Positions 1 through 64,000 of a stretch of 64,000 bases of DNA are shown one piece after another. The notes under the pieces are model-generated. The model had not been told where the DNA came from and made no database searches. It saw only the letters and a list, made by a program, of their open reading frames with translations. The position numbers were made by a program, and so were the translations under genes. The first letter of the stretch is position 1. Every line of letters begins with the position of its first letter. Source of the DNA: Pseudarthrobacter siccitolerans (GTDB lineage Bacteria > Actinomycetota > Actinomycetes > Actinomycetales > Micrococcaceae). The stretch spans positions 186,001 to 250,000 of the forward strand of contig NZ_CAQI01000044.1 in assembly GCF_001046895.1 (NCBI RefSeq), written 5' to 3'.

Positions 1-2
1 GC

Positions 3-566
3 TACCTCGCCGATGCCTTCAAAGCGCTGCGGCAGACGGTGCCGCAGGACATGCTGCGTGATGACCTCGAAGATCTCAATGCCTGGCTGGGCGAACTGGT
101 CCGTCAGGTTGACTCGAGCCTGCTGGATGAGTGGGAGGAACTGACCTCGGGCGCGGCTCCCACCCCGCGCGACGCGCCGCCGCCTCCCCCGCCGTCGCTC
201 ACGTCCAATATCCGCGCTTTCCGGGTGATGGTGCGTAACGAGATGTTCCGCCGGGTGGAGCTGTTCGCAGACGAGGACGCGGAAGCCCTGGGTGACTTGG
301 ACGGTGCCGCCGGCTGGGACGCCGGCCGCTGGGAGGACGCGCTGGACGAATACTTCGACGAACACAACGACATTGGCACGGGCCCCGATGCCCGCGGTCC
401 CGGGCTGCTCATCATTAATGAGGAACCCGGCGTGTGGAAGGTCCGGCAGATCTTTGACGACCCCGCCCGGAACCACGACTGGGGCATTTCCGCGGAAGTG
501 GACCTGGACGCGTCGAACGACACCGGAACAGCTGTCATACGGGTAACGGACGTCAACCGGCTCTGA
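3..566 (+). CDS. DUF3516 helicase, C-terminal end (partial)
   Basis: This reading frame is open from the left edge of the window, so only about 187 C-terminal residues are present and the start lies outside. The sequence resembles the C-terminal DUF3516 region of large actinobacterial DEAD/DEAH-box RNA helicases. Recognisable parts are LRQTVPQDM near the edge, VRQVDSSLLDEWEEL, a proline-rich linker, RAFRVMVRNEMFRRVEL, and an end with GVWKVRQIFDDP and HDWGISAEVDL. The helicase motor domains are not in the window, so the catalytic role rests on family resemblance. A small perfect inverted repeat (CACGGC/GCCGTG, 575-588) follows the stop, but its 2-nt spacing makes it a poor terminator. Confidence 0.8.
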   Translation, partial: YLADAFKALRQTVPQDMLRDDLEDLNAWLGELVRQVDSSLLDEWEELTSGAAPTPRDAPPPPPPSLTSNIRAFRVMVRNEMFRRVELFADEDAEALGDLDGAAGWDAGRWEDALDEYFDEHNDIGTGPDARGPGLLIINEEPGVWKVRQIFDDPARNHDWGISAEVDLDASNDTGTAVIRVTDVNRL

Positions 567-648
567 CCGCTGGCCACGGCACGCCGTGCTGCCGGCTGGC
601 TGCATCTGCTGACTGCACCGGCACGGGTGGCGGCGGTAAGCTCGAACA

Positions 649-1149
649 ATGAGTGTAATCCGCCCTGCAACCCCGCACGACGTCCCCACGATCCTCCGCA
701 TGATCCACGAACTGGCGCACTACGAGAAGGAACCGGACGCCGTCCGGAACACCCCGGAAATGCTCGAACAGGTTCTGTTTGGCGACAACCCGCGGGTCTT
801 CGCTGCCATGGCGGAGAACACTGACGGGGAGGTCCGCGGCTTCGCCCTGTGGTTCCTGAACTACTCCACCTGGGAGGGCGTGCACGGGATTTACCTGGAG
901 GACCTTTACGTCAGCCCGGAAGCCCGCGGTGAGGGGCACGGCAAGGCCCTGCTGCAGCACCTGGCCGGCATCGCCGTCGACAATGGCTACGCGAGGGTGG
1001 AATGGAGCGTCCTGGACTGGAACGAGCCGTCCATCAACTTCTACCGGCGGCTCGGCGCCCGGCCCATGGATGGCTGGTCCACGTTCCGGCTCACCGGCGA
1101 GGCGCTGGAGCAGTTCGGCAGCGCCGTCCCCGCCGCCGCCAATATCTGA
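649..1149 (+). CDS. GNAT family N-acetyltransferase (SSAT-like)
   Basis: This 166-residue protein is a complete single-domain GNAT acetyltransferase, which transfers an acetyl group from acetyl-CoA to an amine. The acetyl-CoA-binding motif A is visible as LYVSPEARGEGHGKALLQHL at about residues 86-105. It is followed by the C-terminal NEPSINFYRRLGARP motif typical of diamine and thialysine acetyltransferases. The early sequence HELAHYEKEPDAV also matches that SSAT-like branch. The exact substrate cannot be read from the sequence. The gene ends 5 bases before the start of the downstream peptidase, so the two are probably co-transcribed. Confidence 0.85.
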   Translation: MSVIRPATPHDVPTILRMIHELAHYEKEPDAVRNTPEMLEQVLFGDNPRVFAAMAENTDGEVRGFALWFLNYSTWEGVHGIYLEDLYVSPEARGEGHGKALLQHLAGIAVDNGYARVEWSVLDWNEPSINFYRRLGARPMDGWSTFRLTGEALEQFGSAVPAAANI

Positions 1150-1154
1150 CGCAC

Positions 1155-2516
1155 ATGACTGAAACACGCGTGGCCGCCGGCCGCCTCACCTCCGGAACTG
1201 CGGCCGTCCGTCACGAGGTCAGGGCCCGGCACGAGTTCCGCGGCCTGCGGACCGTGGAGCACTACTTCACCGTGCCCCTGGACCATTTCGACGCTTCCGG
1301 CAGCTCCGAAACAATAACCGTCTTCGCCCGGGAGTACGTCTCGGCGGCCCACAGCGCCGAGGAAGCAGCAAGGCTCCCGTGGCTGCTGTTCCTGCAGGGC
1401 GGCCCGGGCGGCCGCGGCAACAGGTTCGGTTCCCTGGGCGGCTGGAGCAAGGCCGCCGGCAAGGACTTCCGCATCCTGATGCTGGACCAGCGCGGCACCG
1501 GGTTGTCCACTCCCCTGGACCGGAACACGCTGCCCCTGCGCGGGTCGGCGGCGGAGCAGGCAGCGTACCTGGAGCATTTCCGGGCGGACTCAATCGTGGC
1601 CGACGCCGAGCTGATCCGCGCCGCCCTGGGGTCGCCGCCCTGGAGCATCTACGGGCAGAGCTATGGCGGTTTTTGCGCCCTCACCTACCTCTCCTTCGCC
1701 CCCGAGGGGCTGCGTGAGGCGTTGATCACCGGCGGACTGGCACCGCTTGCCGGCCCGGCGGACAACGTGTACCGGGCAACGTTCAAGCGGGTAGCGGCAC
1801 GCAACGCCGAATACTTCACCTGGTACCCGGAGGACCGGGCCACGGTGGACAGGATTGCGGACCACTTGCGTAGCGCCCAGGAGCTCCTGCCCGACGGCGG
1901 CGCCCTCACCGTGGAGCGTTTCCAGATGGTGGGTGCCTTCCTGGGCGGCAATACGAGGGTGGACAGCCTCCACTACCTGCTGGAGGATGCGTTCACGGAG
2001 GCTGCCGGCGGCCCCCGGCTGACGGACTCGTTCCTGGAACAGGTGCAGGGCATCGTCTCGCGCCGCTCCAACCCGCTCTATGCCCTGATGCACGAGTCCA
2101 TTTACGGACAGGGAGAGGCCACGGACTGGTCCGCGTGGCGGGTACTTCGCGAGTTTCCGGAGTTCCGGCCGGACGCGGACCCGCTGCTGCTTACCGGTGA
2201 AATGGTGTACCCGTGGTACTTCGACCAGGACCCGGCCCTGCGGCCGCTGCGCGAAGTCGCCGGGCTTCTGGCAGCCAAGCCGGACTGGAAGCCGCTGTAC
2301 GATGCCGGCCGGCTTGCCGCCAACACGGTCCCTGTAGCGGCCGCCGTCTACTCGGACGACATTTACGTGGAGCGCGACCTTTCCCTCGAAACGGCCGCAG
2401 CGGTCCGCGGGCTGCAGGTCTGGGAAACACCGGACTTCCATCATGACGGGATTGCCGACGACGGCGAGGGGATCTTCAACCGCCTGCTCGGCATGGTGCG
2501 CGGAGTCCGGAACTGA
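1155..2516 (+). CDS. Alpha/beta hydrolase, proline iminopeptidase-like (S33)
   Basis: This 453-residue protein is a probable cytoplasmic S33 peptidase that removes N-terminal proline from peptides. The oxyanion-hole motif LQGGPGGRG is near residue 80 and the nucleophile elbow GQSYGG near 165. A likely catalytic His lies in the C-terminal DFHHDGIADDGEG stretch. No signal peptide is visible. The frame stays open upstream inside the preceding acetyltransferase gene. The start at 1155 (ATG, 5 bases after that gene) was chosen because the family-like sequence MTETRVAAG begins there. The substrate is inferred from the family only. Confidence 0.85.
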   Translation: MTETRVAAGRLTSGTAAVRHEVRARHEFRGLRTVEHYFTVPLDHFDASGSSETITVFAREYVSAAHSAEEAARLPWLLFLQGGPGGRGNRFGSLGGWSKAAGKDFRILMLDQRGTGLSTPLDRNTLPLRGSAAEQAAYLEHFRADSIVADAELIRAALGSPPWSIYGQSYGGFCALTYLSFAPEGLREALITGGLAPLAGPADNVYRATFKRVAARNAEYFTWYPEDRATVDRIADHLRSAQELLPDGGALTVERFQMVGAFLGGNTRVDSLHYLLEDAFTEAAGGPRLTDSFLEQVQGIVSRRSNPLYALMHESIYGQGEATDWSAWRVLREFPEFRPDADPLLLTGEMVYPWYFDQDPALRPLREVAGLLAAKPDWKPLYDAGRLAANTVPVAAAVYSDDIYVERDLSLETAAAVRGLQVWETPDFHHDGIADDGEGIFNRLLGMVRGVRN

Positions 2517-2541
2517 CCTGCGGCCGGGCCGGTGCACGTCT

Positions 2542-3900
2542 TCAGGGCGTCAAAGAATCCCGCCGCCGCGCCACCCGCGCCACGACGGCGGCGGCCAGGA
2601 CTGCAGCTCCCACCACCGCACCCGCCAGGTTCAGCCCCAGGTAGCCGGTCTGGCTGAGGACGAGGCCTGATGCGGCACCGCCCACCGCACCGGCGACGCC
2701 CATCAGCATGTCCGACACACCCTGAACCACCACGCGGGATTCCTGGCCCACGCTCTCGGCAAGGAGGGTGGAGCCCGAGATGGTGGACGCGGACCAGCCG
2801 ACACCGAGCAGCACCAGCCCAATGGCCACCGCGGTGGTGGAGGCTTGGCCGAATCCGGCAACGGCGACAGCCGTGATGATCGTCGCGAAGCCGATCATGA
2901 TGGTCTCAGTCCTGCCGGCCTTGTCCGTCAGCCAGCCCATCACCGGTGACAGCGCGAACATCCCGGCAATGTGCAGGGAAATGGTGAAGCCGATGACCAC
3001 CAGGACGTCCCCGGTGGGCGCATGGCCGGCGTGGCCCGGCCCGGCCACCAGCTCCTGCAGGTGGAGCGGAGTCATGGACATCACGCCCACCATCACCCCG
3101 TGCGCTCCCACCAGGGCGGCCACCGCCAGCAGGGCTGCCCGCGATGCGCGGATGGCCCGAATCCCCCGGACCAGCGAGCCGGGTGCCCGGGCCTGCAGGG
3201 CTGCCGGCTGATTAACGGGGCGGCCTACGGGCTGGCTGGCATCCTGGTTTCCTGCCGTCGCGGCAGCGAGATCGCGCGCCAGCAGCAGTGGGTCCGGCCG
3301 CAGGCCAAAGAACAGCAGGACGACGGCGAGGAGCAGTCCCACGGCGGAGATGACAAAGGGACCCGCCACAGGAGGCAGGCCGAGGGCCTGGCCCACCACG
3401 GCCCCTGGCTGGATCAGATTGGGCCCGGTGACGGCTCCGACTGTTACGGCCCACACAACGGCGGACAGTGCCCGGCCGCGGTGTTCGGCGTCCGCGAGGT
3501 CGGCGGCGGCAAAGCGCGCCTGCAGGCTCGCGGCGGTGCCTATCCCGACGCCCGCTGCGCCCAGGATGAGCAGGACGAAGAGGCCCGTGACCACGGAAAG
3601 GACCATCAGCAGGGCGCCGGCCATGGCGGCCGACAGTCCCGCCACCTGGCCAATGCGGCGGCCCCGCCGGTCAGCCAGGGCGGCCAGCGGCAGGGCAGCC
3701 AGCGCCGCGCCCAGGGTCATCACCGTGGCCACCGCGCCCGCCCACGCGTTGGAGCCGGAGAGTTCGACGGCGAGGATGGAGCCGATGGACACTGTGGCGC
3801 CGGTCCCGATGCCGCCAAACACCTGGGCTGCACTCAACAGCACCACGGTGCGCCGCTGCACCTGGCGCACTCTGCTTTCCGTCATCAAAGTGCCCGCCAT
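2542..3900 (-). CDS. MFS transporter
   Basis: This 452-residue integral membrane protein has about twelve hydrophobic segments in two halves separated by a polar central loop (about residues 205-235, rich in Q, P and A). The first-loop MFS signature is present as ALADRRGRRIG near residue 75. An aspartate/arginine-containing relative in the second half reads MGWLTDKAGRTE. These features fit a proton-driven exporter, but the cargo cannot be told. A second ATG lies five codons in (3885). The gene runs against the preceding peptidase gene; the two stops are 25 bases apart. Confidence 0.85.
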   Translation of the reverse strand: MAGTLMTESRVRQVQRRTVVLLSAAQVFGGIGTGATVSIGSILAVELSGSNAWAGAVATVMTLGAALAALPLAALADRRGRRIGQVAGLSAAMAGALLMVLSVVTGLFVLLILGAAGVGIGTAASLQARFAAADLADAEHRGRALSAVVWAVTVGAVTGPNLIQPGAVVGQALGLPPVAGPFVISAVGLLLAVVLLFFGLRPDPLLLARDLAAATAGNQDASQPVGRPVNQPAALQARAPGSLVRGIRAIRASRAALLAVAALVGAHGVMVGVMSMTPLHLQELVAGPGHAGHAPTGDVLVVIGFTISLHIAGMFALSPVMGWLTDKAGRTETIMIGFATIITAVAVAGFGQASTTAVAIGLVLLGVGWSASTISGSTLLAESVGQESRVVVQGVSDMLMGVAGAVGGAASGLVLSQTGYLGLNLAGAVVGAAVLAAAVVARVARRRDSLTP

Positions 3901-3947
3901 GATCCGAGCATAGACCCCGGCGCATCCGTCCTGCAGTGCTTTTTAAG

Positions 3948-3985
3948 CAAGTAATCCCGGCCGCGGGTGCGGCCAGGATTACTTG
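3948..3985 (-). terminator. Hairpin downstream of terC
   Basis: A long inverted repeat has arms CAAGTAATCC and GGATTACTTG with an inner GGCCGC/GCGGCC stem, interrupted by one mismatch. It lies 22 bases past the terC stop. No T-run follows on either strand, as is common for terminators in high-GC actinobacteria. Confidence 0.65.
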
Positions 3986-4007
3986 TCTGAGCAGTTGCGC
4001 CGAAGTT

Positions 4008-5036
4008 CTAGTCGACGTCGCTGTGGCTCTTCCGCACGTCTTCCTCAAGCCGCGGATCGAGATGTGCTTCCTTGGCCTTGGAGCTGAGGAGGCTGGCCAC
4101 CACTGCGATCAGGATGGTGCCCACGATGACTGCCAGGGACACGAAGGTGGGGATCTCCGGAGCCCATTCGATGTGCTGGCCGCCGTTGATGAACGGCAGT
4201 TCGTTGACGTGCATGGCGTGCAGGACCAGCTTGACGCCGATGAACGCCAGGATGAAGGACAGTGCGTGCTTCAGGTAGATCAGGCGGTTCATCAGGCCAC
4301 CCAGCAGGAAGTACAGCTGGCGCAGGCCCATCAGGGCGAAGAGGTTGGCCGTGAACACAATGAACGGGCTCTGGGTGAGTCCGAAGATGGCGGGAATGGA
4401 ATCGACGGCGAACAACAGGTCGGTCATGCCGATGGTGATGAACACGATGACCATCGGGGTGAAGACCTTCTTGCCGTTCACCACGGTGCGGAGCTTACCG
4501 CCGTCGTACTTCTCCGACATCGGGATGATCGTGCGGATCTTCGCGATGAGCGGGTTTTCCCGGTCCTCTTCGTCTTCGCCCTCATCCTGGGCCTGCTTCC
4601 AGGCGGTCCAGAGCAGGAACGCGCCGAAGATGTAGAACACCCAGCTGAACTGCTCGATCACGATGGCGCCGAGCAGGATGAAGATGCCGCGCAGGATCAG
4701 GGCGATGATGATGCCCACCATCAGCACTTCCTGCTGGTACTTCCGGGGCACCGAGAACCTGGCCATGATGATGATGAAGACAAACAGGTTGTCGATGCTG
4801 AGGCTGTATTCGGTCACCCAGCCGGCGACGAACTGGCCGCCGTATTCCGGTCCGGTAAACGCGAACATGGCACCAGCGAACGCCAGGGCCAGGGTGACGT
4901 AGAACGCCACCCACAGGCCGGCTTCCTTCATGGAGGGTTCGTGGGGGCGGCGGACCACCAGGAGAAGGTCAATCAGGAGGATGAGGCCGAGGACGACAAA
5001 GGAGCCGACCTCGAACCAGACGGGCAAATCGAGCAC
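4008..5036 (-). CDS. TerC/Alx family membrane protein
   Basis: This 342-residue protein belongs to the TerC family, whose members act as manganese exporters or help load metal onto exported proteins. About eight to nine membrane segments are visible. The conserved aspartate motifs are SLSIDNLFVFIIIM and LLFAVDSIPAIFG, followed by the LFALMGLRQLYFLL signature. The frame is open to a GTG at 5096, but that codon sits inside the riboswitch aptamer. The GTG at 5036 (MLDLPVWFEVGS) was chosen because AAAGG lies 7 bases before it. A yybP-ykoY-type riboswitch precedes the gene, supporting a role in manganese handling. Confidence 0.9.
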   Translation of the reverse strand: MLDLPVWFEVGSFVVLGLILLIDLLLVVRRPHEPSMKEAGLWVAFYVTLALAFAGAMFAFTGPEYGGQFVAGWVTEYSLSIDNLFVFIIIMARFSVPRKYQQEVLMVGIIIALILRGIFILLGAIVIEQFSWVFYIFGAFLLWTAWKQAQDEGEDEEDRENPLIAKIRTIIPMSEKYDGGKLRTVVNGKKVFTPMVIVFITIGMTDLLFAVDSIPAIFGLTQSPFIVFTANLFALMGLRQLYFLLGGLMNRLIYLKHALSFILAFIGVKLVLHAMHVNELPFINGGQHIEWAPEIPTFVSLAVIVGTILIAVVASLLSSKAKEAHLDPRLEEDVRKSHSDVD

Positions 5037-5069
5037 AGGGTAGCCTTTCGCAGGGTACAGAGATGCGTT

Positions 5070-5183
5070 GTAAGTCTCTCCGGCCTGCCTGTGCACTTGG
5101 TGCTGATGCGGCGGCCCGCTACGCCCGGCGGGGCAACTATGCCCTGCGTGTTGACGATCGTAGCGCTTGGGATACTCCCCTAC
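5070..5183 (-). promoter_or_regulatory. yybP-ykoY manganese riboswitch in the terC leader
   Basis: On the minus strand the leader begins GTAGGGGAGTATCCC and closes with CCGGAGAGACTTAC. GTAGG and CTTAC can pair as the base helix P1 (one G-U pair). The invariant loop sequences GGGGAGTA (5173-5180) and GGAGAGA (about 5074-5081) match the two metal-binding loops known for the yybP-ykoY family. Downstream, AGAGA can pair with TCTCT between the aptamer and the AAAGG ribosome binding site, a possible switching hairpin that would act on translation. The family and its link to terC/alx genes are established; the assignment here is by eye. Confidence 0.8.
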
Positions 5184-5238
5184 GTGACGTTAACTGTACC
5201 CCAGGCGGCTGCCGGCCGCGCCCGCGTGCGTGTCTGCG

Positions 5239-7335
5239 TCAGGCGTGTCCGGCGGCCTGCATCTGGCGCAGTTCCTTCTTCAGCTCGCTGACCTCGTCCC
5301 TGATCCGCGCGGCAACCTCGAACTGTAGCTCGGCGGCTGCCCCGTGCATCTGCTCGGTCAGCTGCTCAATGAGGCCCACCAGATCCTCGGCCGGAGCGGC
5401 GGCCAGTCCGTCCGAACGCACCTGTGCCGCGCCTTTGGCTGCGGCCTTGCGCTTGCCTCCCTTGGCCAGCCGGTTGTTGTTGAGCAGCTCCTGCGTGTCC
5501 GCGTCTTCCCGGGCCAGCTGGTCGGTGATGTCGGCGATCTTCTTCCGCAGCGGCTGCGGGTCCACACCGTTCTCTTTGTTGTAGGCCACCTGGATGGCGC
5601 GGCGCCGGTTGGTTTCGTCGATGGCGTTCGCCATGGAATCGGTGATCCGGTCCGCGTACATGTGGACCTGGCCGGACACGTTGCGCGCCGCACGGCCGAT
5701 GGTCTGGATCAGCGACGTCGAGGACCGGAGGAAGCCTTCCTTGTCCGCGTCCAGGATGCTGACGAGCGAGACTTCCGGCAGGTCAAGGCCTTCACGGAGC
5801 AGGTTGATGCCCACCAGCACGTCAAAGCTGCCCATGCGCAGTTCACGCAGCAGCTCCACGCGCCGCAGGGTATCGACGTCGGAGTGCAGGTATTCCACCT
5901 TGATGCCGTGTCCAAGGAGGTAGTCCGTGAGGTCCTCGGCCATGCGCTTGGTCAGCGTGGTGACCAGGACCCGCTCGTCCTTCTCCACCCTGGTCCGGAT
6001 CTCGCCGAGGAGGTCGTCGATCTGGCCCTTGGTGGGTTTGACGATGACCTCGGGATCGATCAAACCGGTGGGGCGGATGATCTGCTGGACGTAACCGTCG
6101 GCCTTGCCCAGCTCGTACTTGCCAGGGGTGGCGGAAAGGTAGACGGTCTGCCCGATGCGTTCCAGGAACTCGTCCCACTTCAGCGGCCGGTTGTCCATGG
6201 CGGACGGCAGCCGGAAGCCGTGGTCCACCAGGGTGCGCTTGCGGGACATGTCCCCTTCATACATGGCCCCTATCTGCGGGATGGTGACGTGGGATTCGTC
6301 CACCACCAGCAGGAAGTCGTCCGGGAAGTAGTCAATGAGGCAGTGCGGGGCGGTTCCGCCGGCGCGGCCGTCGATGTGCCGTGAGTAGTTCTCGATGCCG
6401 TTGCAGAAGCCCATCTGCTGCATCATTTCGAGGTCGTAGGTGGTGCGCATCCGCAGGCGCTGCGCCTCCACCAGCTTGTTCTGCCCCTCCAGCACTGCCA
6501 GCCGGCTGGCCAGTTCGTCCTCGATGGACTTGATGGCGCGGGTCATCCGCTCGGGTCCGGCCACGTAGTGCGAGGCCGGGAAGACGTACATCTCGGTCTC
6601 TTCCCGGATCACTTCGCCCGTGACGGGGTGCAGGGTATAGATGTTCTCCACTTCGTCGCCGAAGAACTCGATCCGCAGGGCCAGTTCCTCGTACATGGGG
6701 ATGATCTCGACGGTATCGCCGCGTACCCGGAAGGTCCCGCGGTGGAAGTCCATGTCGTTGCGGGAGTACTGCATGGAAACGAACTTGCGCAGCAGCGCAT
6801 CCCGGTTCATTTCCTGGCCTCTGCGCAGTGTGACCATTCCGGCGATGTACTCTTCCGGCGTGCCCAAACCGTAGATGCAGGACACTGTGGCCACCACAAT
6901 GACGTCCCGCCGGGTAAGCAGGGCGTTGGTGGCGGAGTGGCGCAGCCGTTCCACTTCCTCATTGATGGAGGAGTCCTTCTCGATGAAGGTGTCCGTCTGC
7001 GGCACGTAGGCTTCGGGCTGGTAGTAGTCGTAGTAGGAGACGAAGTACTCCACTGCGTTGTTGGGCAGCAGCTCCCGGAACTCGTTGGCCAGCTGCGCGG
7101 CGAGGGTTTTGTTCTGCACCATCACCAGGGTGGGCCGCTGCACCTGCTCGATGAGCCAGGCCGTGGTGGCGCTCTTGCCGGTACCGGTGGCACCCAGCAG
7201 GACCACGTCTTTTTCACCGTTATTAATGCGCTCCGTCAGCTCCGCAATCGCGGCGGGCTGGTCGCCCGCCGGCTTGAACTCGCTGATCACCTCGAAGGGT
7301 GCTACAACACGGTTGATCTCCTGCGCAAGGCTCAT
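5239..7335 (-). CDS. uvrB: Excinuclease ABC subunit UvrB
   Basis: This 698-residue protein is the damage-verification helicase of nucleotide excision repair, working with UvrA and UvrC. Walker A is GATGTGKS at residues 48-55. The beta-hairpin that clamps DNA follows around 98-120 ([19 protein letters not shown]). Walker B is [11 protein letters not shown] in the middle, with helicase motifs [17 protein letters not shown] and QTIGRAARN later. The C-terminal UVR domain that binds UvrA or UvrC is at about 645-685. The length is normal. The gene lies 112 bases downstream of coaE on the same strand, in the conserved actinobacterial order. No clear LexA box (GAAC-N4-GTTC) was found in that gap. Confidence 0.97.
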
Positions 7336-7447
7336 GGATCTAATCTACAACCGGGCACCGACACTGTACGGGCCAGTCCGTTACGGGCGAACAAGCAGGG
7401 CAGGTCCAAGGCAACGATTCGACGGCGGCGGGACGGTGCCCGGCGGG

Positions 7448-8668
7448 TCAGGAGCCGGACGACGGCGGCTGCCAGCCGGAGGCTTCGGCCCACCGTTCCA
7501 GGGCTTCTTCGGCGGCGGTGAACCAGTCTTCCTTCGCCTCCGCGTAACCTGCCGTGGACCGGTCACCGGAGTGGGCGGCCGCCAGCTGTCGCTTCAGCGC
7601 CAGATATTCCGCGGCAGCGGCGGGTTCGGCGCGGAGCCAGTCCCGGAAGCACAGGGCGAAGCGCCAGCCCGCGGAGCCTTCGGCCCGGACGTGGAGGTTG
7701 ACGTCCCGCCCGGGGTCAGCATTGACGTGGAAGCGTTTTTGCCAGTCCCGGCGGTCTGGGCGGCTGCGTTTGGGGGTGTCGGCGGTGATGCCGGGAACCA
7801 CGGGGAACCCGGCGGCGGCCAGAGCGGGAGCCAGGGCATCGGCGGCCTGAATGTCGGGCACGGTCAGCTGCAGGTCGATGACGTCCTTGGCCTCCAGGCC
7901 GGGAACCGACGTGGACCCGATATGGTCCAGCCGCACTGCGTCCCGCTGCTCCACGGGAAGGGCCTTGGCAATCCGGCTCATCAGCCGCTGAGCCTGCTGG
8001 GCCCACAGCGGATCCGCGGGCACCAGCACGGGACCTCCATGCCGGTTGGCGCGCGCTCCCGCCGCAAGGTTGCCGGCGAAGGGCACTAACCTCTGGTCCC
8101 AGAGCCGGTCCACCTGGTCCACCAGGTCCTGCAGGCTTTCGGAGTTATGCAGGACGACGTCGGCAGCGGCCAGCCGGTCCTCGCGGCTTGCCTGGGCTCC
8201 CATCCGTGAACGGGCAGCCTCCGCCGTCATCCCCCGATGGTCCAGCATCCGCTGCAGCCTGATGTCCTCCGGTGCGTCCACCACCACCACGAGGTGGAAG
8301 TCGCTGCCCTGCCCGGTCTCGACGAGGAGCGGAATGTCCTGCACCACCACGGCATCGTCTTGCGCTGCCGCAACGATGGCCGCAGCGCGCGACCGGACCA
8401 GCGGATGGACGATCCCGTTCAGGACCGCGAGGCGCTCCGGGTTTCCGAACACCAGGGCGCCCAGTTTCGGCCGGTCCAGGCGGCCATCCTGGTCGAGTAC
8501 CCCGCCGCCAAACTCGGCGACGACCCGCGCAAGGCCTTCGGTGCCCGGCTCCACCACTTCCCGTGCCAGTGCATCAGCATCCACCAGCACCGCGCCGCGT
8601 TCCCTGAGCCGCGCCGCAGCGACTGACTTCCCTGATGCGATTCCGCCCGTCAACCCGATTTTCAGCAC
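7448..8668 (-). CDS. coaE: Dephospho-CoA kinase fused to a UPF0157/GrpB domain
   Basis: This 406-residue protein catalyses the last step of coenzyme A synthesis, phosphorylation of dephospho-CoA. Residues 1-200 form the kinase, with the P-loop GGIASGKS at 8-15, DADALAREVVEPG soon after, and the lid-region arginines further on. Residues about 210-400 form a UPF0157 (GrpB) domain recognised by HIGSTSVPGLEAKDVIDL. This domain belongs to the nucleotidyltransferase-like superfamily and its job in CoaE is unclear. The fusion is known in other actinobacteria, including mycobacteria. The gene lies between rpsA and uvrB, as in mycobacteria, and is probably co-transcribed with uvrB. Confidence 0.95.
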   Translation of the reverse strand: MLKIGLTGGIASGKSVAAARLRERGAVLVDADALAREVVEPGTEGLARVVAEFGGGVLDQDGRLDRPKLGALVFGNPERLAVLNGIVHPLVRSRAAAIVAAAQDDAVVVQDIPLLVETGQGSDFHLVVVVDAPEDIRLQRMLDHRGMTAEAARSRMGAQASREDRLAAADVVLHNSESLQDLVDQVDRLWDQRLVPFAGNLAAGARANRHGGPVLVPADPLWAQQAQRLMSRIAKALPVEQRDAVRLDHIGSTSVPGLEAKDVIDLQLTVPDIQAADALAPALAAAGFPVVPGITADTPKRSRPDRRDWQKRFHVNADPGRDVNLHVRAEGSAGWRFALCFRDWLRAEPAAAAEYLALKRQLAAAHSGDRSTAGYAEAKEDWFTAAEEALERWAEASGWQPPSSGS

Positions 8669-8684
8669 TCCACCACCCTAATCC

Positions 8685-8829
8685 CCACCGCTTCCCTGCC
8701 CTCGCAAGCTCGGGCCGGGGCCCTCGCGGCGTGGGCCCACCCACCGCTTCCCTGCCCTCGCAAGCTCGGGCCGGGGCCCTCGCGGCGTGGGCCCACCCAC
8801 CGCTTCCCTGCCCTCGCGGCATGGCCCAC
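8685..8829. repeat. 56-bp intergenic tandem repeat, 2.6 copies
   Basis: Two identical 56-base units start with CCACCGCTTCCCTGCCCTCG at 8685 and 8741. A third, internally shortened copy starts at 8797 and ends about 8829. Each unit contains GGGCCGGGGCCC and GGGCCC palindromic cores. The array fills almost the whole gap between the divergent coaE and YigZ-family genes, so the promoters of both must lie in or beside it. Confidence 0.9.
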
Positions 8830-8852
8830 CCGCCACAACTAGACTTGGGCGG

Positions 8853-9542
8853 GTGGAAGAGAACGAGAGCCGGGCTGCCAGCTACACCACACTGGTTCCC
8901 GGCCCTGACTTCCGCCACGAGATCGAGATCAAGCGCTCCAGGTTCATCACTGTCCTGCGCCGGGCAGGCACGGAAGAAGCCGCCCGGGACCTGGTGGCAG
9001 GCCTGCGCCGCGAGTTCCACGATGCCCGGCACCACTGCTCAGCCTTCATCATCGGCCCGGACCGGGACATCCAGCGTTCCAGTGATGACGGCGAACCGTC
9101 GGGAACAGCAGGGATCCCCATGCTTGAGGCACTGGCCAAGAGGGAAACGGCACCCGGCGCGGCCGACCTCAGCGACGTCAGCGCCGTCGTCGTGCGCTAC
9201 TTTGGCGGGGTCCTGCTGGGGGCGGGCGGCCTGGTCCGCGCGTACTCGGAGTCCGTGTCCTCAGCGCTGGCGCTGGTGCCTATGGTGCGCCGGAGCCGGT
9301 TACGCATCTGCGCGGCGGACGTGCCGCACACTGCTGCGGGCCGGCTGGAAAACGACCTCCGCGCCGCCGGGTTCGTGATGGCCGAGACAAGCTACGCCGC
9401 CAGGCACACCGTCCTGCGGGTGGCCGTACCGGATAACACTGCGGCCATCGCCGGCGCCGCGGAGCGCCTCCAGCTGTTGAGCGCAGGCACCGCCGTCCTG
9501 ACCCCCGAAGGAACGGAATGGGTGGATGTCCCGCTCTCCTGA
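8853..9542 (+). CDS. YigZ/IMPACT family protein
   Basis: This 229-residue protein is a complete member of the YigZ/IMPACT family, related to regulators of translation and amino-acid starvation signalling. Its biochemical role in bacteria is not settled. The family signature runs RHHCSAFIIGPD, then SSDDGEPSGTAGIPML, then VVVRYFGGVLLGAGGLVRAY across residues about 58-130. A second alpha/beta domain follows and ends in TEWVDVPLS. The frame is open further upstream through the tandem repeat. GTG at 8853 (VEENESRAASY) was chosen because the sequence before it is repeat-derived. No strong ribosome binding site is visible. The gene overlaps the next by 17 bases. Confidence 0.85.
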   Translation: MEENESRAASYTTLVPGPDFRHEIEIKRSRFITVLRRAGTEEAARDLVAGLRREFHDARHHCSAFIIGPDRDIQRSSDDGEPSGTAGIPMLEALAKRETAPGAADLSDVSAVVVRYFGGVLLGAGGLVRAYSESVSSALALVPMVRRSRLRICAADVPHTAAGRLENDLRAAGFVMAETSYAARHTVLRVAVPDNTAAIAGAAERLQLLSAGTAVLTPEGTEWVDVPLS

Positions 9543-10029
9543 CGTATCCCTGGTAGACGTGGATGAAACGGTCCTGGAGCAGCTCCTGGACCTGGCCAAA
9601 CGCGATGCCTCCCCGGACGAGGTGGCTCCCCCGCTCGGCGGGCCGGGCTGGAACCTGGAACGGACCGCATGGTTCATCAGCTACCACCGGGCGGCGTCAG
9701 AGGGACTGGACGGGGAAGCCAGCGAGAAGACCTGGGCCATCTTCACCGGCGGCAGCCCCGCCGGTTCCATTCGGCTTAAAAAGGTCGACTCCGGGAACGG
9801 CCGGAAAACAGCGGAAACCGGGATTTGGCTCGGCAGGAGCTTCCGCTCCCGAGGTATCGGAAGCGCCGCCCTGCGCCTTGTCCTGGCCGAGGCGCGCAAG
9901 GCCGGACTCACCGAGGTAGCAGCCCGCACCCTGGCCGGAAACATCGGGGCCCAGCGCATCCTGGCTGCGGCGGGGGCAACACTGACTCCGGACGAGGATG
10001 GAACGGTACGGGCCGTCGTCGTGCTCTAG
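9526..10029 (+). CDS. GNAT family N-acetyltransferase
   Basis: This 167-residue protein has a GNAT fold. The acetyl-CoA-binding motif A is WLGRSFRSRGIGSAALRLVL at about residues 101-120, and the C-terminal IGAQRILAAAGATL replaces the usual N-x-x-S-x-x-L-x-x-x-G motif. The substrate cannot be predicted. The start overlaps the end of the YigZ-family gene by 17 bases in another frame, which suggests translational coupling. A strong bidirectional terminator follows 35 bases after the stop. Confidence 0.8.
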   Translation: MSRSPDVSLVDVDETVLEQLLDLAKRDASPDEVAPPLGGPGWNLERTAWFISYHRAASEGLDGEASEKTWAIFTGGSPAGSIRLKKVDSGNGRKTAETGIWLGRSFRSRGIGSAALRLVLAEARKAGLTEVAARTLAGNIGAQRILAAAGATLTPDEDGTVRAVVVL

Positions 10030-10064
10030 AGGGAAGCCGCTGACCGGCGAAGAAGCTGGTTAAA

Positions 10065-10102
10065 ACAACGGACCCCCTGCCCGAAGGCAGGGGGTCCGTT
10101 GT
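10065..10102. terminator. Perfect bidirectional terminator hairpin
   Basis: A 17-bp perfect stem (arms ACAACGGACCCCCTGCC and its complement) with a CGAA tetraloop lies between the convergent acetyltransferase and rpsA genes. Symmetry lets it serve both strands. It is the clearest terminator in the window. Confidence 0.92.
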
Positions 10103-10128
10103 GTCAGCCCGGAAAGGGCCTGTGGCAA

Positions 10129-11604
10129 TTAGTTGCCGGTCAGCTTCTCGCGGAGAGCAGCAAGTGCCTCGTCCGAAGCCAGGGTGCCGGCACCGGTGTC
10201 GGTGGCAGCAGGCTCGGAGGAGTAGCTGGTGGTGCCGGAGTCGCTGTCGCCGGACGTTGCAGCTGCAGCGTCGTCGGCAGCGTGCTGGGCAACCTGCTTC
10301 TTGTGTGCTTCCCAGCGGGTCTGGGCGTCAGCGTACTGCTGCTCCCAGGCTGCGCGCTGTGCTTCGTAGCCTTCGAGCCATTCGTTGGACTCGGGGTCGA
10401 AGCCCTCGGGGTACTTGTAGTTGCCCTCTTCGTCGTACTCTGCGGCCATGCCGTACAGAGCCGGATCGAATTCGGTGCTGTCGGCGTCGACGCCCTCGTT
10501 GGCCTGCTTGAGGGACAGCGAGATGCGGCGGCGTTCGAGGTCGATGTCGATGACCTTGACGAACAGTTCGTCGCCAACGGAGACAACCTGCTCTGCCAGC
10601 TCCACGTGGCGGACAGCCAGCTCGGAGATGTGGACCAGGCCTTCGATGCCGTCTTCGACGCGGACGAACGCACCGAACGGAACGAGCTTGGTGACCTTAC
10701 CCGGAACAACCTGGCCGAGGGCGTGGGTGCGGGCGAAGGTCTGCCACGGGTCTTCCTGCGTAGCCTTGAGCGACAGGGAAACACGCTCGCGGTCCAGGTC
10801 CACCTCGAGAACCTCGACGGTGACTTCCTGGCCAACTTCGACAACCTCGGACGGGTGGTCGATGTGCTTCCAGGACAGCTCGGAAACGTGAACCAGGCCG
10901 TCTACGCCGCCAAGGTCCACGAAGGCACCGAAGTTGACGATGGAGGAAACGACGCCGGGACGGACCTGGCCCTTTTCCAGCTTGTTGAGGAAGGTGGAGC
11001 GGACCTCGGACTGGGTCTGCTCGAGCCATGCACGGCGGGACAGGACCACGTTGTTGCGGTTCTTGTCCAGCTCGATGATCTTGGCTTCGATCTGCTGGCC
11101 GATGTACGGAGCCAGGTCGCGCACACGGCGCATCTCGACGAGGGATGCGGGCAGGAAGCCGCGCAGGCCGATGTCGAGGATAAGACCACCCTTGACGACC
11201 TCGATGACGGTACCGGTGACAACACCGTCTTCTTCCTTGACCTTCTCGATGTCGCCCCAGGCACGCTCGTACTGAGCGCGCTTCTTGGAGAGGATCAGGC
11301 GGCCTTCTTTGTCTTCCTTGGTGAGCACCAGGGCTTCGACCTGATCGCCAACGGAGACGACGTCTCCGGGATCAACGTCGTGCTTGATGGAAAGCTCGCG
11401 GGAGGGGATGACACCTTCGGTCTTGTAACCGATGTCGAGCAGAACTTCGTCGCGGTCGACCTTGACGACGGTACCTTCGACGAGATCTCCGTCGTTGAAG
11501 TACTTGATGGTCGCGTCGACTGCTGCGAGGAAGTCCTCAGCGGTACCGATGTCGTTAATGGCGACTACGGGGGTACCGGGCTTCTCGGTGGAGGTGATGG
11601 TCAT
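10129..11604 (-). CDS. rpsA: 30S ribosomal protein S1
   Basis: This 491-residue protein binds mRNA on the small ribosomal subunit. Four S1 RNA-binding domains follow each other at about residues 38-107, 123-190, 208-278 and 295-365. Their repeated signatures include DLVEGTVVKVDRDEVLLDIG, RPGVVSSIVNFGAFVDLGGVDGLVHVSELS and PGKVTKLVPFGAFVRVEDGIEGLVHISELA. Four domains is the usual actinobacterial number, against six in E. coli. The C-terminal 120 residues are acidic and low in complexity (DDAAAATSGDSDSGT). The start ATG at 11604 begins MTITSTEKPG, as in relatives. The gene sits between polA and coaE. Confidence 0.97.
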   Translation of the reverse strand: MTITSTEKPGTPVVAINDIGTAEDFLAAVDATIKYFNDGDLVEGTVVKVDRDEVLLDIGYKTEGVIPSRELSIKHDVDPGDVVSVGDQVEALVLTKEDKEGRLILSKKRAQYERAWGDIEKVKEEDGVVTGTVIEVVKGGLILDIGLRGFLPASLVEMRRVRDLAPYIGQQIEAKIIELDKNRNNVVLSRRAWLEQTQSEVRSTFLNKLEKGQVRPGVVSSIVNFGAFVDLGGVDGLVHVSELSWKHIDHPSEVVEVGQEVTVEVLEVDLDRERVSLSLKATQEDPWQTFARTHALGQVVPGKVTKLVPFGAFVRVEDGIEGLVHISELAVRHVELAEQVVSVGDELFVKVIDIDLERRRISLSLKQANEGVDADSTEFDPALYGMAAEYDEEGNYKYPEGFDPESNEWLEGYEAQRAAWEQQYADAQTRWEAHKKQVAQHAADDAAAATSGDSDSGTTSYSSEPAATDTGAGTLASDEALAALREKLTGN

Positions 11605-11815
11605 GTAGTAGGGGCTCCGTTGTGGATAGTTAGTCGGTCAGGTGACCACCACTTCCGGGTACTGACCTGGAGGCGGAGCGCGGCGGATTGCCGGGTCATC
11701 CTGATTGCGTGCGTTCAAATGCGAACCAAAGCGATGCACACGTAACACACGCCCGTTTATTCTAGTCGCTGCCCATTACACGGGTCAAAGCGGCCGCTTC
11801 TGCTTCCAGGGCAGG

Positions 11816-13114
11816 TCAGAAGTGGGTGAGGCAGTGCGTGGACCGTTCGACGGCAAACATCTGCCGCGCCTTCAGCGCCGAGCCCGGAGTGTCCTCCCCG
11901 ATCCGGCCGGCCGCCGTCAGGGTGACCGGACAGACGGCGCCCAGATAGATGGAGGACAGGGAAGAGATGTCCAGGGACAGGTCCGCCGGGGAGCCTTCCG
12001 GGAGGCGTTCGACGGCGGCCTGGCCGCTGACAACATCCAGGGCGAACGTTCCTGCCGTGAGGCCGAGGGGATCGTTGACTTCGAGGACCAGCCGGCCGGC
12101 CGCCGGGTAGTGCCTGGCTTCGAGGGCCTTGCCGGCGTCGAGGATGCGGAGCCACAGCATGTCCCGGCTGTCCGAGGAAGCGATGCAGCGGGGATCGGTC
12201 AGCGCCCAGGCCAGTGGATCATCCAGCGGCGCCTCAGCCCAGGAGACGCGCTCCACCAGGTCGATGGCGGCGAGGAACTGCCATAGTTCCAGGTACGCGC
12301 TGTTTCCGGCCGCCACCAGGTCAACCACTTCCACGGTGTAGGGCTCGGTGTCCCACCCCAGGAATTTGTAGGAGACGTAGCCGTCCACCGTTCCGTCTTC
12401 CGAGTAGTGGAGGGCTACCTTGATGGCCGGGTCCTCCTTGCCGTCCCTGCCGAGCGACCCCGATGCCAGCTGGCGGTACCAGTCCTGCCGTCCGATGGAC
12501 CCCGGGGTGAGCCTGTGCACGCGGCCGAACACCTCGGGGGCCACCTGCAGCAGCACCTTAGGGTCGGCGATCTCCACGCTGCCCACGGGCTGGTGCCGGA
12601 GGCTGAACCGCGCCGTGGTGTCCACCGAGACCTTGCGTTCGAAGCTGGCCACGCCATATCCGAACCGGCCGTAAATCGATCCTTCCGACGCGGTCAGTGC
12701 CGCCATCGCAATGCCGTCCTCCTGTGCGCGGCGCAGGTCCTCGCTCATCAGGCGGCGCAGGAGGCCGCGCCGGCGGTGCGGGGTACGGACGGTGACGGAC
12801 GTGACGAGCTGGCTTTCCAGGGTCCTGCCGAAGCCGATGTTGAGGCTCTTCCGGAAGGTGGCAAAGGTGGCCACCGGAACGTCTGCCGGCAGCGACGACG
12901 GTGCCACCGCTCCCGTCTGGTACGCGCCGGTCAGCACGCGGCCGTCGGCTTCGTAGGTGGCCAGTGCCTTTGCCACATGCTCAGGCGTCCGGGTGGACTC
13001 GTGGAACCCGAAGGACACGGCCCGGGCCCAGGTGGCCGCCTCCGCGTAGCCGTCCTTGCCTTCGGATACCGCGGGGAAGCGCCGGATTTCATAGTTACCG
13101 CTCAGTTCAGCCAC
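11816..13114 (-). CDS. Eis-like GNAT acetyltransferase
   Basis: This protein of about 432 residues resembles Eis (enhanced intracellular survival), a three-domain acetyltransferase that in mycobacteria acetylates aminoglycosides and other amines at several positions. The acetyl-CoA loop is seen as VRTPHRRRGLLRRLM, followed by ASEGSIYGRFGYG with the Tyr that acts as general acid in Eis. A second GNAT-like and a sterol-carrier-like C-terminal domain follow. The protein ends exactly in THF, and in Eis the C-terminal Phe carboxylate is part of the active site. GTG 13114 (VAELSGNYEIRRF) is the chosen start; an upstream TTG at 13132 is possible. Confidence 0.85.
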   Translation of the reverse strand: MAELSGNYEIRRFPAVSEGKDGYAEAATWARAVSFGFHESTRTPEHVAKALATYEADGRVLTGAYQTGAVAPSSLPADVPVATFATFRKSLNIGFGRTLESQLVTSVTVRTPHRRRGLLRRLMSEDLRRAQEDGIAMAALTASEGSIYGRFGYGVASFERKVSVDTTARFSLRHQPVGSVEIADPKVLLQVAPEVFGRVHRLTPGSIGRQDWYRQLASGSLGRDGKEDPAIKVALHYSEDGTVDGYVSYKFLGWDTEPYTVEVVDLVAAGNSAYLELWQFLAAIDLVERVSWAEAPLDDPLAWALTDPRCIASSDSRDMLWLRILDAGKALEARHYPAAGRLVLEVNDPLGLTAGTFALDVVSGQAAVERLPEGSPADLSLDISSLSSIYLGAVCPVTLTAAGRIGEDTPGSALKARQMFAVERSTHCLTHF

Positions 13115-13166
13115 CCGACCGAGCCTAGCCAATGACTCCCCCGCCCCGCCACCAGCGACACGGCCC

Positions 13167-16010
13167 TTAGTGACCGGCGTCGTACCAGCTGGGACCCACG
13201 CCGATCTGGACTTCCAGCGGAACGCTGAGGTCCGCGGCGGCGGCCATCTGGTCGGTGACCAGCTTCTCCACTGCTTCCCGCTCCCCTGCGGCCACTTCCA
13301 GGACCAATTCGTCGTGGACCTGGAGCAGCATCCGTGACTTCAGTCCCTGCGACTGGATCTCCCCGTGCACGCCGAGCATGGCCCGCTTGATGATGTCCGC
13401 GGCCGAGCCCTGGATGGGGCTGTTCAGCGCGATCCGTTCGGCGTTTTCCCGGGCCTGCCGGTCCGTGCTGGTCAGGTCGGGCAGGTACCGGCGGCGTCCC
13501 TCGATGGTTGCCGTGTAGCCGTCCACGCGGGCCTGGTCCACCACGCCCCGCAGGTAGTCGCGGACCGCGCCGAACCGGTCGAAATAGTCCTTCATCAGTG
13601 TGCGGGCCTCATCCACGGAAATCTCCAGCTGCTTGGACAGCCCGAACGAGGTCAGCCCGTAGGCCAGGCCGTAGGACATGGCCTTCACCTTGGAGCGCAT
13701 GGCGCTGGTGACTTCCTCGGTGGGCACGTGGAAGATGTTCGAGCCCACGAACCGGTGCAGGTCCTCGCCGTCCTTGTACGCCTGGATCAGGCCGGCGTCA
13801 CCGGACAGGTGCGCCATAATGCGCATTTCGATCTGGGAGTAGTCCGCGGAGAGCAGGCACTCGTAGCCGTCGCTGACCACAAAGATCCCGCGGACGCGGC
13901 GGCCCTCCTCGCTGCGGATGGGGATGTTCTGCAGGTTGGGGTTGTTCGATGAGATCCGCCCCGTGGCCGCCACGTTCTGGGCGTAGGTGGTGTGGATCCG
14001 GCCGTCTTCCGCCACCGATTTCTTCAGCGACTCCAGCATCTGCCGCAGCTTGGCTGCCTCACGGTGGGCCATGAGCTGGACCAGGAACTCGTGGCCGGTT
14101 TTCTCCAGGAGGTTCTTCAGGGAGGCGGCATCGGTGGTGTAGCCGGACTTGATCTTTTTGGTCTTGGGCAGCTGGAGTTCCTCGAACAGCACGGTCTGCA
14201 GCTGCTTGGGCGAGCCGAGGTTCACCTCGTGGCCGATCGCCGCGAACGCCTGCTCCTGCGCGTTGTCGATGACCCTGGCCAGGTCTGCGATCTGCTCGTC
14301 CATCCGGGCCATATCGATGCCGATGCCCGCCAGCTCCATGTCGGCCAGTACACGGCTGACCGGGAGTTCGAGGGTGGACAGCAGTTCCTCGGCGCGGCGC
14401 TCCTTCAGTTCCGCTTCAAAGTAGCGGCTCAGTTCAAGGACCACGGCGGCGGCCTGCACCAGCGCGCCCGCGGCGGCTTCGTCGTCGCCGTCGAAGGACA
14501 GTTCCAGCTGGCCTGCCTTGGCGGTGGCGGCCGGGATGCCGACGTTGAGGTGGTGCTGGGCAAGTTCGGCGAGCTCGTAAGTGCGCCGGTCCGGCTCGAT
14601 GAGGTAGCCGGAGATGGAGGTGTCGTCCACCACCCCGTCGAGCTCAAGTCCCCGGGAGGTCAGGGCTTTCAAGGCGGCTTTGAAGCCGTGCATCACTTTC
14701 GGCGATCCGGGGTCGCGGAGCCAGGCCGCCAGGACGTTTTCGGCGTCGGCGTCCTGGCCGGCGAGGTCGATGTAGGCCGCGGCGCCGTCGCGGACGATGG
14801 CCAGCCCGGCGGCGTCCTCGCCGATCCGGCCGGGAACCAGGTCCACGGCGAGGGCGGACCGCTGGCCGGCGCCCGCCGCCAGGAAGGCTTCCAGTTCCGC
14901 AGCGCCCGACGGCGTGATGAAGTCAGGCGTTTCGATGCTGGCGCGCTCCGGGGCGGGTGTGTCGTCGTCGCCATAGAGGGCGAAGAGCCGCCCGCGGATG
15001 GCTTTGAATTCGAGCTGGTCGAACAGGTCCTCAAGTGCTGCCTGGTCGGGGCGCGGCTCGTACAGGTCATCCAGGGTGACGGGAAGTTCCAGATCGGTGT
15101 GCAGCCGGTTCAGGCGGCGGTTCCGTTTGACCGCTTCCACGTTCTCGCGCAGAGCATCGCCCACTTTGCCGCCGATGGAATCCAAATTCTCCAGCACGCC
15201 TTCAAGGCCGCCGTAGAGGTTGATCCATTTGGCAGCCGTCTTGGGCCCCACGCCGGGCACGCCAGGAAGGTTGTCTGCCGTCTCCCCCACCAGCGCCGCG
15301 AGGTCCGAATACCGGGCCGGGCTGACGAAGTACTTTGCCTCAATGGCGGCGGCGTCCATCCTGGGGATGTCGCTGACACCCTTCTTCGGGTAGAGCACAA
15401 ACACGTTGTCAGTGATCAGCTGGAACGCGTCCCGGTCGCCGGTGACCAGCAGGACCTCAAAGCCCGCCTTGTCGCCCATGGCTGCAAGGGTTGCCAGGAT
15501 GTCGTCCGCCTCGTAACCGGGCATCTTGATGGTTTTGATGCCCCAGGCCTCCATGACCTGGCCGATGAGGTCGATCTGGTTGTTCATCTCCCGGGGCGTT
15601 TCGTTGCGGCCGCCCTTGTAGTCGCTGTAGTCGGCCTTGCGGTGGGTGGTTTCATCCGAGACGTCGAAGGCAACGGCAATGTGCGTGGGCTGCTGTTCCT
15701 TGATCAGGTTGATCAGCATGGACGTGAACCCGTGGATCGCATTGGTGTGCTGCCCGTTGGCGGTGGAGAACTTGTCCGCGGGCAGGGCAAAAAAGGCGCG
15801 GAAGGCCATGGAATGTCCATCCAGCACCAGCAGCCGCGGCTGGCCGGTGATGGGAACCACAGGGGCGGCAGTTGCTGATACCGATCCGCCGGCCTCTGCC
15901 GGGCCCTTGTCCTGATCTGCGATGTCCTGGAGGGCGGTTGAGCCCTGCGGGGCGTTGTGGTCCGGGAGGACACTGGACGGGAAAGGGGCCGGTTTGGTTG
16001 TTTCACTCAC
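13167..16010 (-). CDS. polA: DNA polymerase I
   Basis: This protein of about 947 residues is DNA polymerase I. The N-terminal 5'-3' exonuclease shows VLDGHSMAFRAFFAL and EADDILATLAAMGDKAGFEV with VTGDRDAFQL. The middle 3'-5' exonuclease-like domain has AVDLVPGRIGEDAAG where proofreading enzymes carry D-x-E, so the catalytic Glu is missing and proofreading is probably lost. The polymerase domain has motif A (SADYSQIEMRIMAHLSGD), motif B (RSKVKAMSYGLAYG) and motif C (LLQVHDELVLEV). The frame is open to 16046. GTG 16010 (VSETTKP) is preferred because the divergent hotdog gene starts at 16030; ATG 16031 is an alternative. Confidence 0.95.
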   Translation of the reverse strand: MSETTKPAPFPSSVLPDHNAPQGSTALQDIADQDKGPAEAGGSVSATAAPVVPITGQPRLLVLDGHSMAFRAFFALPADKFSTANGQHTNAIHGFTSMLINLIKEQQPTHIAVAFDVSDETTHRKADYSDYKGGRNETPREMNNQIDLIGQVMEAWGIKTIKMPGYEADDILATLAAMGDKAGFEVLLVTGDRDAFQLITDNVFVLYPKKGVSDIPRMDAAAIEAKYFVSPARYSDLAALVGETADNLPGVPGVGPKTAAKWINLYGGLEGVLENLDSIGGKVGDALRENVEAVKRNRRLNRLHTDLELPVTLDDLYEPRPDQAALEDLFDQLEFKAIRGRLFALYGDDDTPAPERASIETPDFITPSGAAELEAFLAAGAGQRSALAVDLVPGRIGEDAAGLAIVRDGAAAYIDLAGQDADAENVLAAWLRDPGSPKVMHGFKAALKALTSRGLELDGVVDDTSISGYLIEPDRRTYELAELAQHHLNVGIPAATAKAGQLELSFDGDDEAAAGALVQAAAVVLELSRYFEAELKERRAEELLSTLELPVSRVLADMELAGIGIDMARMDEQIADLARVIDNAQEQAFAAIGHEVNLGSPKQLQTVLFEELQLPKTKKIKSGYTTDAASLKNLLEKTGHEFLVQLMAHREAAKLRQMLESLKKSVAEDGRIHTTYAQNVAATGRISSNNPNLQNIPIRSEEGRRVRGIFVVSDGYECLLSADYSQIEMRIMAHLSGDAGLIQAYKDGEDLHRFVGSNIFHVPTEEVTSAMRSKVKAMSYGLAYGLTSFGLSKQLEISVDEARTLMKDYFDRFGAVRDYLRGVVDQARVDGYTATIEGRRRYLPDLTSTDRQARENAERIALNSPIQGSAADIIKRAMLGVHGEIQSQGLKSRMLLQVHDELVLEVAAGEREAVEKLVTDQMAAAADLSVPLEVQIGVGPSWYDAGH

Positions 16011-16029
16011 AGGTGCCAGCCTAGTTGCC

Positions 16030-16506
16030 ATGATGGACAATTTCACGCCCGGCCCCTACGCCGGGGAGCTCACTGCCGCCGGAGTCCCGGAGCATCTTCA
16101 CCGCTGGCTTGGCCAATTCGGTATTGGCGCGCTGGTGGTGAAAATGGGCATCCATTTCCTGGAGATGAGCCCGGAGCGGACGGTGGCAACCATGCCGGTG
16201 GAGGGCAACACCCAGGTGGCCGGAATCCTCCACGGCGGCGCCCATGTGGTGCTCGCGGAGACGCTGGGTTCGTTTGCGGCCGGAATGCACGCGGGTCCGG
16301 GCCGTCACGCGGTGGGCATCGAGGTCAGCGCCACCCATCACCGTTCCATCGCGGCGGGCACAGTGACCGGAACCTGCACGGCAATCCACCTGGGCCGGAC
16401 GCTGGCAACGCACGAAATCGTGATGACGGATGAGCAGGGCCGCCGGCTTTCCACGGCCCGCATCACCAACATGCTCCGGGACAACGCGGCTCCGCCGCAG
16501 GTTTAA
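16030..16506 (+). CDS. Hotdog-fold thioesterase (PaaI-like)
   Basis: This 158-residue protein has a single hotdog domain of the PaaI/MenI type, which hydrolyses acyl-CoA thioesters. The signature VAGILHGGAHVVLAETLGSFAA spans the active-site region at about residues 60-81. An equivalent acidic residue sits in the LAETLGS helix, and VGIEVSATHHRSI follows. The natural substrate is not evident. Such a gene beside polA, divergently oriented, is a recurrent actinobacterial arrangement. The two start codons are only about 20 bases apart, so the promoters must overlap the coding sequences or the transcripts be leaderless. Two adjacent ATG codons (16030, 16033) could serve. Confidence 0.85.
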   Translation: MMDNFTPGPYAGELTAAGVPEHLHRWLGQFGIGALVVKMGIHFLEMSPERTVATMPVEGNTQVAGILHGGAHVVLAETLGSFAAGMHAGPGRHAVGIEVSATHHRSIAAGTVTGTCTAIHLGRTLATHEIVMTDEQGRRLSTARITNMLRDNAAPPQV

Positions 16507-16517
16507 CCGGCGCAACG

Positions 16518-16563
16518 GCTTTCGATAGGCTCAGCCACCGAAAAGAACAGACTCAACCACCGG
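16518..16563. repeat. Short dispersed intergenic repeat, two partial copies
   Basis: The gap holds GGCTTTCGATAGGCTCAGCC followed by ACCG, then a second degenerate copy ACTCAACCACCGG. The wording resembles short dispersed intergenic repeats I recall from Arthrobacter-type genomes, which is memory rather than a search result. Confidence 0.35.
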
Positions 16564-16572
16564 TAGGGACGC

Positions 16573-17130
16573 TCAACTGTCAGCCGCGCTGCCGTTAAGC
16601 AGGTACCGCAGCTCGACGATGCCCCTCCCCATGGCGCGCGATGCAGTCAACTCAAGCGGCGGCGTCGGGCCCGCCAACGGTAAAAGGCGCTTGCCGTTGC
16701 CCAGGACCACCGGGATGACGGAGAGGATGAGTTCATCCAGCAGGCCGGCGTCGGCGAACTGGGCGGCGAGGTCGCCACCGCCCACAACCCAGACGTTCTT
16801 GCCCGCGGCATCGGCCCGAAAGTCCGCAATGAATTCGCTCACGTTCCCGCGCACGAAGGTAATATCCGCGCCGGCAGGCGCAGTGTGCTCGTGCCGGGTG
16901 AAGACATAACAGGGCGTCCCGGGATAGGGCCAGTTGTCCGCCTCGTGCTCCATGAGCCAGGCGTAGGTGGCGCCGCCCATCACGATGCAGCCAACACCAG
17001 CCATAAAAGCCTCGTAGCTTTCCATGCCGCCGTCGAAACCGTCGAACTGCAGGAGCCAGGCAAGGTCATCGGTGGGGGTGGCGATAAAACCGTCGAGGGA
17101 CGCGGCGACAAAGTACTGGATCCGTGACAT
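16573..17130 (-). CDS. Dihydrofolate reductase family protein (RibD C-terminal-like)
   Basis: This 185-residue protein has the NADPH-binding RibD C-terminal/DHFR-like fold. It starts with RIQYFVAASLDGFIATPTDD, typical of the YwjB/YyaP group. GCIVMGGATYAWL is the first nucleotide-binding strand region. VWVVGGGDLAAQFADAGLLDELILSVIPVVLGNGKRLL is the conserved C-terminal half. Such proteins are predicted reductases with unknown substrates, unlike true DHFR. It is one of three members of this family in the window (also 54273-54908 and 55490-56098). Confidence 0.85.
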   Translation of the reverse strand: MSRIQYFVAASLDGFIATPTDDLAWLLQFDGFDGGMESYEAFMAGVGCIVMGGATYAWLMEHEADNWPYPGTPCYVFTRHEHTAPAGADITFVRGNVSEFIADFRADAAGKNVWVVGGGDLAAQFADAGLLDELILSVIPVVLGNGKRLLPLAGPTPPLELTASRAMGRGIVELRYLLNGSAADS

Positions 17131-17211
17131 TGCTCCAGACTAGCCACTGGCCCCGGTCTGGCCAATGGGCACCCGCCGGCTCACACGGCCGGCAGGCGCT
17201 GATTCCCTGGT

Positions 17212-17433
17212 CTAGCCCGAGAAGTACGGAATGATCAGGTACAGGCCGAAGAGCACGGCCAGCCCGCAAAGACCGAAACAGGCGTAGGCGAGGGACTTTT
17301 TCAGGCCCGGGGAGGTCTGCTGCGCGTCGCCGGCGATGGCGGTAAGCCGGACGCCGAGCGAGTAGAGGACCACCACAGTTACTGCCGCTACCAGCGTGGC
17401 ACCGGCCACGGTCAGCAGTTCCAACCATTTCAT
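17212..17433 (-). CDS. Small two-helix membrane protein coupled to Pit
   Basis: This 73-residue protein has two predicted membrane helices (about 8-30 and 49-69) separated by a short polar loop with QQTSPGLKKS. Its start codon overlaps the stop of the phosphate transporter by 4 bases, so the two are translated together. Small proteins of this kind follow pit genes in several actinobacteria, suggesting a helper or stability role. No function is known. Confidence 0.75.
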   Translation of the reverse strand: MKWLELLTVAGATLVAAVTVVVLYSLGVRLTAIAGDAQQTSPGLKKSLAYACFGLCGLAVLFGLYLIIPYFSG

Positions 17434-18743
17434 CGCTGGACATCCTTCGTTGTGATGGCGTCAGCTTCCGCGTCAGCCGGGCTTTCCGCCTTGGCCGGGG
17501 TTTCCGGTGCGGCTTCGGGGTTGGCTTTGGCCTTTGCCTTGGCTTTTGCCTTGGCTTCTGCTCGGGCGCGGGCCATCGCCTTCTTCTTGGCGAAGCGGAC
17601 GGCCTGGCCGGCTTCCTCCACCTCGATGGCGTTGTGGTGGCCGACGGCGGACTTGCGTGAGTAGAAGAACATCAACAAAACGGCTGCAGTACCGGCAACA
17701 GCCGCAATCAGGACACCCACTACACCGGTCTTGACAAGCAGCGCAGTCAGCGCCCCCACAATGCCGGCTGCCGGAAGGGTAAAGAGCCAGCCCAGGGCGA
17801 TCTTGCCCACCATGCTCCACCGCACGGTGGTTCCGCGGCGGCCCATGCCCGAACCGATGACCGAGCCGGACGCGACCTGTGTGGTGGAGAGGGCGAAGCC
17901 GAGGTGGGAGGATGCCAGGATGGCGGAGGCGGTGCTGGTTTCCGCGGCAAAGCCCTGGGCGGGCTTGACCTCGGTGAGGCCCGATCCCATGGTGCGGATG
18001 ATGCGCCAGCCGCCGGCGTACGTGCCGATGGCAATGGCAAAGGCACAGGCGGCGATCACCCAGAACTGCGGACCGGACCCCGGAGTCTGCGTGCCGGCCG
18101 CAATCAGGACCAGGGTGATGATGCCCATCGTCTTCTGGGCATCATTGGTGCCGTGGGCAAGTGCAACCAGGCTGGATGTGAAGATCTGGCCGGTCCGGAA
18201 GCCGCCGCGCTTTTGCGTGAGCTTACTGCCGGTTTCGGGATCGTGCCGTGACGTCAGGGCGTAGGCGAGGCGGGTGCAGACGTAGGCAACGATGCCGGCG
18301 ATGAGCGGTGCAAAGATCGCCGGCAGGATGACCTTCTGCATGAGGCCTTCGAGGTTAATGGAGTTGAAGCCGATGCCGGCAATGGCCGCACCGATCAGGC
18401 CGCCGAACAGGGCATGCGAGGAACTTGACGGGAGGCCCTTCAGCCACGTGATCATGTTCCACAGGATCGCTCCCATGAGGCCGGCAAAGATAATGTCCGG
18501 CGTGATCTGCACACCGTCGGAGCCTTCACGGATGATGCCGCCCGAGACCGTTTTCGCCACTTCCGTGGACAGGAAGGCGCCCACGAGGTTCAGGATCGCT
18601 GCGAGCGTTACGGCGGTCTTCGGTTTGATGGCACCGGTTGCGATGGGCGTGGCCATGGCATTCGCAGTGTCATGGAAACCGTTCGTGAAGTCGAAAAATA
18701 GTGCCAGTGCGATGACCAGCGCCACCATTAAGGTGATATCCAC
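17430..18743 (-). CDS. pit: Inorganic phosphate transporter (PiT family)
   Basis: This 437-residue membrane protein is a low-affinity phosphate/metal-phosphate symporter. The duplicated PiT signatures are DFTNGFHDTANAMATPIATG near the N-terminus and ALAHGTNDAQKTMGIITLVL in the middle. Around ten membrane helices are visible. The C-terminal 60 residues form an unusual cytoplasmic tail of Ala-Lys repeats (RARAEAKAKAKAKA) followed by an acidic Ala/Pro stretch. The tail is encoded by a short repetitive tract at about 17510-17570. The ATG at 18743 starts MDITLMVALVIALALFFDF. Its downstream partner is a 73-residue membrane protein. Confidence 0.92.
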   Translation of the reverse strand: MDITLMVALVIALALFFDFTNGFHDTANAMATPIATGAIKPKTAVTLAAILNLVGAFLSTEVAKTVSGGIIREGSDGVQITPDIIFAGLMGAILWNMITWLKGLPSSSSHALFGGLIGAAIAGIGFNSINLEGLMQKVILPAIFAPLIAGIVAYVCTRLAYALTSRHDPETGSKLTQKRGGFRTGQIFTSSLVALAHGTNDAQKTMGIITLVLIAAGTQTPGSGPQFWVIAACAFAIAIGTYAGGWRIIRTMGSGLTEVKPAQGFAAETSTASAILASSHLGFALSTTQVASGSVIGSGMGRRGTTVRWSMVGKIALGWLFTLPAAGIVGALTALLVKTGVVGVLIAAVAGTAAVLLMFFYSRKSAVGHHNAIEVEEAGQAVRFAKKKAMARARAEAKAKAKAKAKANPEAAPETPAKAESPADAEADAITTKDVQR

Positions 18744-18808
18744 CTGTTGCCCAATCTGCAGAGTCGACGTTCAGCAGTTTCTATCCCCCGGCTGCCTTGC
18801 ACAGCATA

Positions 18809-18830
18809 ATTCACCAGCTGTTCGCTTGGA
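18809..18830. promoter_or_regulatory. Possible PHO box upstream of pit
   Basis: Two adjacent 11-base units, ATTCACCAGCT and GTTCGCTTGGA, read on the plus strand 66-87 bases before the pit start. They resemble the tandem GTTCACC-type units bound by PhoP in Streptomyces, but the second unit matches poorly. This is a weak visual match. Confidence 0.25.
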
Positions 18831-18894
18831 ATGACTTGCGGCGCTAAACAGCCGGCGTGAAACCTTATCGATCGTACGCGCCCCGGGCAGGAGG

Positions 18895-19401
18895 TCAAAA
18901 CAGCGGCTGTCCGAGGAAGGAACTGACTGCCGCCAGCTCCGACGGCGAGATTCCCTGCCGGGGATCCGGTGAGACTGTGAGCACCCGGCGGCCCATGATC
19001 GTGGCCCACGCCAGGGCTTCGGCTTCGTACCCGAGCTGGTCGTCCACCCATACGACGGCGTCGGGCGCGGTCCGTTCCACATCGTCCTGGATGGCGTCGA
19101 GCTTCCACCAGCCGGGGCCGCTCCCGGTTCCTTCGGCCGTCAGGTAGGGCCAGCCCCCGCCGTCCAGGCCGATCGCCGGGCAGAGGTACTGCGGCGCCAG
19201 CTCCTCCCAGCTTGTAAGCCAGACGCAACGCAGCTCCGCCGCCGCGAGGGTGTTGAGCCCAGCCACGAGTTCGGGTGCGAAGGCAACGGGCAGCAAGCCG
19301 GCGTCTGCGCGCCGCCACGGGGTTCCCCAGCCGTTGTGCCCTGTCGGACCAAAGGGACAGACGACGCCGTCGACGTCGAGATAGAGCGTGCGGAGGGGCA
19401 C
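18895..19401 (-). CDS. HAD-like hydrolase superfamily protein
   Basis: This 168-residue protein begins LYLDVDGVVCPFGPTGHNGW, with the DxD nucleophile pair of the haloacid dehalogenase superfamily at about residues 8-10. CVWLTSWEELA supplies the motif II Thr/Ser, and VVWVDDQLG gives the motif IV acidic pair. Motif III is less clear. The fold implies phosphatase chemistry, but the substrate is unknown. It ends close to the next gene upstream on the same strand (15-base gap), so the two may be co-transcribed. Confidence 0.75.
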   Translation of the reverse strand: MPLRTLYLDVDGVVCPFGPTGHNGWGTPWRRADAGLLPVAFAPELVAGLNTLAAAELRCVWLTSWEELAPQYLCPAIGLDGGGWPYLTAEGTGSGPGWWKLDAIQDDVERTAPDAVVWVDDQLGYEAEALAWATIMGRRVLTVSPDPRQGISPSELAAVSSFLGQPLF

Positions 19402-19416
19402 GGGATGTTCCGGGTA

Positions 19417-20103
19417 TCAGCCGCGCGGGGTATCCGCGGGGCGTTCACCCTGGCCGAGCATGGGCGCGATCCTCTCCTCCAGCGCTGCCACGGTGACGTC
19501 CGGCAGGACGATGAGGCCGTCCAGTTCACGGCGGGCCCGCTTGTACGCGGCCTGCCGTTCCGCGGGCGTCGCCGCATGGTTCTCCGCGATCTTCAGCAGC
19601 TGCCGTGCGGTGGCCAGCCGCTCGCGTTCCGGGCCGGTGAACTTGCTGTCCCGCAGGCGCCTGGCCTCGCGCTCCGCCACATCCAGTGCCACGGCGAAGC
19701 CGTCCACTGCTTTCCGGTAGGCCTCAACGCGGGAAGGGGAAGCCATGTCCGCAGCCGACGCCGGCCGCAGCCCGTCGGCTTCGCGCTTGGCACGCAGGAA
19801 TGCCACGGTGAGGGGCTCCCGGACATCAGTCATGAGGGGAAAATCGATCAGCTTGCCCACATCGAGCTCGTACTCCAGCCAGCGCTTGTTGGTGGCGTCG
19901 TGGGCGGCCATCAGCGACTCCACGTCAGCGGTCGAGGCCCTTTCCGCCGCCTGCGCCTGGTTTCGGAGCTTGTACAGCTCCACTTTCCGCTGGTGCCGCC
20001 GGTCCCCGGCCTTGCGCCACGTGTTTGCCCAGTGGCCGGCCAGCGCGCTCATCGGGAAAACAAGCCACCATTTGTCTGAGAGGAAATCGAAGAGGGACTC
20101 CAC
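19417..20103 (-). CDS. Hypothetical membrane-anchored protein
   Basis: I do not recognise this protein of about 228 residues. It begins VESLFDFLSDKWWLVFPMSALAG, which gives one N-terminal hydrophobic segment. The rest is highly charged and mostly helical (RRHQRKVELYKLRNQAQAAERA, EREARRLRDSKFTGPERERLATARQLLKIAENHA), so a coiled-coil region on the cytoplasmic side is likely. The frame continues upstream to 20223, but the sequence there looks non-coding. GTG 20103 was therefore chosen. Confidence 0.6.
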   Translation of the reverse strand: MESLFDFLSDKWWLVFPMSALAGHWANTWRKAGDRRHQRKVELYKLRNQAQAAERASTADVESLMAAHDATNKRWLEYELDVGKLIDFPLMTDVREPLTVAFLRAKREADGLRPASAADMASPSRVEAYRKAVDGFAVALDVAEREARRLRDSKFTGPERERLATARQLLKIAENHAATPAERQAAYKRARRELDGLIVLPDVTVAALEERIAPMLGQGERPADTPRG

Positions 20104-20167
20104 GCGTACATCGTCGCACTGCGTGGCGTCCCTCCTCAAGGAAGTCGGGCCGGGCCGTCCCCGGCGG

Positions 20168-20596
20168 TTATGCGGTTCCGGCTGCCTGCGGAGTATTGAC
20201 GTTGACCAGCCAGGCCACTCCATACCTGTCCGTGCACATGCCGAAGATGTCGCCCCAGGGAGCCTGTTCCATGGGTACTGTCACCGTGCCGCCGCCGGTG
20301 AGTTTGTCGTAGTAGCCGCGCAGCTCAGCTTCATCGTCCCCGCTGAGGGAGATGGAGATGGACGAACCTTCGCTGAACGGCATGCTGTTGGGAGTGTCCG
20401 CGCCCATCAGCACCAGGCCCTGCGTGGTGGTCAGCATGCCATGCATGATCTTTTCGGCTTCAGCCGGGTCCTCACTGGCTTGGAATTCCCCAAAAGTGCT
20501 GAGCGTCAGCTCACCGCCGAAAACTGACTGGTAGAAGTTCATGGCCTCGCGGGCGTTGTCACGGAAACTGAGGTAGGGGTTGAGGGTAGTGGGCAT
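20168..20596 (-). CDS. VOC family protein (PhnB-like)
   Basis: This 142-residue protein belongs to the vicinal oxygen chelate/glyoxalase superfamily, PhnB (DUF1338-unrelated) branch. It starts with TLNPYLSFRDNAREAMNFYQ followed by SVFGGELTLSTFGEF. It ends with WGDIFGMCTDRYGVAWLVNV, the paired beta-alpha-beta unit. These proteins often bind a metal or small molecule; the ligand here is unknown. The ATG at 20596 has an excellent AAGGAG ribosome binding site 8 bases upstream, so the longer open frame to 20683 is not used. Confidence 0.88.
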   Translation of the reverse strand: MPTTLNPYLSFRDNAREAMNFYQSVFGGELTLSTFGEFQASEDPAEAEKIMHGMLTTTQGLVLMGADTPNSMPFSEGSSISISLSGDDEAELRGYYDKLTGGGTVTVPMEQAPWGDIFGMCTDRYGVAWLVNVNTPQAAGTA

Positions 20597-20704
20597 GGCT
20601 GGATCTCCTTGAGTTTGAACTGAAAGGAATGGAACCAGACAACATCCTGCCCCAAAGGGATGCCCCCTGGGTAGGGGGGGCATGACCCCTGCCCTTGCCC
20701 GTCT

Positions 20705-21442
20705 TCAGGGCACGAAGCGGTACCCGATGCCCGGTTCGGTCAGCAGGTGGCGGGGGTTGCCGGGGTCCGCCTCAAGCTTCCTGCGGAGCTGCGCCATGTA
20801 TACCCGCAGGTAATTGGCTTCCTTTTGGTACGCGGGCCCCCAGGCATGCGCCAGCAGTTGCTGCTGCGTGATGAGGGTTTTAGGATTCCGCACCAGGATT
20901 TCAAGGATGTTCCATTCGGTGGGCGTGAGCCGCACCGCGTTTCCGTCGCGCAGCACCTGCCGGTGCACGAGGTCCACGGTAAAGCCGGAGGATGCCACCA
21001 CCGGAGCCGATTCCGGACCCGGGACCCGCCGCAGCAGCGCCCGCAGCCGGGCCAGGAGCTCGTCCAGCCCGAAAGGCTTGGTGATGTAGTCGTCGGCACC
21101 GGCATCCAGTGCTCCCACTTTGTCCGATGAGCCGTGGCGCGCCGACAGGACCAGCACGGGGACAGAGCTCCACCGGCGGAGATTGCCAAGGACGTCCGCG
21201 CCGTCCATATCCGGCAGCCCGAGGTCCAGGACCACCACGTCCGGCACGTTGCGGCCGGCGGCGAGCAGGGCGGCTGCGCCGTCCTGTGCCACGGCCACGT
21301 CATAGCCGTGCGCCGCGAGCGTGATGCGCAGCGCCTTCAGCAGATGGGGGTCATCATCAACCACGAGGATTTTCGCGCCCCGGCCCGGCGGCGCCTCATC
21401 GGCGGCCGGCGCCCGCCGTCCCGCCGCCTGCGGTCCGGTCAC
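20705..21442 (-). CDS. KdpE-like response regulator
   Basis: This 245-residue protein is an OmpR/PhoB-class response regulator most like KdpE. The receiver domain (about 22-140) has the acidic pocket VVDDDPHLL, the phospho-acceptor Asp in VVVLDLGLPDMDG, and the conserved Lys in DDYITKPFG. The winged-helix DNA-binding domain has LTPTEWNILEILVRNP, WGPAYQKEANYLRVYMAQLRRKLE and TEPGIGYRFVP. GTG 21442 overlaps the sensor kinase stop by 4 bases (GTGA), showing coupling. An extra 20-residue Ala/Pro-rich N-terminus precedes the receiver domain. Confidence 0.9.
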   Translation of the reverse strand: MTGPQAAGRRAPAADEAPPGRGAKILVVDDDPHLLKALRITLAAHGYDVAVAQDGAAALLAAGRNVPDVVVLDLGLPDMDGADVLGNLRRWSSVPVLVLSARHGSSDKVGALDAGADDYITKPFGLDELLARLRALLRRVPGPESAPVVASSGFTVDLVHRQVLRDGNAVRLTPTEWNILEILVRNPKTLITQQQLLAHAWGPAYQKEANYLRVYMAQLRRKLEADPGNPRHLLTEPGIGYRFVP

Positions 21443-23382
21443 GTCAACACCGTGCCCGTCCCTGGAATGGTGTCCACCGCCGGGCCCGCACTGCCGGCAT
21501 CACCGCGGCTGCCGGTGGAGAGCGGCAATCGGATGATCATCGTCAGGCCTCCCCCGGGTGTCCCTTCGGCCGTAAGGGTCCCCCGCATCGCCTGCACGAA
21601 TCCCTGCGCGACGGCCAGTCCCAGGCCCAGGCCGCTGGCGTGGGGAAGGTCGTCCGCCCGCTGGAACGGCCTGAACATGTCCAGCACTTTCCGTTCGGGG
21701 ACGCCGGGGCCGTGGTCCACGATGCGGAGTTCGCCGCAGGGGTGCCCTTCAAGGGTCACACCACCGAGCCCGTCCGCCGTCGTGGTGACAGCCATTGCCG
21801 AACCAGGCGCGTGTTTGATCGCGTTCTCGAGGATGTTCGCAATGACCCGTTCCAGCAGCCCCCGGTCCGCCTCCACTGGCGGCAGGTTGGCCGGCAGCGC
21901 TACTGCCACGGCCCCCTCAGGAAGCCCGCGCAGTGCGGCATCAAGGGCCTCGCTCCACCGCACCGGTCCCAGCAGCGGTTCCACTGACCGGGCAGTTATC
22001 CGGGACATGTCCAGCAGGTTCCCCACGAGCGCATCGAGCCGGTCGGTACACGCATCGATGGTTTCCAGCAGCTCCCGCTGCTCGGCCGGCGTGTAGGCAA
22101 CACCGTTTTGCAGGAGCCCGCCGGCCGCCAGCTTGATCCCGGCCAGGGGTGTGCGCAGGTCGTGCGACACCGCCTGCAGGATGGCGGTGCGCATGGTGTT
22201 TCCCTCGGCAAGCCGAAGGATCTCGTGCCGGCTGGCCTCCAGCTGCCGGCGTTCCAGCTGGGCCTTGACGTGCACCGCGAAGGCGCCAAGCAGCCTCCGG
22301 CCCGACGGCGGAACCTCCCGGCCGAACAGGACCAGCCACGTCACCGGGTCCACCTGGACAGTTGTGGTCCCGGTGACGCCGCGCAGGTCCTGAGTTCCGT
22401 CCTGCCAGCCGGAAATATCACCGGCTCCGGCCAGCAGGATCGGCTTGGGCTCCGGTCCCTTCCCCTCCGGAACCCTGTGCCCGGCTGCGGGAAGGTTGCT
22501 GACGACGGCGGCGCCGGAGGCAGCGAAGGCGTCGAGGGCTTCCGCGAGCAGGCCGTAGAGGGTGTCCTCGGACCGGGATGCACCCAGGGCAAGGTCCCCG
22601 AGGGTGGCAGCTTCAGCCTGTGCCCGGGACGCCTCCTTGGACCGCCGTGCAGATCCGTCCACCACACCTGCCACCGCAACCGAGACGCCGACAAAAACCG
22701 CCAGCGACAGGAGGTCCTGGGGGTCATGGATAGCGAGGTCGCCCAGGGGCGGAGTGGAAAAGTAGTTCACCAGCAGGCTGCTCCACAGCGCACCGGCAAC
22801 GGCCGGCCATAATCCGCCCACTAAGGCTACGGCGACCGCGCCCGTGAGCTGGATCAGTACGGCGGTAGCAACACTGTGCTCGAACATGGCCAGGAGGAGC
22901 TGCAACAACGGCGGAAGGACTGCTGCGAGGGCAAACCCGAACCCGGTCCGCACGCCGCCCAGTTCCGTCCGCCTTCCGCGGCTGCCGGAGTTCCGGGCCA
23001 AGGGCACTACCTGGACGTCAATGTCCGCCGCGTCCCGCACCACCTTGGTGTCCACGCCCAGGCTGAACGGAGCTGTCATCCGGTGGCGGCGGGACTGCCC
23101 CACGATGATGTGGGACGCTTCTGCCGAGCGGGCGAACTCCACCAGCGCGCCGGCGGCCTCGGGCGCGGAGACGGTATGGTAGCTCCCGCCCAGGTCCGCA
23201 ACCAGCCTGCGCTGGGCTTCGAGTGCCTGCGGAGACTCGGACCGTGTCCCGCCCGGGGTGCGGACGTGGACGGCGAGCAGCTCGCCGCCGTCGCCCCGGT
23301 GGAGGAGCCTCGCGGCGCGGCGCACCAGGAGTTCCCCGTCCTCGTCGCCCTGGAGCCCTACGACGATCCGTTCCATAGCCAT
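21439..23382 (-). CDS. KdpD-like sensor histidine kinase lacking the N-terminal KdpD domain
   Basis: This 647-residue protein has a universal-stress-like domain first (MERIVVGLQGDEDGELLVRR, about 1-130, with IVGQSRRHR). Next comes a four-helix DUF4118 membrane domain (about 165-260), a GAF-like region, then a histidine kinase. Kinase motifs are the H-box AVSHDLRTPLAG, N-box NILENAIKHAP, HGPGVPERKVLDMF and GLGLGLAVAQGF. Full-length KdpD (about 890 residues in E. coli) starts with an ATP-binding KdpD sensor domain, which is absent here. The frame is open to 23838, but the extra sequence does not look like that domain. No kdpFABC genes lie nearby, so the signal and targets are open. Confidence 0.87.
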   Translation of the reverse strand: MAMERIVVGLQGDEDGELLVRRAARLLHRGDGGELLAVHVRTPGGTRSESPQALEAQRRLVADLGGSYHTVSAPEAAGALVEFARSAEASHIIVGQSRRHRMTAPFSLGVDTKVVRDAADIDVQVVPLARNSGSRGRRTELGGVRTGFGFALAAVLPPLLQLLLAMFEHSVATAVLIQLTGAVAVALVGGLWPAVAGALWSSLLVNYFSTPPLGDLAIHDPQDLLSLAVFVGVSVAVAGVVDGSARRSKEASRAQAEAATLGDLALGASRSEDTLYGLLAEALDAFAASGAAVVSNLPAAGHRVPEGKGPEPKPILLAGAGDISGWQDGTQDLRGVTGTTTVQVDPVTWLVLFGREVPPSGRRLLGAFAVHVKAQLERRQLEASRHEILRLAEGNTMRTAILQAVSHDLRTPLAGIKLAAGGLLQNGVAYTPAEQRELLETIDACTDRLDALVGNLLDMSRITARSVEPLLGPVRWSEALDAALRGLPEGAVAVALPANLPPVEADRGLLERVIANILENAIKHAPGSAMAVTTTADGLGGVTLEGHPCGELRIVDHGPGVPERKVLDMFRPFQRADDLPHASGLGLGLAVAQGFVQAMRGTLTAEGTPGGGLTMIIRLPLSTGSRGDAGSAGPAVDTIPGTGTVLT

Positions 23383-23499
23383 GAGCCACATTCTGCCACC
23401 CCGCCCCCGCGGGGATGCGGCATCCCCGCGGCCCCTGTGACCCGTGGTCCAGAGCCCAGGTGGTGCGGCGGCACCGCGCGGGAACGTAGGCTCGGGTGC

Positions 23500-24120
23500 A
23501 TGGCCAGATACTTTGACGTTCATCCGCAGGATCCGCAGCCCCGCGCCATTACCCAGGCAGTACGCATGGTGCTCGACGGCGGCCTGATCGCCTACCCGAC
23601 CGACTCCTGCTACGCGCTGGGGGCCCAGCTGGGCAACAAGGACGCGCTGGACCGGATCAGGAGCATCCGGAAGCTGGACGACAAGCATCACTTCACGCTG
23701 GTGTGCAAGGACTTCGCGCAGCTGGGGCAGTTCGTGAACATCGGCAACGACGTGTTCCGCAGCATCAAATCCGTGACCCCGGGGAGTTACACCTTTATCC
23801 TGCCGGCCACCAAGGAGGTCCCACGGCGGCTCCTGCACCCCAGGAAGAAGACCGTGGGCGTCAGGATTCCGGACAACAGGGTGGTCCAGGCGCTGCTGGC
23901 AGAACTCGGTGAGCCCCTGCTTTCAAGCACGCTGCTGCTCCCGGACGAGGAAGACCCCCTGACTCAGGGCTGGGAGATCAAGGAGCGGCTGGACCACCAG
24001 GTGGACGCCGTGATCGACGCCGGCGACTGCGGGTCGGAGCCCACTACGGTAGTGGACTTCTCGAGCGGAGTTGCCGAGGTAGTCCGGCGCGGTACCGGGG
24101 ATCCGTCCCGCTTCGAATAG
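23500..24120 (+). CDS. YciO/Sua5-type threonylcarbamoyl-AMP synthase family protein
   Basis: This 206-residue protein has the Sua5/YrdC/YciO fold, which in true TsaC makes threonylcarbamoyl-adenylate for the t6A modification of tRNA. LIAYPTDSCYALGAQLGNKDAL is the nucleotide-binding start. DDKHHFTLVCKDFAQL, SYTFILPATKEVPRR and VGVRIPDNRVVQALL are the main conserved blocks. The length and motifs fit the YciO branch best; YciO members are near relatives of TsaC whose activity is weak or debated. The frame is open far upstream, but the ATG at 23500 matches the family start. Confidence 0.88.
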   Translation: MARYFDVHPQDPQPRAITQAVRMVLDGGLIAYPTDSCYALGAQLGNKDALDRIRSIRKLDDKHHFTLVCKDFAQLGQFVNIGNDVFRSIKSVTPGSYTFILPATKEVPRRLLHPRKKTVGVRIPDNRVVQALLAELGEPLLSSTLLLPDEEDPLTQGWEIKERLDHQVDAVIDAGDCGSEPTTVVDFSSGVAEVVRRGTGDPSRFE

Positions 24121-24124
24121 CCTG

Positions 24125-25147
24125 CTAGTCCTGCTTCCGGGCGCGGCTGGGCTGCACCCGGGGCGGCTCGCCCGGCATCTTGGGGTAGTCGGGCGGGAAT
24201 GGCATCTCCTGAAGCCCCGCCTTGACGTCGCGGTCCCACCATTGCAGCAGTGTGTCGATGGTGCCTGCTGTGCCGTGCATGTCCGCCCAGGGGTCCCCCA
24301 CGGTTTTGAGCCGCTCCGGGACCGTCAGGATGGTGAAGTCTTTCGGGTCCGCGGTTTCCAGCTCGTCCCAGGAGATGGGGCAGGAGACCGAGGCGTGCGG
24401 CAGCGCCCGGGGGCTGTAGGCCCCGGCAATGGTCCGGTCGCGGTTGGCCTGGTTGAAGTCCAGGAAGATCCGTTCTCCCCGTTCTTCCTTCCACCAGGCG
24501 GTGGTGACCTTCTCCGGCATCCGGCGCTCCACCTCCCTGGCGGCGGCAATCACTGCGTGCCGGACGTCGAGGAACTCCCGCGTGGGCTCGATGGGCGCGT
24601 AGAGGTGCAGCCCGCGGTTGCCGGAGGTCTTGATGAAGCAGGTCAGCCCGGCCTCGGCCAGGACCTCTTTCATCGCGAGGGCGGCGGGGACGGCATCGCC
24701 GAAGTCCGTGCCCGGCTGCGGGTCCAGGTCGATCCGCAGCTGGTCCGGGTTGTCAGTATTCGCGGTCCGGGAGGGCCAGGGGTGGAAGACCACCGTGTTC
24801 ATCTGGACGGCCCACACTGCTGCGGCGGGCTCGTCCAGGATCAGCATGGGATGCGACCGGGCACTCGGAAAAACCACTTTCTGCGTCCGGATGAAGTCCG
24901 GCGTCCCCTTGGGCGGGTTCTTGGAGAAAAACATTTCGCCGTCGATGTTGTCCGAGTACCGCTGCAATGCCACTGGCCGGTCACCGTTTGCGGCGATAAA
25001 CGCCTCTCCTACATCGCACATGTAGCGTGCCAGGTCCAGTTTGGTGAGCCCCAGGTCAGGCCAAAGGACACGGCTGGGACTGGAAATGCGCATTTCGCGC
25101 TCCCCTTGGGGGCCCGGAACGGTAATGGTGGTCTGTTCGCTCGCCAT
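24125..25147 (-). CDS. Stand-alone LigD-type DNA polymerase/primase
   Basis: This 340-residue protein is a single LigD polymerase domain of the archaeo-eukaryotic primase superfamily, which fills gaps and adds nucleotides in non-homologous end joining. The metal-binding pair is in QLRIDLDPQPG. KTSGNRGLHLYAPIEP carries the conserved Ser/His, and FLDFNQANRDRTIAGAYSPR is the C-terminal signature. The ligase and nuclease domains of full LigD are absent and no ku gene is in the window. Comparable free-standing Pol domains exist in mycobacteria. The start ATG 25147 (MASEQTT) is preferred to the upstream alternative at 25162. Confidence 0.9.
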   Translation of the reverse strand: MASEQTTITVPGPQGEREMRISSPSRVLWPDLGLTKLDLARYMCDVGEAFIAANGDRPVALQRYSDNIDGEMFFSKNPPKGTPDFIRTQKVVFPSARSHPMLILDEPAAAVWAVQMNTVVFHPWPSRTANTDNPDQLRIDLDPQPGTDFGDAVPAALAMKEVLAEAGLTCFIKTSGNRGLHLYAPIEPTREFLDVRHAVIAAAREVERRMPEKVTTAWWKEERGERIFLDFNQANRDRTIAGAYSPRALPHASVSCPISWDELETADPKDFTILTVPERLKTVGDPWADMHGTAGTIDTLLQWWDRDVKAGLQEMPFPPDYPKMPGEPPRVQPSRARKQD

Positions 25148-25216
25148 GGGGACAACGTACACCCCGGCTGCGGCAACCGGTCAGATTTCAGCCCCGCGGT
25201 CCGGCATGATGGAGGA

Positions 25217-25909
25217 ATGCCAGCACCGGAAATGCCCCTCACCATCACGGTGGGCGACGTCACCGTCACCGCCGCCTATGCCCGCCCCGACAATCCGTCC
25301 GCCACCATCGTGGTGGCCCATGGTGCCGGCGCCGGTATGGAGCACCCGTTCCTTACGGGGTTGACGGCGGCCTTGAACGGGCTTGGCCTTGCGACACTGC
25401 GCTTCAACTTCCCCTACCGGGAAGCGGGCAGCAAGTTCCCGGACCGTCCGCCCGTGGCCATCGCCGCCTGGCGTGCTGCCATGGGCACTGCCGCGGAGCA
25501 GGCAGCGAAGCATCAGGACACGGGCCCCCTCTGGGCAGCGGGAAAATCCTTTGGCGGGCGGATGGCGTCCATGGCCGTAGCGGACGGCATGGACGCTGCC
25601 GGGCTCGTTTACCTGGGTTATCCCCTGCATCCGCCGGGCAAACCTGAGAAGCTGCGGGACGAGCACCTGTACGGGCTGGCCACGCCCATGCTGTTCCTGC
25701 AGGGCAGCCGCGACACTTTCGCTACTCCGGAGATACTGGCGGACGTGGTGTCCCGCGTCGGCCCCCATGCCGTCCTTCAGTGGCTGGACGGAGGCGACCA
25801 CTCGTTCGCTGTCGCGGGCAAGAAGCGTCCCGCAACCGAGGTGGGCGCCTCACTGGCCCAGCCCATCGCCGCATTCATCCGGGACACGTCCCCGTCAATG
25901 CGGTCCTGA
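25217..25909 (+). CDS. Alpha/beta hydrolase, KANL3/Tex30-like
   Basis: This 230-residue protein is a small alpha/beta hydrolase of the KANL3/Tex30 (dienelactone-hydrolase-like) group. IVVAHGAGAGMEHPFL forms the oxyanion loop and GKSFGGRMAS is the nucleophile elbow with its Ser. FLQGSRDTFATPE gives the Asp, and DGGDHSFAV gives the His. Length is normal for the group. The substrate is unknown. The ATG at 25217 directly follows GGAGGA, which is too close to be a normal ribosome binding site. An in-frame ATG at 25232 is better spaced but shortens the protein by five residues. Confidence 0.85.
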   Translation: MPAPEMPLTITVGDVTVTAAYARPDNPSATIVVAHGAGAGMEHPFLTGLTAALNGLGLATLRFNFPYREAGSKFPDRPPVAIAAWRAAMGTAAEQAAKHQDTGPLWAAGKSFGGRMASMAVADGMDAAGLVYLGYPLHPPGKPEKLRDEHLYGLATPMLFLQGSRDTFATPEILADVVSRVGPHAVLQWLDGGDHSFAVAGKKRPATEVGASLAQPIAAFIRDTSPSMRS

Positions 25910-25944
25910 TCCAGCCAGCACCGCAACCGCAGGCTCAAAGGGCC

Positions 25945-26100
25945 TCACGCTGCGGCCTCCTCGTGCCACCAGCCTTCCCAGGCTGCGGAGGTCAGGCGGC
26001 CCTCGGGAAACGCACTGGTTCCGCTGGCGCCGTTCTGGGACCGGCCGTCCTCATTGGGGCGGCCGTCGAGCAACAGGTTAAGGCTGTTCAAGAGAAACAT
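25945..26100 (-). CDS. Small hypothetical protein
   Basis: This 51-residue open frame (start MFLLNSLNLLLDGRPNEDGR, end WWHEEAAA) has a good AAGGA ribosome binding site 8 bases before its ATG. It has clear codon bias and sits in an otherwise empty 344-bp gap. It has a short hydrophobic N-terminus and a polar tail. I do not recognise the family. The rest of the gap (26101-26253) shows nothing else I can name. Confidence 0.5.
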   Translation of the reverse strand: MFLLNSLNLLLDGRPNEDGRSQNGASGTSAFPEGRLTSAAWEGWWHEEAAA

Positions 26101-26253
26101 CTTTGGGTCCTTCCATGTCTGATGTGGACCACGCTGTCCAGGTAGGAACGAGCCTAACCGGGCCATGTTTCAACGCATCGACGCGACGTTTCGAGTGTGT
26201 ATCTTAGTTCTCACGGCGCTGGAACCGGCCGGCAAGACGAGCCCGGAACGCAG

Positions 26254-28896
26254 CTACTGACGTGGTTTGACCCGTGCGGTTGCGGTTGCCTGCCAGGGAT
26301 CCTCCGGCCAGGGGTGCTTGGGGTAGCGCCCCCGCATTTCCGCCCGGACCTGCGCATAGGGTCCGGACCAGAAGGATGCGAGATCGTCGGTGACGGCCAG
26401 GGGGCGACGGGCCGGTGACAGCAGATGGAAGAGGACCGGCACACGGCCGCCAAGGAGCCGGGGCGTCTCCGCCCACCCGAAACACTCCTGCAGTTTAACG
26501 GCCACCACCGGGCGGGCTGTGTCATCCGCGACGTCCGGGTACTCGACCCTGATCCGCGACCCGCTGGGTACCTCGAGCCATTCCGGTGCAAGGTCATCGA
26601 GTTTCGCCGCTGCCGGCCAGGGCAGCAGCCGGTGCAGCGGGCGGGCCAGCTCGATGGAGCGTGCGGCCGCTCCGCCCGCGAGGGCTTCCAGCTCCGGCCC
26701 CAGCCACTCGTCGAGCCGATGCAGCAGGGCGTGGTCCGAGACATCCGGCCACGGCGCGCCCAGTCCCCGGTGCAGGAAGGCGAGCCGGCGGCGCAGCCCT
26801 TGGGCCGCCGTCGACCATTCCAGGACACCGAGGCCTTCTTTCTTGAGCGCCTCAGCGACGGCGGCCCTCCCTTCAGCGGGAGATGGCCGGACCGGGGTGG
26901 ATGCCAGGACGATCGCTCCGAGGCGCCGCACCCTGCGTGCCGAAACGCGCCCGCCGGCGAACTGTGCGGTCACGGCCTCGGCCAGGAGATGCGCAGCGGC
27001 TGCTTCGGCGAGACCGGAGGCCAGCGGCGCAGCGGACCGGATCACGGCGCCGGTACCGGCGGAATCCCTCCCGTCGGCCCGCGCTACCTCAGCGACGGCC
27101 AGCCATTCGTGGCCTGACAGGGAGCTTCCGGCCGGCAGCCCGGCACGGGTTCCGGAGGACAGCAGGTAGCGGTTCGGCGGGCCGGCATCGACCAGGCGCG
27201 CCACCCTGTCCGGGAAGGCGAGTGCGACGACGGCGCCCACCACTGCGGTTCCGGTCACCGGCGAGGGCAGTGCGGAAGAAGCGGAGAGCGGACCACGTTG
27301 CGCCAGGGCAGCAAGGCGGCGGGTGTCCTCGGCCCAGCGCCGGGCGGCTGCTCCCGGCTCGTTGCGCAGCTGTGACAGGAGGCGCGTGAGGTCGGCCCCG
27401 GGGGCACGGTGGTCACCCGACACCAGGGCCATTGCCTCCGCGGCGGCCAGCGGACCTGCGGCGGCTGCACCGTCGAGCAGTGCCCGGCCCAGGCGCGGGT
27501 CCGCCGGAATGGTTGCCAGGAGCCGTCCCATGCCGGTAGCGTGCCCGTCGTCCGTCACGGCGCCAAGCTCGCGCAGCACTTCCATGGCGTCGTCCATGGC
27601 CTGCTGCGGCGGTTGGTCCGGAAGCGCGAGGCCGGCACCTCGCGGAGCACCCCAGGCAGAGAGCAGCAGCGCGGCTCCGGTGAGGTCCGCCACCCTGATT
27701 TCCGGCGTGACGTGGGCCGGGGCCGCACCGTAGGCCTGCTGGTCATAGCACCGCACCACGCGGCCCGGACCCTGGCGGGCCGCACGGCCGGCGCGTTGGT
27801 CCGCAGAGGCGCGGGAACAGGAAACCGTGACCAGGCCGCTCATGCCCCTGCCGGAATCACGGCGGGGTTCCCGGGTCAGGCCCGAATCGATGACCAGCCG
27901 GACACCCGGAACAGTAAGGGAGGACTCGGCCAGGTCGGTGGAGACAATCACCCTGGCCTTGCCACCGGGCAGCCGCCCGGAAACCGCCCGGTCCTGTTCG
28001 GCGGCCGGCACTTGTCCATGGAGCTCCAGGACGTCAGCCCGGGTGTCCAGCCGCCTCCGAAGATCTGCGGCCACCCGGGAAACCTCCCGGGCGCCGGGGA
28101 GGAATACGAGGGCGTCTGCCGAGCTGTCCGTGCTGAGGGTGCGGGCGAGTTCCTCCTCGGCCGTCCGCGCCACGTGGTCCAGGAACGCGGGCGTTACGCC
28201 CCTGCTGTCCAGCCGCGGTCCCGGTGCGGGACGCCAATCGGTTTGAAGGGCGTGGAGCACCGAAGGGCAATCCACCACGGGAGCCGGCCCCCCGCCGTCG
28301 TCCTCCCCGGCGTCGGTGGTGGCGAGCAGGGCCGCGAAGCGGGGTGCGTCAAGGGTGGCTGACATGGCGACCACGGTGAGGTCACCGCGCAACTCCCTGA
28401 CTTCGGCGAGCATGCCCACCAGCAGGTCCGTTTCCAGCCCGCGTTCGTGGACTTCGTCCAGCACCACGGCTGCGACGCCGTCGAGGCCGGGATCGGACAG
28501 CAGGCGGCGCAAGAGGATGCCGGGGGTAACAAACTCGACGACGGTTCCCGGGCCCGCCTGCCGCTCGCCGCGCACGGAGTAGCCGACGCGGCCGCCCAAA
28601 GGGCTGCCGTCCAGCATGGAGAGGCGCCTGGCGGCGGCCCGGGCGGCAACACGGCGGGGCTGCGTGACCACGATCCGCCCGCCGGCATGCGCCGGGAGGT
28701 TGGCGAGCAGCGGCGGGACGAGGGTGGTCTTGCCGGTGCCGGGCGGCGCCTGAAATACTGCCGTCCGGCCCGCACTGCTTCCGAGCGCGCGGGTGAGGGC
28801 AGGCAACGAGTCTGCGAACGCCAATCCGGCACCAACGGCCGTCAGGGCGAACGGTTTGCCGGCGAACGCCTGGTGCTGCCTGCCCGGAGAAGTCAT
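26254..28896 (-). CDS. hrpB: ATP-dependent helicase HrpB
   Basis: This 880-residue protein is a DEAH-type helicase of the HrpB family, with unclear cellular role. Walker A is APPGTGKTTLVPPLLANL, the DEVH box is VLDEVHERGLETDLLVGML, and motif III is AMSATLDAPRF. Motif V/VI include STDLAESSLTVPGVRLVIDS and QRAGRAARQGPGRVVRCYD. The helicase-associated HA2 domain and the HrpB-specific C-terminal domain follow; the latter ends near residue 870 with FWSGPYAQVRAEMRGRYPKHPWPEDPW, here split for clarity. The frame extends 23 codons further upstream. ATG 28896 (MTSPGRQHQAF) was chosen. Confidence 0.93.
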   Translation of the reverse strand: MTSPGRQHQAFAGKPFALTAVGAGLAFADSLPALTRALGSSAGRTAVFQAPPGTGKTTLVPPLLANLPAHAGGRIVVTQPRRVAARAAARRLSMLDGSPLGGRVGYSVRGERQAGPGTVVEFVTPGILLRRLLSDPGLDGVAAVVLDEVHERGLETDLLVGMLAEVRELRGDLTVVAMSATLDAPRFAALLATTDAGEDDGGGPAPVVDCPSVLHALQTDWRPAPGPRLDSRGVTPAFLDHVARTAEEELARTLSTDSSADALVFLPGAREVSRVAADLRRRLDTRADVLELHGQVPAAEQDRAVSGRLPGGKARVIVSTDLAESSLTVPGVRLVIDSGLTREPRRDSGRGMSGLVTVSCSRASADQRAGRAARQGPGRVVRCYDQQAYGAAPAHVTPEIRVADLTGAALLLSAWGAPRGAGLALPDQPPQQAMDDAMEVLRELGAVTDDGHATGMGRLLATIPADPRLGRALLDGAAAAGPLAAAEAMALVSGDHRAPGADLTRLLSQLRNEPGAAARRWAEDTRRLAALAQRGPLSASSALPSPVTGTAVVGAVVALAFPDRVARLVDAGPPNRYLLSSGTRAGLPAGSSLSGHEWLAVAEVARADGRDSAGTGAVIRSAAPLASGLAEAAAAHLLAEAVTAQFAGGRVSARRVRRLGAIVLASTPVRPSPAEGRAAVAEALKKEGLGVLEWSTAAQGLRRRLAFLHRGLGAPWPDVSDHALLHRLDEWLGPELEALAGGAAARSIELARPLHRLLPWPAAAKLDDLAPEWLEVPSGSRIRVEYPDVADDTARPVVAVKLQECFGWAETPRLLGGRVPVLFHLLSPARRPLAVTDDLASFWSGPYAQVRAEMRGRYPKHPWPEDPWQATATARVKPRQ

Positions 28897-28921
28897 CCGT
28901 CCATTCTGCCCGGAACTGCGG

Positions 28922-29512
28922 CTAGGGTTTGGCCTTGCCCTTGCCCTTTGCTTCCTTGGCGGCATCGGGCAGCACCGGCTGCTGCTGCACCGGAGCCGGG
29001 ACGGGGACCGGAATAACGGCCGGCTGGTCGGGTTGAACCTGTGGCGCCGGTTGAGGTTGCACGGCCGCCTCTGGTGGGGACGTGTCCGATGCGGTCGTCG
29101 CAGGGGCTTCGGCGGAAGCCGCTGCCGCTGCCGCCAATTGTCCGGTGATGTCTACCCGCACCGCCTCCACGGCGGCGTCGATCCCCCGGTACCGGGACAG
29201 CGAGATCAGGCCCTGGCCGGCAGCATCGTTCAAGTCCTTCTCCAGCGCTTCCAGCGCCGCAAGGGCGCCGTCCATCCTGTTTTCAGCTGCGGCCTGGCTG
29301 ATATTCAGGACCCTGATCTGCAGGCCCCGAAGCGTAGCCGCGTCCGAATCCGCGGGCCTCAGCAGCGGGGAAGCGGCATAGAGCACTCCCGCAACGCAGG
29401 CGGCACTCACCAGGAGTACGGCCGCGCGCCAAAGCCGGAACCGCCGCCGGCCCGGCACTGCGCCGTCAGTGGCACCGGCCGACGCCGGAGCCTCAGGCGG
29501 CATGCCGGCCAC
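28922..29512 (-). CDS. Hypothetical single-pass membrane protein, Pro/Ala-rich tail
   Basis: This 196-residue protein has a short basic N-terminus (GRRRFRLW), one membrane helix at about residues 29-48, and an extracytoplasmic region. That region has a helical segment (about 60-125, AAENRMDGALAALEALEKDL) followed by a low-complexity Pro/Gln/Val stretch. It ends in KEAKGKGKAKP. No enzyme motif is visible. Its start overlaps the end of the next upstream gene by 20 bases, so both are probably one transcript. Relatives are often named mucin-associated surface proteins, a label without functional content. Confidence 0.65.
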   Translation of the reverse strand: MAGMPPEAPASAGATDGAVPGRRRFRLWRAAVLLVSAACVAGVLYAASPLLRPADSDAATLRGLQIRVLNISQAAAENRMDGALAALEALEKDLNDAAGQGLISLSRYRGIDAAVEAVRVDITGQLAAAAAASAEAPATTASDTSPPEAAVQPQPAPQVQPDQPAVIPVPVPAPVQQQPVLPDAAKEAKGKGKAKP

Positions 29513-29936
29513 GGAGCGACACCAGCGCCGCCGACGGCGCCGGCAGAACTGTCACCGAAGCAGCGGACGCCTGGGCCGCTTTTGCCGGAGCCCTTGTTGC
29601 CCGTGGCGTTGTTGCCCGTGGCGTTGTTGCCTGTGCCATGGTTGCCTGTGCAGCTGCTGCTGCCGGAACCATAGCTGCCGGACGGGCAGGCAGTTCCTCC
29701 GGGGCCATCAGCCCGGGAGCCTTAGGGGCAGACCGCACTGCCCGCCGACCGAACAGGCGCTTAACCGCGGTCCGCAGCAGGATGGCGATTGAGTGCCCGA
29801 GGCCCAACCCCAGCAGCACGTGGCCGGCAAGATACTGGCCCCCGTGGCCGGCAGCACCAAAGGGAGCGCTGAGAGCGGCGGCGGCGCCGGCAGTGGCGAC
29901 CGCCAGGGCCGAGGCGGCGGCAAGAACTGTACCCAT
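29493..29936 (-). CDS. Hypothetical membrane protein with TTPRA repeats
   Basis: This 147-residue protein has two hydrophobic segments (about 5-25 and 32-55) and then a long, basic, Ala/Pro-rich tail containing repeated TTPRA units (15-bp DNA repeat at about 29590-29635). I do not recognise it. The ATG at 29936 has an AGGAG ribosome binding site 6 bases upstream. The promoter region carries the two operator-like repeats described at 29960-29996. It is the first gene of a two-gene unit with the 196-residue membrane protein. Confidence 0.6.
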   Translation of the reverse strand: MGTVLAAASALAVATAGAAAALSAPFGAAGHGGQYLAGHVLLGLGLGHSIAILLRTAVKRLFGRRAVRSAPKAPGLMAPEELPARPAAMVPAAAAAQATMAQATTPRATTPRATRAPAKAAQASAASVTVLPAPSAALVSLRGRHAA

Positions 29937-29959
29937 GGCCTACTCCTGTCCTCAATTAA

Positions 29960-29996
29960 TCAGCAGGCTTACTAGTATTGGTCAGCAAGCTTACTA
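29960..29996 (-). promoter_or_regulatory. Twin operator-like repeat
   Basis: On the minus strand TAGTAAGCTTGCTGA and TAGTAAGCCTGCTGA occur 22 bases apart start to start, two helical turns, so a protein could bind both on one face of DNA. Each copy is itself a near-palindrome around AAGCTT (AGTAAG/CTTGCT). The pair lies 24-60 bases upstream of the ATG at 29936. Confidence 0.5.
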
Positions 29997-30006
29997 CCTG
30001 ATCGCA

Positions 30007-30165
30007 GTGAAGCAAGAACGGGAGCCAGCGCTGGAAGGAGTGGGGCACCAGCGTGGTTCCTTCCTCCCTTCGGGGCCCGGCACGGATTCCGGACGGCACC
30101 TGCGCCCCGCCTGCGGCGAGGTGGACGCGGCGCAGCTGGAAGAGGCAACAGCGCGGGCGCTGTAG
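30007..30165 (+). other. Doubtful 52-codon open frame in the 29937-30295 gap
   Basis: The 359-bp gap between divergent genes contains the twin repeat, this GTG-started frame (MKQEREPALEGVGHQRG to EEATARAL) and the promoter at 30216. Third-position G/C bias is fair, but no ribosome binding site is seen and the composition is not convincing. It could be a remnant or chance frame. Confidence 0.2.
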
Positions 30166-30215
30166 AAGCAGTAATCCACCACTCTCAAAACATTTTCCCG
30201 AATTCTTCATGCATC

Positions 30216-30247
30216 TGCATCCAAATGGCTGCTGGCGCCGGTAGTAG
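30216..30247 (+). promoter_or_regulatory. ECF-type promoter of the DUF4397-sortase-sigma operon
   Basis: TGCATCC (30216-30222), 16 bases, then CGGTAGTAG (30239-30247). The same element with the same spacing occurs before the second DUF4397 gene (54207-54238), and the sequence between is also similar. The -35 part resembles the CCATCC of SigK-class ECF promoters known from mycobacteria. A GC hairpin (30265-30279) and an AAGGAG ribosome binding site follow. Confidence 0.7.
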
Positions 30248-30295
30248 GTGTGTAAGCAAAAACCGCCCGCCTGGCGGGCCGAAGAAGGAGAAATC

Positions 30296-31129
30296 ATGCG
30301 AACCAGCATTTTTGCATCAGGAGCAGTGGCAGTAGCGGCGGCACTGGCTTTCGCCGGCCCCGCCCAGGCTGCCGAAGGGGACGCCCAGCTCTCCGTCCTG
30401 CACGGGGTTCCCGGGCTGACGGTGGACGTGTGGGTCAACGGCGAACGGACGCTGGACGACTTCACGCCCGGCACTTTGGCCGGTCCCCTGGCACTTCCGG
30501 CAGGAAACTACGCTCTTGCCATCACCGCCGCCGACGCAGCAGACGCGTCCGCCGCGGTAATCGGCCCGGTCAATGTGACCCTTGCCGCCAACGGAAACTA
30601 CACCGCGGTGGCCAACCTGGATGGCGCCGGGAAGCCCACGGCCAACCTGTTCACCAATGACGTCTCGGCGATTGCCGCCGGCAAGGGCAAGCTGACGGTG
30701 CGGCACACGGCTGCCGCGCCCGCCGTCGACGTCCTGGCAGCCGGGTCGGCAGTCATATCCAACCTGGTAAACCCGAACGAGCAGACGCTCACGCTTGACC
30801 CGGGCACCATCCCGGCTGCAGTGGCGGCGGCCGGAACCACCCAGCCCGTCATCGGCCCGGCTGACGTCACGGTGGCCGAGGGCACGCACACCATCGTGTA
30901 TGCCTGGGGCAGCCTGGCGGACAACAACCTGCAGCTGGCCGTGCAGACCATCGAGGGCCTGCACTCAGCTCCGGGAGCAGTTCCGGGCGGACGCTCAGGT
31001 GCGGCGGATGAAGGTACCACCGGACAGGCCATGGCAGTTGCCGGGTTCGGTGCAGCAGGCCTTGCGCTCATGCTCGGAGCTGTGGCTGCTTCCCGCACCG
31101 CGGCCCTGCGCAAGGCCGGCCGTAAGTAG
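30296..31129 (+). CDS. Secreted DUF4397 protein with C-terminal membrane tail
   Basis: This 277-residue protein has a Sec signal peptide (MRTSIFASGAVAVAAALAFA, cleavage near AQA-AE). Two DUF4397 beta-sandwich repeats follow: the first starts LSVLHGVPGLTVDVWVNG, the second LTVRHTAAAPAVDVLAAG, each ending in a VIGP-x-V strand. After a Gly/Ser-rich linker comes a hydrophobic helix (about 250-268) and a basic end (LRKAGRK), the layout of a cell-wall sorting signal. However, no LPXTG is present. The ATG at 30296 has AAGGAG 6 bases upstream. A class F sortase gene follows 9 bases later, so this protein is a candidate substrate. Its ligand and role are unknown. Confidence 0.85.
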   Translation: MRTSIFASGAVAVAAALAFAGPAQAAEGDAQLSVLHGVPGLTVDVWVNGERTLDDFTPGTLAGPLALPAGNYALAITAADAADASAAVIGPVNVTLAANGNYTAVANLDGAGKPTANLFTNDVSAIAAGKGKLTVRHTAAAPAVDVLAAGSAVISNLVNPNEQTLTLDPGTIPAAVAAAGTTQPVIGPADVTVAEGTHTIVYAWGSLADNNLQLAVQTIEGLHSAPGAVPGGRSGAADEGTTGQAMAVAGFGAAGLALMLGAVAASRTAALRKAGRK

Positions 31130-31138
31130 CTGACTGAC

Positions 31139-31921
31139 ATGGAAAGCACGACGGCGGCGCCCCGGTTCCGAAGGTCTACTGACCTTCCGGCCCCGGTGTC
31201 CACAGCGCGGGTGGCCACGGCGGAGACTGCCGCAACAAGCCGTTCCATCCGCGCCCGGGCGGGTGCCGCCGTCGTCCTTGCCGCAGCCCTCCTCACTGGA
31301 TGCGGCACATCAGCACCAACCGTGCCGGAAGCTGTCCCGTCCGGGACCGCCTCCCCCGCGGTCCAGGCCGGTGAATCCGCTACCGCGCCGGCTCCTGTTC
31401 CCGTAACGTCACTCCCGCCCGCCGCTGTACCGGAGGTTCCCGTCCGCCAGGCCACTGCCGTCCCCGCTGCTCCGCGGGACCCGGCACCCCGTTTCCTGAC
31501 AGTGGAAGGCACCAGCATCAGCATGGAGATCGTGGACGTGGGCACCTCCCCGGACGGGGCGATGGAGATTCCGGAAGCCTTCAACCAGGCAGGATGGTAC
31601 CGGTATGGGCCGGCTCCGGGCGCAGTGGCCGGGGCAGCCGTGATCGCCGCCCACGTGGACACGGCGTCGGACCGGGCACCGTTTTCGCAGTTAAGGGGCC
31701 TGCCGGCCGGAACCCTCGTCACCGTCGAGCGCCACGGCGCCCCTGCGCTGAACTACCGGGTGCGTTCCGTTGAGCTGATGGCCAAGGACAGGTTCGACGG
31801 CGGTTCCCTTTTCCGCCGAGACGGGCCGCACCAACTCAGGCTGGTGACGTGCGGCGGCCGGTGGCTGGACGAGAAACAGGACTACAGTGACAATGTCATT
31901 GTCACTGCGGAACTTGAATGA
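31139..31921 (+). CDS. Class F sortase
   Basis: This 260-residue protein is a sortase transpeptidase or a relative, acting on the outer face of the membrane. The catalytic His is in VIAAHVDTASDRAPFSQL (about residue 165) and the catalytic Cys in QLRLVTCGG (about 239). DYSDNVIVTAEL closes the barrel, the pattern of class F actinobacterial sortases. The N-terminus is 40 residues of polar sequence, then a hydrophobic stretch ending in the lipobox-like LLTGC (Cys 55), so it may be a lipoprotein rather than a transmembrane-anchored enzyme. Its stop overlaps the sigma factor start by 4 bases. Confidence 0.88.
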   Translation: MESTTAAPRFRRSTDLPAPVSTARVATAETAATSRSIRARAGAAVVLAAALLTGCGTSAPTVPEAVPSGTASPAVQAGESATAPAPVPVTSLPPAAVPEVPVRQATAVPAAPRDPAPRFLTVEGTSISMEIVDVGTSPDGAMEIPEAFNQAGWYRYGPAPGAVAGAAVIAAHVDTASDRAPFSQLRGLPAGTLVTVERHGAPALNYRVRSVELMAKDRFDGGSLFRRDGPHQLRLVTCGGRWLDEKQDYSDNVIVTAELE

Positions 31922-32598
31922 GCCGCGAGTCAGCCCTGACACTCATTGCCGAGGAAGGGAAGGAGGCCGGTTTGGCATCTTCTGCCCAGCCGTCTTCCGG
32001 CGACGAGCAGCACCATGGCGGACAAGCGCAGCCCTCCGCCGGCGGCACCTGGAACCCGCAACTCGACCACTCGTTTTCCGCCGGGGATGAAAAGGCCCTG
32101 GCTGAGGCCTACCGCCAGTTTTCGCCGCTCGTGTACACCCTGGCCCTCCGGGCGCTGCGGAACCGCAGCGCCGCGGATGACGTGACGCAGGAAGTCTTTA
32201 TCCGGGTATGGAAATCCCGGACCATGTTCGATCCGCGGAAGGCCGCGCTGCCGGCCTGGATTGTAGGTATCACCCGGAACGCCATCTCCGATGCGCTCGC
32301 CGCCTCTGCCCGGGAATCCCGCAAGGTGCTGGCCGCAGTGGAACTGCAGCCAGAGGCGGAGGACGCAGCGGCATCCGCGTCCGCCGAAATCCTGGCGGAC
32401 CGGCTGATCCTGGACGGCGAGCTGGCCCGGCTGGGCGAACCCCAGGGCTCCATCATGCGCCTGGCTTTTTACGATGACCTGACCCACGACCAGATTTCAC
32501 GCGAACTCAACCTTCCCCTTGGTACGGTCAAGAGTCATATCCGCCGCAGCCTTAGCCACCTGAGACACCGATTGGAGGTGGACCATGCAGCACCTTGA
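31918..32598 (+). CDS. ECF-type RNA polymerase sigma factor
   Basis: This 226-residue protein is a sigma-70 family extracytoplasmic-function factor. Region 2 runs about 62-125 (YRQFSPLVYTLALRALRN, DDVTQEVFIRVWKS, AWIVGITRNAISD). Region 4 runs about 165-220 (LTHDQISRELNLPLGTVKSHIRRSL). No region 3 is present. The first 45 residues are polar. ATG 31918 overlaps the sortase stop, but a TTG at 31972 has a much better GGAGG ribosome binding site and may be the true start. The end overlaps the anti-sigma gene by 14 bases. Gene context and the cognate-like promoter suggest SigK-class control of surface proteins; that assignment is inference. Confidence 0.9.
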   Translation: MSRESALTLIAEEGKEAGLASSAQPSSGDEQHHGGQAQPSAGGTWNPQLDHSFSAGDEKALAEAYRQFSPLVYTLALRALRNRSAADDVTQEVFIRVWKSRTMFDPRKAALPAWIVGITRNAISDALAASARESRKVLAAVELQPEAEDAAASASAEILADRLILDGELARLGEPQGSIMRLAFYDDLTHDQISRELNLPLGTVKSHIRRSLSHLRHRLEVDHAAP

Positions 32599-33352
32599 CC
32601 CTGAAGCCCTGAGCCTGTTCGCCCTAAACGAGCCAATGGACGCCCGGAGCGCTGACCACCTCCGCTCCTGCCCCGAGTGCAGCACTGAGGTTGCGGCGCT
32701 GCGGCGCGCCGTGAACGCGGTGCGGACCGTCCCGGACTCCGGCGGACTGGAAGCCCCGGGTGCGAATGTCTGGGAAGGGATCCACCGGCAGCTTGGGCTC
32801 ACAGACGCGGTGGCGGCTGATCCGCTGGGTCCCGCCCGCGGCCGGGGGGCCACCACGGGGGAAACCGGACCGGAAGAACAGCGTCACGCAGGACAGCAAA
32901 CAGGAAAACCCCGCAGCAATGTGGCCTGGCTGCGCCGGCCGGCGACGTGGCTGGCGGCCGCCGCTGCAGCCGTCCTGATCACCACCGGGGTTGTGCTGGC
33001 AGTCAACCGGACGGCCGTTCCGGTGACCCTCGCCTCGGCCCAGCTTGAACCGCTGGACCGCTACACTGCCACCGGTTCGGCCACGGTGACTGAGGCCAGC
33101 GACGGCTCGCGGACCATCGAAGTACAGCTCAACAAAACCGAAGCCAGCGGTTACCAGGAAGTCTGGCTGATCGCTCCGGACCTGTCCCGGCTGGTCAGCC
33201 TGGGGATCATGAACTCACCGTCCGGCCGCTTCGAGGTGCCGGCCGGCCTGGACCTGTCCGGCTACCCCATCGTTGACGTGTCCGATGAACCGCTCGACGG
33301 CAATCCGGCACACTCCAGCGTCAGCATTGTCCGGGGCACACTCAGCTCCTGA
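32585..33352 (+). CDS. Anti-sigma factor with zinc-binding motif (RskA-like)
   Basis: This 255-residue protein is predicted to hold the neighbouring sigma factor at the membrane. The N-terminal zinc anti-sigma motif is H25-x3-C29-x2-C32 in HLRSCPEC. A single membrane helix lies at about 118-138 (WLAAAAAAVLITTGVVLAV). The outer C-terminal domain is of the RskA type (TIEVQLNKTEASGYQEVWLI, SPSGRFEVPAGLDLSGYPIV). Release probably follows regulated proteolysis, as known for RskA. It is translated in overlap with the sigma gene, which fits balanced production. Confidence 0.9.
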   Translation: MQHLDPEALSLFALNEPMDARSADHLRSCPECSTEVAALRRAVNAVRTVPDSGGLEAPGANVWEGIHRQLGLTDAVAADPLGPARGRGATTGETGPEEQRHAGQQTGKPRSNVAWLRRPATWLAAAAAAVLITTGVVLAVNRTAVPVTLASAQLEPLDRYTATGSATVTEASDGSRTIEVQLNKTEASGYQEVWLIAPDLSRLVSLGIMNSPSGRFEVPAGLDLSGYPIVDVSDEPLDGNPAHSSVSIVRGTLSS

Positions 33353-33391
33353 CACCCGGCCAGCGCTCCCGGCACTGCGTGAGGGGATCGG

Positions 33392-35557
33392 TCAGCGGCC
33401 TGCAGCGGCCAGGTTCCCCGGCACGGGATCGTGCCGGAGGTAATGGCGGCTGAACGTGCCCGTGCCGGCTGTGAGGGCGCGCAGCTCCACCGCATATTTA
33501 AGGAGTTCCTGGTCCGGGACCTCCGCCGTGATCTCGGTCCGGTCCCCACCGGAGGAGGAGGTCCCGGTGAGCCGGCCCCGGCGCCCGGAAAGATCGCTCA
33601 TCACCGTTCCCACATGCTCGTCCGGAACGCTGAGCACCACCGATGAGACGGGCTCGAGCAGCTGGATGCTCCCTGCGGCGGCTGCCTCCCGCAACGCCAG
33701 GGCGCCTGCCGCCTGAAATGCTGCATCGGAGGAATCAACACTGTGCGCCTTGCCGCCCACCAGCGTCACGCGCAGGTCCACCACGGGGAAGCCGGAGGCA
33801 ACGCCTCGCTGCATCTGGGCGCGGACCCCCTTTTCCACCGATGAGATAAACGTTCCCGGGATGACTCCGCCCACTGTTTTGTCGACAAATTCGAACCCTG
33901 CTCCCCTGGCCAGCGGTTCCACTTCGATGTCGCACACCGCGTACTGGCCGTGGCCGCCGGACTGTTTGACGTGCCGCCCGTGCCCGGCGGCCGGCGTGGC
34001 GAAGGTTTCCCGCAGCGGCGTCACCACATCCACCGTGTGCAGCTTCACGCCCTGGTCGCGGAGCCTGTCCAGCACTACTTCGGCGTGCGCCTCCCCCATG
34101 CACCAGAGGATCAATTGGTGGGTTTCGGCGTTCCGTTCCACCCTCAGCGTCGGGTCCCCGGCGGCCACCTTCCCCAGGCTGCGGGCGAGGGCGTCCTCAT
34201 CACTGTGGGAGTCGGCTTCGATAGCCACAGGCATCAGCGGCTCCGGCATCTCCCAGGTGGCCAGCAGCAGCGGCTGGTCCTTCGCTGAGATCGTGTCCCC
34301 GGTCTCGGCGGTGCCCAGTTTTGCCACGGCAGCGATGTCACCGGCGACACAAAAAGGGACGGGCCGGAGGGTCGCACCCAGCGGCGAGTAGAGGTGCGTG
34401 AGCCGTTCGTCCGTGTCGTGGTCCTGGTGTCCGCGGTCCGCCAGCCCGTGCCCGCTGACATGGATGGGGGTGTCCCCGGTCAGGGTTCCGGAGAAGACCC
34501 GCACCAGGCAGACCCGCCCCAGGAAGGCGTCCACCGTGGTGCGGACAACCTCCGCGGCGAGCGGCCCGCCAGGGTCGCAGGCAAGGGGACGGAGCGGGGA
34601 TCCGGACAGGTCGGTGGCCCGCGGCAGGCTGCGCTCGGGCGGAGACGGGAATGCCTTGGTCAGGAGCTCCAGCAGTTCGGCCGTTCCCAGCCCGGTCAGC
34701 GCTGAGGAAGGCACCGCCGGGAAGAAGGATCCGCGCGCGACGGCGGTTTCCAGGTCCGAGATGAGGACGCCGGCATCGATGTCCTCGCCGCCGAGGTAGC
34801 GGTCCATCAACGTCTCGTCTTCGCTTTCGGCAATGATTCCCTCGATCAGCTCGGCCCGGGAAGGCTCCGCTGCCGCGAGTTCCCCCGGTTCCGCCGCACG
34901 GGCGGCCCGGCCGGAACCCTCTGCCGGGTACTCGACGACAGTTCCCGACAGCAGGCCCAGCAGGCCGCCGGCATTCCCGCCGGCCCGGACCGGCACATAC
35001 AACGGAAGTACCGTCTCGCCGAACGCATCACGGCAGGCGGCCAGGACGCCGTCGTAATCAGCCCGCGGATGGTCCAGCTTGGTGATGACCACGGCGCGGG
35101 GCATGCCCAGGTACTGGCATTCGTGCCAGATCGCGGTGGTGCCCGCATCCACTCCGTCCACGGCGGAGACGGTGAAGAGGACGGCGTCCGCGGCGCGCAG
35201 CCCCGCGCGCAGTTCGCCGATGAAGTCCGGATAGCCGGGCGTATCGAGGAGGTTGATCTTCATGCCCCCCACCGGGAGCGGCACCACTGACAACGCCACT
35301 GACCGCTGCTGGTGGATGGCGGCGGGATCGGAATCGCTCACGGTGGTTCCGTCAACCACCGAGCCCTTCCGCGTGATCATCCCGTTGGCTTCCAGCAGCG
35401 CCTCGATGAGGGTGGTTTTACCGGCACCCGAACGGCCCACCAGTGCCACGTTCCGGACCAGGGCAGGGTCCCTGGGCGTGATGCCGGCGGAGCCATTGCC
35501 CTGGCGTCCTTCCGGCCCGCCCCGTCCTGCAGCGTCCTTGGTGCTTTTGACCGACAT
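33392..35557 (-). CDS. Elongation factor G-like protein (EF-G2)
   Basis: This 721-residue protein is an EF-G paralogue. The GTPase domain shows P-loop GRSGAGKTTLIEALL, G3 DTPGYPDF and G4 TKLDH (NKMD in canonical EF-G). The switch I region reads IHQQRSVALSVVPL instead of the strict RGITI of EF-G. Domains II to V follow, with GHGRHVKQSGGHGQYAVCDIEVEP (split family signature) in domain IV. EF-G2 of mycobacteria binds GTP but lacks ribosome-stimulated hydrolysis, so a role other than translocation is likely. It is not next to rpsL/rpsG or tuf. An N-terminal extension of 33 polar residues precedes the GTPase. Confidence 0.9.
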   Translation of the reverse strand: MSVKSTKDAAGRGGPEGRQGNGSAGITPRDPALVRNVALVGRSGAGKTTLIEALLEANGMITRKGSVVDGTTVSDSDPAAIHQQRSVALSVVPLPVGGMKINLLDTPGYPDFIGELRAGLRAADAVLFTVSAVDGVDAGTTAIWHECQYLGMPRAVVITKLDHPRADYDGVLAACRDAFGETVLPLYVPVRAGGNAGGLLGLLSGTVVEYPAEGSGRAARAAEPGELAAAEPSRAELIEGIIAESEDETLMDRYLGGEDIDAGVLISDLETAVARGSFFPAVPSSALTGLGTAELLELLTKAFPSPPERSLPRATDLSGSPLRPLACDPGGPLAAEVVRTTVDAFLGRVCLVRVFSGTLTGDTPIHVSGHGLADRGHQDHDTDERLTHLYSPLGATLRPVPFCVAGDIAAVAKLGTAETGDTISAKDQPLLLATWEMPEPLMPVAIEADSHSDEDALARSLGKVAAGDPTLRVERNAETHQLILWCMGEAHAEVVLDRLRDQGVKLHTVDVVTPLRETFATPAAGHGRHVKQSGGHGQYAVCDIEVEPLARGAGFEFVDKTVGGVIPGTFISSVEKGVRAQMQRGVASGFPVVDLRVTLVGGKAHSVDSSDAAFQAAGALALREAAAAGSIQLLEPVSSVVLSVPDEHVGTVMSDLSGRRGRLTGTSSSGGDRTEITAEVPDQELLKYAVELRALTAGTGTFSRHYLRHDPVPGNLAAAGR

Positions 35558-35604
35558 CGGAACCTCCTGGCGTCTTTGCCTGGTTGTTGTACTGGCCGCT
35601 GCTT

Positions 35605-36030
35605 CTACTTGCCGCGGGCCTTGCGGGTTGCGGCGTCGTTCGCCTTCTGCAGCGCTTTGACGAGTTCTTCCTTATCCATGGAGGAGCGGCCGCTGATGTC
35701 CAGCTCCCTGGCCCGCTCCAGCAGGTGTTTCTTGGAGGCGTTGGCATCCACGCCGCCGGCGGTGGGCTCATCCGCGCCCAGGCCCTTTTCCGCCCGCTCG
35801 TCCGATGGGCCGCGCTTTTCCTTGGGCTCCCAGTGGTCTCCCACCTTTTCGTAGCTGTGCTTCAGGGAAGCGTAGGCGGCGCGCGCGGCGCGGCTTTCGT
35901 CGTTGTCGTAGGACTCCATTGCGGAGTCGTAGGTTTTGGCGAAGGTGTCCTGCGCCTTCTGGTCCGAGCGTTGCAAGGTTGAGGGAAGCTCGTCCTTGCG
36001 GGCGTGATCGTTCTTTCCCGTCTTCGGCAT
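35605..36030 (-). CDS. ChaB family protein
   Basis: This 141-residue protein has an N-terminal ChaB domain (LPSTLQRSDQKAQDTFAKTY and DESRAARAAYASLKHSYEKV, about 13-65) that forms a small helical fold. A charged linker follows, then a C-terminal Rho_N/SAP-like helix pair (KKHLLERARELDISGRSSMDKEELVKAL). Rho_N/SAP-like units often bind nucleic acid, so DNA or RNA binding is possible. The name comes from E. coli ChaB, whose role with the ChaA transporter is uncertain. MPKTGKND (36030) is the chosen start; the frame is open to 36066. Confidence 0.82.
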   Translation of the reverse strand: MPKTGKNDHARKDELPSTLQRSDQKAQDTFAKTYDSAMESYDNDESRAARAAYASLKHSYEKVGDHWEPKEKRGPSDERAEKGLGADEPTAGGVDANASKKHLLERARELDISGRSSMDKEELVKALQKANDAATRKARGK

Positions 36031-36156
36031 GGCACTCACCGCACTTTCGTCAGCAGCACTGATCATGGCAGAACATACCCAGCTTAGCCACGCCCGGCTT
36101 GGCTTGTCTGCTGCCGGCCATGTGCACTCTTCCCGAAGCCTTGATCCGGCCCGGCA

Positions 36157-36340
36157 TCAGTTCGGTTCCGGCCATTGGTCCGGATCGTAGCCGTAAAGGC
36201 GGGGAGGACGGGGTGCCTCCTCCGGGTCTGCTGCTTCCTCCGGCCCGGGCTTTTCCTGCTGCACGTCCTCGGCATCGGCCGGTCCACGTCTCTTCCGGCC
36301 TTCGGTTTTTGCCGGTGCCGCGCTGCGGGCTGTCAGCCAT
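36157..36340 (-). pseudogene. Small charged hypothetical protein, probably frameshifted
   Basis: A good start (ATG 36340 with GGAG 6 bases upstream) opens MADSPQRGTGK, but that frame loses coding character after about 15 codons. The neighbouring frame then reads as convincing coding sequence (RKRRGPADAEDVQQEKPGPE, ending PRLYGYDPDQWPEPN, stop 36157) with strong third-position G/C bias and no good start of its own. A single-base shift between about 36305 and 36290, near a run of five A, would join them. It is either a real frameshift or a sequencing error. Function unknown. Confidence 0.45.
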
Positions 36341-36496
36341 GACCCACTCCAATCCCCCGATGAAGAGGTCCGGCTTCTTGAACCAATGAAGCCCACCCTA
36401 GCCGCAGGGATGCCCGCCAAAGATGTCACTTTTGCTCAAGAAATGGGCAGTTTCCGCGCACTCCGGCCAGGCATCCTAAAGCCGGGCCGGTGATCT

Positions 36497-37441
36497 TCAG
36501 GCAGGACCGGTCCGGTCCAGTGCGTCGAGGAGGCGCCGGACCGAGCCGCCCAGGTTCCAGTCCACGGCCAGGCGTTCCAGCCCGGCGCGGGGCTCCCCTG
36601 CGACCGGGTGCAGCCGGGCCCCGGCCTCCTCCAGGGACGGCAGCTCGAGGTCCCGGACAAGGCGGACGACGGCGGGCGCCGCCTTGAGGTACTCCGCGGC
36701 GGCTTCCAGCTTCGCGCGGACCGGTGACGAGAGCCCGCTGTCCGCATCCGCTGCTGCCTCGAGCAGGTTTTCCAGGGTGCCGTACTTCAGCAGCAGTGAC
36801 GCCGCCGTTTTTTCACCGATCCCCGCCACACCCGGCAGCCCGTCGGAGGCGTCGCCGCGGAGGGTGGCATAGTCCGCATACTGCTGTGGCAGCACGCGGT
36901 ACTTTCCCACCACCACTTCTTCGGTCATCACATCCAGGTTCCGCATGCCGCGCGCCGTGTAGATGACCCGCACCTGGCGGGAGTCATCGCAGACCTGGAA
37001 GAGATCGCGGTCCCCCGTCACCACGTCCACCGGAATGCCGGCATGGCTGGCGTAGGTGCCCACAACGTCGTCGGCCTCGTGCTCGGCCGCACCGACGATC
37101 GCAATACCGGCCAGGCCCAGTACCGTCCGGATCATGGGCAGCTGCGCTTCGAGGGCATCCGGCACCACCTCCACGTCCGGAGCGCCGGTGTTCGCCTCTG
37201 CCACCCGGTGGGCCTTGTAGGTGGGGAGCAGGTCCACCCGCCATTGCGGCCGCCAGTCGTCATCCCAGCAGGCGATGAGGTGGGTGGCCCCGTAGTCGGT
37301 GGTGAGCCGTGCGATCATGTCCAGCAGGCCCCGGACCGCATTGACGGGTGTCCCGTCCTCGCGGCGGATGGAATCGGGCAGGCCGTAGAAGGCGCGGAAG
37401 TACAGCGAGGCGGTGTCGAGCAACATCAGGCGGTCAGGCAT
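36497..37441 (-). CDS. 5'-3' exonuclease (PolI N-terminal-like)
   Basis: This 314-residue protein is a free-standing relative of the 5'-3' exonuclease domain of DNA polymerase I, a flap/RNA-primer nuclease. Metal-binding acidic residues appear in MLLDTASLYFRAFYGLP, AAEHEADDVVGTYAS and VVTGDRDLFQVC. The helix-hairpin-helix DNA grip is DASDGLPGVAGIGEKTAASLL. It coexists with full polA at 13167-16010, which keeps its own nuclease domain. The MFS gene on the other side is divergent. Confidence 0.9.
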   Translation of the reverse strand: MPDRLMLLDTASLYFRAFYGLPDSIRREDGTPVNAVRGLLDMIARLTTDYGATHLIACWDDDWRPQWRVDLLPTYKAHRVAEANTGAPDVEVVPDALEAQLPMIRTVLGLAGIAIVGAAEHEADDVVGTYASHAGIPVDVVTGDRDLFQVCDDSRQVRVIYTARGMRNLDVMTEEVVVGKYRVLPQQYADYATLRGDASDGLPGVAGIGEKTAASLLLKYGTLENLLEAAADADSGLSSPVRAKLEAAAEYLKAAPAVVRLVRDLELPSLEEAGARLHPVAGEPRAGLERLAVDWNLGGSVRRLLDALDRTGPA

Positions 37442-37603
37442 ACCCTGATCCTGACATGGAACAGGGCGTGCCAGGGCAGCACGCGCAGCCCGCCACGCCG
37501 CCGACCCGTCAGGGGTGCCCGGTAGCCGGCTCTGGCACAGCGGGCTGATCGGGGCGAGAATGGCCTCGTGTTCCCCGCCCTGCGAAGTGCGGACAGCGAA
37601 CCC

Positions 37604-38890
37604 ATGAACGCTGCCGCCCGAAGGATCCAGCGCATCTACCTGACGCTGACGCTGGGCAATACCCTTGCGGCTTCCTTCATCTGGGGCGTGAACACGCTGT
37701 TCCTGCTGGACGCCGGCCTCAGCAACTTCGAAGCCTTCGCCGCGAACGCGTTCTTTACGGTGGGCATGGTGATTTTCGAAATTCCCACCGGCGTGGTGGC
37801 CGACGGCTGGGGCCGCCGGGTGTCGTTCCTCCTGGGCACCGTGACCCTGGCCGGCTCCACTTTCCTCTACTACCTTTTGTGGCAGTTCTCGGCGCCGTTC
37901 CCGCTCTGGGCGGTCGTATCGGTGCTGCTGGGCCTGGGTTTCACGTTCTTCTCGGGTGCTGTTGAAGCGTGGCTCGTGGATGCTCTGCGCTATTCAGGCT
38001 ATGAAGGCGGACTGGAGGCAGTGTTCGGTCGGGCGCAGATGGTCGCCGGGGTGGCCATGCTTGCCGGTTCCGTGGCCGGCGGCGTAATCGCCCAGGCCAC
38101 TGACCTCGGTGTGCCGTTCCTGGTGCGGGTGGGTGTGCTGCTGGCGATGTTTATTGTGGCCTTCAGCCTGATGCACGACGTCGGATTCACCCCCGAGCGC
38201 TCCAGGCACCCGCTCCAGGCGACCCGCACCGTCCTGACCGCGTCGATCGACAACGGCCTGAAAATCCCGCCCGTGCGGTACGTGATGCTCGCCGCCCCGT
38301 TCAGCGCCGGCGTCGGAATTTACGTCTTCTATGCCCTGCAGCCCTACCTGCTGGAACTCTTCGGCGACCCCCGCGCCTACTCGATCGCGGGCCTCGCGGC
38401 AGCCATTGTCGCCGGCGCCGAGGTGGTGGGCGGCTGGCTCGCGCCATACGCCCGGCGGCTGTTCCACAAACGCACCTCTGTGCTGATCGTCAGCGGCAGT
38501 ATCAGCGCTGCACTCTTGCTGGTGCTCGGCTTTACCCGGGTGTTCTGGGTGGCCCTGGTTCTGCTGACCCTCTGGGCGGTGATTGACTCCGCCGCCACCC
38601 CGGTGCGGCAGGCCTATATCAACGACATGATCCCGTCCAAGCAACGGGCCACCGTGCTCAGCTTCGACTCGCTCATGGGATCCAGCGGCGGCGTGGTGGT
38701 GCAGCCGGTTCTGGGCAGGAGCGCGGACCTGTTCGGTTATCCGGGGTCACTGGCGCTGGCCGGCGTTTTCCAAAGCCTGGCGGTTCCGTTCCTGCTGGCC
38801 AGCCGTCGGCAGGGTGCTCCTGCCGATCGGTCCACTACGCCCTCCGCCGACGCCCCGGACCCGGGGCCCGCCGAAGGGTCCCGCGCCTGA
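37604..38890 (+). CDS. MFS transporter
   Basis: This 428-residue membrane protein has about twelve hydrophobic segments. The loop 2-3 signature is GVVADGWGRRVSFLLG at about residues 63-78. Loop 8-9 is weak but present as APYARRLFHKRTS. A large gap in charge follows helix 6. The C-terminal 35 residues are polar (STTPSADAPDPGPAEG). Substrate unknown. ATG 37604 (MNAAARRIQRIYLTLTLGN) was chosen over the upstream GTG 37568. The methionine aminopeptidase gene follows after 55 bases on the same strand. Confidence 0.85.
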   Translation: MNAAARRIQRIYLTLTLGNTLAASFIWGVNTLFLLDAGLSNFEAFAANAFFTVGMVIFEIPTGVVADGWGRRVSFLLGTVTLAGSTFLYYLLWQFSAPFPLWAVVSVLLGLGFTFFSGAVEAWLVDALRYSGYEGGLEAVFGRAQMVAGVAMLAGSVAGGVIAQATDLGVPFLVRVGVLLAMFIVAFSLMHDVGFTPERSRHPLQATRTVLTASIDNGLKIPPVRYVMLAAPFSAGVGIYVFYALQPYLLELFGDPRAYSIAGLAAAIVAGAEVVGGWLAPYARRLFHKRTSVLIVSGSISAALLLVLGFTRVFWVALVLLTLWAVIDSAATPVRQAYINDMIPSKQRATVLSFDSLMGSSGGVVVQPVLGRSADLFGYPGSLALAGVFQSLAVPFLLASRRQGAPADRSTTPSADAPDPGPAEGSRA

Positions 38891-38945
38891 AGCTGCCGGC
38901 CCCGTGCTGGGTATAGTTGTTGGTCTCCCCGAGGAAGGCGCCCGC

Positions 38946-39728
38946 ATGATCGAGATCCTGAGTCCCACCGAAATCACCCGGGCAAGGGAAACAGGAGCCC
39001 TCGTCGCCGATATTCTTCAGGCCCTGAAGGGGCGTGCGGCCGTGGGAACCAACCTCCTGGACATCAACCGGTGGGCCGGGGAGATGATCATCGAAGCCGG
39101 CGCCACGTCCTGCTACATCGACTATGAGCCGTCCTTCGGGCGCGGGCCGTTCGGGCACTACATCTGCACCGCCGTCAACGACGCCGTGCTGCACGGGCTG
39201 CCCCACGACTACACATTGGCCGACGGCGATCTGCTCACCCTTGATCTCGCCGTCATCAAAGGCGGCGTGGCGGCGGACTCCGCCATCAGTTTCCTTGTGG
39301 GCGATGCAAAGCCGCTGGAAAGCATCACCATGATTGATGCGACCGAACGCGCGCTCTACGCGGGAATTGCTGTTGCCGGGCCGGGAGCGCGGATCGGCGA
39401 CATCTCCCATGCCATCGGTTCCGTCCTCAGCGAAGCCGGCTACCCCATCAATACGCAGTTCGGCGGCCACGGCATCGGATCAACCATGCACCAGGACCCG
39501 CACGTCCCCAACACCGGGCGGCAGGGCCGCGGGTACACGCTGCGTCCGGGCCTGCTGCTGGCGCTGGAGCCCTGGGTTATGGCGGACACCGCCGAACTCG
39601 TCACCGATCCTGACGGGTGGACCCTCCGCAGCGCCACAGGGTGCCTGACGGCGCACAGCGAGCACACCATCGCCATCACCGACGACGGTGCCGAGATCCT
39701 TACCCTCCCCACCAAGGCCGTGCAGTAA
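38946..39728 (+). CDS. map: Type I methionine aminopeptidase
   Basis: This 260-residue enzyme removes the initiator methionine from nascent proteins. All five metal ligands of the pita-bread fold are visible: Asp in LLTLDLAVIKGG and AADSAISF, His in GGHGIGSTMHQDPHVPN, Glu in LLALEPWVM and Glu in AHSEHTIAIT. HYICTAVNDAVLHGLP carries the conserved substrate-pocket His. It lacks the N-terminal zinc finger or SH3-binding extension. ATG 38946 follows an AGGAAGG ribosome binding site. Many actinobacteria have two map genes; this one stands apart from the ribosomal-protein cluster. Confidence 0.93.
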   Translation: MIEILSPTEITRARETGALVADILQALKGRAAVGTNLLDINRWAGEMIIEAGATSCYIDYEPSFGRGPFGHYICTAVNDAVLHGLPHDYTLADGDLLTLDLAVIKGGVAADSAISFLVGDAKPLESITMIDATERALYAGIAVAGPGARIGDISHAIGSVLSEAGYPINTQFGGHGIGSTMHQDPHVPNTGRQGRGYTLRPGLLLALEPWVMADTAELVTDPDGWTLRSATGCLTAHSEHTIAITDDGAEILTLPTKAVQ

Positions 39729-39745
39729 GGCGTGCAGTAAGACAA

Positions 39746-41761
39746 TCAGCGGTCCCAGGACGTCCAGTCGGCGTCGTCGAACGCCTGCCCGCGGAAATGG
39801 GCGCGCAAGTACTCCCCCACCACCGCAGCTCCCAGACCGCCGACGTCGGGCGCCACAACCCTGGCGCCCACCCGCCGGGCCATGCGCTGCACGAACCGCT
39901 CCAGGCTGGGATCATTCCCCAGGCGGAAGAACGTGGTCTGGGTGCCGCCGCGCCCCAGGCGGTCGAGCTCGGCCACCGTGACCCGGATGGTTTCCGGGTC
40001 CGAGGGCCAGCAGAACCACGGCTCGCCGTCCGAAAGCAGGTGGGCAGTTGGCTCACCGTCGGTCACCAGCAGGAGGACGTGCTGCATTGACGGATGCCGG
40101 CGGAAGAAGCGCCCGGCCAGCAGCAGGCCGTGGTGCAGGTTGGTGCCCTGCTCCCGCCGCGACGGCAGGGCGGTCAGCTCGCCGATGTCCATGGACCGGG
40201 CGTAGCGGCCGAACGTGATCAGTTCCAGCCGGTCGCCGCGGAAGCGGGTGGAAATCAGGTGGTGCAGGGCCAGGGCGGTGCGCTTCATCGGGACCCAGCG
40301 CCCCTCGGCGGCCATCGAGAAGGAGACGTCCACAAGCAGTACGACGGCGGCCTGGGTACGTGCCTCGGTCTCGCTGACTTCGATATCGGCAGCGGTAAGG
40401 CGGAGTCCCCGGGCAGGGTTGCCGCCGTCGGCCGCCGTGCGGTGGATCGCGTTGGTCATGGTGCGGGTGACGTCCCAGGGTTCGGCGTCCCCGAACTCCC
40501 AGGGGCGGCTGGAACCGGTCTGCTCGCCGGCGGCGCCGGCGACGCGCGTGTCCCGCCGCCCCTGCCGGCCGGACAGCTGCTTCGCGGTATCCCGCAACAG
40601 GGACCTGCCGAGCTGCCGCATGGCCTGGGGGGAGAGCCGCAGGTCGCCGTCGCTACCCTTGCGCAGGTAGCCGCCGTCCTGCATGGCCCGTTCGATTTCG
40701 GCGAGGGTGCGGGCGGTGACGGCGGCGTTCTGGCCGAGCTGGCGGGCCAGGGCATCGAGGTCCAGGTCGTCCAGATTGGACCCGTTGTAGGACTGGGACA
40801 GCTGGTCGGCGAGTCCGTCCAGTTCGGCGATGTCCTGCAGCACGCCGGTTCCGTCGCCCAGTCCCAGGCCTTCCTGGCCCTCGAACCGCTCCGAGCCGGA
40901 CCAGTCTTCGCCCGGCCGCAGGGCGCGCAGGCTGTCATCGAGCTGGTCCAGCTGCGCCATCAGTTCGGGCGAGCCGAACGCCTGGGCGGAGAGCCGCATC
41001 AGCTCCTCGCGCTGCTCGGGCGACATCGACTGCAGCAGGCGCTGGGCCGCCGCGGCGCGCTTGGCGAGGGCGTCAATGAGCTCCTCGACGGACTGGGGAT
41101 TCTCCGGGAAGAAGTCCCCGTGCTTTGCCATGAAATCCTGGAAGTCCTGGTCCGTGTCCTCGCCGCGCCGGTGTTTGTCCAGCAGCCCGTTGAGGTCCCG
41201 CAGCATCCCGGCCACGGCTGCTTTGTCCTCCTCCGTGGCGTTTTCGAGCGCCTGCTTCATGCCGGCGAACCGCTGGTCCAGGACTTCGCGGCCCAGCAGG
41301 TCCTTGATCCGTTCGTAGGCCTCCCGGGCTGTACCCGACTGCCAGTCATAGGAGGCCAGTTCGTTGACCGCAGCTGCCGTGGACTGCGGCAGGTTCTTCA
41401 GCTGCATCTCCCGGAAGGCGCGGTCGGTGTTGTCCATCATCGCGTCTCTGGCAAGCTGCTTGCGTTCCTCCAGCACTGCGGTGTCAAGCAGCTTCTGGAC
41501 TTCGTTGAGGGTTCCGTCCAGCCGGTGCCGGCCCAGCAGTTCGCTGCGGCGCTGCTGGACCCGCCGGGCGAGGTCATCCAGGCCTTCCCGGTTCCGGCCG
41601 CCCCGGCGCAGGAACTCCTGCAGCGCATGCCGGGGCGAGTAGCCGGCCATCACGTCCTCGGCGACGGCGTCCAGTGCCTCGGCGAGGTCAACCGGCGGCG
41701 CGAGAGGATCGGGCCCGCCCGTGTATCTGCCATACCTGGCCGAGTGGTTGTGGCTGGCCAT
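39746..41761 (-). CDS. VWA domain protein paired with an AAA ATPase
   Basis: This 671-residue protein has a long helical, charged N-terminal part (about 1-420), with several predicted coiled stretches. A von Willebrand A domain sits at about 450-640, its MIDAS motif DVSFSM in VVLLVDVSFSMAAEG followed by VTDGEPTAH. No signal peptide or membrane helix is visible. The AAA+ ATPase gene lies 54 bases upstream on the same strand. MoxR-type ATPase/VWA pairs act as cytoplasmic chaperone-like machines that insert metals or remodel targets. The target of this pair is unknown. It converges with the map gene. Confidence 0.87.
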   Translation of the reverse strand: MASHNHSARYGRYTGGPDPLAPPVDLAEALDAVAEDVMAGYSPRHALQEFLRRGGRNREGLDDLARRVQQRRSELLGRHRLDGTLNEVQKLLDTAVLEERKQLARDAMMDNTDRAFREMQLKNLPQSTAAAVNELASYDWQSGTAREAYERIKDLLGREVLDQRFAGMKQALENATEEDKAAVAGMLRDLNGLLDKHRRGEDTDQDFQDFMAKHGDFFPENPQSVEELIDALAKRAAAAQRLLQSMSPEQREELMRLSAQAFGSPELMAQLDQLDDSLRALRPGEDWSGSERFEGQEGLGLGDGTGVLQDIAELDGLADQLSQSYNGSNLDDLDLDALARQLGQNAAVTARTLAEIERAMQDGGYLRKGSDGDLRLSPQAMRQLGRSLLRDTAKQLSGRQGRRDTRVAGAAGEQTGSSRPWEFGDAEPWDVTRTMTNAIHRTAADGGNPARGLRLTAADIEVSETEARTQAAVVLLVDVSFSMAAEGRWVPMKRTALALHHLISTRFRGDRLELITFGRYARSMDIGELTALPSRREQGTNLHHGLLLAGRFFRRHPSMQHVLLLVTDGEPTAHLLSDGEPWFCWPSDPETIRVTVAELDRLGRGGTQTTFFRLGNDPSLERFVQRMARRVGARVVAPDVGGLGAAVVGEYLRAHFRGQAFDDADWTSWDR

Positions 41762-41815
41762 GACGCCTCCTGTTCCGGCCGCCCGCTCCTGGCTGTAACT
41801 CTTCCAGCGCCGCGG

Positions 41816-43207
41816 CTAGCCGTAGATGGTTTCCTCGTCGTCGGACTCCTTGGAGATCCGGCGGGCGAGGTACAAGCCCTCCAGGGCAAGTTCGATGGCC
41901 GCAGCGCGCTGACCCTGGTTGGTGGCGCCCAGCCGCCCGCTGATCTCGTCGTAGAGCCCCGACCCGTTGAGGCCAGGCAGGTTCTCCAGGAACTCCTGCG
42001 CCGTGATGTGTTCGCCGGTGGTCACCGTCCGGTGGCCGTCGAGTGCAGCAACGAGCGGACCCATGTCGATTCCTTGGTAGTGGGCGCGCACAGCTTCCGC
42101 GGTGGCCGTCCGCAGGAGGTGGTCGAGGACCGCCTGTTCCCTGCCCTCCTCGCCGGACTCGAATTCGATCTTGCCGGTGAGGACGTCCACAGCGGTGCCG
42201 AGGTCCACGATCCGTGCCACGGCTTCGCCTTCGCCGCGCACGCTGGCCCGGCGCAGTGCAGCCGCCGCCACCGTTTCGGCGCCGGCGATCGCGAACCGGG
42301 CAGAAACACCCGAGGTCTGGTTGATCGCCGGGGACTGCCGGAGCGCCCTGGTGTAGCGGGCCAGGATTTCGAGGATGACCGGCGGCACGTCCGCCACCAG
42401 CTGTCCCTCCTGCCGGATCACCGAAACCTCGTCCTCCAGTTCGATGGGGTAATGAGTCCGGATCTCGGCGCCGAAACGGTCCTTCAGCGGCGTGATGATC
42501 CGGCCGCGGTTGGTGTAGTCCTCGGGGTTGGCGGAGGCGACGACGAGCACGTCCAGCGGCAGCCGCAGCACGTAGCCGCGGATCTGGATGTCCCGCTCCT
42601 CCATCACGTTGAGCATCGACACCTGGATCCGCTCGGCGAGGTCCGGCAGTTCGTTGATGGCGATGATGCCCCGGTTGGAGCGCGGGACCAGTCCGTAGTG
42701 GATGGTCTCAGGATCGCCCAGGCGCCGGCCTTCGGCGACGCGCATCGGGTCGACGTCTCCGATGAGGTCGGCCACCGAGGTGTCAGGGGTGGCAAGCTTC
42801 TCCACATACCGCTCGGACCGGTGCCGCCACGCCACCCGCATGCGGTCCCCCTCAGTCAGGGCACGGGCCCGGGACTGCTCAGTAATCGGCTCGTACGGGT
42901 GCTCGTTCAGCTCGGAGTCCTCGATCACTGGAGACCATTCGTCCAGCAGTCCGGCCAGCGTGCGCAGCAGCCGCGTCTTGCCCTGCCCGCGCTCGCCGAG
43001 CAGGACCACATCATGGCCGGCGATCAGGGCGCGCTCCAGCTGGGGCAGGACGGTGCGGCTGAAGCCGTACAGCCCCGGCCACGGATCACGGCCTTCGGCG
43101 AGCGCAGCCAGCAGGTTGTCGCGGATTTCGTGGCGCAAATCTTTCTGGACATGCCCGGCTGCACGCAATTCACCAACAGTGAAGATTTCGGGTCGATCAG
43201 TCACCAC
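41816..43207 (-). CDS. MoxR/ChlI-like AAA+ ATPase
   Basis: This 463-residue AAA+ ATPase resembles magnesium-chelatase subunit I and MoxR proteins. Walker A is LLGERGQGKTRLLRTLAG (about 83-95), Walker B is GIIAINELPDLAERIQ, and sensor 1 is VVASANPEDYTNRGR. A lid domain follows. The C-terminal 120 residues contain GHRTVTTGEHITAQEFLENLPG-type sequence not found in small MoxR proteins. It is upstream of, and probably co-transcribed with, the VWA protein. Together they form the ATPase/adaptor unit. The promoter must lie in the 88-bp gap to the divergent phosphatase gene. Confidence 0.87.
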   Translation of the reverse strand: MVTDRPEIFTVGELRAAGHVQKDLRHEIRDNLLAALAEGRDPWPGLYGFSRTVLPQLERALIAGHDVVLLGERGQGKTRLLRTLAGLLDEWSPVIEDSELNEHPYEPITEQSRARALTEGDRMRVAWRHRSERYVEKLATPDTSVADLIGDVDPMRVAEGRRLGDPETIHYGLVPRSNRGIIAINELPDLAERIQVSMLNVMEERDIQIRGYVLRLPLDVLVVASANPEDYTNRGRIITPLKDRFGAEIRTHYPIELEDEVSVIRQEGQLVADVPPVILEILARYTRALRQSPAINQTSGVSARFAIAGAETVAAAALRRASVRGEGEAVARIVDLGTAVDVLTGKIEFESGEEGREQAVLDHLLRTATAEAVRAHYQGIDMGPLVAALDGHRTVTTGEHITAQEFLENLPGLNGSGLYDEISGRLGATNQGQRAAAIELALEGLYLARRISKESDDEETIYG

Positions 43208-43295
43208 TCCACGGTAGCCCTACCCCTGCCGGGAATCGAGGAAATTCCGGGAATCGATCCACGCGGTCCCGCCGTCCAACCTAAGCTGATTGGTG

Positions 43296-43928
43296 ATGAC
43301 TGCCCAGAGCACTCTGCTTCTCCTCATCCGCCATGGGGAGACGCCGACCACCGGGAAGGTGCTGCCCGGCCGGGCGCCGGGACTGCACCTGTCCGAGCAT
43401 GGCCGGACCCAGGCCGAACGGATATCCGAACGCCTCACAGGCTTGCCCGTTGGCGCCATCTACTCCTCGCCCCTTGAACGGACCAGCGAGACTGCGGCCC
43501 CCTCGGCTGAACGCACTGGCTTGCGGTTGAACCACAACGACGGCCTGATCGAATGCGACTTCGGCGACTGGACGGGCGCGGCCCTCGCCGAACTCGCGGT
43601 CCTGCCCCAATGGCAGGAAGTGCAGCACAGCCCGTCGACCTTCCGCTTTCCTAACGGGGAGAGCTTCATGCAGATGCAGGCGCGGATGGTGGGCGCACTC
43701 GAGGTGCTGCGCGCAGCACACCCGGGCGCCGTCGTCGTATGTTTCTCCCACGCCGACCCCATCAAGGCGGCTATGGCGCATGCCATGGGCACGCACCTCG
43801 ACCTGTTCCAAAGGATCATGATCAGCCCGGGATCGGTGTCCGCCATTGGGTATGTGCAGGGCTGGCCGCCCGCGGTGCTGATGGTGAATTCGACGTCGGA
43901 ACCATTGAGCGGGTTGAGGGCGCCGTGA
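43296..43928 (+). CDS. Histidine phosphatase family protein (MSMEG_4193-like)
   Basis: This 210-residue protein is a branch-1 histidine phosphatase. The RHG motif is LLLIRHGETPTTG with the catalytic His at residue 13. SSPLERTSETAAP holds the second phosphate-binding Arg, GLIECDFGDWTG the Glu, and VVVCFSHADPIKAAM the second His. Length and the DFGDWTG wording resemble the actinobacterial MSMEG_4193 group of putative phosphomutases. ATG 43296 was chosen; TTG and GTG codons precede it immediately in frame. Its stop overlaps a GTG that begins the small frame described next. Confidence 0.87.
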   Translation: MTAQSTLLLLIRHGETPTTGKVLPGRAPGLHLSEHGRTQAERISERLTGLPVGAIYSSPLERTSETAAPSAERTGLRLNHNDGLIECDFGDWTGAALAELAVLPQWQEVQHSPSTFRFPNGESFMQMQARMVGALEVLRAAHPGAVVVCFSHADPIKAAMAHAMGTHLDLFQRIMISPGSVSAIGYVQGWPPAVLMVNSTSEPLSGLRAP

Positions 43929-44138
43929 TAACTCCCGATACCGGCCCTGCTGGAGGAGATTGCGCCGCTTGCTGAGGAAGTTCCTCCCAATGTGGCGGAG
44001 CTGCTGGACCCTGGGGAAGTCCGTGCGCTGCGGCGCCGCGTTCAGCGTGTATTGAACAACGGCGTCCTGCCCGCGGACCCCACGGGCATGCGCTACCCGT
44101 GGCCGCTCGTTCAGGAGGCATCATCGGCTCAGCGCTAA
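43925..44138 (+). pseudogene. Small hypothetical gene, apparently frameshifted near its start
   Basis: A GTG at 43925 overlaps the phosphatase stop (GTGA), a typical coupled start, but that frame ends at 43975. One frame over, coding-like sequence runs from about 43938 to the stop at 44138: PALLEEIAPLAEEVPPNVAE, then LLDPGEVRALRRRVQRVLNN, ending MRYPWPLVQEASSAQR. An in-frame stop at 43929 blocks a longer start. Loss of one base near 43937 would restore a single 70-codon gene beginning MITP. Otherwise the product may start at GTG 43992 (48 residues). I do not recognise it. Confidence 0.45.
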
Positions 44139-44158
44139 CCCAGCGTGCCGCAGGCCCG

Positions 44159-44836
44159 CTACACAGCGTCCCGAACAGCATCAGTGTCAGTGGGCGCGGC
44201 GCGGTGGTCCACGCTGGCGGTCAGTTCGTCGATGCGTTCCACTGCCGAGTTGAGCTGCTGGACCGCCGCCCAGAGGACGGGCTGCCCGTCGCGGATCTGT
44301 TCGAGGGTGGCGCCGGCGGATCGAAGGGTTGCGAGGTCGAAACTGACGTTGGTGCGCGCCCCTGTCACCGCTGCCCGCAGGGCGCCGAACGCGACGACGA
44401 CATCGGCAATGAGCGCCGGGTTCCCGTTGGCAGCAAGCCAGCCCAGGTCTTCAATGGCCTCGGCGGCGCGTTCGCCCAGCACGGCCGATGCTTTGGCGGC
44501 GTTCACCGATGCCCGATGGATGGCCTCGTCGCGTTCCGGGCCTGGTTCGAGGCGGAAGGCGGCGCCGAAGGCTTCGGAGGCGGCAGCATCGTCGTCGGCA
44601 AGCCGCAGGGCGGTCCGGCGCAGCGTGCGGGCCCGTGCGTGGACATCCGCCAGTTCCTTCCGCTCCCCGTCGCCGGGTTGCGTGTAGCCGGCCACCATGG
44701 ATGCCAGCGACGCGGCGATGGCGAGCATCACCCCTGTCCCGGCCCCTCCTCCCGGCGAGCCCTTCGACTCCGCCAGGGCCTGGGTCCATGCTTCAACCGT
44801 CGAATCCTGGGTAGTCACCGCTTCAGAATCAGCCAT
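44159..44836 (-). CDS. Cyclodeaminase/cyclohydrolase (FTCD C-terminal) family protein
   Basis: This 225-residue protein belongs to the formiminotransferase-cyclodeaminase C-terminal family, all-helical proteins that act on folate intermediates. The conserved opening is SKGSPGGGAGTGVMLAIAAS at about residues 21-40. Helices with LADDDAAASEAFGAAFRL and LAANGNPALIADVVVAFGAL follow. A direct role in one-carbon metabolism is plausible but not shown by context. Start ATG 44836 (MADSEAV) was chosen; ATG 44845 is possible. The divergent small gene at 44966 shares the upstream region. Confidence 0.82.
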   Translation of the reverse strand: MADSEAVTTQDSTVEAWTQALAESKGSPGGGAGTGVMLAIAASLASMVAGYTQPGDGERKELADVHARARTLRRTALRLADDDAAASEAFGAAFRLEPGPERDEAIHRASVNAAKASAVLGERAAEAIEDLGWLAANGNPALIADVVVAFGALRAAVTGARTNVSFDLATLRSAGATLEQIRDGQPVLWAAVQQLNSAVERIDELTASVDHRAAPTDTDAVRDAV

Positions 44837-44965
44837 GGCTCCCATTGTGCCTGCTTCCCCGGCGGATCTTGAGCAAATTTTGGGCGTACACATGCCGTTT
44901 CCTGATGATGATGCAGCAGGATCAAGCCAGGTTGGATATGCGCTGGATGAGAACAAGGGGACGGC

Positions 44966-45217
44966 ATGGCACAGGACGCTCCACCGCCGGGGATTTCCGG
45001 CGACGACGAGCCCCACCAGGCCGCGCCTCCGATGGGAACCATGGTCATCCGCACCTGGACCGAACCCGACCATAGCCCGGGCTTCCGGGCACGGATGACC
45101 TACAGCCATTCCCCCACGGCAGAACCGAAAACCATGTACACCGTGGACCCTGATGAGGTCCTGGACGCAGTGCGGCGCTGGCTCCTCCCGCACACCGGGA
45201 CCCCGCACCAGGCGTAG
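44966..45217 (+). CDS. Small hypothetical protein
   Basis: This 83-residue protein starts MAQDAPPPGISGDDEPHQAA and ends WLLPHTGTPHQA, with a central MVIRTWTEPDHSPGFRARMT stretch and YTVDPDEVLDAVRRWL. It has no membrane segment. The layout suggests a compact beta-rich fold with one C-terminal helix. A GGGG ribosome binding site precedes ATG 44966. Codon bias is strong, so it is very likely real, but I do not recognise a function. Confidence 0.7.
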   Translation: MAQDAPPPGISGDDEPHQAAPPMGTMVIRTWTEPDHSPGFRARMTYSHSPTAEPKTMYTVDPDEVLDAVRRWLLPHTGTPHQA

Positions 45218-45228
45218 CGCGGCACCCT

Positions 45229-46119
45229 TCAGCCCTTCCGTTCCGCCCTGTACGCCCGCGGACTGACGCCATGCAGCCGCCGGAACTGCCGGGAGAAGTA
45301 GAACTGGTCAGCGAGGCCCACCTCGCGCCCCACCTCAGCCACTGTCAGGTCGGTGGTGTCCAGCAGGAGCCGCGCCCGCGCCATCTTCAGCGCTGTGTGA
45401 TGGGCCAGCACTCCCCCGCCCGTCGCCTCCCGGAACAGTTTGCTCAGCTGCGACGACGATACCCCCACCAGGGATGCCAGGTCAGGCAGCCGGATGGACC
45501 CGTCCACCCGGTCCTCCAGGAAGTTCATCGCCCGCTGCAGCGCAGTGCCCTGGGCGGGGACACGGTGGTCCACCGCCAGGGTGGCCAGCAGCCTCCACGC
45601 CATCCCGGCCGTGGCCACCAGGCGGGCCGGCGACTGGTCCTGTTCCAAGGCGGTGATGATCTCATCCAGCATGGCCGTCAGCCGGTCCACGGCCACCAGT
45701 GGAATGATCGGCCGGTCCGGACGGACGCCTGATTCTTCGACCAGTTCGGCGGCATCCGAGCCTCGGACGTGGCACCACCAGATGGTCCAGGGGTCCTCCC
45801 TCGACGCACCGTACGCGTGCGCCTCCCCTGTGCCACCGGGAAGGACGACGGCGGTGCCCTTGCCGACGTCGAACCGGGAACCGCGGGTTTCCACCCACCC
45901 GGACCCCGCGACGCAGAGGATCACGATGGTTTCCTGTGCGCCCTGGGGGCGGTGCCGGCCGTGCGCTTCCGCGACCGGAAAGACCCCGGCGTCCGTCACC
46001 ACCAGCCGCCGGGTGACCGGGCGGGCCAGCGCTTCCCGGACCAGGGGGCGGGGAACCACCACCAGCCGCTGGTCCTGGAATCCCGTTGCCCGCTCCACGT
46101 CCGCCCCCTTAGCCACCAA
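45229..46119 (-). CDS. AraC family transcriptional regulator
   Basis: This 296-residue protein has an N-terminal cupin-like sugar-sensing domain (about 25-160, with TIVILCVAGSGWVETRGSRF and VVLPGGTGEAHAYGA). Two C-terminal helix-turn-helix units follow (DLASLVGVSSSQLSKLFREA and VAEVGREVGLADQFYFSRQF, then FRRLHGVSPRAYR). It is the last gene of the carbohydrate locus, 27 bases downstream of the galactosidase stop. It is therefore the likely local activator that responds to the sugar released by the hydrolases. The effector sugar is not known. Confidence 0.9.
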   Translation of the reverse strand: MVAKGADVERATGFQDQRLVVVPRPLVREALARPVTRRLVVTDAGVFPVAEAHGRHRPQGAQETIVILCVAGSGWVETRGSRFDVGKGTAVVLPGGTGEAHAYGASREDPWTIWWCHVRGSDAAELVEESGVRPDRPIIPLVAVDRLTAMLDEIITALEQDQSPARLVATAGMAWRLLATLAVDHRVPAQGTALQRAMNFLEDRVDGSIRLPDLASLVGVSSSQLSKLFREATGGGVLAHHTALKMARARLLLDTTDLTVAEVGREVGLADQFYFSRQFRRLHGVSPRAYRAERKG

Positions 46120-46146
46120 ACGTCCATGCTAGCCGCTCAGGTTCAG

Positions 46147-48483
46147 TCAGGCCGGAGCCTCCCGCCAGGCAGTCCAGTGGATCAGCTCCACGGTGTCCAG
46201 GGCGGCCAGGTCGCCGTCAGCATCATTCCGCCTTTGTTGGGCCGCCTGCGGCACACCTGCTTTGGCTTCCCTGGGGAGCGGCAGGATTTGCAGCAGGATC
46301 TCCGCGCCGGGGCGGATGCCGGCGTCGTGCGTTTCGATCACCCAGGAGGAACCGTCCCAGAAACGGTCGGCCACCACGGTTCCGTCAACGAGCAGCCGGG
46401 CGACGTCACCTGCCCAGGTGATCTCCAGCTCCGTATGCCCCTCCCCGGCAGGGAAGGCCGCCACCGGCTCAAGCCTGTAGACCTCTGCAAATTCGTCCAT
46501 GTCCCTGTCCGTGGGGGCTGCCGCCCTGCCGGACAGTGACCCGAAGGAAACCGGGACGGGCGGGGCGGCCCGGATGCGTTCGGCGGCCAGGGTCCGCCGC
46601 GCTGGTTCCGGGCCTTGCCCGGCCACCCGGACCTCCTCGAACTGGCCGGACTCTGTGGAGTACCGCCGGATGGCAGGTGATCCCGGCGATCTCCCGGCCA
46701 GGCGTCCGTCCGCCCCCACCCAGAGCGGGTCAGCGGACAGGACCAGCTCTCGTCCACGCCGGGTGTCCAGCACCCATGCCTGGTCCGCCAGGTCTGCCGG
46801 CAGGATCAGGATGTTCAGTGCACCTTCGGAGGTCCGCGCCGTCAGGGCGGTGGGCGTGGTGGGGTCGGCGGCGTAAGCGCCGCCGCCCAGGGCAACAGCC
46901 GGTCCTTCAAGGACTGTTCCCTGGGCGAAGCAGAGCTGCGGTTCGATTCCCGCTTCGGCTGCCAGGACCAGTGTTGGTGCGGCCTCCGGACCCAGGAGGG
47001 TCAATGGGGATGCAGTGGCCCAGCGCAGCCGGACTCCGGCAAGGTCGAGGTTAACGGGCCAGGCCGCGATCGTGCCGGCGGGAATGGCGACAGGCTGCCC
47101 GGGAAAAGTGATCCTTTCCTCCCCCAGCGACAGGCTGAACTGGGCGCCGGCGTAAAGCGGCAGGGGCACATGGGGCTGGTGCCAGGTGATGAACACGAAG
47201 CCTGACTCGCCATCCGAACGCAGCGCCCAGCGAAGCGTCTGCGAATCCTCCACCCCGACGGGCACCTGGTCCGGCAGTGTGGACGGCATCGGGGCGAGCC
47301 GGTCGCCGAACGCCGCGAGGAACGCGTGCTGCCTGCGCAGCAGTGCGAAGCTTGGAGCCAACCTGCCGGCGGCGCCGATTGGGGCATGGAAGTCGTAATC
47401 GAAGACGGGAAGATCGTTGGGGTAGCCGGTGGCCTGGGATTCCTGCAGCCTGACGGACGGGTTGGTCCCGCCGGTGAACATGTAATAGCCCTGCCAGCCC
47501 GAGCCGCTGCCGATTTTGTTGTTGGCCACGGCAGCCACGTCCTTGCCCGCGGGCCACGGCCGGCGCTGGTAGGCGGTGGCCATGCCCCCGGTCAGTTCGC
47601 AGGTGGCGGGCGGGTAGAGGGCCGACGGCGACCGGGGCGGCTCTGCCTCACTGCCAGCGAAATGCTCTCGGAGGTCGGCGCCGATGCCAGGGTCGTCCCA
47701 CTGGTGGCTGAAGAAGTAGTGCTGCCGGAAGGTGGGGTCCCAGGGCGCGTCGGCGTCCACCCAGAAACCGTCGCCGTAGCCGCCAAAGACCGGCAGGACC
47801 TCCTCCTCGGGGATGTCCGCCCCGCCCCAGGCGGTGGCGGTCCAGATAGGGGCGCTTAGACCTGCTGCCCGGGCAAGGTTCTTCAGCCTGGTGATGTGTC
47901 CGGGCTGGTCATAGAGTTCGTTCTCCAGCTGGATGCCGATGACGTTGCTCGCCGGCCCGGTCAGCCCCGCAAGCTCCGTGCCGAGGCGGTTGAACCAGCG
48001 CTCCACCATGGCCAGGTAGGCAGGATCATTCGTGCGGTGCCCGACGGCGGCCGTTTGGACCCAGTCCGGGAAACCGCCGTTGCGCACCTCGCCGTGGCAC
48101 CAGGGCCCGATCCGCAGCACAACGTCCAGCTCCAGGGCGGCGCACAGCCGGACGAAGGCGGCAACGTCCAGGTTGCCGTCGAAGCGCGCCTCGCCCTCGA
48201 CCTGTTCGTGGTGGATCCAGAAAACGTAACAGGCCACCACAGTGATGCCGCCGGCCTTCATCAGCCGCAGCCGGTCTTCCCAGCGGGACCGGGGAAGCCG
48301 GCTGAAGTGGATTTCGCCCGATACCGGCACGGTGGGGCGGCCATCCACTTCGATGTAATGGCTGGTCACCCGCCACCTGGTGTGCTGGTCCAGGGTGTTG
48401 CTCATGGGCGGCAGGTGCAGGGCACGTTCGTGGGGCCGGTGGGTGGCGGTCAGGAGTTCGAGGGTGGTTTGTTCAGGAGGCAT
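46147..48483 (-). CDS. Glycoside hydrolase family 35 beta-galactosidase
   Basis: This 778-residue protein is a GH35-type beta-galactosidase. The N-terminal TIM barrel shows VSGEIHFSRLPRSRWEDRLR, VVACYVFWIHHEQVEG and RIGPWCHGEVRNGGFPDW. The acid/base Glu is likely E189 in IGIQLENELYD. The nucleophile was not assigned. C-terminal beta-sandwich domains follow, the last resembling a jelly-roll (ELEITWAGDVARLLVDGTVV). No signal peptide is visible, so it acts in the cytoplasm on imported oligosaccharides. It lies 9 bases after the cellulase-like gene. ATG 48483 has a GAAAGAG ribosome binding site. Confidence 0.88.
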   Translation of the reverse strand: MPPEQTTLELLTATHRPHERALHLPPMSNTLDQHTRWRVTSHYIEVDGRPTVPVSGEIHFSRLPRSRWEDRLRLMKAGGITVVACYVFWIHHEQVEGEARFDGNLDVAAFVRLCAALELDVVLRIGPWCHGEVRNGGFPDWVQTAAVGHRTNDPAYLAMVERWFNRLGTELAGLTGPASNVIGIQLENELYDQPGHITRLKNLARAAGLSAPIWTATAWGGADIPEEEVLPVFGGYGDGFWVDADAPWDPTFRQHYFFSHQWDDPGIGADLREHFAGSEAEPPRSPSALYPPATCELTGGMATAYQRRPWPAGKDVAAVANNKIGSGSGWQGYYMFTGGTNPSVRLQESQATGYPNDLPVFDYDFHAPIGAAGRLAPSFALLRRQHAFLAAFGDRLAPMPSTLPDQVPVGVEDSQTLRWALRSDGESGFVFITWHQPHVPLPLYAGAQFSLSLGEERITFPGQPVAIPAGTIAAWPVNLDLAGVRLRWATASPLTLLGPEAAPTLVLAAEAGIEPQLCFAQGTVLEGPAVALGGGAYAADPTTPTALTARTSEGALNILILPADLADQAWVLDTRRGRELVLSADPLWVGADGRLAGRSPGSPAIRRYSTESGQFEEVRVAGQGPEPARRTLAAERIRAAPPVPVSFGSLSGRAAAPTDRDMDEFAEVYRLEPVAAFPAGEGHTELEITWAGDVARLLVDGTVVADRFWDGSSWVIETHDAGIRPGAEILLQILPLPREAKAGVPQAAQQRRNDADGDLAALDTVELIHWTAWREAPA

Positions 48484-48492
48484 GGGACTCTT

Positions 48493-49812
48493 TCAGCTCA
48501 CGGGGGCGGTCAGGATGACGTTGTTCATGCGACGCTGCCACCCGTCGTCGGCCCACAGGGGATGGTGCGGGGCAGCGTTTGAGCTCAGGACCATGCCCCA
48601 GATTCCGTGCTGCAGTGCCGTGCGGATGCCGCGTTCGGCCAGGTCCTTGCCGATGGGGCCTTCCTCGAAGGTTCCCTGGAGCGGGGTGTAGCCGATCCAG
48701 CCTTCGCCCACCACGGCCGGCACGTTCTTCCAGCGGGCCCAGGCTGCGATGGCGATGACCCGCGACTCGATTTCCCGCCGCATCGCCTCGCGGTAGGGCC
48801 TGTACTCGTTGTAGAGCCAGGTGTCCCACGCCTCCGGATCAATCCAGTCGTACCCATAGAACATCTGGTCGGTCACCACAGTGGCGCGGTACTTCCAGTC
48901 GGCCAGGCGCCCGTACTCTTCAATCGACGGCGCATCGGGGCGCAGCAGCGCACGCAGGGCCGGGTTGGGAAAGCCGGAGGTGCCCTCGGACCGGATATCG
49001 ATCTGCTGCTGCAGCGCATCAAGCACCCCGTAGCTGTAGACATGGAATTGCGCCCCGCCAAGGCCGTCAGGGACGGTGTGCATGGCCAGGTGCGGCGGTT
49101 TGCCGTAGCTGGCGGTGACGAGGAGGTCCGGATGCAGTGACCGCAGCCGGTGCAGCTCCTCACTGCCGCCGTCGGCCAGCGCGGGCAGGATGGAAAAGTC
49201 CACCTCGTTATGCAGTTCCACCATGGCGATGCGGTCCCGGTGCCCGGCCGCGGTGAGCGTTTTGATGAGCCTGTCCCAGGCATCCGTCAGAACCCGGTAT
49301 CTGTCAGCGAAAGGAACGGAATCGATAGCCTCGAACCACTCGGGGGACCGGGCGAACACTGTGGACTGCTGGTACTCCCAGCTGGCCAGGATCACAAAGA
49401 GTCCGTGCCGGGCTGCGGCCTCGAAAAGCTCCAGGAGCCGCTCCCGCAGGTTGAGGCCATAACCGCCCGGCGCGTCGTACCAGCGTGTGCCCCTGCCGTA
49501 AATGCCGCCATCCGGAGCCTGGCCCAGGCCCTCGATCTCAAGGTCAGCGGCCACGGAGTCCAGCCCCAGGCCGCCGAAAAGCAGCAGCGGGGCGGCACAG
49601 ATCCGGAGTGTGTTGTAGCCGAGCTCCGCCGCCTCCGCGCAGGCGGCGTCCAGGTCCGCGTATGGGCCGCCGTCCTCGGCCCGCGTGTACCAGGAGAAGT
49701 CCCAGAGGGTGATGGTCAGGCGTGCCGGAAGGTGCGACGGCGGCGGCCCGGTCAGGCCGCCCGGGTCGCGTTCGAGTGTTCCGGAGCCCAGGTACCGCGG
49801 TGCGTCGGTCAC
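48493..49812 (-). CDS. Cellulase-like glycoside hydrolase
   Basis: This 439-residue protein looks like the sugar-binding cellulase-like family, with a TIM-barrel fold. LTITLWDFSWYTRAEDGGPY starts the barrel. Candidate catalytic Glu residues are in AMVELHNEVDFS (the N-E pair typical of clan A acid/base) and in PAVVGEGWIGYTP (nucleophile position). It has no signal peptide. The real substrate is uncertain. The name cellulase is only a family label. The gene overlaps the DUF5107 gene by 4 bases (ATGA), so the two are translationally coupled, and it precedes the GH35 gene by 9 bases. Confidence 0.82.
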   Translation of the reverse strand: MTDAPRYLGSGTLERDPGGLTGPPPSHLPARLTITLWDFSWYTRAEDGGPYADLDAACAEAAELGYNTLRICAAPLLLFGGLGLDSVAADLEIEGLGQAPDGGIYGRGTRWYDAPGGYGLNLRERLLELFEAAARHGLFVILASWEYQQSTVFARSPEWFEAIDSVPFADRYRVLTDAWDRLIKTLTAAGHRDRIAMVELHNEVDFSILPALADGGSEELHRLRSLHPDLLVTASYGKPPHLAMHTVPDGLGGAQFHVYSYGVLDALQQQIDIRSEGTSGFPNPALRALLRPDAPSIEEYGRLADWKYRATVVTDQMFYGYDWIDPEAWDTWLYNEYRPYREAMRREIESRVIAIAAWARWKNVPAVVGEGWIGYTPLQGTFEEGPIGKDLAERGIRTALQHGIWGMVLSSNAAPHHPLWADDGWQRRMNNVILTAPVS

Positions 49813-52800
49813 AGGTTCGCCCCTTCTTTCTCGTGTGTCCGTCCCAGGGCGGCGAGCTCCCGGAGTGATTTCGCCAGGTCGAGCCGGGATGGTGCAGTGC
49901 CGGTGTCGAACAACAGCAGTTCGGGCAGGGACGTCGCGAAATAGTCGGGAACCGCGGGGGCGGCCGCCAGTTCATCAGCCCGGGCTTCAAGGCACCGCCA
50001 GGCCGCCTTCGCTTCCGTCTTTCGGCCCAGCCGGATGAGGGCGATGCCCCGCCAGTAGTCTGCAGGGCCGGCAGGCCTGGGGTCCACGGCCAACAGGCTG
50101 TTTTCCCGGCACGCCTCATTCCAGGCTGCCGCCGCCGCCTCGGTATCCCCGGCCAGTTCGAGGGCGTCGCCCAGTGCCACCAGCCGTTCGGCCATGCTGT
50201 CCGCCGGGTGCCGTCCCTCGCCCAGGTTCGCCGGGGCCTCGATACCGGCGCGCAGCAAGGTGATGGCCGCCGTCGGTTCCTGCTCCATCAGCGTCCTGGC
50301 CTGCTGGACCGCCGCCCGGTCGTAGGCCGCGAGCGCCTTGCCTTCACCGCCCTCGAAGGGCTGGAAGCTGCGGGTGGACATGATCTCCAGGGCTTCTTCT
50401 GCCCGCCCTGCATCCAGGAGGAGGTTGACGTAGAGGAGCACCAGGTCGTCGCGGTTCAGGACCGAACGGGAGTGCCGTTCGATGGCGGCGATCCGCTCGT
50501 TGGCCGGCACGCCGCGGAGGCCGGCCAGCACCGACCGTTCGAAGACCAGCCGTGCATCATCCGGGCTCAGTTCCAGTGCATGCTCCAGGTACTGGTCGGC
50601 GGCCTCGGGATCACCGCCGCTATTGACCGTGGCAATGGCGGCGTTCCGCCACACCACGGGATCCGTTGAGCCGAACAGCATGGACTTTTCCAGGTGGGCC
50701 AGGGCTTCTTCGGTGCGTCCGGCATCCAGCAGCCAGCAGCCCAGGAGCCCGTGTGCCACCTTGTCCCCGGGGTGGGCCTCGAGGGCCCGGTGCAGCGCGT
50801 CGTATTCGTCCAGCCCATAGGGGAAGGCGTAGGCCAGATCGCTGCTCCTTGCCGCCCTGCGCTCCACCGACGCCGCGTCCGGATCCAGCAGTTCCTCGAA
50901 CCAGCCGGCACGGAGGTAGTGGCGCAAGGGTTCCGGGTTGCCAAAGGCTTTGTTGGCAGCCCCTGGCAGCCCCTGTCCGGTAAGGTCCAGCGCACGCCGC
51001 CACTCCCCTGCACGTGCCAGCCAGCAGGCCACGGCCAGAGGGGTCTTCGGGTCCGCCGTTGCCAGGGAGCCGTCCAGTGCCAGTGCCACGGGGTCCAGCG
51101 GATCCGACACGAGGATGTCCTGCAGCAACCGGGCGCTTTCGTCCAGGTGTCCGGAGCCGGCCATGGCAAGGAACAACAAGTGCTTTGCCTCCGGGCTGGC
51201 CGGGTCCAGGCGCAGCGCGGTGCCGGCGTGCCGGCGTGCCTCAGCGGGCTGTCCCTGCCCCAGGGCCAGGCGGGCCAGCGCCAAATGCGCCGGATGGGCC
51301 CAGGCCTTGTCCCAGGCCGCCTTCCCGAACCGCTCCCGGGCCTCATCCAACTGGCCGATGCGCTCAAGGACGAGGCCCAGGCGGTAGCCGGCCTCCCCGC
51401 TCGGCGGATTCAGGTTGCGGCGGGTCAGCCGCGCCAGCGCGTTCTCCAGCAGCTTCCTGGCCTGCCCGTAGTGTCCGGTTCGGTACTTCGCTGCCGCCAG
51501 CGCCATCGACGCGCGGGAATCCTGCGGGTCCCGGCGGAGCATCTCCTCCAGGTAAGGCAACGGCGAGCGCGTGGGGTGCCGGTTCTGCGCCAAGTGGGTT
51601 GCCGTCACAAAGAGCTCGTCCTGGTTTTCCATGTCCGACGGCGGCACGGGTTCAGTTGCTGCCCAGGGCTCCGCGGGGGCGTCCGCTGGCGGGCGCGGGG
51701 TCCAGGTGATCAGTTCCCGGTCCCCGTCCATGACCTGCAGGGTGAGGCCGGTTTCCGTTGCGCCCGCGGGCAGCTCCACGGTCCCGGTGAAAGGGTGGGC
51801 CGGTGACAGACGGCCAGTCCATTCCCGTATGGTTGCCTCCCGGTGTTTGAGCACCATGGTGGCGGTCTCCCGGCTGGCCGTGCTCGAGAGACCCACCGTG
51901 ACCTTGCGGCCCGTCTTGTCCAGCTGCAGTGACACGGCAACATCGAGGTTCGCCTGGTGCGCCGGCCCGATCTGTCGAATGGGGTACCAGAACTCACTGA
52001 AGCTGCGGGTCTCCCCCGGTGCCAGGTAGCTGAAGTCAGGCTGGTTGTCCGTAAAGACCCCGGACATCAGCTCCACGTAAGGGCCGTCGTCGTCCGTTAA
52101 GTGCTGATCCCACGCCTTGCCCACTGAACCGTTTCCCCAGGTCCACTGCTTTTTGCCCGGGGAGATGCTGCGGTCGGCCCAGTGGACGAAGCCGGCACCG
52201 GCGTCGTGGTCGTAGCCGCCGAAGAAGCTGTCCTTCGTGTCCGTGATCATGTACGAGGTGGGGACCGGGATGTTGGCATAGAAATCGATCCGGTCCGCGT
52301 CCACCTGGCCGTCCTGCCCGGCCAGGGCCGGGTAGTCCACGCCGTAGTAGGGCCGGTCGGCGCGCGGGAAGGCGGTGACCGCCCGCCGGGCATGGTCCGC
52401 GACGTACCGGACATCGGTGGGAAAGAACGACCGGTAGTTCCCGTGCACCCGGGCCGCGGCGTTCGCCCACCACAGGAAGGTCTGGGGTTCATCAGTGCAG
52501 TTGTACAGCCTGGCCTCAACCTCCACCAGGGAACTGCCCGGACGAAGGCGCACCCCGTGCGTCCCCCGCATGCGCTGCAAGGGATCGAGGTCGCTGTGCC
52601 ACACAGTCACCAGGCCGTCGTCGCTGCGCTCCACCGAGGTTTCCACCGGGAGGAACGTTCCCGGGCGGTGGTGCTGCGGCCAGTTGAACTCCACCCCGCC
52701 CGAAATCCAGGGCCCTGCCAGCCCCACCAGGCCGGGCTTGATCACGTTGTTCCGGTAAAAAAAGTCGTAGCCGGCGGTCTTGTCGAAGCCGATATGGATC

Positions 52801-53105
52801 CGGCCGCCGATCTCCGGCAGCAGCATCAGGCGCACATATTCGTTTTCCAGGTGGATGGCCGGCCAAAGTCGGGGTTCCTTCGACGCCGCGATGCTGTCGA
52901 TAAAGGGCAGGGGGTACACCTTGCCGCTGGAGCCCTGGTACACGCGCCGGTCCAGGAACAGGGGGTAACGGTCCGGGTTCCCCGCAGCGTAGGTATCGAT
53001 AACCACCGGCTCGGACCAGCAGGCAACACCGCCCGTTTCCAGGACCGCCTCCTGGTCCGGGGGTGCGTCGGGCAAAACTATCCGGCTTTTGTTCTGATGC
53101 TTCAC
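49809..53105 (-). CDS. DUF5107 domain protein with tetratricopeptide repeats
   Basis: This 1098-residue protein starts with a DUF5107 region (about 60-490). The region has a galactose-mutarotase-like beta-sandwich wording: VYPLPFIDSIAASKEPRLWP, LLPEIGGRIHIGFDKTAGYD and PWISGGVEFNWPQHHRPGTF. A long array of tetratricopeptide helices fills about 530-1098, rich in A-x-x-L-x-A-G-R motifs such as LLLDAGRAEEALEIM. No signal peptide is present. It is the first gene of the carbohydrate operon and is coupled to the cellulase-like gene. Carbohydrate binding or processing is likely, but the reaction is not known to me. Confidence 0.82.
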   Translation of the reverse strand: MKHQNKSRIVLPDAPPDQEAVLETGGVACWSEPVVIDTYAAGNPDRYPLFLDRRVYQGSSGKVYPLPFIDSIAASKEPRLWPAIHLENEYVRLMLLPEIGGRIHIGFDKTAGYDFFYRNNVIKPGLVGLAGPWISGGVEFNWPQHHRPGTFLPVETSVERSDDGLVTVWHSDLDPLQRMRGTHGVRLRPGSSLVEVEARLYNCTDEPQTFLWWANAAARVHGNYRSFFPTDVRYVADHARRAVTAFPRADRPYYGVDYPALAGQDGQVDADRIDFYANIPVPTSYMITDTKDSFFGGYDHDAGAGFVHWADRSISPGKKQWTWGNGSVGKAWDQHLTDDDGPYVELMSGVFTDNQPDFSYLAPGETRSFSEFWYPIRQIGPAHQANLDVAVSLQLDKTGRKVTVGLSSTASRETATMVLKHREATIREWTGRLSPAHPFTGTVELPAGATETGLTLQVMDGDRELITWTPRPPADAPAEPWAATEPVPPSDMENQDELFVTATHLAQNRHPTRSPLPYLEEMLRRDPQDSRASMALAAAKYRTGHYGQARKLLENALARLTRRNLNPPSGEAGYRLGLVLERIGQLDEARERFGKAAWDKAWAHPAHLALARLALGQGQPAEARRHAGTALRLDPASPEAKHLLFLAMAGSGHLDESARLLQDILVSDPLDPVALALDGSLATADPKTPLAVACWLARAGEWRRALDLTGQGLPGAANKAFGNPEPLRHYLRAGWFEELLDPDAASVERRAARSSDLAYAFPYGLDEYDALHRALEAHPGDKVAHGLLGCWLLDAGRTEEALAHLEKSMLFGSTDPVVWRNAAIATVNSGGDPEAADQYLEHALELSPDDARLVFERSVLAGLRGVPANERIAAIERHSRSVLNRDDLVLLYVNLLLDAGRAEEALEIMSTRSFQPFEGGEGKALAAYDRAAVQQARTLMEQEPTAAITLLRAGIEAPANLGEGRHPADSMAERLVALGDALELAGDTEAAAAAWNEACRENSLLAVDPRPAGPADYWRGIALIRLGRKTEAKAAWRCLEARADELAAAPAVPDYFATSLPELLLFDTGTAPSRLDLAKSLRELAALGRTHEKEGANL

Positions 53106-53179
53106 GGATCAAAGCCTATGGAGTTGTTGTGGCCGTTCCCATGGCAGATCCGCGCCAGTATATGGACGATTGTGTACGG

Positions 53180-53329
53180 CTAGGCGTCAGCGACGTCGGT
53201 CGGCACCTTGCCCACAACGCCGTCTTCCACGGCGGCATGGGCCGCGGCAGTATCGGCCAGTCCAAAACGGTGCAGCGTTCAGCGGTGCACCAGGTTTGGC
53301 ACCACGGCGTGACTTCCGATGGCTTTCAT
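53180..53329 (-). pseudogene. Remnant of an NADPH:quinone oxidoreductase gene
   Basis: The 335-bp gap between the DUF5107 and DUF4397 genes contains a 50-codon relic. It keeps an AGGTGA ribosome binding site and an oxidoreductase-like start (MKAIGSHAVVPNLVHR), then an in-frame TGA at codon 17. The same frame then continues as the typical C-terminal end of a medium-chain oxidoreductase (RFGLADTAAAHAAVEDGVVG, then KVPTDVADA, stop at 53180). The middle of roughly 280 codons is missing, so an internal deletion plus decay is the likely history. The rest of the gap holds the DUF4397 terminator. Confidence 0.75.
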
Positions 53330-53350
53330 GGTCACCTAACCTACGCAGAA

Positions 53351-53392
53351 ACACGGCAGCGGGGCCACCGTCAGGCGGCCCCGCTGCCGTGT
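53351..53392 (-). terminator. Terminator hairpin after the second DUF4397 gene
   Basis: A 16-bp perfect stem (ACACGGCAGCGGGGCC and its complement) with a 10-base loop lies 48 bases past the stop at 53441. A short T-rich tract (TTTGTGTT) follows on the plus-strand side only. Confidence 0.8.
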
Positions 53393-53440
53393 TTGTGTTG
53401 GCGTGCCTCGACCCGGCGCGCGCGTTCCCCAGGGCCGGGG

Positions 53441-54151
53441 TCAGTGGTGGCCGCGTCCCTGGTGCTCGGAGTCAACAACCTGGACAGCGGTGGCGAGGGT
53501 GCCTTTAGCCAGGCTTCCCCAGGCATACACGATGGTGTTCTTGCCGCCCTCGATGGTGATGTCCGCCGGGCCGATCACGGGGGTGGTGGTGCCGGCCGCC
53601 GCAACGGAAGCCGAGATGGTCCCGGCCCTGAGCTTCAGGGTGGCTTCGGCGGGGTTGCTGAGCCCCTCGATCACTGCAGTTCCACCAGCCAAAATGTCGA
53701 CGGCGGGCGCTGCGGCTACGTGCCGCACCGTCAGTTTCCCCTTCTTGTCGTTGCGCGGAGCCCTGGTGTCATTGGTGAAGAGCGTGGCAGTGGGAGCGCC
53801 GTCAGCGCTGAGATGCGCCACCGCCGTATAGTTTCCGCCGCCCTCAAGTTCAACGGACACCGGCCCGATCACCGGATTGGCTGCGCTGGTGGCGTCCGAA
53901 GCGGTGATGGCAATGTCGTAGTCTCCGCCCGCGAGTTCCAGCGGACCGGCCAGCTTTCCGGGAGTGAAATCATTGAGGGTGAGGTTGCCGTTAACCCAGA
54001 CGTCCACGGTCAGCCCGGGCACGCCGTGGAGAACCGAGAGCCTGGCGGGATCATCGCCGTGGTGGTGCCAGCCGCCTGCCTGGGCCGGAGGGGCGAAAGC
54101 CAGTGCGGCCGCGAGTGACAGTGCACCGGCGGCGTAGGTTGATGTGCGCAT
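53441..54151 (-). CDS. Secreted DUF4397 protein, no membrane tail
   Basis: This 236-residue protein is a close paralogue of the product at 30296-31129. It has a signal peptide (MRTSTYAAGALSLAAALAFA, cleavage near AQA-GG), a His-rich start of the mature form (WHHHGDD) and two DUF4397 repeats (LSVLHGVPGLTVDVWVNGNL; LTVRHVAAAPAVDILAGGTA). It ends shortly after IVYAWGSLAKG in a His-containing tail (EHQGRGHH). It lacks the C-terminal helix of its paralogue, so it should be released or bound non-covalently. A GAGGAG ribosome binding site precedes ATG 54151. It carries the shared ECF promoter element. Confidence 0.87.
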   Translation of the reverse strand: MRTSTYAAGALSLAAALAFAPPAQAGGWHHHGDDPARLSVLHGVPGLTVDVWVNGNLTLNDFTPGKLAGPLELAGGDYDIAITASDATSAANPVIGPVSVELEGGGNYTAVAHLSADGAPTATLFTNDTRAPRNDKKGKLTVRHVAAAPAVDILAGGTAVIEGLSNPAEATLKLRAGTISASVAAAGTTTPVIGPADITIEGGKNTIVYAWGSLAKGTLATAVQVVDSEHQGRGHH

Positions 54152-54206
54152 TTCAAACTCCTCAGGGGGACGCCCGCGGGGACGGGCTGTGCTTGTGCTT
54201 ACACCT

Positions 54207-54238
54207 CTACTACCGGCGGAGCAGCCCCTGTGGATGCA
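54207..54238 (-). promoter_or_regulatory. ECF-type promoter of the second DUF4397 gene
   Basis: On the minus strand TGCATCC (54238-54232), 16 bases, CGGTAGTAG (54215-54207). It is identical in both boxes and spacing to the element at 30216-30247. Flanking similarity (GGCTGCT in the spacer, GGTGTAAGCA after) extends the match. A GC hairpin (54172-54187) again lies just before the ribosome binding site. Confidence 0.7.
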
Positions 54239-54272
54239 AAGTAATGAATCTTTTTTGCCCGGGTCCATATCC

Positions 54273-54908
54273 TCAGGCGCTGCGCGGGGCCGGCGGGCCG
54301 CTGAGTACCGTGGGGACGTATTCGAGCAGTTGGAGCCGGCCGTCGAAAGTCCTGCTGTCCACCATGTCCAGTGCCACGTCCGGGTACCCGTCATAGATCC
54401 GTTCACTGCCCGTCCGGCCCGTGATGACCGGGAAGACCACCAGCCGGAACCTGTCGACCAGGCCGGCAGTCAGCAAGGAGCGGCAGAGGCTGAGGCTGCC
54501 GAGCGTGCTGAGGGGCGCCGTCCCGCTCCGTTTCATCTCCGCCACCGCCTCCACCGCGTCACCGGCCACAAGCTGCGAGTTGGGCCAGGTTAAGGGAGCC
54601 TTCAGGGTGGAGGAGAAAACCACCTTGGGCACGGCAGCCAGGCCGGTGAGGCTGGCCCCCTCGTTGTCCGAAAAGCCCGAATCTGCGGACGCCGCCTCCT
54701 GGGACATGCCGGACATCAGCCGGTAGGTGTTGGCCCCAAGCAGGAAGGTGTAGTTCTTCTGTCCCTCTTCCTCAAGCCAGGCCAGGTACTCCGGCCCTTC
54801 CAGCCCCCACCAGCCGGGCCATCCTTCGGCAGAGGCATAACCGTCCAGTGAAATGATCAGGTCCACCATCAGTGATGATGCTCGTGTTTCTCCGGTTGCC
54901 TGGCTCAT
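54273..54908 (-). CDS. Dihydrofolate reductase family protein
   Basis: This 211-residue protein has the RibD C-terminal fold. LMVDLIISLDGYASAEGWPG is the N-terminal strand, YTFLLGANTYRLM the first binding loop, and the C-terminal half has LGSLSLCRSLLTAGLVDRFRLVVFPVITG. The nucleotide-binding Gly-rich turn is partly degenerate (TLGSLSL instead of GGxxL), so NADPH binding may be weak. The substrate is unknown. It is divergent from the RidA gene, with a shared 134-bp upstream region. Confidence 0.83.
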   Translation of the reverse strand: MSQATGETRASSLMVDLIISLDGYASAEGWPGWWGLEGPEYLAWLEEEGQKNYTFLLGANTYRLMSGMSQEAASADSGFSDNEGASLTGLAAVPKVVFSSTLKAPLTWPNSQLVAGDAVEAVAEMKRSGTAPLSTLGSLSLCRSLLTAGLVDRFRLVVFPVITGRTGSERIYDGYPDVALDMVDSRTFDGRLQLLEYVPTVLSGPPAPRSA

Positions 54909-55042
54909 GGCCGTCTCCTCGTTGAATCGGCGGATCCCGGAGAGGCAGCAAAGTACGTGCCGCAGGGTCCGGTGCCGGCCATGCTATCGCCGGCCTGCTG
55001 CCGGGTCTACCCGTCCGGAGGCTTGCGTGAGAGCATACGGGC

Positions 55043-55456
55043 ATGTCCCCCATCAGGCGCATCCGTCCCGAAGGGCTCGTTGCAAGCCCTGCCTTCAGTC
55101 ATGTTGCTGTGGTGCCGCCGGGCGCAACCACCATTTATGTCGGCGGGCAGAACGCCGTAGACGCCGAAGGATCACTGGTCGGCAAAGACGACGTCGCCGT
55201 ACAGTCCGCCAGGGCTTTCGGGAACGTGAAGACCGCGCTCGCGGCTGCGGGCGCGACCACCAGTGACGTTGTGCAGTGGACCGTATTGTTTGTGGACGGC
55301 GCCGACATTGCTGCAGGGTACGGGGCCATCGCACCTGAACTGGCCTCCGACGAGCCGGCCTTGGTCACTGCAGCCCTTGTGTCCGGGCTGGGCGTACCGG
55401 GCGCTCTTGTGGAAATCAGTGCCGTCGCTGCCGTGCTTCCGGAAGCCGCGCCGTAG
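55043..55456 (+). CDS. RidA family protein
   Basis: This 137-residue protein belongs to the RidA/YjgF/UK114 family, trimeric proteins that hydrolyse reactive enamine/imine intermediates. FSHVAVVPPGATTIYVGGQNA is the first strand pair, and QSARAFGNVKTALAAAGATTSDVVQWTVLF the central helix and strand. PALVTAALVSGLGVPGALVEI ends the fold. The conserved Arg usually found near position 105 of RidA (Arg-x-Ala-Val) is not present in the usual context (VTAALVSGL). The active branch is therefore uncertain. It may share a transcript with the next DHFR-like gene. Confidence 0.85.
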   Translation: MSPIRRIRPEGLVASPAFSHVAVVPPGATTIYVGGQNAVDAEGSLVGKDDVAVQSARAFGNVKTALAAAGATTSDVVQWTVLFVDGADIAAGYGAIAPELASDEPALVTAALVSGLGVPGALVEISAVAAVLPEAAP

Positions 55457-55489
55457 CACTGGACATCCCGCCACCGCAGAAGGGAAGCC

Positions 55490-56098
55490 ATGAACCGCGT
55501 CACCTGTGATCTGACCGTATCCCTCGATGGCTATCTCGCGGGCCCCCACCAGACGCCGGACAATCCTCTGGGTGAGGGCGGCGAGGAACTGCACCGGTGG
55601 CAGTTCGAGGAACCCGTTGCCAACGCCGCAGAGCTTGAGGGAATCCTCTCCGCCGGTGCCTACATCATGGGGCGCAACATGTTCGCCGGCCCCGGCCCTG
55701 GCCCATGGGGAGCGGACTGGCGCGGCTGGTGGGGCGAAGAACCTCCCTATCACGCCCCGGTCTTTGTGCTCACGCATCATCCGCGGCCGCCCCTGGCGAT
55801 GGACGGCGGCACAACGTTCTACTTTGTTGAGGACGGGATCGGGCCGGCACTGGCGCAGGCGCGGGAAGCCGCTGGAGGCAGGGATGTGGCCGTTGCCGGC
55901 GGCGCGGAAACCGCCCGCCAATATCTTTCGGCGGGGCTCATCGACGAGTTGCGCCTCCATATCTCCCCGCTTCTCCTTGGAGCGGGCGAACGGCTCCTGG
56001 ACGGCGTCCGGAACGTCAGGCTGGAGCCGGTGGGGGTAAGCGGCACCAGCCTGGTAACGCACATCCGCTACCGGGTGGCGGTCCGCGAAACAAGGTAG
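55490..56098 (+). CDS. Dihydrofolate reductase family protein
   Basis: This 202-residue protein is another RibD C-terminal/DHFR-like reductase: MNRVTCDLTVSLDGYLAGPH at the start, AYIMGRNMFAG as first binding loop, and DVAVAGGAETARQYLSAGLIDELRLHISPLLLG as the conserved C-terminal half. Here the Gly-rich loop is intact (VAGGAET). The substrate is unknown. The gene starts 34 bases after ridA on the same strand, with an AAGGGAAG ribosome binding site. Confidence 0.85.
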   Translation: MNRVTCDLTVSLDGYLAGPHQTPDNPLGEGGEELHRWQFEEPVANAAELEGILSAGAYIMGRNMFAGPGPGPWGADWRGWWGEEPPYHAPVFVLTHHPRPPLAMDGGTTFYFVEDGIGPALAQAREAAGGRDVAVAGGAETARQYLSAGLIDELRLHISPLLLGAGERLLDGVRNVRLEPVGVSGTSLVTHIRYRVAVRETR

Positions 56099-56226
56099 CT
56101 GAAGAACCTTCCCGGTCTTGACCGGCATGGTGCCCGGGCGTATACCAAGAGGGTCATAGCGCTGGCCCTCGCTGGGCCCGGACGGAGCCGGCTGCCCTGT
56201 GGTCTCTGTGTGTATTTGGAGTTGTC

Positions 56227-57726
56227 ATGGGTAGCGATCAATTCGCTGTGCTCCGCGAACAGGTGCGCGGCCAGGTCATTGAAGAGGACGACGCCGACTA
56301 CGAGTCGGCGCGTCGCGTGTACAACGGCATGATCGACCGTCGGCCTGCGGCCGTCCTGCGGGTGTCCCAGCCGGCAGATGTGATGGCCGCCGTCCGCTTT
56401 GCGCGCGGTCTTGATATTGAGGTTGCCTTGCGCGGCGGCGGACACAGCGCGCCTGGCTTCGGAACGGTCGACGGCGGCCTGGTCCTCGATTTCTCGGCCC
56501 GCCGCGGGGTCCGGGTTGACCCCGCCCTGAGGACTGCGCGAGTGGAGCCGGGCGCCACCTGGGCTGATTACAACCACGCGACACATGCGTTCGGGCTCGC
56601 GAGCACGGGCGGCATCGTGGGCTCAACCGGCGTAGCAGGCCTCACGCTGGGCGGCGGCATCGGCTACCTCACCCGCAAATACGGCCTGGCATGCGACAAC
56701 CTGCTCTCCGCCGACGTGGTTCTCGCGGACGGTACGTTCGTAACGGCCAGCCAAGCGGAAAACGTGGACCTCTTCTGGGCACTGCGTGGCGGCAGCGGCA
56801 ATTTCGGCGTCGTCACGTCGATGGAGTTCCGGCTGTACCCTGTGGACATGGTCCATGTGGGGATCATGTTCTTTGATGCGGCGATCGGAGCTGAAATCGG
56901 CGCGGCATACCGCGACTGGATTGCCGCAGAACCCGAGGAGATGGGCGCCTTCCTCGGATTCCACCGGGGTCCCCCGGTTCCCTTCCTTCCTGAGGAATGG
57001 CATGGGCGGCCCGTAGCAGTGATCGCCGGCATGTGGACGGGTGATCTTGACGCCGGGCCTGCACACTGGCAGGCCATGCTGGAAGCCGGTCCTGCACTGG
57101 GGAGCTTCTTTGCTCCGATGCCGTATCCGGCGCTGAACATCATGTTCGACGGGCTTAATGCCCCGGGACTGCAGGGCTACTGGAAGGCCGATTTCCTGCG
57201 GACCCTCAGCGACGATGCGCTGCGCACCGCCGTGGAATTCTCCCCCGGGATCCCCACCGTCCACTCGGCCAACCACTTCTATCCCATCGACGGGGCCGTG
57301 AACCGGGTCGCCCCTGAGGCCACAGCTTTCGCTTACCGGGATGTGAAGTTCGCTCCGGTCATCGCCGGTCAGTGGCCAGAGCCTGCGGAGAATGAAAAGA
57401 ACATCGCCTGGGTCCGGGACTACTGGGCAGCGCTGCACGAGTATTCCGAGCCTGGCGGCTACATCAACTTCCAGGATGCCGACGACCAGTCCAGGATCGA
57501 GGACACACTCGGGTCCAACTATCCGCGGCTCGCCGAGCTCAAGGCCAAGTACGATCCGGACAACTTCTTCCACATCAACCAGAACATCAAGTCCGCTGCA
57601 CCTGTCTCGGACGGTGTCCCGTCACAGGCGCCGGCTGTGCTGCTGTCAGCCCCGACGGCGGAGACGGCGCCGGCGGGTGCGGCACTGCCGGAGGCCACCC
57701 CGCCAGAGGCCGCTCCCACCGTGTAG
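56227..57726 (+). CDS. FAD-binding oxidoreductase (berberine-bridge type)
   Basis: This 499-residue protein has a PCMH-type FAD-binding domain (about 40-210) and a C-terminal BBE domain (about 395-445). ALRGGGHSAPGFGTVDGGLV contains the His that links FAD covalently. The Cys needed for a second link is not seen in the loop GSTGVAGLTLGGGIGYLTRK, so a single covalent link is expected. INFQDADDQSRIEDTLGSNY and YDPDNFFHINQNIK define BBE. Such enzymes oxidise sugars or phenolic alcohols; the substrate is open. The last 45 residues form an odd Ala/Pro/Thr-rich tail. GGAG precedes ATG 56227. Confidence 0.9.
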   Translation: MGSDQFAVLREQVRGQVIEEDDADYESARRVYNGMIDRRPAAVLRVSQPADVMAAVRFARGLDIEVALRGGGHSAPGFGTVDGGLVLDFSARRGVRVDPALRTARVEPGATWADYNHATHAFGLASTGGIVGSTGVAGLTLGGGIGYLTRKYGLACDNLLSADVVLADGTFVTASQAENVDLFWALRGGSGNFGVVTSMEFRLYPVDMVHVGIMFFDAAIGAEIGAAYRDWIAAEPEEMGAFLGFHRGPPVPFLPEEWHGRPVAVIAGMWTGDLDAGPAHWQAMLEAGPALGSFFAPMPYPALNIMFDGLNAPGLQGYWKADFLRTLSDDALRTAVEFSPGIPTVHSANHFYPIDGAVNRVAPEATAFAYRDVKFAPVIAGQWPEPAENEKNIAWVRDYWAALHEYSEPGGYINFQDADDQSRIEDTLGSNYPRLAELKAKYDPDNFFHINQNIKSAAPVSDGVPSQAPAVLLSAPTAETAPAGAALPEATPPEAAPTV

Positions 57727-57737
57727 GCCCCGCCGGG

Positions 57738-57774
57738 CGCCCCTGGATCAGCGGCCGGAGCCGCCTCAGGGGCG
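57738..57774. terminator. Bidirectional terminator between convergent genes
   Basis: An 8-bp outer stem (CGCCCCTG/CAGGGGCG) encloses an inner GCGGC/GCCGC stem. It lies 12 bases after the oxidoreductase stop and 32 bases from the end of the convergent glycosyltransferase gene. Confidence 0.7.
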
Positions 57775-57805
57775 TTCCGCCGTCGCAGTTTGGACGTGCT
57801 GGGCG

Positions 57806-60031
57806 CTAGCCCTGCCCGTGTGGAACGCGCAGGGTGCCGTAGCGCTCCATACGGTGCCAGCGCAGGTGGACGCCGGCCAGCGCTGTGACCACTGCCTGGA
57901 TGACGACGAGATACATGAGCTGCCGGTAGACGAACTGCTGCAGCGGAAGCGTCCAGAGCGGCCGGAGCCGTTCATTATCGAGCCGGAACGCGTAGGCGGC
58001 CATCAGGAACTGGACGGCCAGGAAGACGAACCAGAGCGCGGCAATCCGAAGTGGATCGAGGAAGATCAGGCCGTAGAGAGCAAAAATATCCACCACGGGT
58101 GCGAACAGGGGCAGCAGCACCTGCAGGACCAGCAGGTAGCCCAGTCCGCGCCGGCCCAGCTTGCCGGCCGCACCTCCCTGCACCACCGCGCCCCGGTGCT
58201 TCCACATGGCCTGCAGGGTGCCGTAGCACCAGCGGTAGCGCTGTTTCCACAGCGCTGCGAGGCTGGCGGGCGCCTCGGTCCAGGCACGGGCGTCGTCCTT
58301 GTACACAACCCGCCAGCCGTCGCGGCACAGTGACATGGTCAGGTCGGTGTCCTCGGCGAGCGTGTCGTCGCTGACTCCACCGACCCGGAGGAGGGCGTCA
58401 CGGCGGAAAGCACCGATGGCGCCGGGGACGGTGGGCATGCATTCGGCGACGTCGAACAGCCTGCGGTCCAGGTTGAAGCCGACCACGTACTCGATGTGCT
58501 GCCAGGCGCCCAGGATGCCGCCGCGGTTGGCGACCTTTGTGTTCCCCGAAATGGCGCCCACCCGCGGGTCGGCGAAGGGCTGGATGAGGGCGTGGACCGT
58601 GTCCGGTTCGAAGACCGTGTCGCCGTCCACCATCACCACGAAATCATGGCTGGCCGCGTGCAGCCCGGCGTTCAGGGCGGAGGGTTTGCCGCCGTTCTCC
58701 TTCCGGATGACGGTGACGCCGGGCAGTCCGAGCCCGTCCACGATATCGGCCGTCCCGTCGGTTGAACCGTCGTCCACAACGATGATCTCCACCGGATGGG
58801 TGGACGCCGCAATGGACCGGACCGCGGCCTCTATGCCGGCCGATTCGTTATAGGCGGGCACAATCACGGTAACCGGCCCGGTAATTTCCGGCCGGACCAA
58901 CACGTCCGCCCGGCGCCGGCCACGGCCGGCAGCCGCGATCCGGCGTGCTGCGCGGCTGTGGCGGGCGGCAAAGAAGACCACAAGGACGGCGCGGATGAAC
59001 GTCACGACGCCGGCCGCCACGAGCGCCCAAGAGATGGCAGTGACCACGAAGTCGCTCAGCCGGATACCCCACAGGAAGGCCGTCCCGCTGACCTTTTCCA
59101 TAGCGGAGGCCGGCCGCGTGCTGTCGATGCCCATTGAGTCACCCACTGTGGTGACCCGGAAGCCTTCGTCCTCGAACTTCGTCAGGGCGGAATCAAGGGC
59201 GGCGACCGTCTGCTCCCGGTCTCCTCCGCCGTCGTGCATCAGGACCACCTGCCCCTGCGCACCTGTTGGATCAAGGTTGTCTTCGATCGTGGCGGCGCCC
59301 GGCAGCCGCCAGTCCCCGCTGTCCATGCTGCTGAGCACCGTAAGGTAACCCTGGTCCGCCAAGCCTTGCATGGCGGACCACGTGCCATTGGTCAGCGCCG
59401 CGTTGCCGGAACTGTAGGGCGGGCGCAGCAGTGACGCGGCCTCACCCGTGATTCCCACGATCACGTCCTGGGCACCCTGCACCTCGAGCTGGCTGCGCCA
59501 CGTTCCGGCGGTGCCGAGATCGGCGTGGGTGAGTGTATGGACGCCGATCTCGTGGCCCTCAGCCACCATCCGGCGCAACAGGTCGGGATTGTCGGCCGCC
59601 GCGGACCCCACCACGAAGAAGGTTGCATGGACCTGGTGTTTCCGCAGGACGTCGAGGATCCTGGGTGTCCAGACGGGGTCCGGACCGTCGTCGAAGGTCA
59701 GGGCCACCGTCCGGTCCGGAGGGCTGGCCGCACGCACTGCCCCGCCGCGCGGATCCACTACCGGACCGCCCTCGGATACAGCTTTCGGGACATCACTGGC
59801 AGATGCGCCTGCCGGTACGGAGTCGTAACCCACCCGGCCAAGGTGGTGCATGTATCCCTGCACCACGAGGGCAAGGCCCAACGCCAGCAGCGTGGCCAGC
59901 AGGACCAGCCAGTGAGCGCGGACATTTGAGGTGCGAGGGCTTTTGGTGCTGGGGCTTTTGGTGCTGGGGCTTTTGGTGCGGACAGCGCCTTTGCTGCGCA
60001 CACCGGCTTCGCCGGGGCGGGACATACTCAC
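57806..60031 (-). CDS. Polysaccharide deacetylase-glycosyltransferase fusion
   Basis: This 741-residue membrane protein has a basic N-terminus with a TKSPS repeat, then a helix (about 39-60). A NodB-type deacetylase follows (VALTFDDGPDPVWTPRILDV, HTLTHADLG, RPPYSSGN), facing outward. After a helix comes a family 2 glycosyltransferase with VIVPAYNESAGIEAAVRSIA, VVDDGSTDGTADIV, MVDGDTVFEP, AEDTDLTMSLCRDGW and the QRYRWCYGT motif. Three to four C-terminal helices follow. The enzyme probably makes and trims an N-acetylated exopolysaccharide. GTG 60031 overlaps the upstream stop (GTGA). Confidence 0.9.
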   Translation of the reverse strand: MSMSRPGEAGVRSKGAVRTKSPSTKSPSTKSPRTSNVRAHWLVLLATLLALGLALVVQGYMHHLGRVGYDSVPAGASASDVPKAVSEGGPVVDPRGGAVRAASPPDRTVALTFDDGPDPVWTPRILDVLRKHQVHATFFVVGSAAADNPDLLRRMVAEGHEIGVHTLTHADLGTAGTWRSQLEVQGAQDVIVGITGEAASLLRPPYSSGNAALTNGTWSAMQGLADQGYLTVLSSMDSGDWRLPGAATIEDNLDPTGAQGQVVLMHDGGGDREQTVAALDSALTKFEDEGFRVTTVGDSMGIDSTRPASAMEKVSGTAFLWGIRLSDFVVTAISWALVAAGVVTFIRAVLVVFFAARHSRAARRIAAAGRGRRRADVLVRPEITGPVTVIVPAYNESAGIEAAVRSIAASTHPVEIIVVDDGSTDGTADIVDGLGLPGVTVIRKENGGKPSALNAGLHAASHDFVVMVDGDTVFEPDTVHALIQPFADPRVGAISGNTKVANRGGILGAWQHIEYVVGFNLDRRLFDVAECMPTVPGAIGAFRRDALLRVGGVSDDTLAEDTDLTMSLCRDGWRVVYKDDARAWTEAPASLAALWKQRYRWCYGTLQAMWKHRGAVVQGGAAGKLGRRGLGYLLVLQVLLPLFAPVVDIFALYGLIFLDPLRIAALWFVFLAVQFLMAAYAFRLDNERLRPLWTLPLQQFVYRQLMYLVVIQAVVTALAGVHLRWHRMERYGTLRVPHGQG
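59938..59979 (-). repeat. 15-bp in-frame repeat (TKSPS)
   Basis: About 2.8 copies of a 15-base unit encode TKSPSTKSPSTKSP near the N-terminus of the deacetylase-glycosyltransferase. In-frame units of this kind can change copy number without breaking the gene. Confidence 0.8.
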
Positions 60032-60528
60032 GGGCGCGCCGGGGCCGAAGGCCGTGTTGCCTGGCCGGGCGCCAACCCGCTGGCGCCCGGCGCCGTGCCG
60101 CTCATCCCGGGATCCGTTGGCCGGGCTCCGGGCTCCGGCTCAACAGCGGGTGCTGCCGGGGCCGCCGGCGGGACAGCGGCGGCGCTGACGGGCGGTGCTG
60201 CAGGGACCGCCGGGGGCGCCGCCGGAACCTGAAGTGCAGCAGGCGCGGCCGGGACGGCTGCCGGGCCTTCTGCACCCTGGGGAGCAGCGGCGTCCGCAGC
60301 GGGCGCCGGCGGGGAAGACGGTACGCTGCCGGTGCCCACGGCGGCGGGGAGGGGCAGGTAGGGCGCGGCTATGTTGGGACCGCCGATGAGGGCAACCAGG
60401 AGAAGGGCCACATAGCCTGCCACGATTCCGAGGGCGCCCAGGCCCACGAGCTTGACCCGCCGCAGCCGTCGGCCCGAGGAATCAACAAAAACAGGACCAG
60501 GCGGCGATGTCTCATGAGGGGCATTCAT
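60028..60528 (-). CDS. Hypothetical Pro/Ala-rich membrane protein
   Basis: This 166-residue protein has a short polar N-terminus with GRRLRRVKL, one membrane helix (about 29-52, VGLGALGIVAGYVALLLVAL) and a long extracytoplasmic Ala/Pro repeat tail. No catalytic motif is visible. It is translated in overlap with the deacetylase-glycosyltransferase, suggesting a structural or export partner in the same exopolysaccharide machine. Similar Pro-rich partners precede such fusions in other actinobacteria, as far as I recall. Confidence 0.65.
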   Translation of the reverse strand: MNAPHETSPPGPVFVDSSGRRLRRVKLVGLGALGIVAGYVALLLVALIGGPNIAAPYLPLPAAVGTGSVPSSPPAPAADAAAPQGAEGPAAVPAAPAALQVPAAPPAVPAAPPVSAAAVPPAAPAAPAVEPEPGARPTDPGMSGTAPGASGLAPGQATRPSAPARP

Positions 60529-60765
60529 CGAGCACCAACCTTAGAGGACGGGCATTCTTCACCCAACTTGATGATTACTGTCCGAACGGGGGAAAGCACC
60601 AAAACGGTGACAGGTGTGCGTGGCGGCGCAGCCCTGGACGGACCCCGCAGCACCGGACGGGTCCCGCCTTTTCCGCTTGAAAGCTGCTATGGCGCGGCCG
60701 CTGAGCGTGGCTGTAGCTTTGGATTACTTTCCTTCGAACCAGCCGAGGTGCCGGAGGTACCGCCG

Positions 60766-61968
60766 ATGCAGCCCTTGTCCACGTCATTGGTTCTGATTGC
60801 GTTGCTGGCTGTTGCCGCGCCCCTTGCTGCCCGCTTCCTGGACCGGGTGCTCAAGGTGCCCGTCGTAGTGTTCGAAATCATCCTCGGAATGGTGCTCGGT
60901 CCCAGCCTGCTCGGCTAGATACAATCCACGCAGTTCACTGACACCCTGGCGGATTTTGGGTTGGCGATGCTGTTCTTCGTGGCCGGCAACGAGATCGATT
61001 TCGCCGCAATCCGGGGCCGGCCCGCCAGGCGTGCTGCGGCAGGCTGGGTGATCTCACTCGCGGCGGGCATCGGTGCCGGGCTGGTCCTGGCACCGGGGCC
61101 GGAGGCTGCCGTGATCATCGGCGTGGCTTTGTGTTCCACCGCCCTCGGTACGCTCTTGCCGATCCTGCGCGACGCCGGCGAGTCAAAGTCCCCGATCGGC
61201 GTCACGGTGGCAGCGCTGGGCGCAGTCGGGGAATTCGGGCCCCTGGTCGCGGTCTCGCTGTTCTTCAGCGGAAGGGAACTGGGGCCGGCCACGGCAGTGC
61301 TTCTCGGGTTTGTCCTGCTGACCGGCCTGGCGATTTTCCTGGCCTCCCGCGCGCGGCATTCACTGCTGCACTCCCAGGTCACCAGGACCTTGCACACCAG
61401 CGGCCAGTTCGCGGTCCGGTCCATCATGTTCATCCTGAGCGTTCTCGTTGTCCTCAGTATGGTGCTGGGGCTGGACATGCTGCTGGGCGCATTCGCCGCG
61501 GGGGTCCTGTGGAAGGTTGCCATCGCCCGGGCTCCCGAACACGACCGGCACATCATCGAGATGAAGATCGACGCCATCGCCTTCGGTTTCCTGGTGCCGA
61601 TCTTCTTCATCGATACCGGCATCGACTTCGAGCTGAGCGCGCTGACCAGCAGCCCGGCAACCCTTGCGCTGGTCCCCCTGTTCCTTGTACTCCTGCTCGT
61701 CATCCGCGGGCTGCCGTCCCTGCTGGCCGCTCCCCCGAAATCCATTCCCGGCGACAAACGGGCCATTGTCCTGTTCGCGGCAACGGGCCTGCCGATCATT
61801 GTCGCCGTGACCGGCATCGGCCGGGACGAAGGGCTGATCACCAGCGGCATCGCTTCGGCGCTTGTGGGAGCAGGAATGCTCTCTGTCCTCCTGTTTCCGC
61901 TGCTTGCACTCCGGCAGCATCAGCGCGGCGCAGCAGGAACCAAGCGGCCGCCTGTTTCCAGCCGTTAG
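60766..61968 (+). pseudogene. Cation:proton antiporter broken by one in-frame stop
   Basis: A 401-codon gene for a CPA2-type Na+/H+ antiporter starts at ATG 60766 with a GGAGG ribosome binding site. It reads MQPLSTSLVLIALLAVAAPL to GMVLGPSLLG and then meets TAG at 60916-60918. The same frame continues without any other defect to the stop at 61966-61968: IQSTQFTDTLADFGLAMLFF, many membrane helices, and SKSPIGVTVAALGAVGEFGP. Relatives usually have Trp at this spot, so a TGG to TAG change is likely. A shorter product could start at ATG 60967, but would lack the first helices. It is probably a recent pseudogene. Confidence 0.85.
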
Positions 61969-62062
61969 GTCGATTCCGCCTCCTCTTCACCGCACTTTCC
62001 ATGCCGGCTTCGGGAACGACGAGAGCCCGAGCGGGCACATCCCTGGGTTCTCAACCCTGCCC

Positions 62063-62092
62063 TTGACAGACATTTCTGAGTGTACTCATAAT
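62063..62092 (+). promoter_or_regulatory. Sigma-70-type promoter with overlapping palindromes
   Basis: TTGACA (62063-62068), 18 bases, CATAAT (62087-62092), close to the housekeeping consensus and unusual in this GC-rich window. Two overlapping palindromes, TGAGTGTACTCA-like (62077-62088) and CTCATAATTGAG (62085-62096), cover the spacer and -10 box, so a repressor could block it. The oxidoreductase starts 31 bases downstream. Confidence 0.6.
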
Positions 62093-62122
62093 TGAGAAGG
62101 ATCATATATTGAAAGGGTATTC

Positions 62123-63121
62123 ATGAAAGCTTTTGTCATTACCAAGTACGGCGAGCCGCTGCGCGAAGCGGACGTCGCCGAGCCAGCCATGGGGGAAGGG
62201 GATGTGCTGGTCCAGGTGCAGGCAGCAGGCCTGAACCAGCTGGACGAAAAGATCCGGCGGGGCGAGTTCAAGCAGATCCTCCCCTACAAGCTCCAGTTGA
62301 TCCTCGGCAACGACGCAGCCGGCACGGTCCTCCGCGTCGGGGACAAGGTGCGCCGGTTCAAGCCCGGCGACGAGGTCTACGGCCGCCCCGCCAAGGACCG
62401 CATCGGCACGTTCGCAGAGCGCATCGCCGTCGCCGAGGAGGACCTTGCGCTCAAGCCCGCGTCGGCAAGCATGGCGGAGGCCGGCTCGCTGCCGCTCGTG
62501 GCACTCACGGCATGGCAGGCCCTTGTCGAACAGGGCAACGTGCGTCCGGGCCAGAAGGTCCTCATTCACGCCGGTGCAGGCGGGGTTGGTTCCATCGCCA
62601 TCCAGCTCGCCAAGCACCTCGGCGCGACCGTTGCCACCACGGCGAGCGGCTCGAATGCAGCCTTCGTCCGTGAGCTCGGGGCAGATGTGGTGATCGACTA
62701 CCGGAACGAGGACTTTGAGCAGCACCTCAGCGGGTATGACCTGGTACTGGACAGCCTCGGCGGGGCGAATCTCGAGAAGTCGCTGCGCGTCCTCAAACCA
62801 GGCGGGAAGGCGATCGGGATTTCCGGTCCGCCGGATCCGGAATTCGCCCGCAAGGAAGGCTTGAATCCTGTCCTGCGGCTGGCGGTCACCCTGCTCAGCA
62901 GCAGGATCCGACGGCAGGCCAGGAAGCTCCGGGTCAGCTATGAGTTCCTCTTTATGCGCGCCAGCGGCGACCAGCTGCGCCGGATCGGCGCACTGGTGGA
63001 CGACGGCGTGCTGCGCCCGGTGGTAGGAAGGGTTTTCGATTTCGCCCAGACTCCACAGGCGCTGCAGTCCCTGGCCGGCGGCGGCATCCGCGGCAAGGCC
63101 GTGCTCACCCTCACGCACTGA
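62123..63121 (+). CDS. NADP-dependent quinone oxidoreductase (MDR family)
   Basis: This 332-residue protein is a zinc-free medium-chain oxidoreductase of the quinone oxidoreductase type. AGLNQLDEKIRRGEFKQILP and IPYKLQLILGNDAAGTVLRV-like sequence form the GroES domain. The NADPH-binding motif is HAGAGGVGSIAIQLAKHLGA (about 150-169). The zinc-binding Cys cluster is absent. The C-terminal ALQSLAGGGIRGKAVLTL is typical. It probably reduces quinones or enones using NADPH. An AAAGGG ribosome binding site precedes ATG 62123. A hydrolase gene follows after 49 bases, possibly in the same operon. Confidence 0.9.
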   Translation: MKAFVITKYGEPLREADVAEPAMGEGDVLVQVQAAGLNQLDEKIRRGEFKQILPYKLQLILGNDAAGTVLRVGDKVRRFKPGDEVYGRPAKDRIGTFAERIAVAEEDLALKPASASMAEAGSLPLVALTAWQALVEQGNVRPGQKVLIHAGAGGVGSIAIQLAKHLGATVATTASGSNAAFVRELGADVVIDYRNEDFEQHLSGYDLVLDSLGGANLEKSLRVLKPGGKAIGISGPPDPEFARKEGLNPVLRLAVTLLSSRIRRQARKLRVSYEFLFMRASGDQLRRIGALVDDGVLRPVVGRVFDFAQTPQALQSLAGGGIRGKAVLTLTH

Positions 63122-63170
63122 CCCCACACTCAGCCAGCAGCCCCCACAGCCCAATCAGGAGAAGACCATC

Positions 63171-64000
63171 ATGAACACCACCGATCCCGCCTCGTACGCC
63201 GAAGCAGCTACCCGCACCATCAATGCCGGGGACGTCACCTACGCGTACCGCGAGCTGGGGCCCAAAAGCGGCATCCCCGTCGTCTTCTTCGTGCACCTCG
63301 CCGCAACACTGGATAACTGGGACCCCCGCATCATCGAACCCATTGCGAAGGACCGGCACGTCATTACTTTCAACCAGCGGGGCGTGGGGGCCTCCACCGG
63401 AGAGGTTCCTGGCACCATCGAGGAGATGGCCGATGACGCTTACGCCTTCATCACGGCCCTCGGATTCGACAGGATTGACGTTTTCTCCTTCTCCATGGGC
63501 GGCATGATCGCCCAGGACCTCGCCCTCAAGCACCCCGGCCTGGTCCGCAAGCTCGTGCTGACCGGAACCGGACCGCGGGGCGGCAAGGACATGGACAAGG
63601 TGGTGGCCATTGCCTACTGGGACATTCTCCGCGCCGCCGTGACGCGGTCCGACCCCAAGGAGTTCCTGTTCTTTAACCGAAACCCCACGGGCAAGCCGGC
63701 AGCAAAAGCATTCATCAGGCGCCTCCAGGAGCGCACCAAAGAGCGCGATCAGGCCATCAGCACCAAAGCCTTCCAGACGCAGCTGAAGGCGATCCAGCGG
63801 TTCGGCCGGGCTGTTCCCTCGGACCTGTCGAAGCTCACCGTCCCCACCCTCATCGCCAATGGCGACCATGATCGCATGGTGCCGTCGGTCCTCTCGGAGG
63901 ATCTGCACCGGCGGATCAAAGGATCCGAACTGGTGATTTACCCCGACTCCGGCCATGGCGGCATCTTTCAGTACCATGCCCAGTTCGGACCCGTGGCAGC
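63171..64000 (+). CDS. Alpha/beta hydrolase (partial, runs off the window)
   Basis: The gene starts at ATG 63171 with an AGGAGAAG ribosome binding site, and the frame stays open to the right edge (about 276 codons seen). Catalytic residues are visible: Ser in VFSFSMGGMIAQDLALKHPG, Asp in LIANGDHDRMVPS and His in YPDSGHGGIFQYH. The oxyanion region is VVFFVHLAATLDNWDP and NQRGVGASTGEV. It is of the haloperoxidase/epoxide-hydrolase-like group; substrate unknown. Since the triad is complete, only a short C-terminus is missing. It follows the quinone oxidoreductase closely. Confidence 0.88.
   Translation, partial: MNTTDPASYAEAATRTINAGDVTYAYRELGPKSGIPVVFFVHLAATLDNWDPRIIEPIAKDRHVITFNQRGVGASTGEVPGTIEEMADDAYAFITALGFDRIDVFSFSMGGMIAQDLALKHPGLVRKLVLTGTGPRGGKDMDKVVAIAYWDILRAAVTRSDPKEFLFFNRNPTGKPAAKAFIRRLQERTKERDQAISTKAFQTQLKAIQRFGRAVPSDLSKLTVPTLIANGDHDRMVPSVLSEDLHRRIKGSELVIYPDSGHGGIFQYHAQFGPVA

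Follow-up and report, generated by a model that had tools for sequence, protein, structure and literature searches.

The window, a stretch of 64,000 nucleotides from Pseudarthrobacter siccitolerans, appears to carry a two-promoter regulon in which an ECF sigma factor would drive both its own operon and a distant gene for a DUF4397 protein. We put the probability of this reading at about 0.82, a figure that covers the regulon and leaves the sortase step discussed below outside it. In the mechanism suggested by the sequences, a membrane anti-sigma factor would hold the sigma factor until some outside signal frees it; the freed sigma factor would then direct RNA polymerase to TGCATCC-N16-CGGTAGTA before its own operon (autoactivation) and would also act at the same element before one distant gene. 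The predicted products of both targets are of a single type, a secreted protein with a double beta-sandwich (DUF4397). In the operon form there is a VPx[GA]-helix-basic-tail signal through which it may be anchored by the co-transcribed sortase, and the paralogue, which has no such signal, would be released. The features concerned are:

30216-30247, + strand: predicted operon promoter, with a -35-like box TGCATCC (30216-30222), an N16 spacer and a -10-like box CGGTAGTAG (30239-30247); conserved box and spacing, variable spacer
30296-31129, + strand: DUF4397 protein, operon form (PF14344, E 1.6e-28)
31139-31921, + strand: class-F-like sortase (PF04203, E 3.8e-15), with His172, Cys238 and a lipobox-like Cys55
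31918-32598, + strand: SigK-like ECF sigma factor, regions 2 and 4 (PF04542/PF04545)
32585-33352, + strand: membrane anti-sigma factor with one membrane helix and an RskA_C outer domain (PF10099, E 2.1e-11)
53441-54151, - strand: paralogous DUF4397 protein, secreted form without a sorting tail (PF14344, E 9.3e-33)
54207-54238, - strand: predicted second promoter, TGCATCC-N16-CGGTAGTAG, before the paralogous DUF4397 gene (sequence match, conservation)

Domain matches and coordinates bore out the four-gene operon (DUF4397, sortase, ECF sigma factor and zinc-type anti-sigma factor, in that order at 30296-33352) that had been claimed from the sequence alone; neighbouring genes overlap or have a gap of 9 bases between them, and all four were found together in 36 of the 37 operon loci of the family-level comparison. 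Translation of the first gene most likely starts at ATG 30296, as against GTG 30248 of the mechanical ORF list, because this start provides a signal peptide and has GAAGAAGGAG upstream. The protein so defined has, after the signal peptide, two beta-sandwich domains, a VPGG motif, a membrane helix (249-274) and a basic tail.

The pattern TGCATCC-N14-18-CGGTAG was found twice in the window, compared with no match in 100 shuffles, and twice in the complete 4.77 Mb genome, where the reversed control gave none. Both exact genome matches precede DUF4397 genes. The sequence-only reading had stated that the box pair precedes only the operon and the other DUF4397 gene, and had proposed a genome-wide search; with that search run, there was no further exact copy. 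With the spacer kept at N16 and up to three of the 16 fixed bases free to differ, the genome gave 35 sites (100 for the reversed control), made up of the two exact sites, none with one mismatch, one with two and 32 with three, while a looser pattern, TGCATCC-N18-GTANNA, gave three. A larger regulon in this genome was rejected at the stringency tested, since the third relaxed site and the single two-mismatch site both fall within long reading frames.

The -35-like box was present upstream in all of 120 gathered loci (TGCATCC in 104, TGCAACC in 11, CGCATCC in four and TGCAACT in one), with a spacer of 16 bases in 104, 15 in 14 and 17 in two; TGCATCC or TGCAACC occurred in 2.9% of mononucleotide-shuffled upstream regions. 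These loci are not 120 independent genomes, as they are related, several genomes occur twice and the named loci overlap with the genome set in at least eight cases. After deduplication there were 95 distinct N16 sites, over which GCATCC is invariant and the spacer bases vary, an invariance that looks higher than it really is because the search used a consensus in which the -35 element was weighted more heavily. One further locus (L244) is absent from the table, no start having been picked, yet its box was seen.

Conservation also extends 3' of the -10 box (GGTGTAAGCA), and both leaders in the window are able to form a hairpin, as might be expected if the boxes were bound by a conventional regulator or belonged to a 5' leader element, and were no promoter. 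We consider this very unlikely: two short boxes, a variable 16-base spacer and a distance of 44-74 bases to the start codon (118/120 loci) have the geometry of an ECF promoter, and in the 37 operon loci the conserved four-gene unit holds no regulator gene besides the sigma and anti-sigma pair.

All 30 paralogue-type loci have the box with N16, and 19 of them keep it though flanks of 1.5 kb hold no sigma match. In one genome (G123) the sigma gene and the DUF4397-sortase pair lie on separate contigs, with the sigma gene adjoining the other DUF4397 gene, and both promoters are boxed. At the order level the box was directly upstream in 25 of 30 loci and before an operon-opening fasciclin gene in three more (28/30), the exceptions being one locus with TGAATCC and one divergent DUF4397 gene without the box. 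The box was also missing from three divergent DUF4397 genes whose retrieved surroundings held no match to the operon's sigma factor. The sigma factor (at least 113 bits) and PF14344 occurred in the identical 37 of 149 family genomes, and sigma factor and DUF4397 in the identical 65 of 121 genus genomes, together with one DUF4397 fragment without the sigma factor.

Exact N16 matches numbered 18 in the 37 sigma-containing genomes, 15 of these before DUF4397 genes, and five in the 112 other family genomes, none of which has PF14344. Of the off-target N16 sites in other genomes, the four inspected (G062, G086:C26, G005 and G099) all fall within long reading frames; a further four are in genomes that lack the sigma factor (G075, G143, G049 and G073). 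With spacers of 14-18 the exact pattern gave 83 matches over the 149 family genomes, spread over 63 of them, many without the sigma factor, and the reversed control gave 76, which is chance level. The promoter pattern is made specific only by its position and its 16-base spacing.

Box and spacing conservation and the shared presence and absence of sigma factor and DUF4397, backed by the 19 boxed paralogue loci and by the split genome, support the earlier proposal that both the operon and the paralogue are under the control of this sigma factor, and we strongly infer that the boxes are recognised by the operon's own sigma factor. A different factor, such as the true SigK, might instead use the boxes, with the operon's sigma factor regulating something else: the genome does hold a SigK orthologue elsewhere, and the SigK -35 element, CCATCC, has CATCC in common with TGCATCC. 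This is very unlikely given that the boxed DUF4397 genes track the operon's sigma gene from genome to genome, that both promoters are boxed in G123 even with the sigma gene beside the other DUF4397 gene, and that the box precedes the sigma-encoding operon itself, which is the usual mark of an autoregulated ECF factor. Joint change of box letters and residues of the sigma helix was rejected as an independent argument, since the tree shows a single change of box letter; mutual information uncorrected for the tree was set aside. That one event (TGCATCC to TGCAACC) lies near a branch on which the spacer and helix residue R209 also change, but R209 changes elsewhere without a box change, which makes co-change weak proof. 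In the sigma alignment 25 of the 120 loci gave no row (four of these being secreted-form or split loci) and two of the 95 rows were unusable; the tree was built on 87 after duplicate removal.

The window sigma factor is an ECF member of the sigma-70 family (PF04542, PF04545; TIGR02937 at 92.6 bits, above 42.9). Its best NCBIfam model is that of SigK (NF007228), with a score of 110.3 bits, below the cut-off of 226, whereas a separate gene of the same genome (G000:C37:11246) scores 272.9 bits and is the SigK orthologue; the window gene was rejected as such. The comparison with SigK made in the sequence-only reading thus stands as a likeness and falls as an identity. Against solved structures the sigma factor scored 81.8 bits with a Rhodobacter-type RpoE/SigE chain (2q1z) and 74.7 with SigK. 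It has no cysteines, as opposed to Cys133 and Cys183 of SigK; this pair is not universal in SigK-type groups, since according to PMC7509140 both cysteines are conserved in 94% of ECF18 and 56% of ECF19. The adjoining membrane anti-sigma factor has the RskA_C domain found in SigK-RskA-type pairs, an HLRSCPEC zinc-type motif and one hydrophobic run from residue 119. HxxxCxxC was present in the N-terminal domain of 98 of 103 anti-sigma factors, including that of the window (putative zinc type). A sequence search of solved structures with the anti-sigma factor gave no matches.

A sortase fold was found for the second gene product, with H172 and C238 invariant in all 39 aligned operon sortases. All 39 match the class F model NF033748 (best E 5.3e-39), and no member matched another sortase class model better than 1.6e-8. 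The earlier assignment to class F holds as class-F-like; the curated cut-off of this best model (166) is unreached by the window protein, at 124.3 bits. A lipobox-like Cys, in 36 of the 39, is a further departure from known class F sortases. Searched against solved structures, the single sequence gave no matches and the profile hit known sortases weakly (best E 0.0003).

In place of LPXTG, operon-form DUF4397 proteins have a tail motif [VI]Px[GAS] (110/116), absent from the four short forms; a hydrophobic stretch is present in 116/116, a basic tail in 115/116 and the motif-helix-basic order in 109/116. The window protein ends in VPx[GA], helix and basic tail, and the paralogue has no such tail. 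Thus, judged by their sequences, the operon form is probably attached by the sortase of its own operon to the wall or the membrane and the paralogue is probably released, and we infer that the two are anchored and released forms of one surface protein. There is an appreciable chance, well short of even, that the DUF4397 protein is no substrate of the sortase and that its C-terminal helix simply holds it in the membrane: the tail has no LPXTG, the window sortase is under the model cut-off, and no conserved Arg follows Cys238 in the 39 aligned sortases (R227 is invariant but precedes the Cys). Weighing for sortase action are the motif-helix-basic order, the invariant His and Cys, the adjoining sortase gene in 36/37 loci, and its counterpart, the absence of a sortase match from the 11 loci in which a short-form gene is followed by a sigma match, a point weakened by the 0.9-1.0 kb that separates the two in six of them.

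The DUF4397 protein gave chance-level matches only against solved-structure sequences. By Foldseek its model resembled PepT1/PepT2 in their extracellular domains (best E 7.3e-6, query-normalised TM at most 0.50) and, weakly, AlgF domains, likenesses that we read only as tandem beta-sandwiches.

The closest known systems, besides the class F sortases, are SigK-RskA of Mycobacterium and relatives (ECF18/19 neighbourhood) and BldN-RsbN, which controls chaplins and rodlins in Streptomyces. MPT70 and MPT83 are both fasciclin proteins, MPT70 being the free form. PMC7509140 describes SigK as autoregulated, with these two secreted proteins among its targets, and the title of PMC3342273 calls MPT83 a secreted lipoprotein. 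Besides the shared sigma model and RskA_C domain, three distant DUF4397-type operons recall SigK-RskA by opening with a fasciclin gene. The window system differs in its predicted targets, DUF4397 proteins accompanied by a sortase, in its box, TGCATCC-N16-CGGTAGTA, and in its sigma factor, which is neither an orthologue nor cysteine-bearing. BldN-RsbN, as presented in the available part of PMC4255298, likewise pairs an ECF sigma factor with a linked anti-sigma factor and secreted surface-protein targets, in long sortase-attached and short forms, but the target proteins are unrelated, control is developmental (aerial hyphae), and that part places no sortase in the sigma operon. A Leifsonia anti-sigma K study (PMC6323826) reports no operon or promoter in its available text. 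A literature search found no paper that mentions DUF4397 alongside both sigma factor and ECF, or alongside sortase, and the papers that turned up for DUF4397 by itself are on unrelated subjects, to judge by their titles. This agrees with the suggestion that such a regulon is undescribed, a claim part-checked in that large ECF classification papers lay outside the scope of the search.

The same predicted sigma-DUF4397 circuit recurs in related bacterial families, and the system would belong, as a variant, with the already known autoregulated ECF surface regulons. More tentatively, and at somewhat less than even odds, it may be a sister system to SigK, of the ECF type and spread across the order, that serves solely one DUF4397 surface protein in sortase-anchored and free forms, with a lipoprotein-type sortase reading the non-canonical VPx[GA] and with fasciclin joining the operon in some families. 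For DUF4397, a domain of unknown function, this analysis points to a likely location and partner enzyme, and to the promoter and regulator that probably control it. The natural series of sigma factors and promoters (TGCATCC-N16 and TGCAACC-N15, with -10 GGTAG or GGAAG) offers possible orthogonal promoters, and the findings suggest a logic common to the DUF4397 system and the mycobacterial SigK-fasciclin system.

The genome around the window (4.77 Mb in 64 contigs) contains only two genes that match PF14344, namely the DUF4397 gene of the ECF sigma operon and its paralogue:

30296-33352, + strand, four-gene unit: DUF4397, sortase, ECF sigma factor, anti-sigma factor
53441-54151, - strand, second DUF4397 gene

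The operon DUF4397 protein is secreted and is 65% identical to its paralogue over 199 residues; among the matches listed, its closest named relatives were from Arthrobacter and Pseudarthrobacter. The anti-sigma factor is a membrane protein with an HxxxCxxC motif and an RskA_C outer domain. The distance from the end of the element TGCATCC-N16-CGGTAGTAG to the ATG is 48 bases at the operon and 55 bases at the paralogue. With spacers of 14-18 the pattern occurred twice in the window, compared with none in 100 shuffles, and also only twice across the whole genome; the statement of the sequence-only reading that the motif precedes only the other DUF4397 gene is therefore true for exact matches genome-wide. 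Near matches with up to three mismatches were fewer than in the reversed control (35 versus 100), and both the single site with two mismatches and the third site of a looser pattern search lay within long reading frames. The leaders of both genes have a predicted short GC hairpin between promoter and start codon (window 30265-30279 and 54172-54187), with minimum free energies for the whole leader of -11.7 kcal/mol (operon) and -15.6 kcal/mol (paralogue).

Conservation of this promoter was examined in gathered DUF4397 loci, the 80 named ones being the best 80 of at least 412 matches listed and including Cellulomonas, Cryobacterium, Agreia, Herbiconiux, Microbacterium, Kocuria, Sanguibacter, Oerskovia and Georgenia. 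A -35-like box was present upstream of DUF4397 in 120/120 loci (104 TGCATCC, 11 TGCAACC, 4 CGCATCC and 1 TGCAACT), with a spacer of 16 in 104, 15 in 14 and 17 in 2, and TGCATCC or TGCAACC appeared in 2.9% of mononucleotide shuffles of the same upstream regions. Over the 95 distinct N16 sites GCATCC was invariant, which was helped by a search that favoured a good -35, and in the -10 element one G and one A were invariant and another G was present at 85%; the spacer columns carried about 1 bit at the base after the box and at most 0.7 elsewhere. An A-rich then T-rich stretch at offsets -18 to -10 upstream of the -35 box in these sites is possibly an UP-like element. At the order level (30 loci), TGCATCC lay directly upstream in 24 and CGCATCC in one, and in three the box was upstream of a fasciclin gene (PF02469) preceding DUF4397:

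L253, 718-1377, fasciclin gene
L260, 728-1372, fasciclin gene
L275, 725-1372, fasciclin gene

Of the remaining order-level loci, one had TGAATCC and one had a divergent DUF4397 with no box before it. Some family members also have a second, divergent kind of DUF4397 gene lacking the box (genomes G116, G079 and G045; loci L167-L169), with no TGCATCC or TGCAACC within 700 bases and no match to the window sigma in the fetched stretch; L169 had a weak sortase match.

Across 149 family genomes the exact pattern with spacers of 14-18 was at chance level (83 matches versus 76 for the reversed control), its matches being spread over 63 genomes, many without the sigma. When the spacer was fixed at 16 there were 23 matches, 18 in the 37 sigma-bearing genomes and 5 in the 112 others, and 15 of the 18 were in front of DUF4397 genes. 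The specificity of the motif is a matter of position and spacing combined. Sigma-bearing genomes were defined by a cut-off that we chose, 113 bits, the next-best score being 97, and PF14344 was found in the identical set of 37. Among 121 genomes of the genus, sigma was found in 65 and a DUF4397 match in 66, with all 65 common to both; the extra genome (G513) has an 83-residue fragment. The full four-gene set was together in 36/37 operon loci. In the exception, G123, sigma and anti-sigma adjoin a secreted-type DUF4397 gene and the DUF4397-sortase pair is on a different contig; G440 looks to be split in the same manner. At the level of sequence, this comparison establishes the operon, the box, its spacing and their co-inheritance.

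Action of the sigma in trans on the paralogue is argued most strongly by loci in which the two are separated and the box is kept. All 30 best genus matches to the secreted-type gene had the box at N16 (29 TGCATCC, 1 CGCATCC), and 19 had no sigma match within 1.5 kb flanks. In G478 about 1 Mb on one contig separates gene and sigma, and G123 has the box at both separated promoters. In the other 11 loci the secreted-type gene was followed by a sigma match on its own strand, at up to about 0.25 kb in 5 (L298 and L319-L322) and after 0.9-1.0 kb of intervening sequence in 6 (L295, L296, L302, L305, L306 and L311); a sortase match was not found in these loci.

We infer that this sigma transcribes from the box. 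The TGCAACC-N15 form is found in one clade, in which the sigma has H or Y for the first R of the KSHIRRSL helix motif. The sigma tree places the change of box letter on a branch with 8 members and the changes of residue and spacer on the 9-member branch that contains it, each a single event in that part of the tree, yet L189 (genome G007) has H at this position and a TGCATCC box. The co-change fits a sigma that reads the box, as compatible evidence rather than independent proof. Identity with SigK was rejected: SigK was the best NCBIfam model at 110.3 bits, below the cut-off of 226, the system failed the SigK membership tests, and a different gene of the same genome scores 272.9 bits, so the window sigma is a SigK-like relative distinct from SigK. 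Against solved structures an RpoE/SigE chain (81.8 bits) scored slightly above SigK (74.7 bits). The window sigma sequence contains no cysteine; PMC7509140 reports that 94% of ECF18 and 56% of ECF19 members retain Cys133/183.

In the predicted DUF4397 structure, built from 47 sequences with a mean pLDDT of 84.4, the chain through residue 219 is entirely beta, and a C-terminal helix spans 249-274. Of 116 operon forms, 109 had a C-terminal tail made up of the motif [VI]Px[GAS], then a hydrophobic stretch and then basic residues; one had motif and stretch with too few basic residues, six lacked the motif, and the tail was absent from 4/4 short forms. The sortase (window 31139-31921) matched the class F model in 39/39 members, with His172 and Cys238 invariant; a conserved Arg after the Cys was not found in this alignment. 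Its lipobox-like Cys55, with such a Cys in 36/39 aligned members, suggests a lipoprotein sortase; a simpler lipobox pattern was found in 69/105 sortases, some of whose starts are possibly misassigned. DUF4397 would be anchored by the sortase at VPx[GA].

In a literature search DUF4397 was not found alongside 'sigma factor' and 'ECF', nor 'sortase', large ECF classification papers being outside its scope, and papers mentioning DUF4397 were, by title, unrelated. The group and its motif may already be recorded in automatic ECF surveys. The proposed mode of working resembles that of SigK-RskA with MPT70/83 and that of BldN-RsbN with the chaplins (PMC4255298). An outside signal would release sigma from anti-sigma, the freed sigma would boost its own operon and the DUF4397 paralogue, and the cell surface would receive anchored and released forms of one protein.
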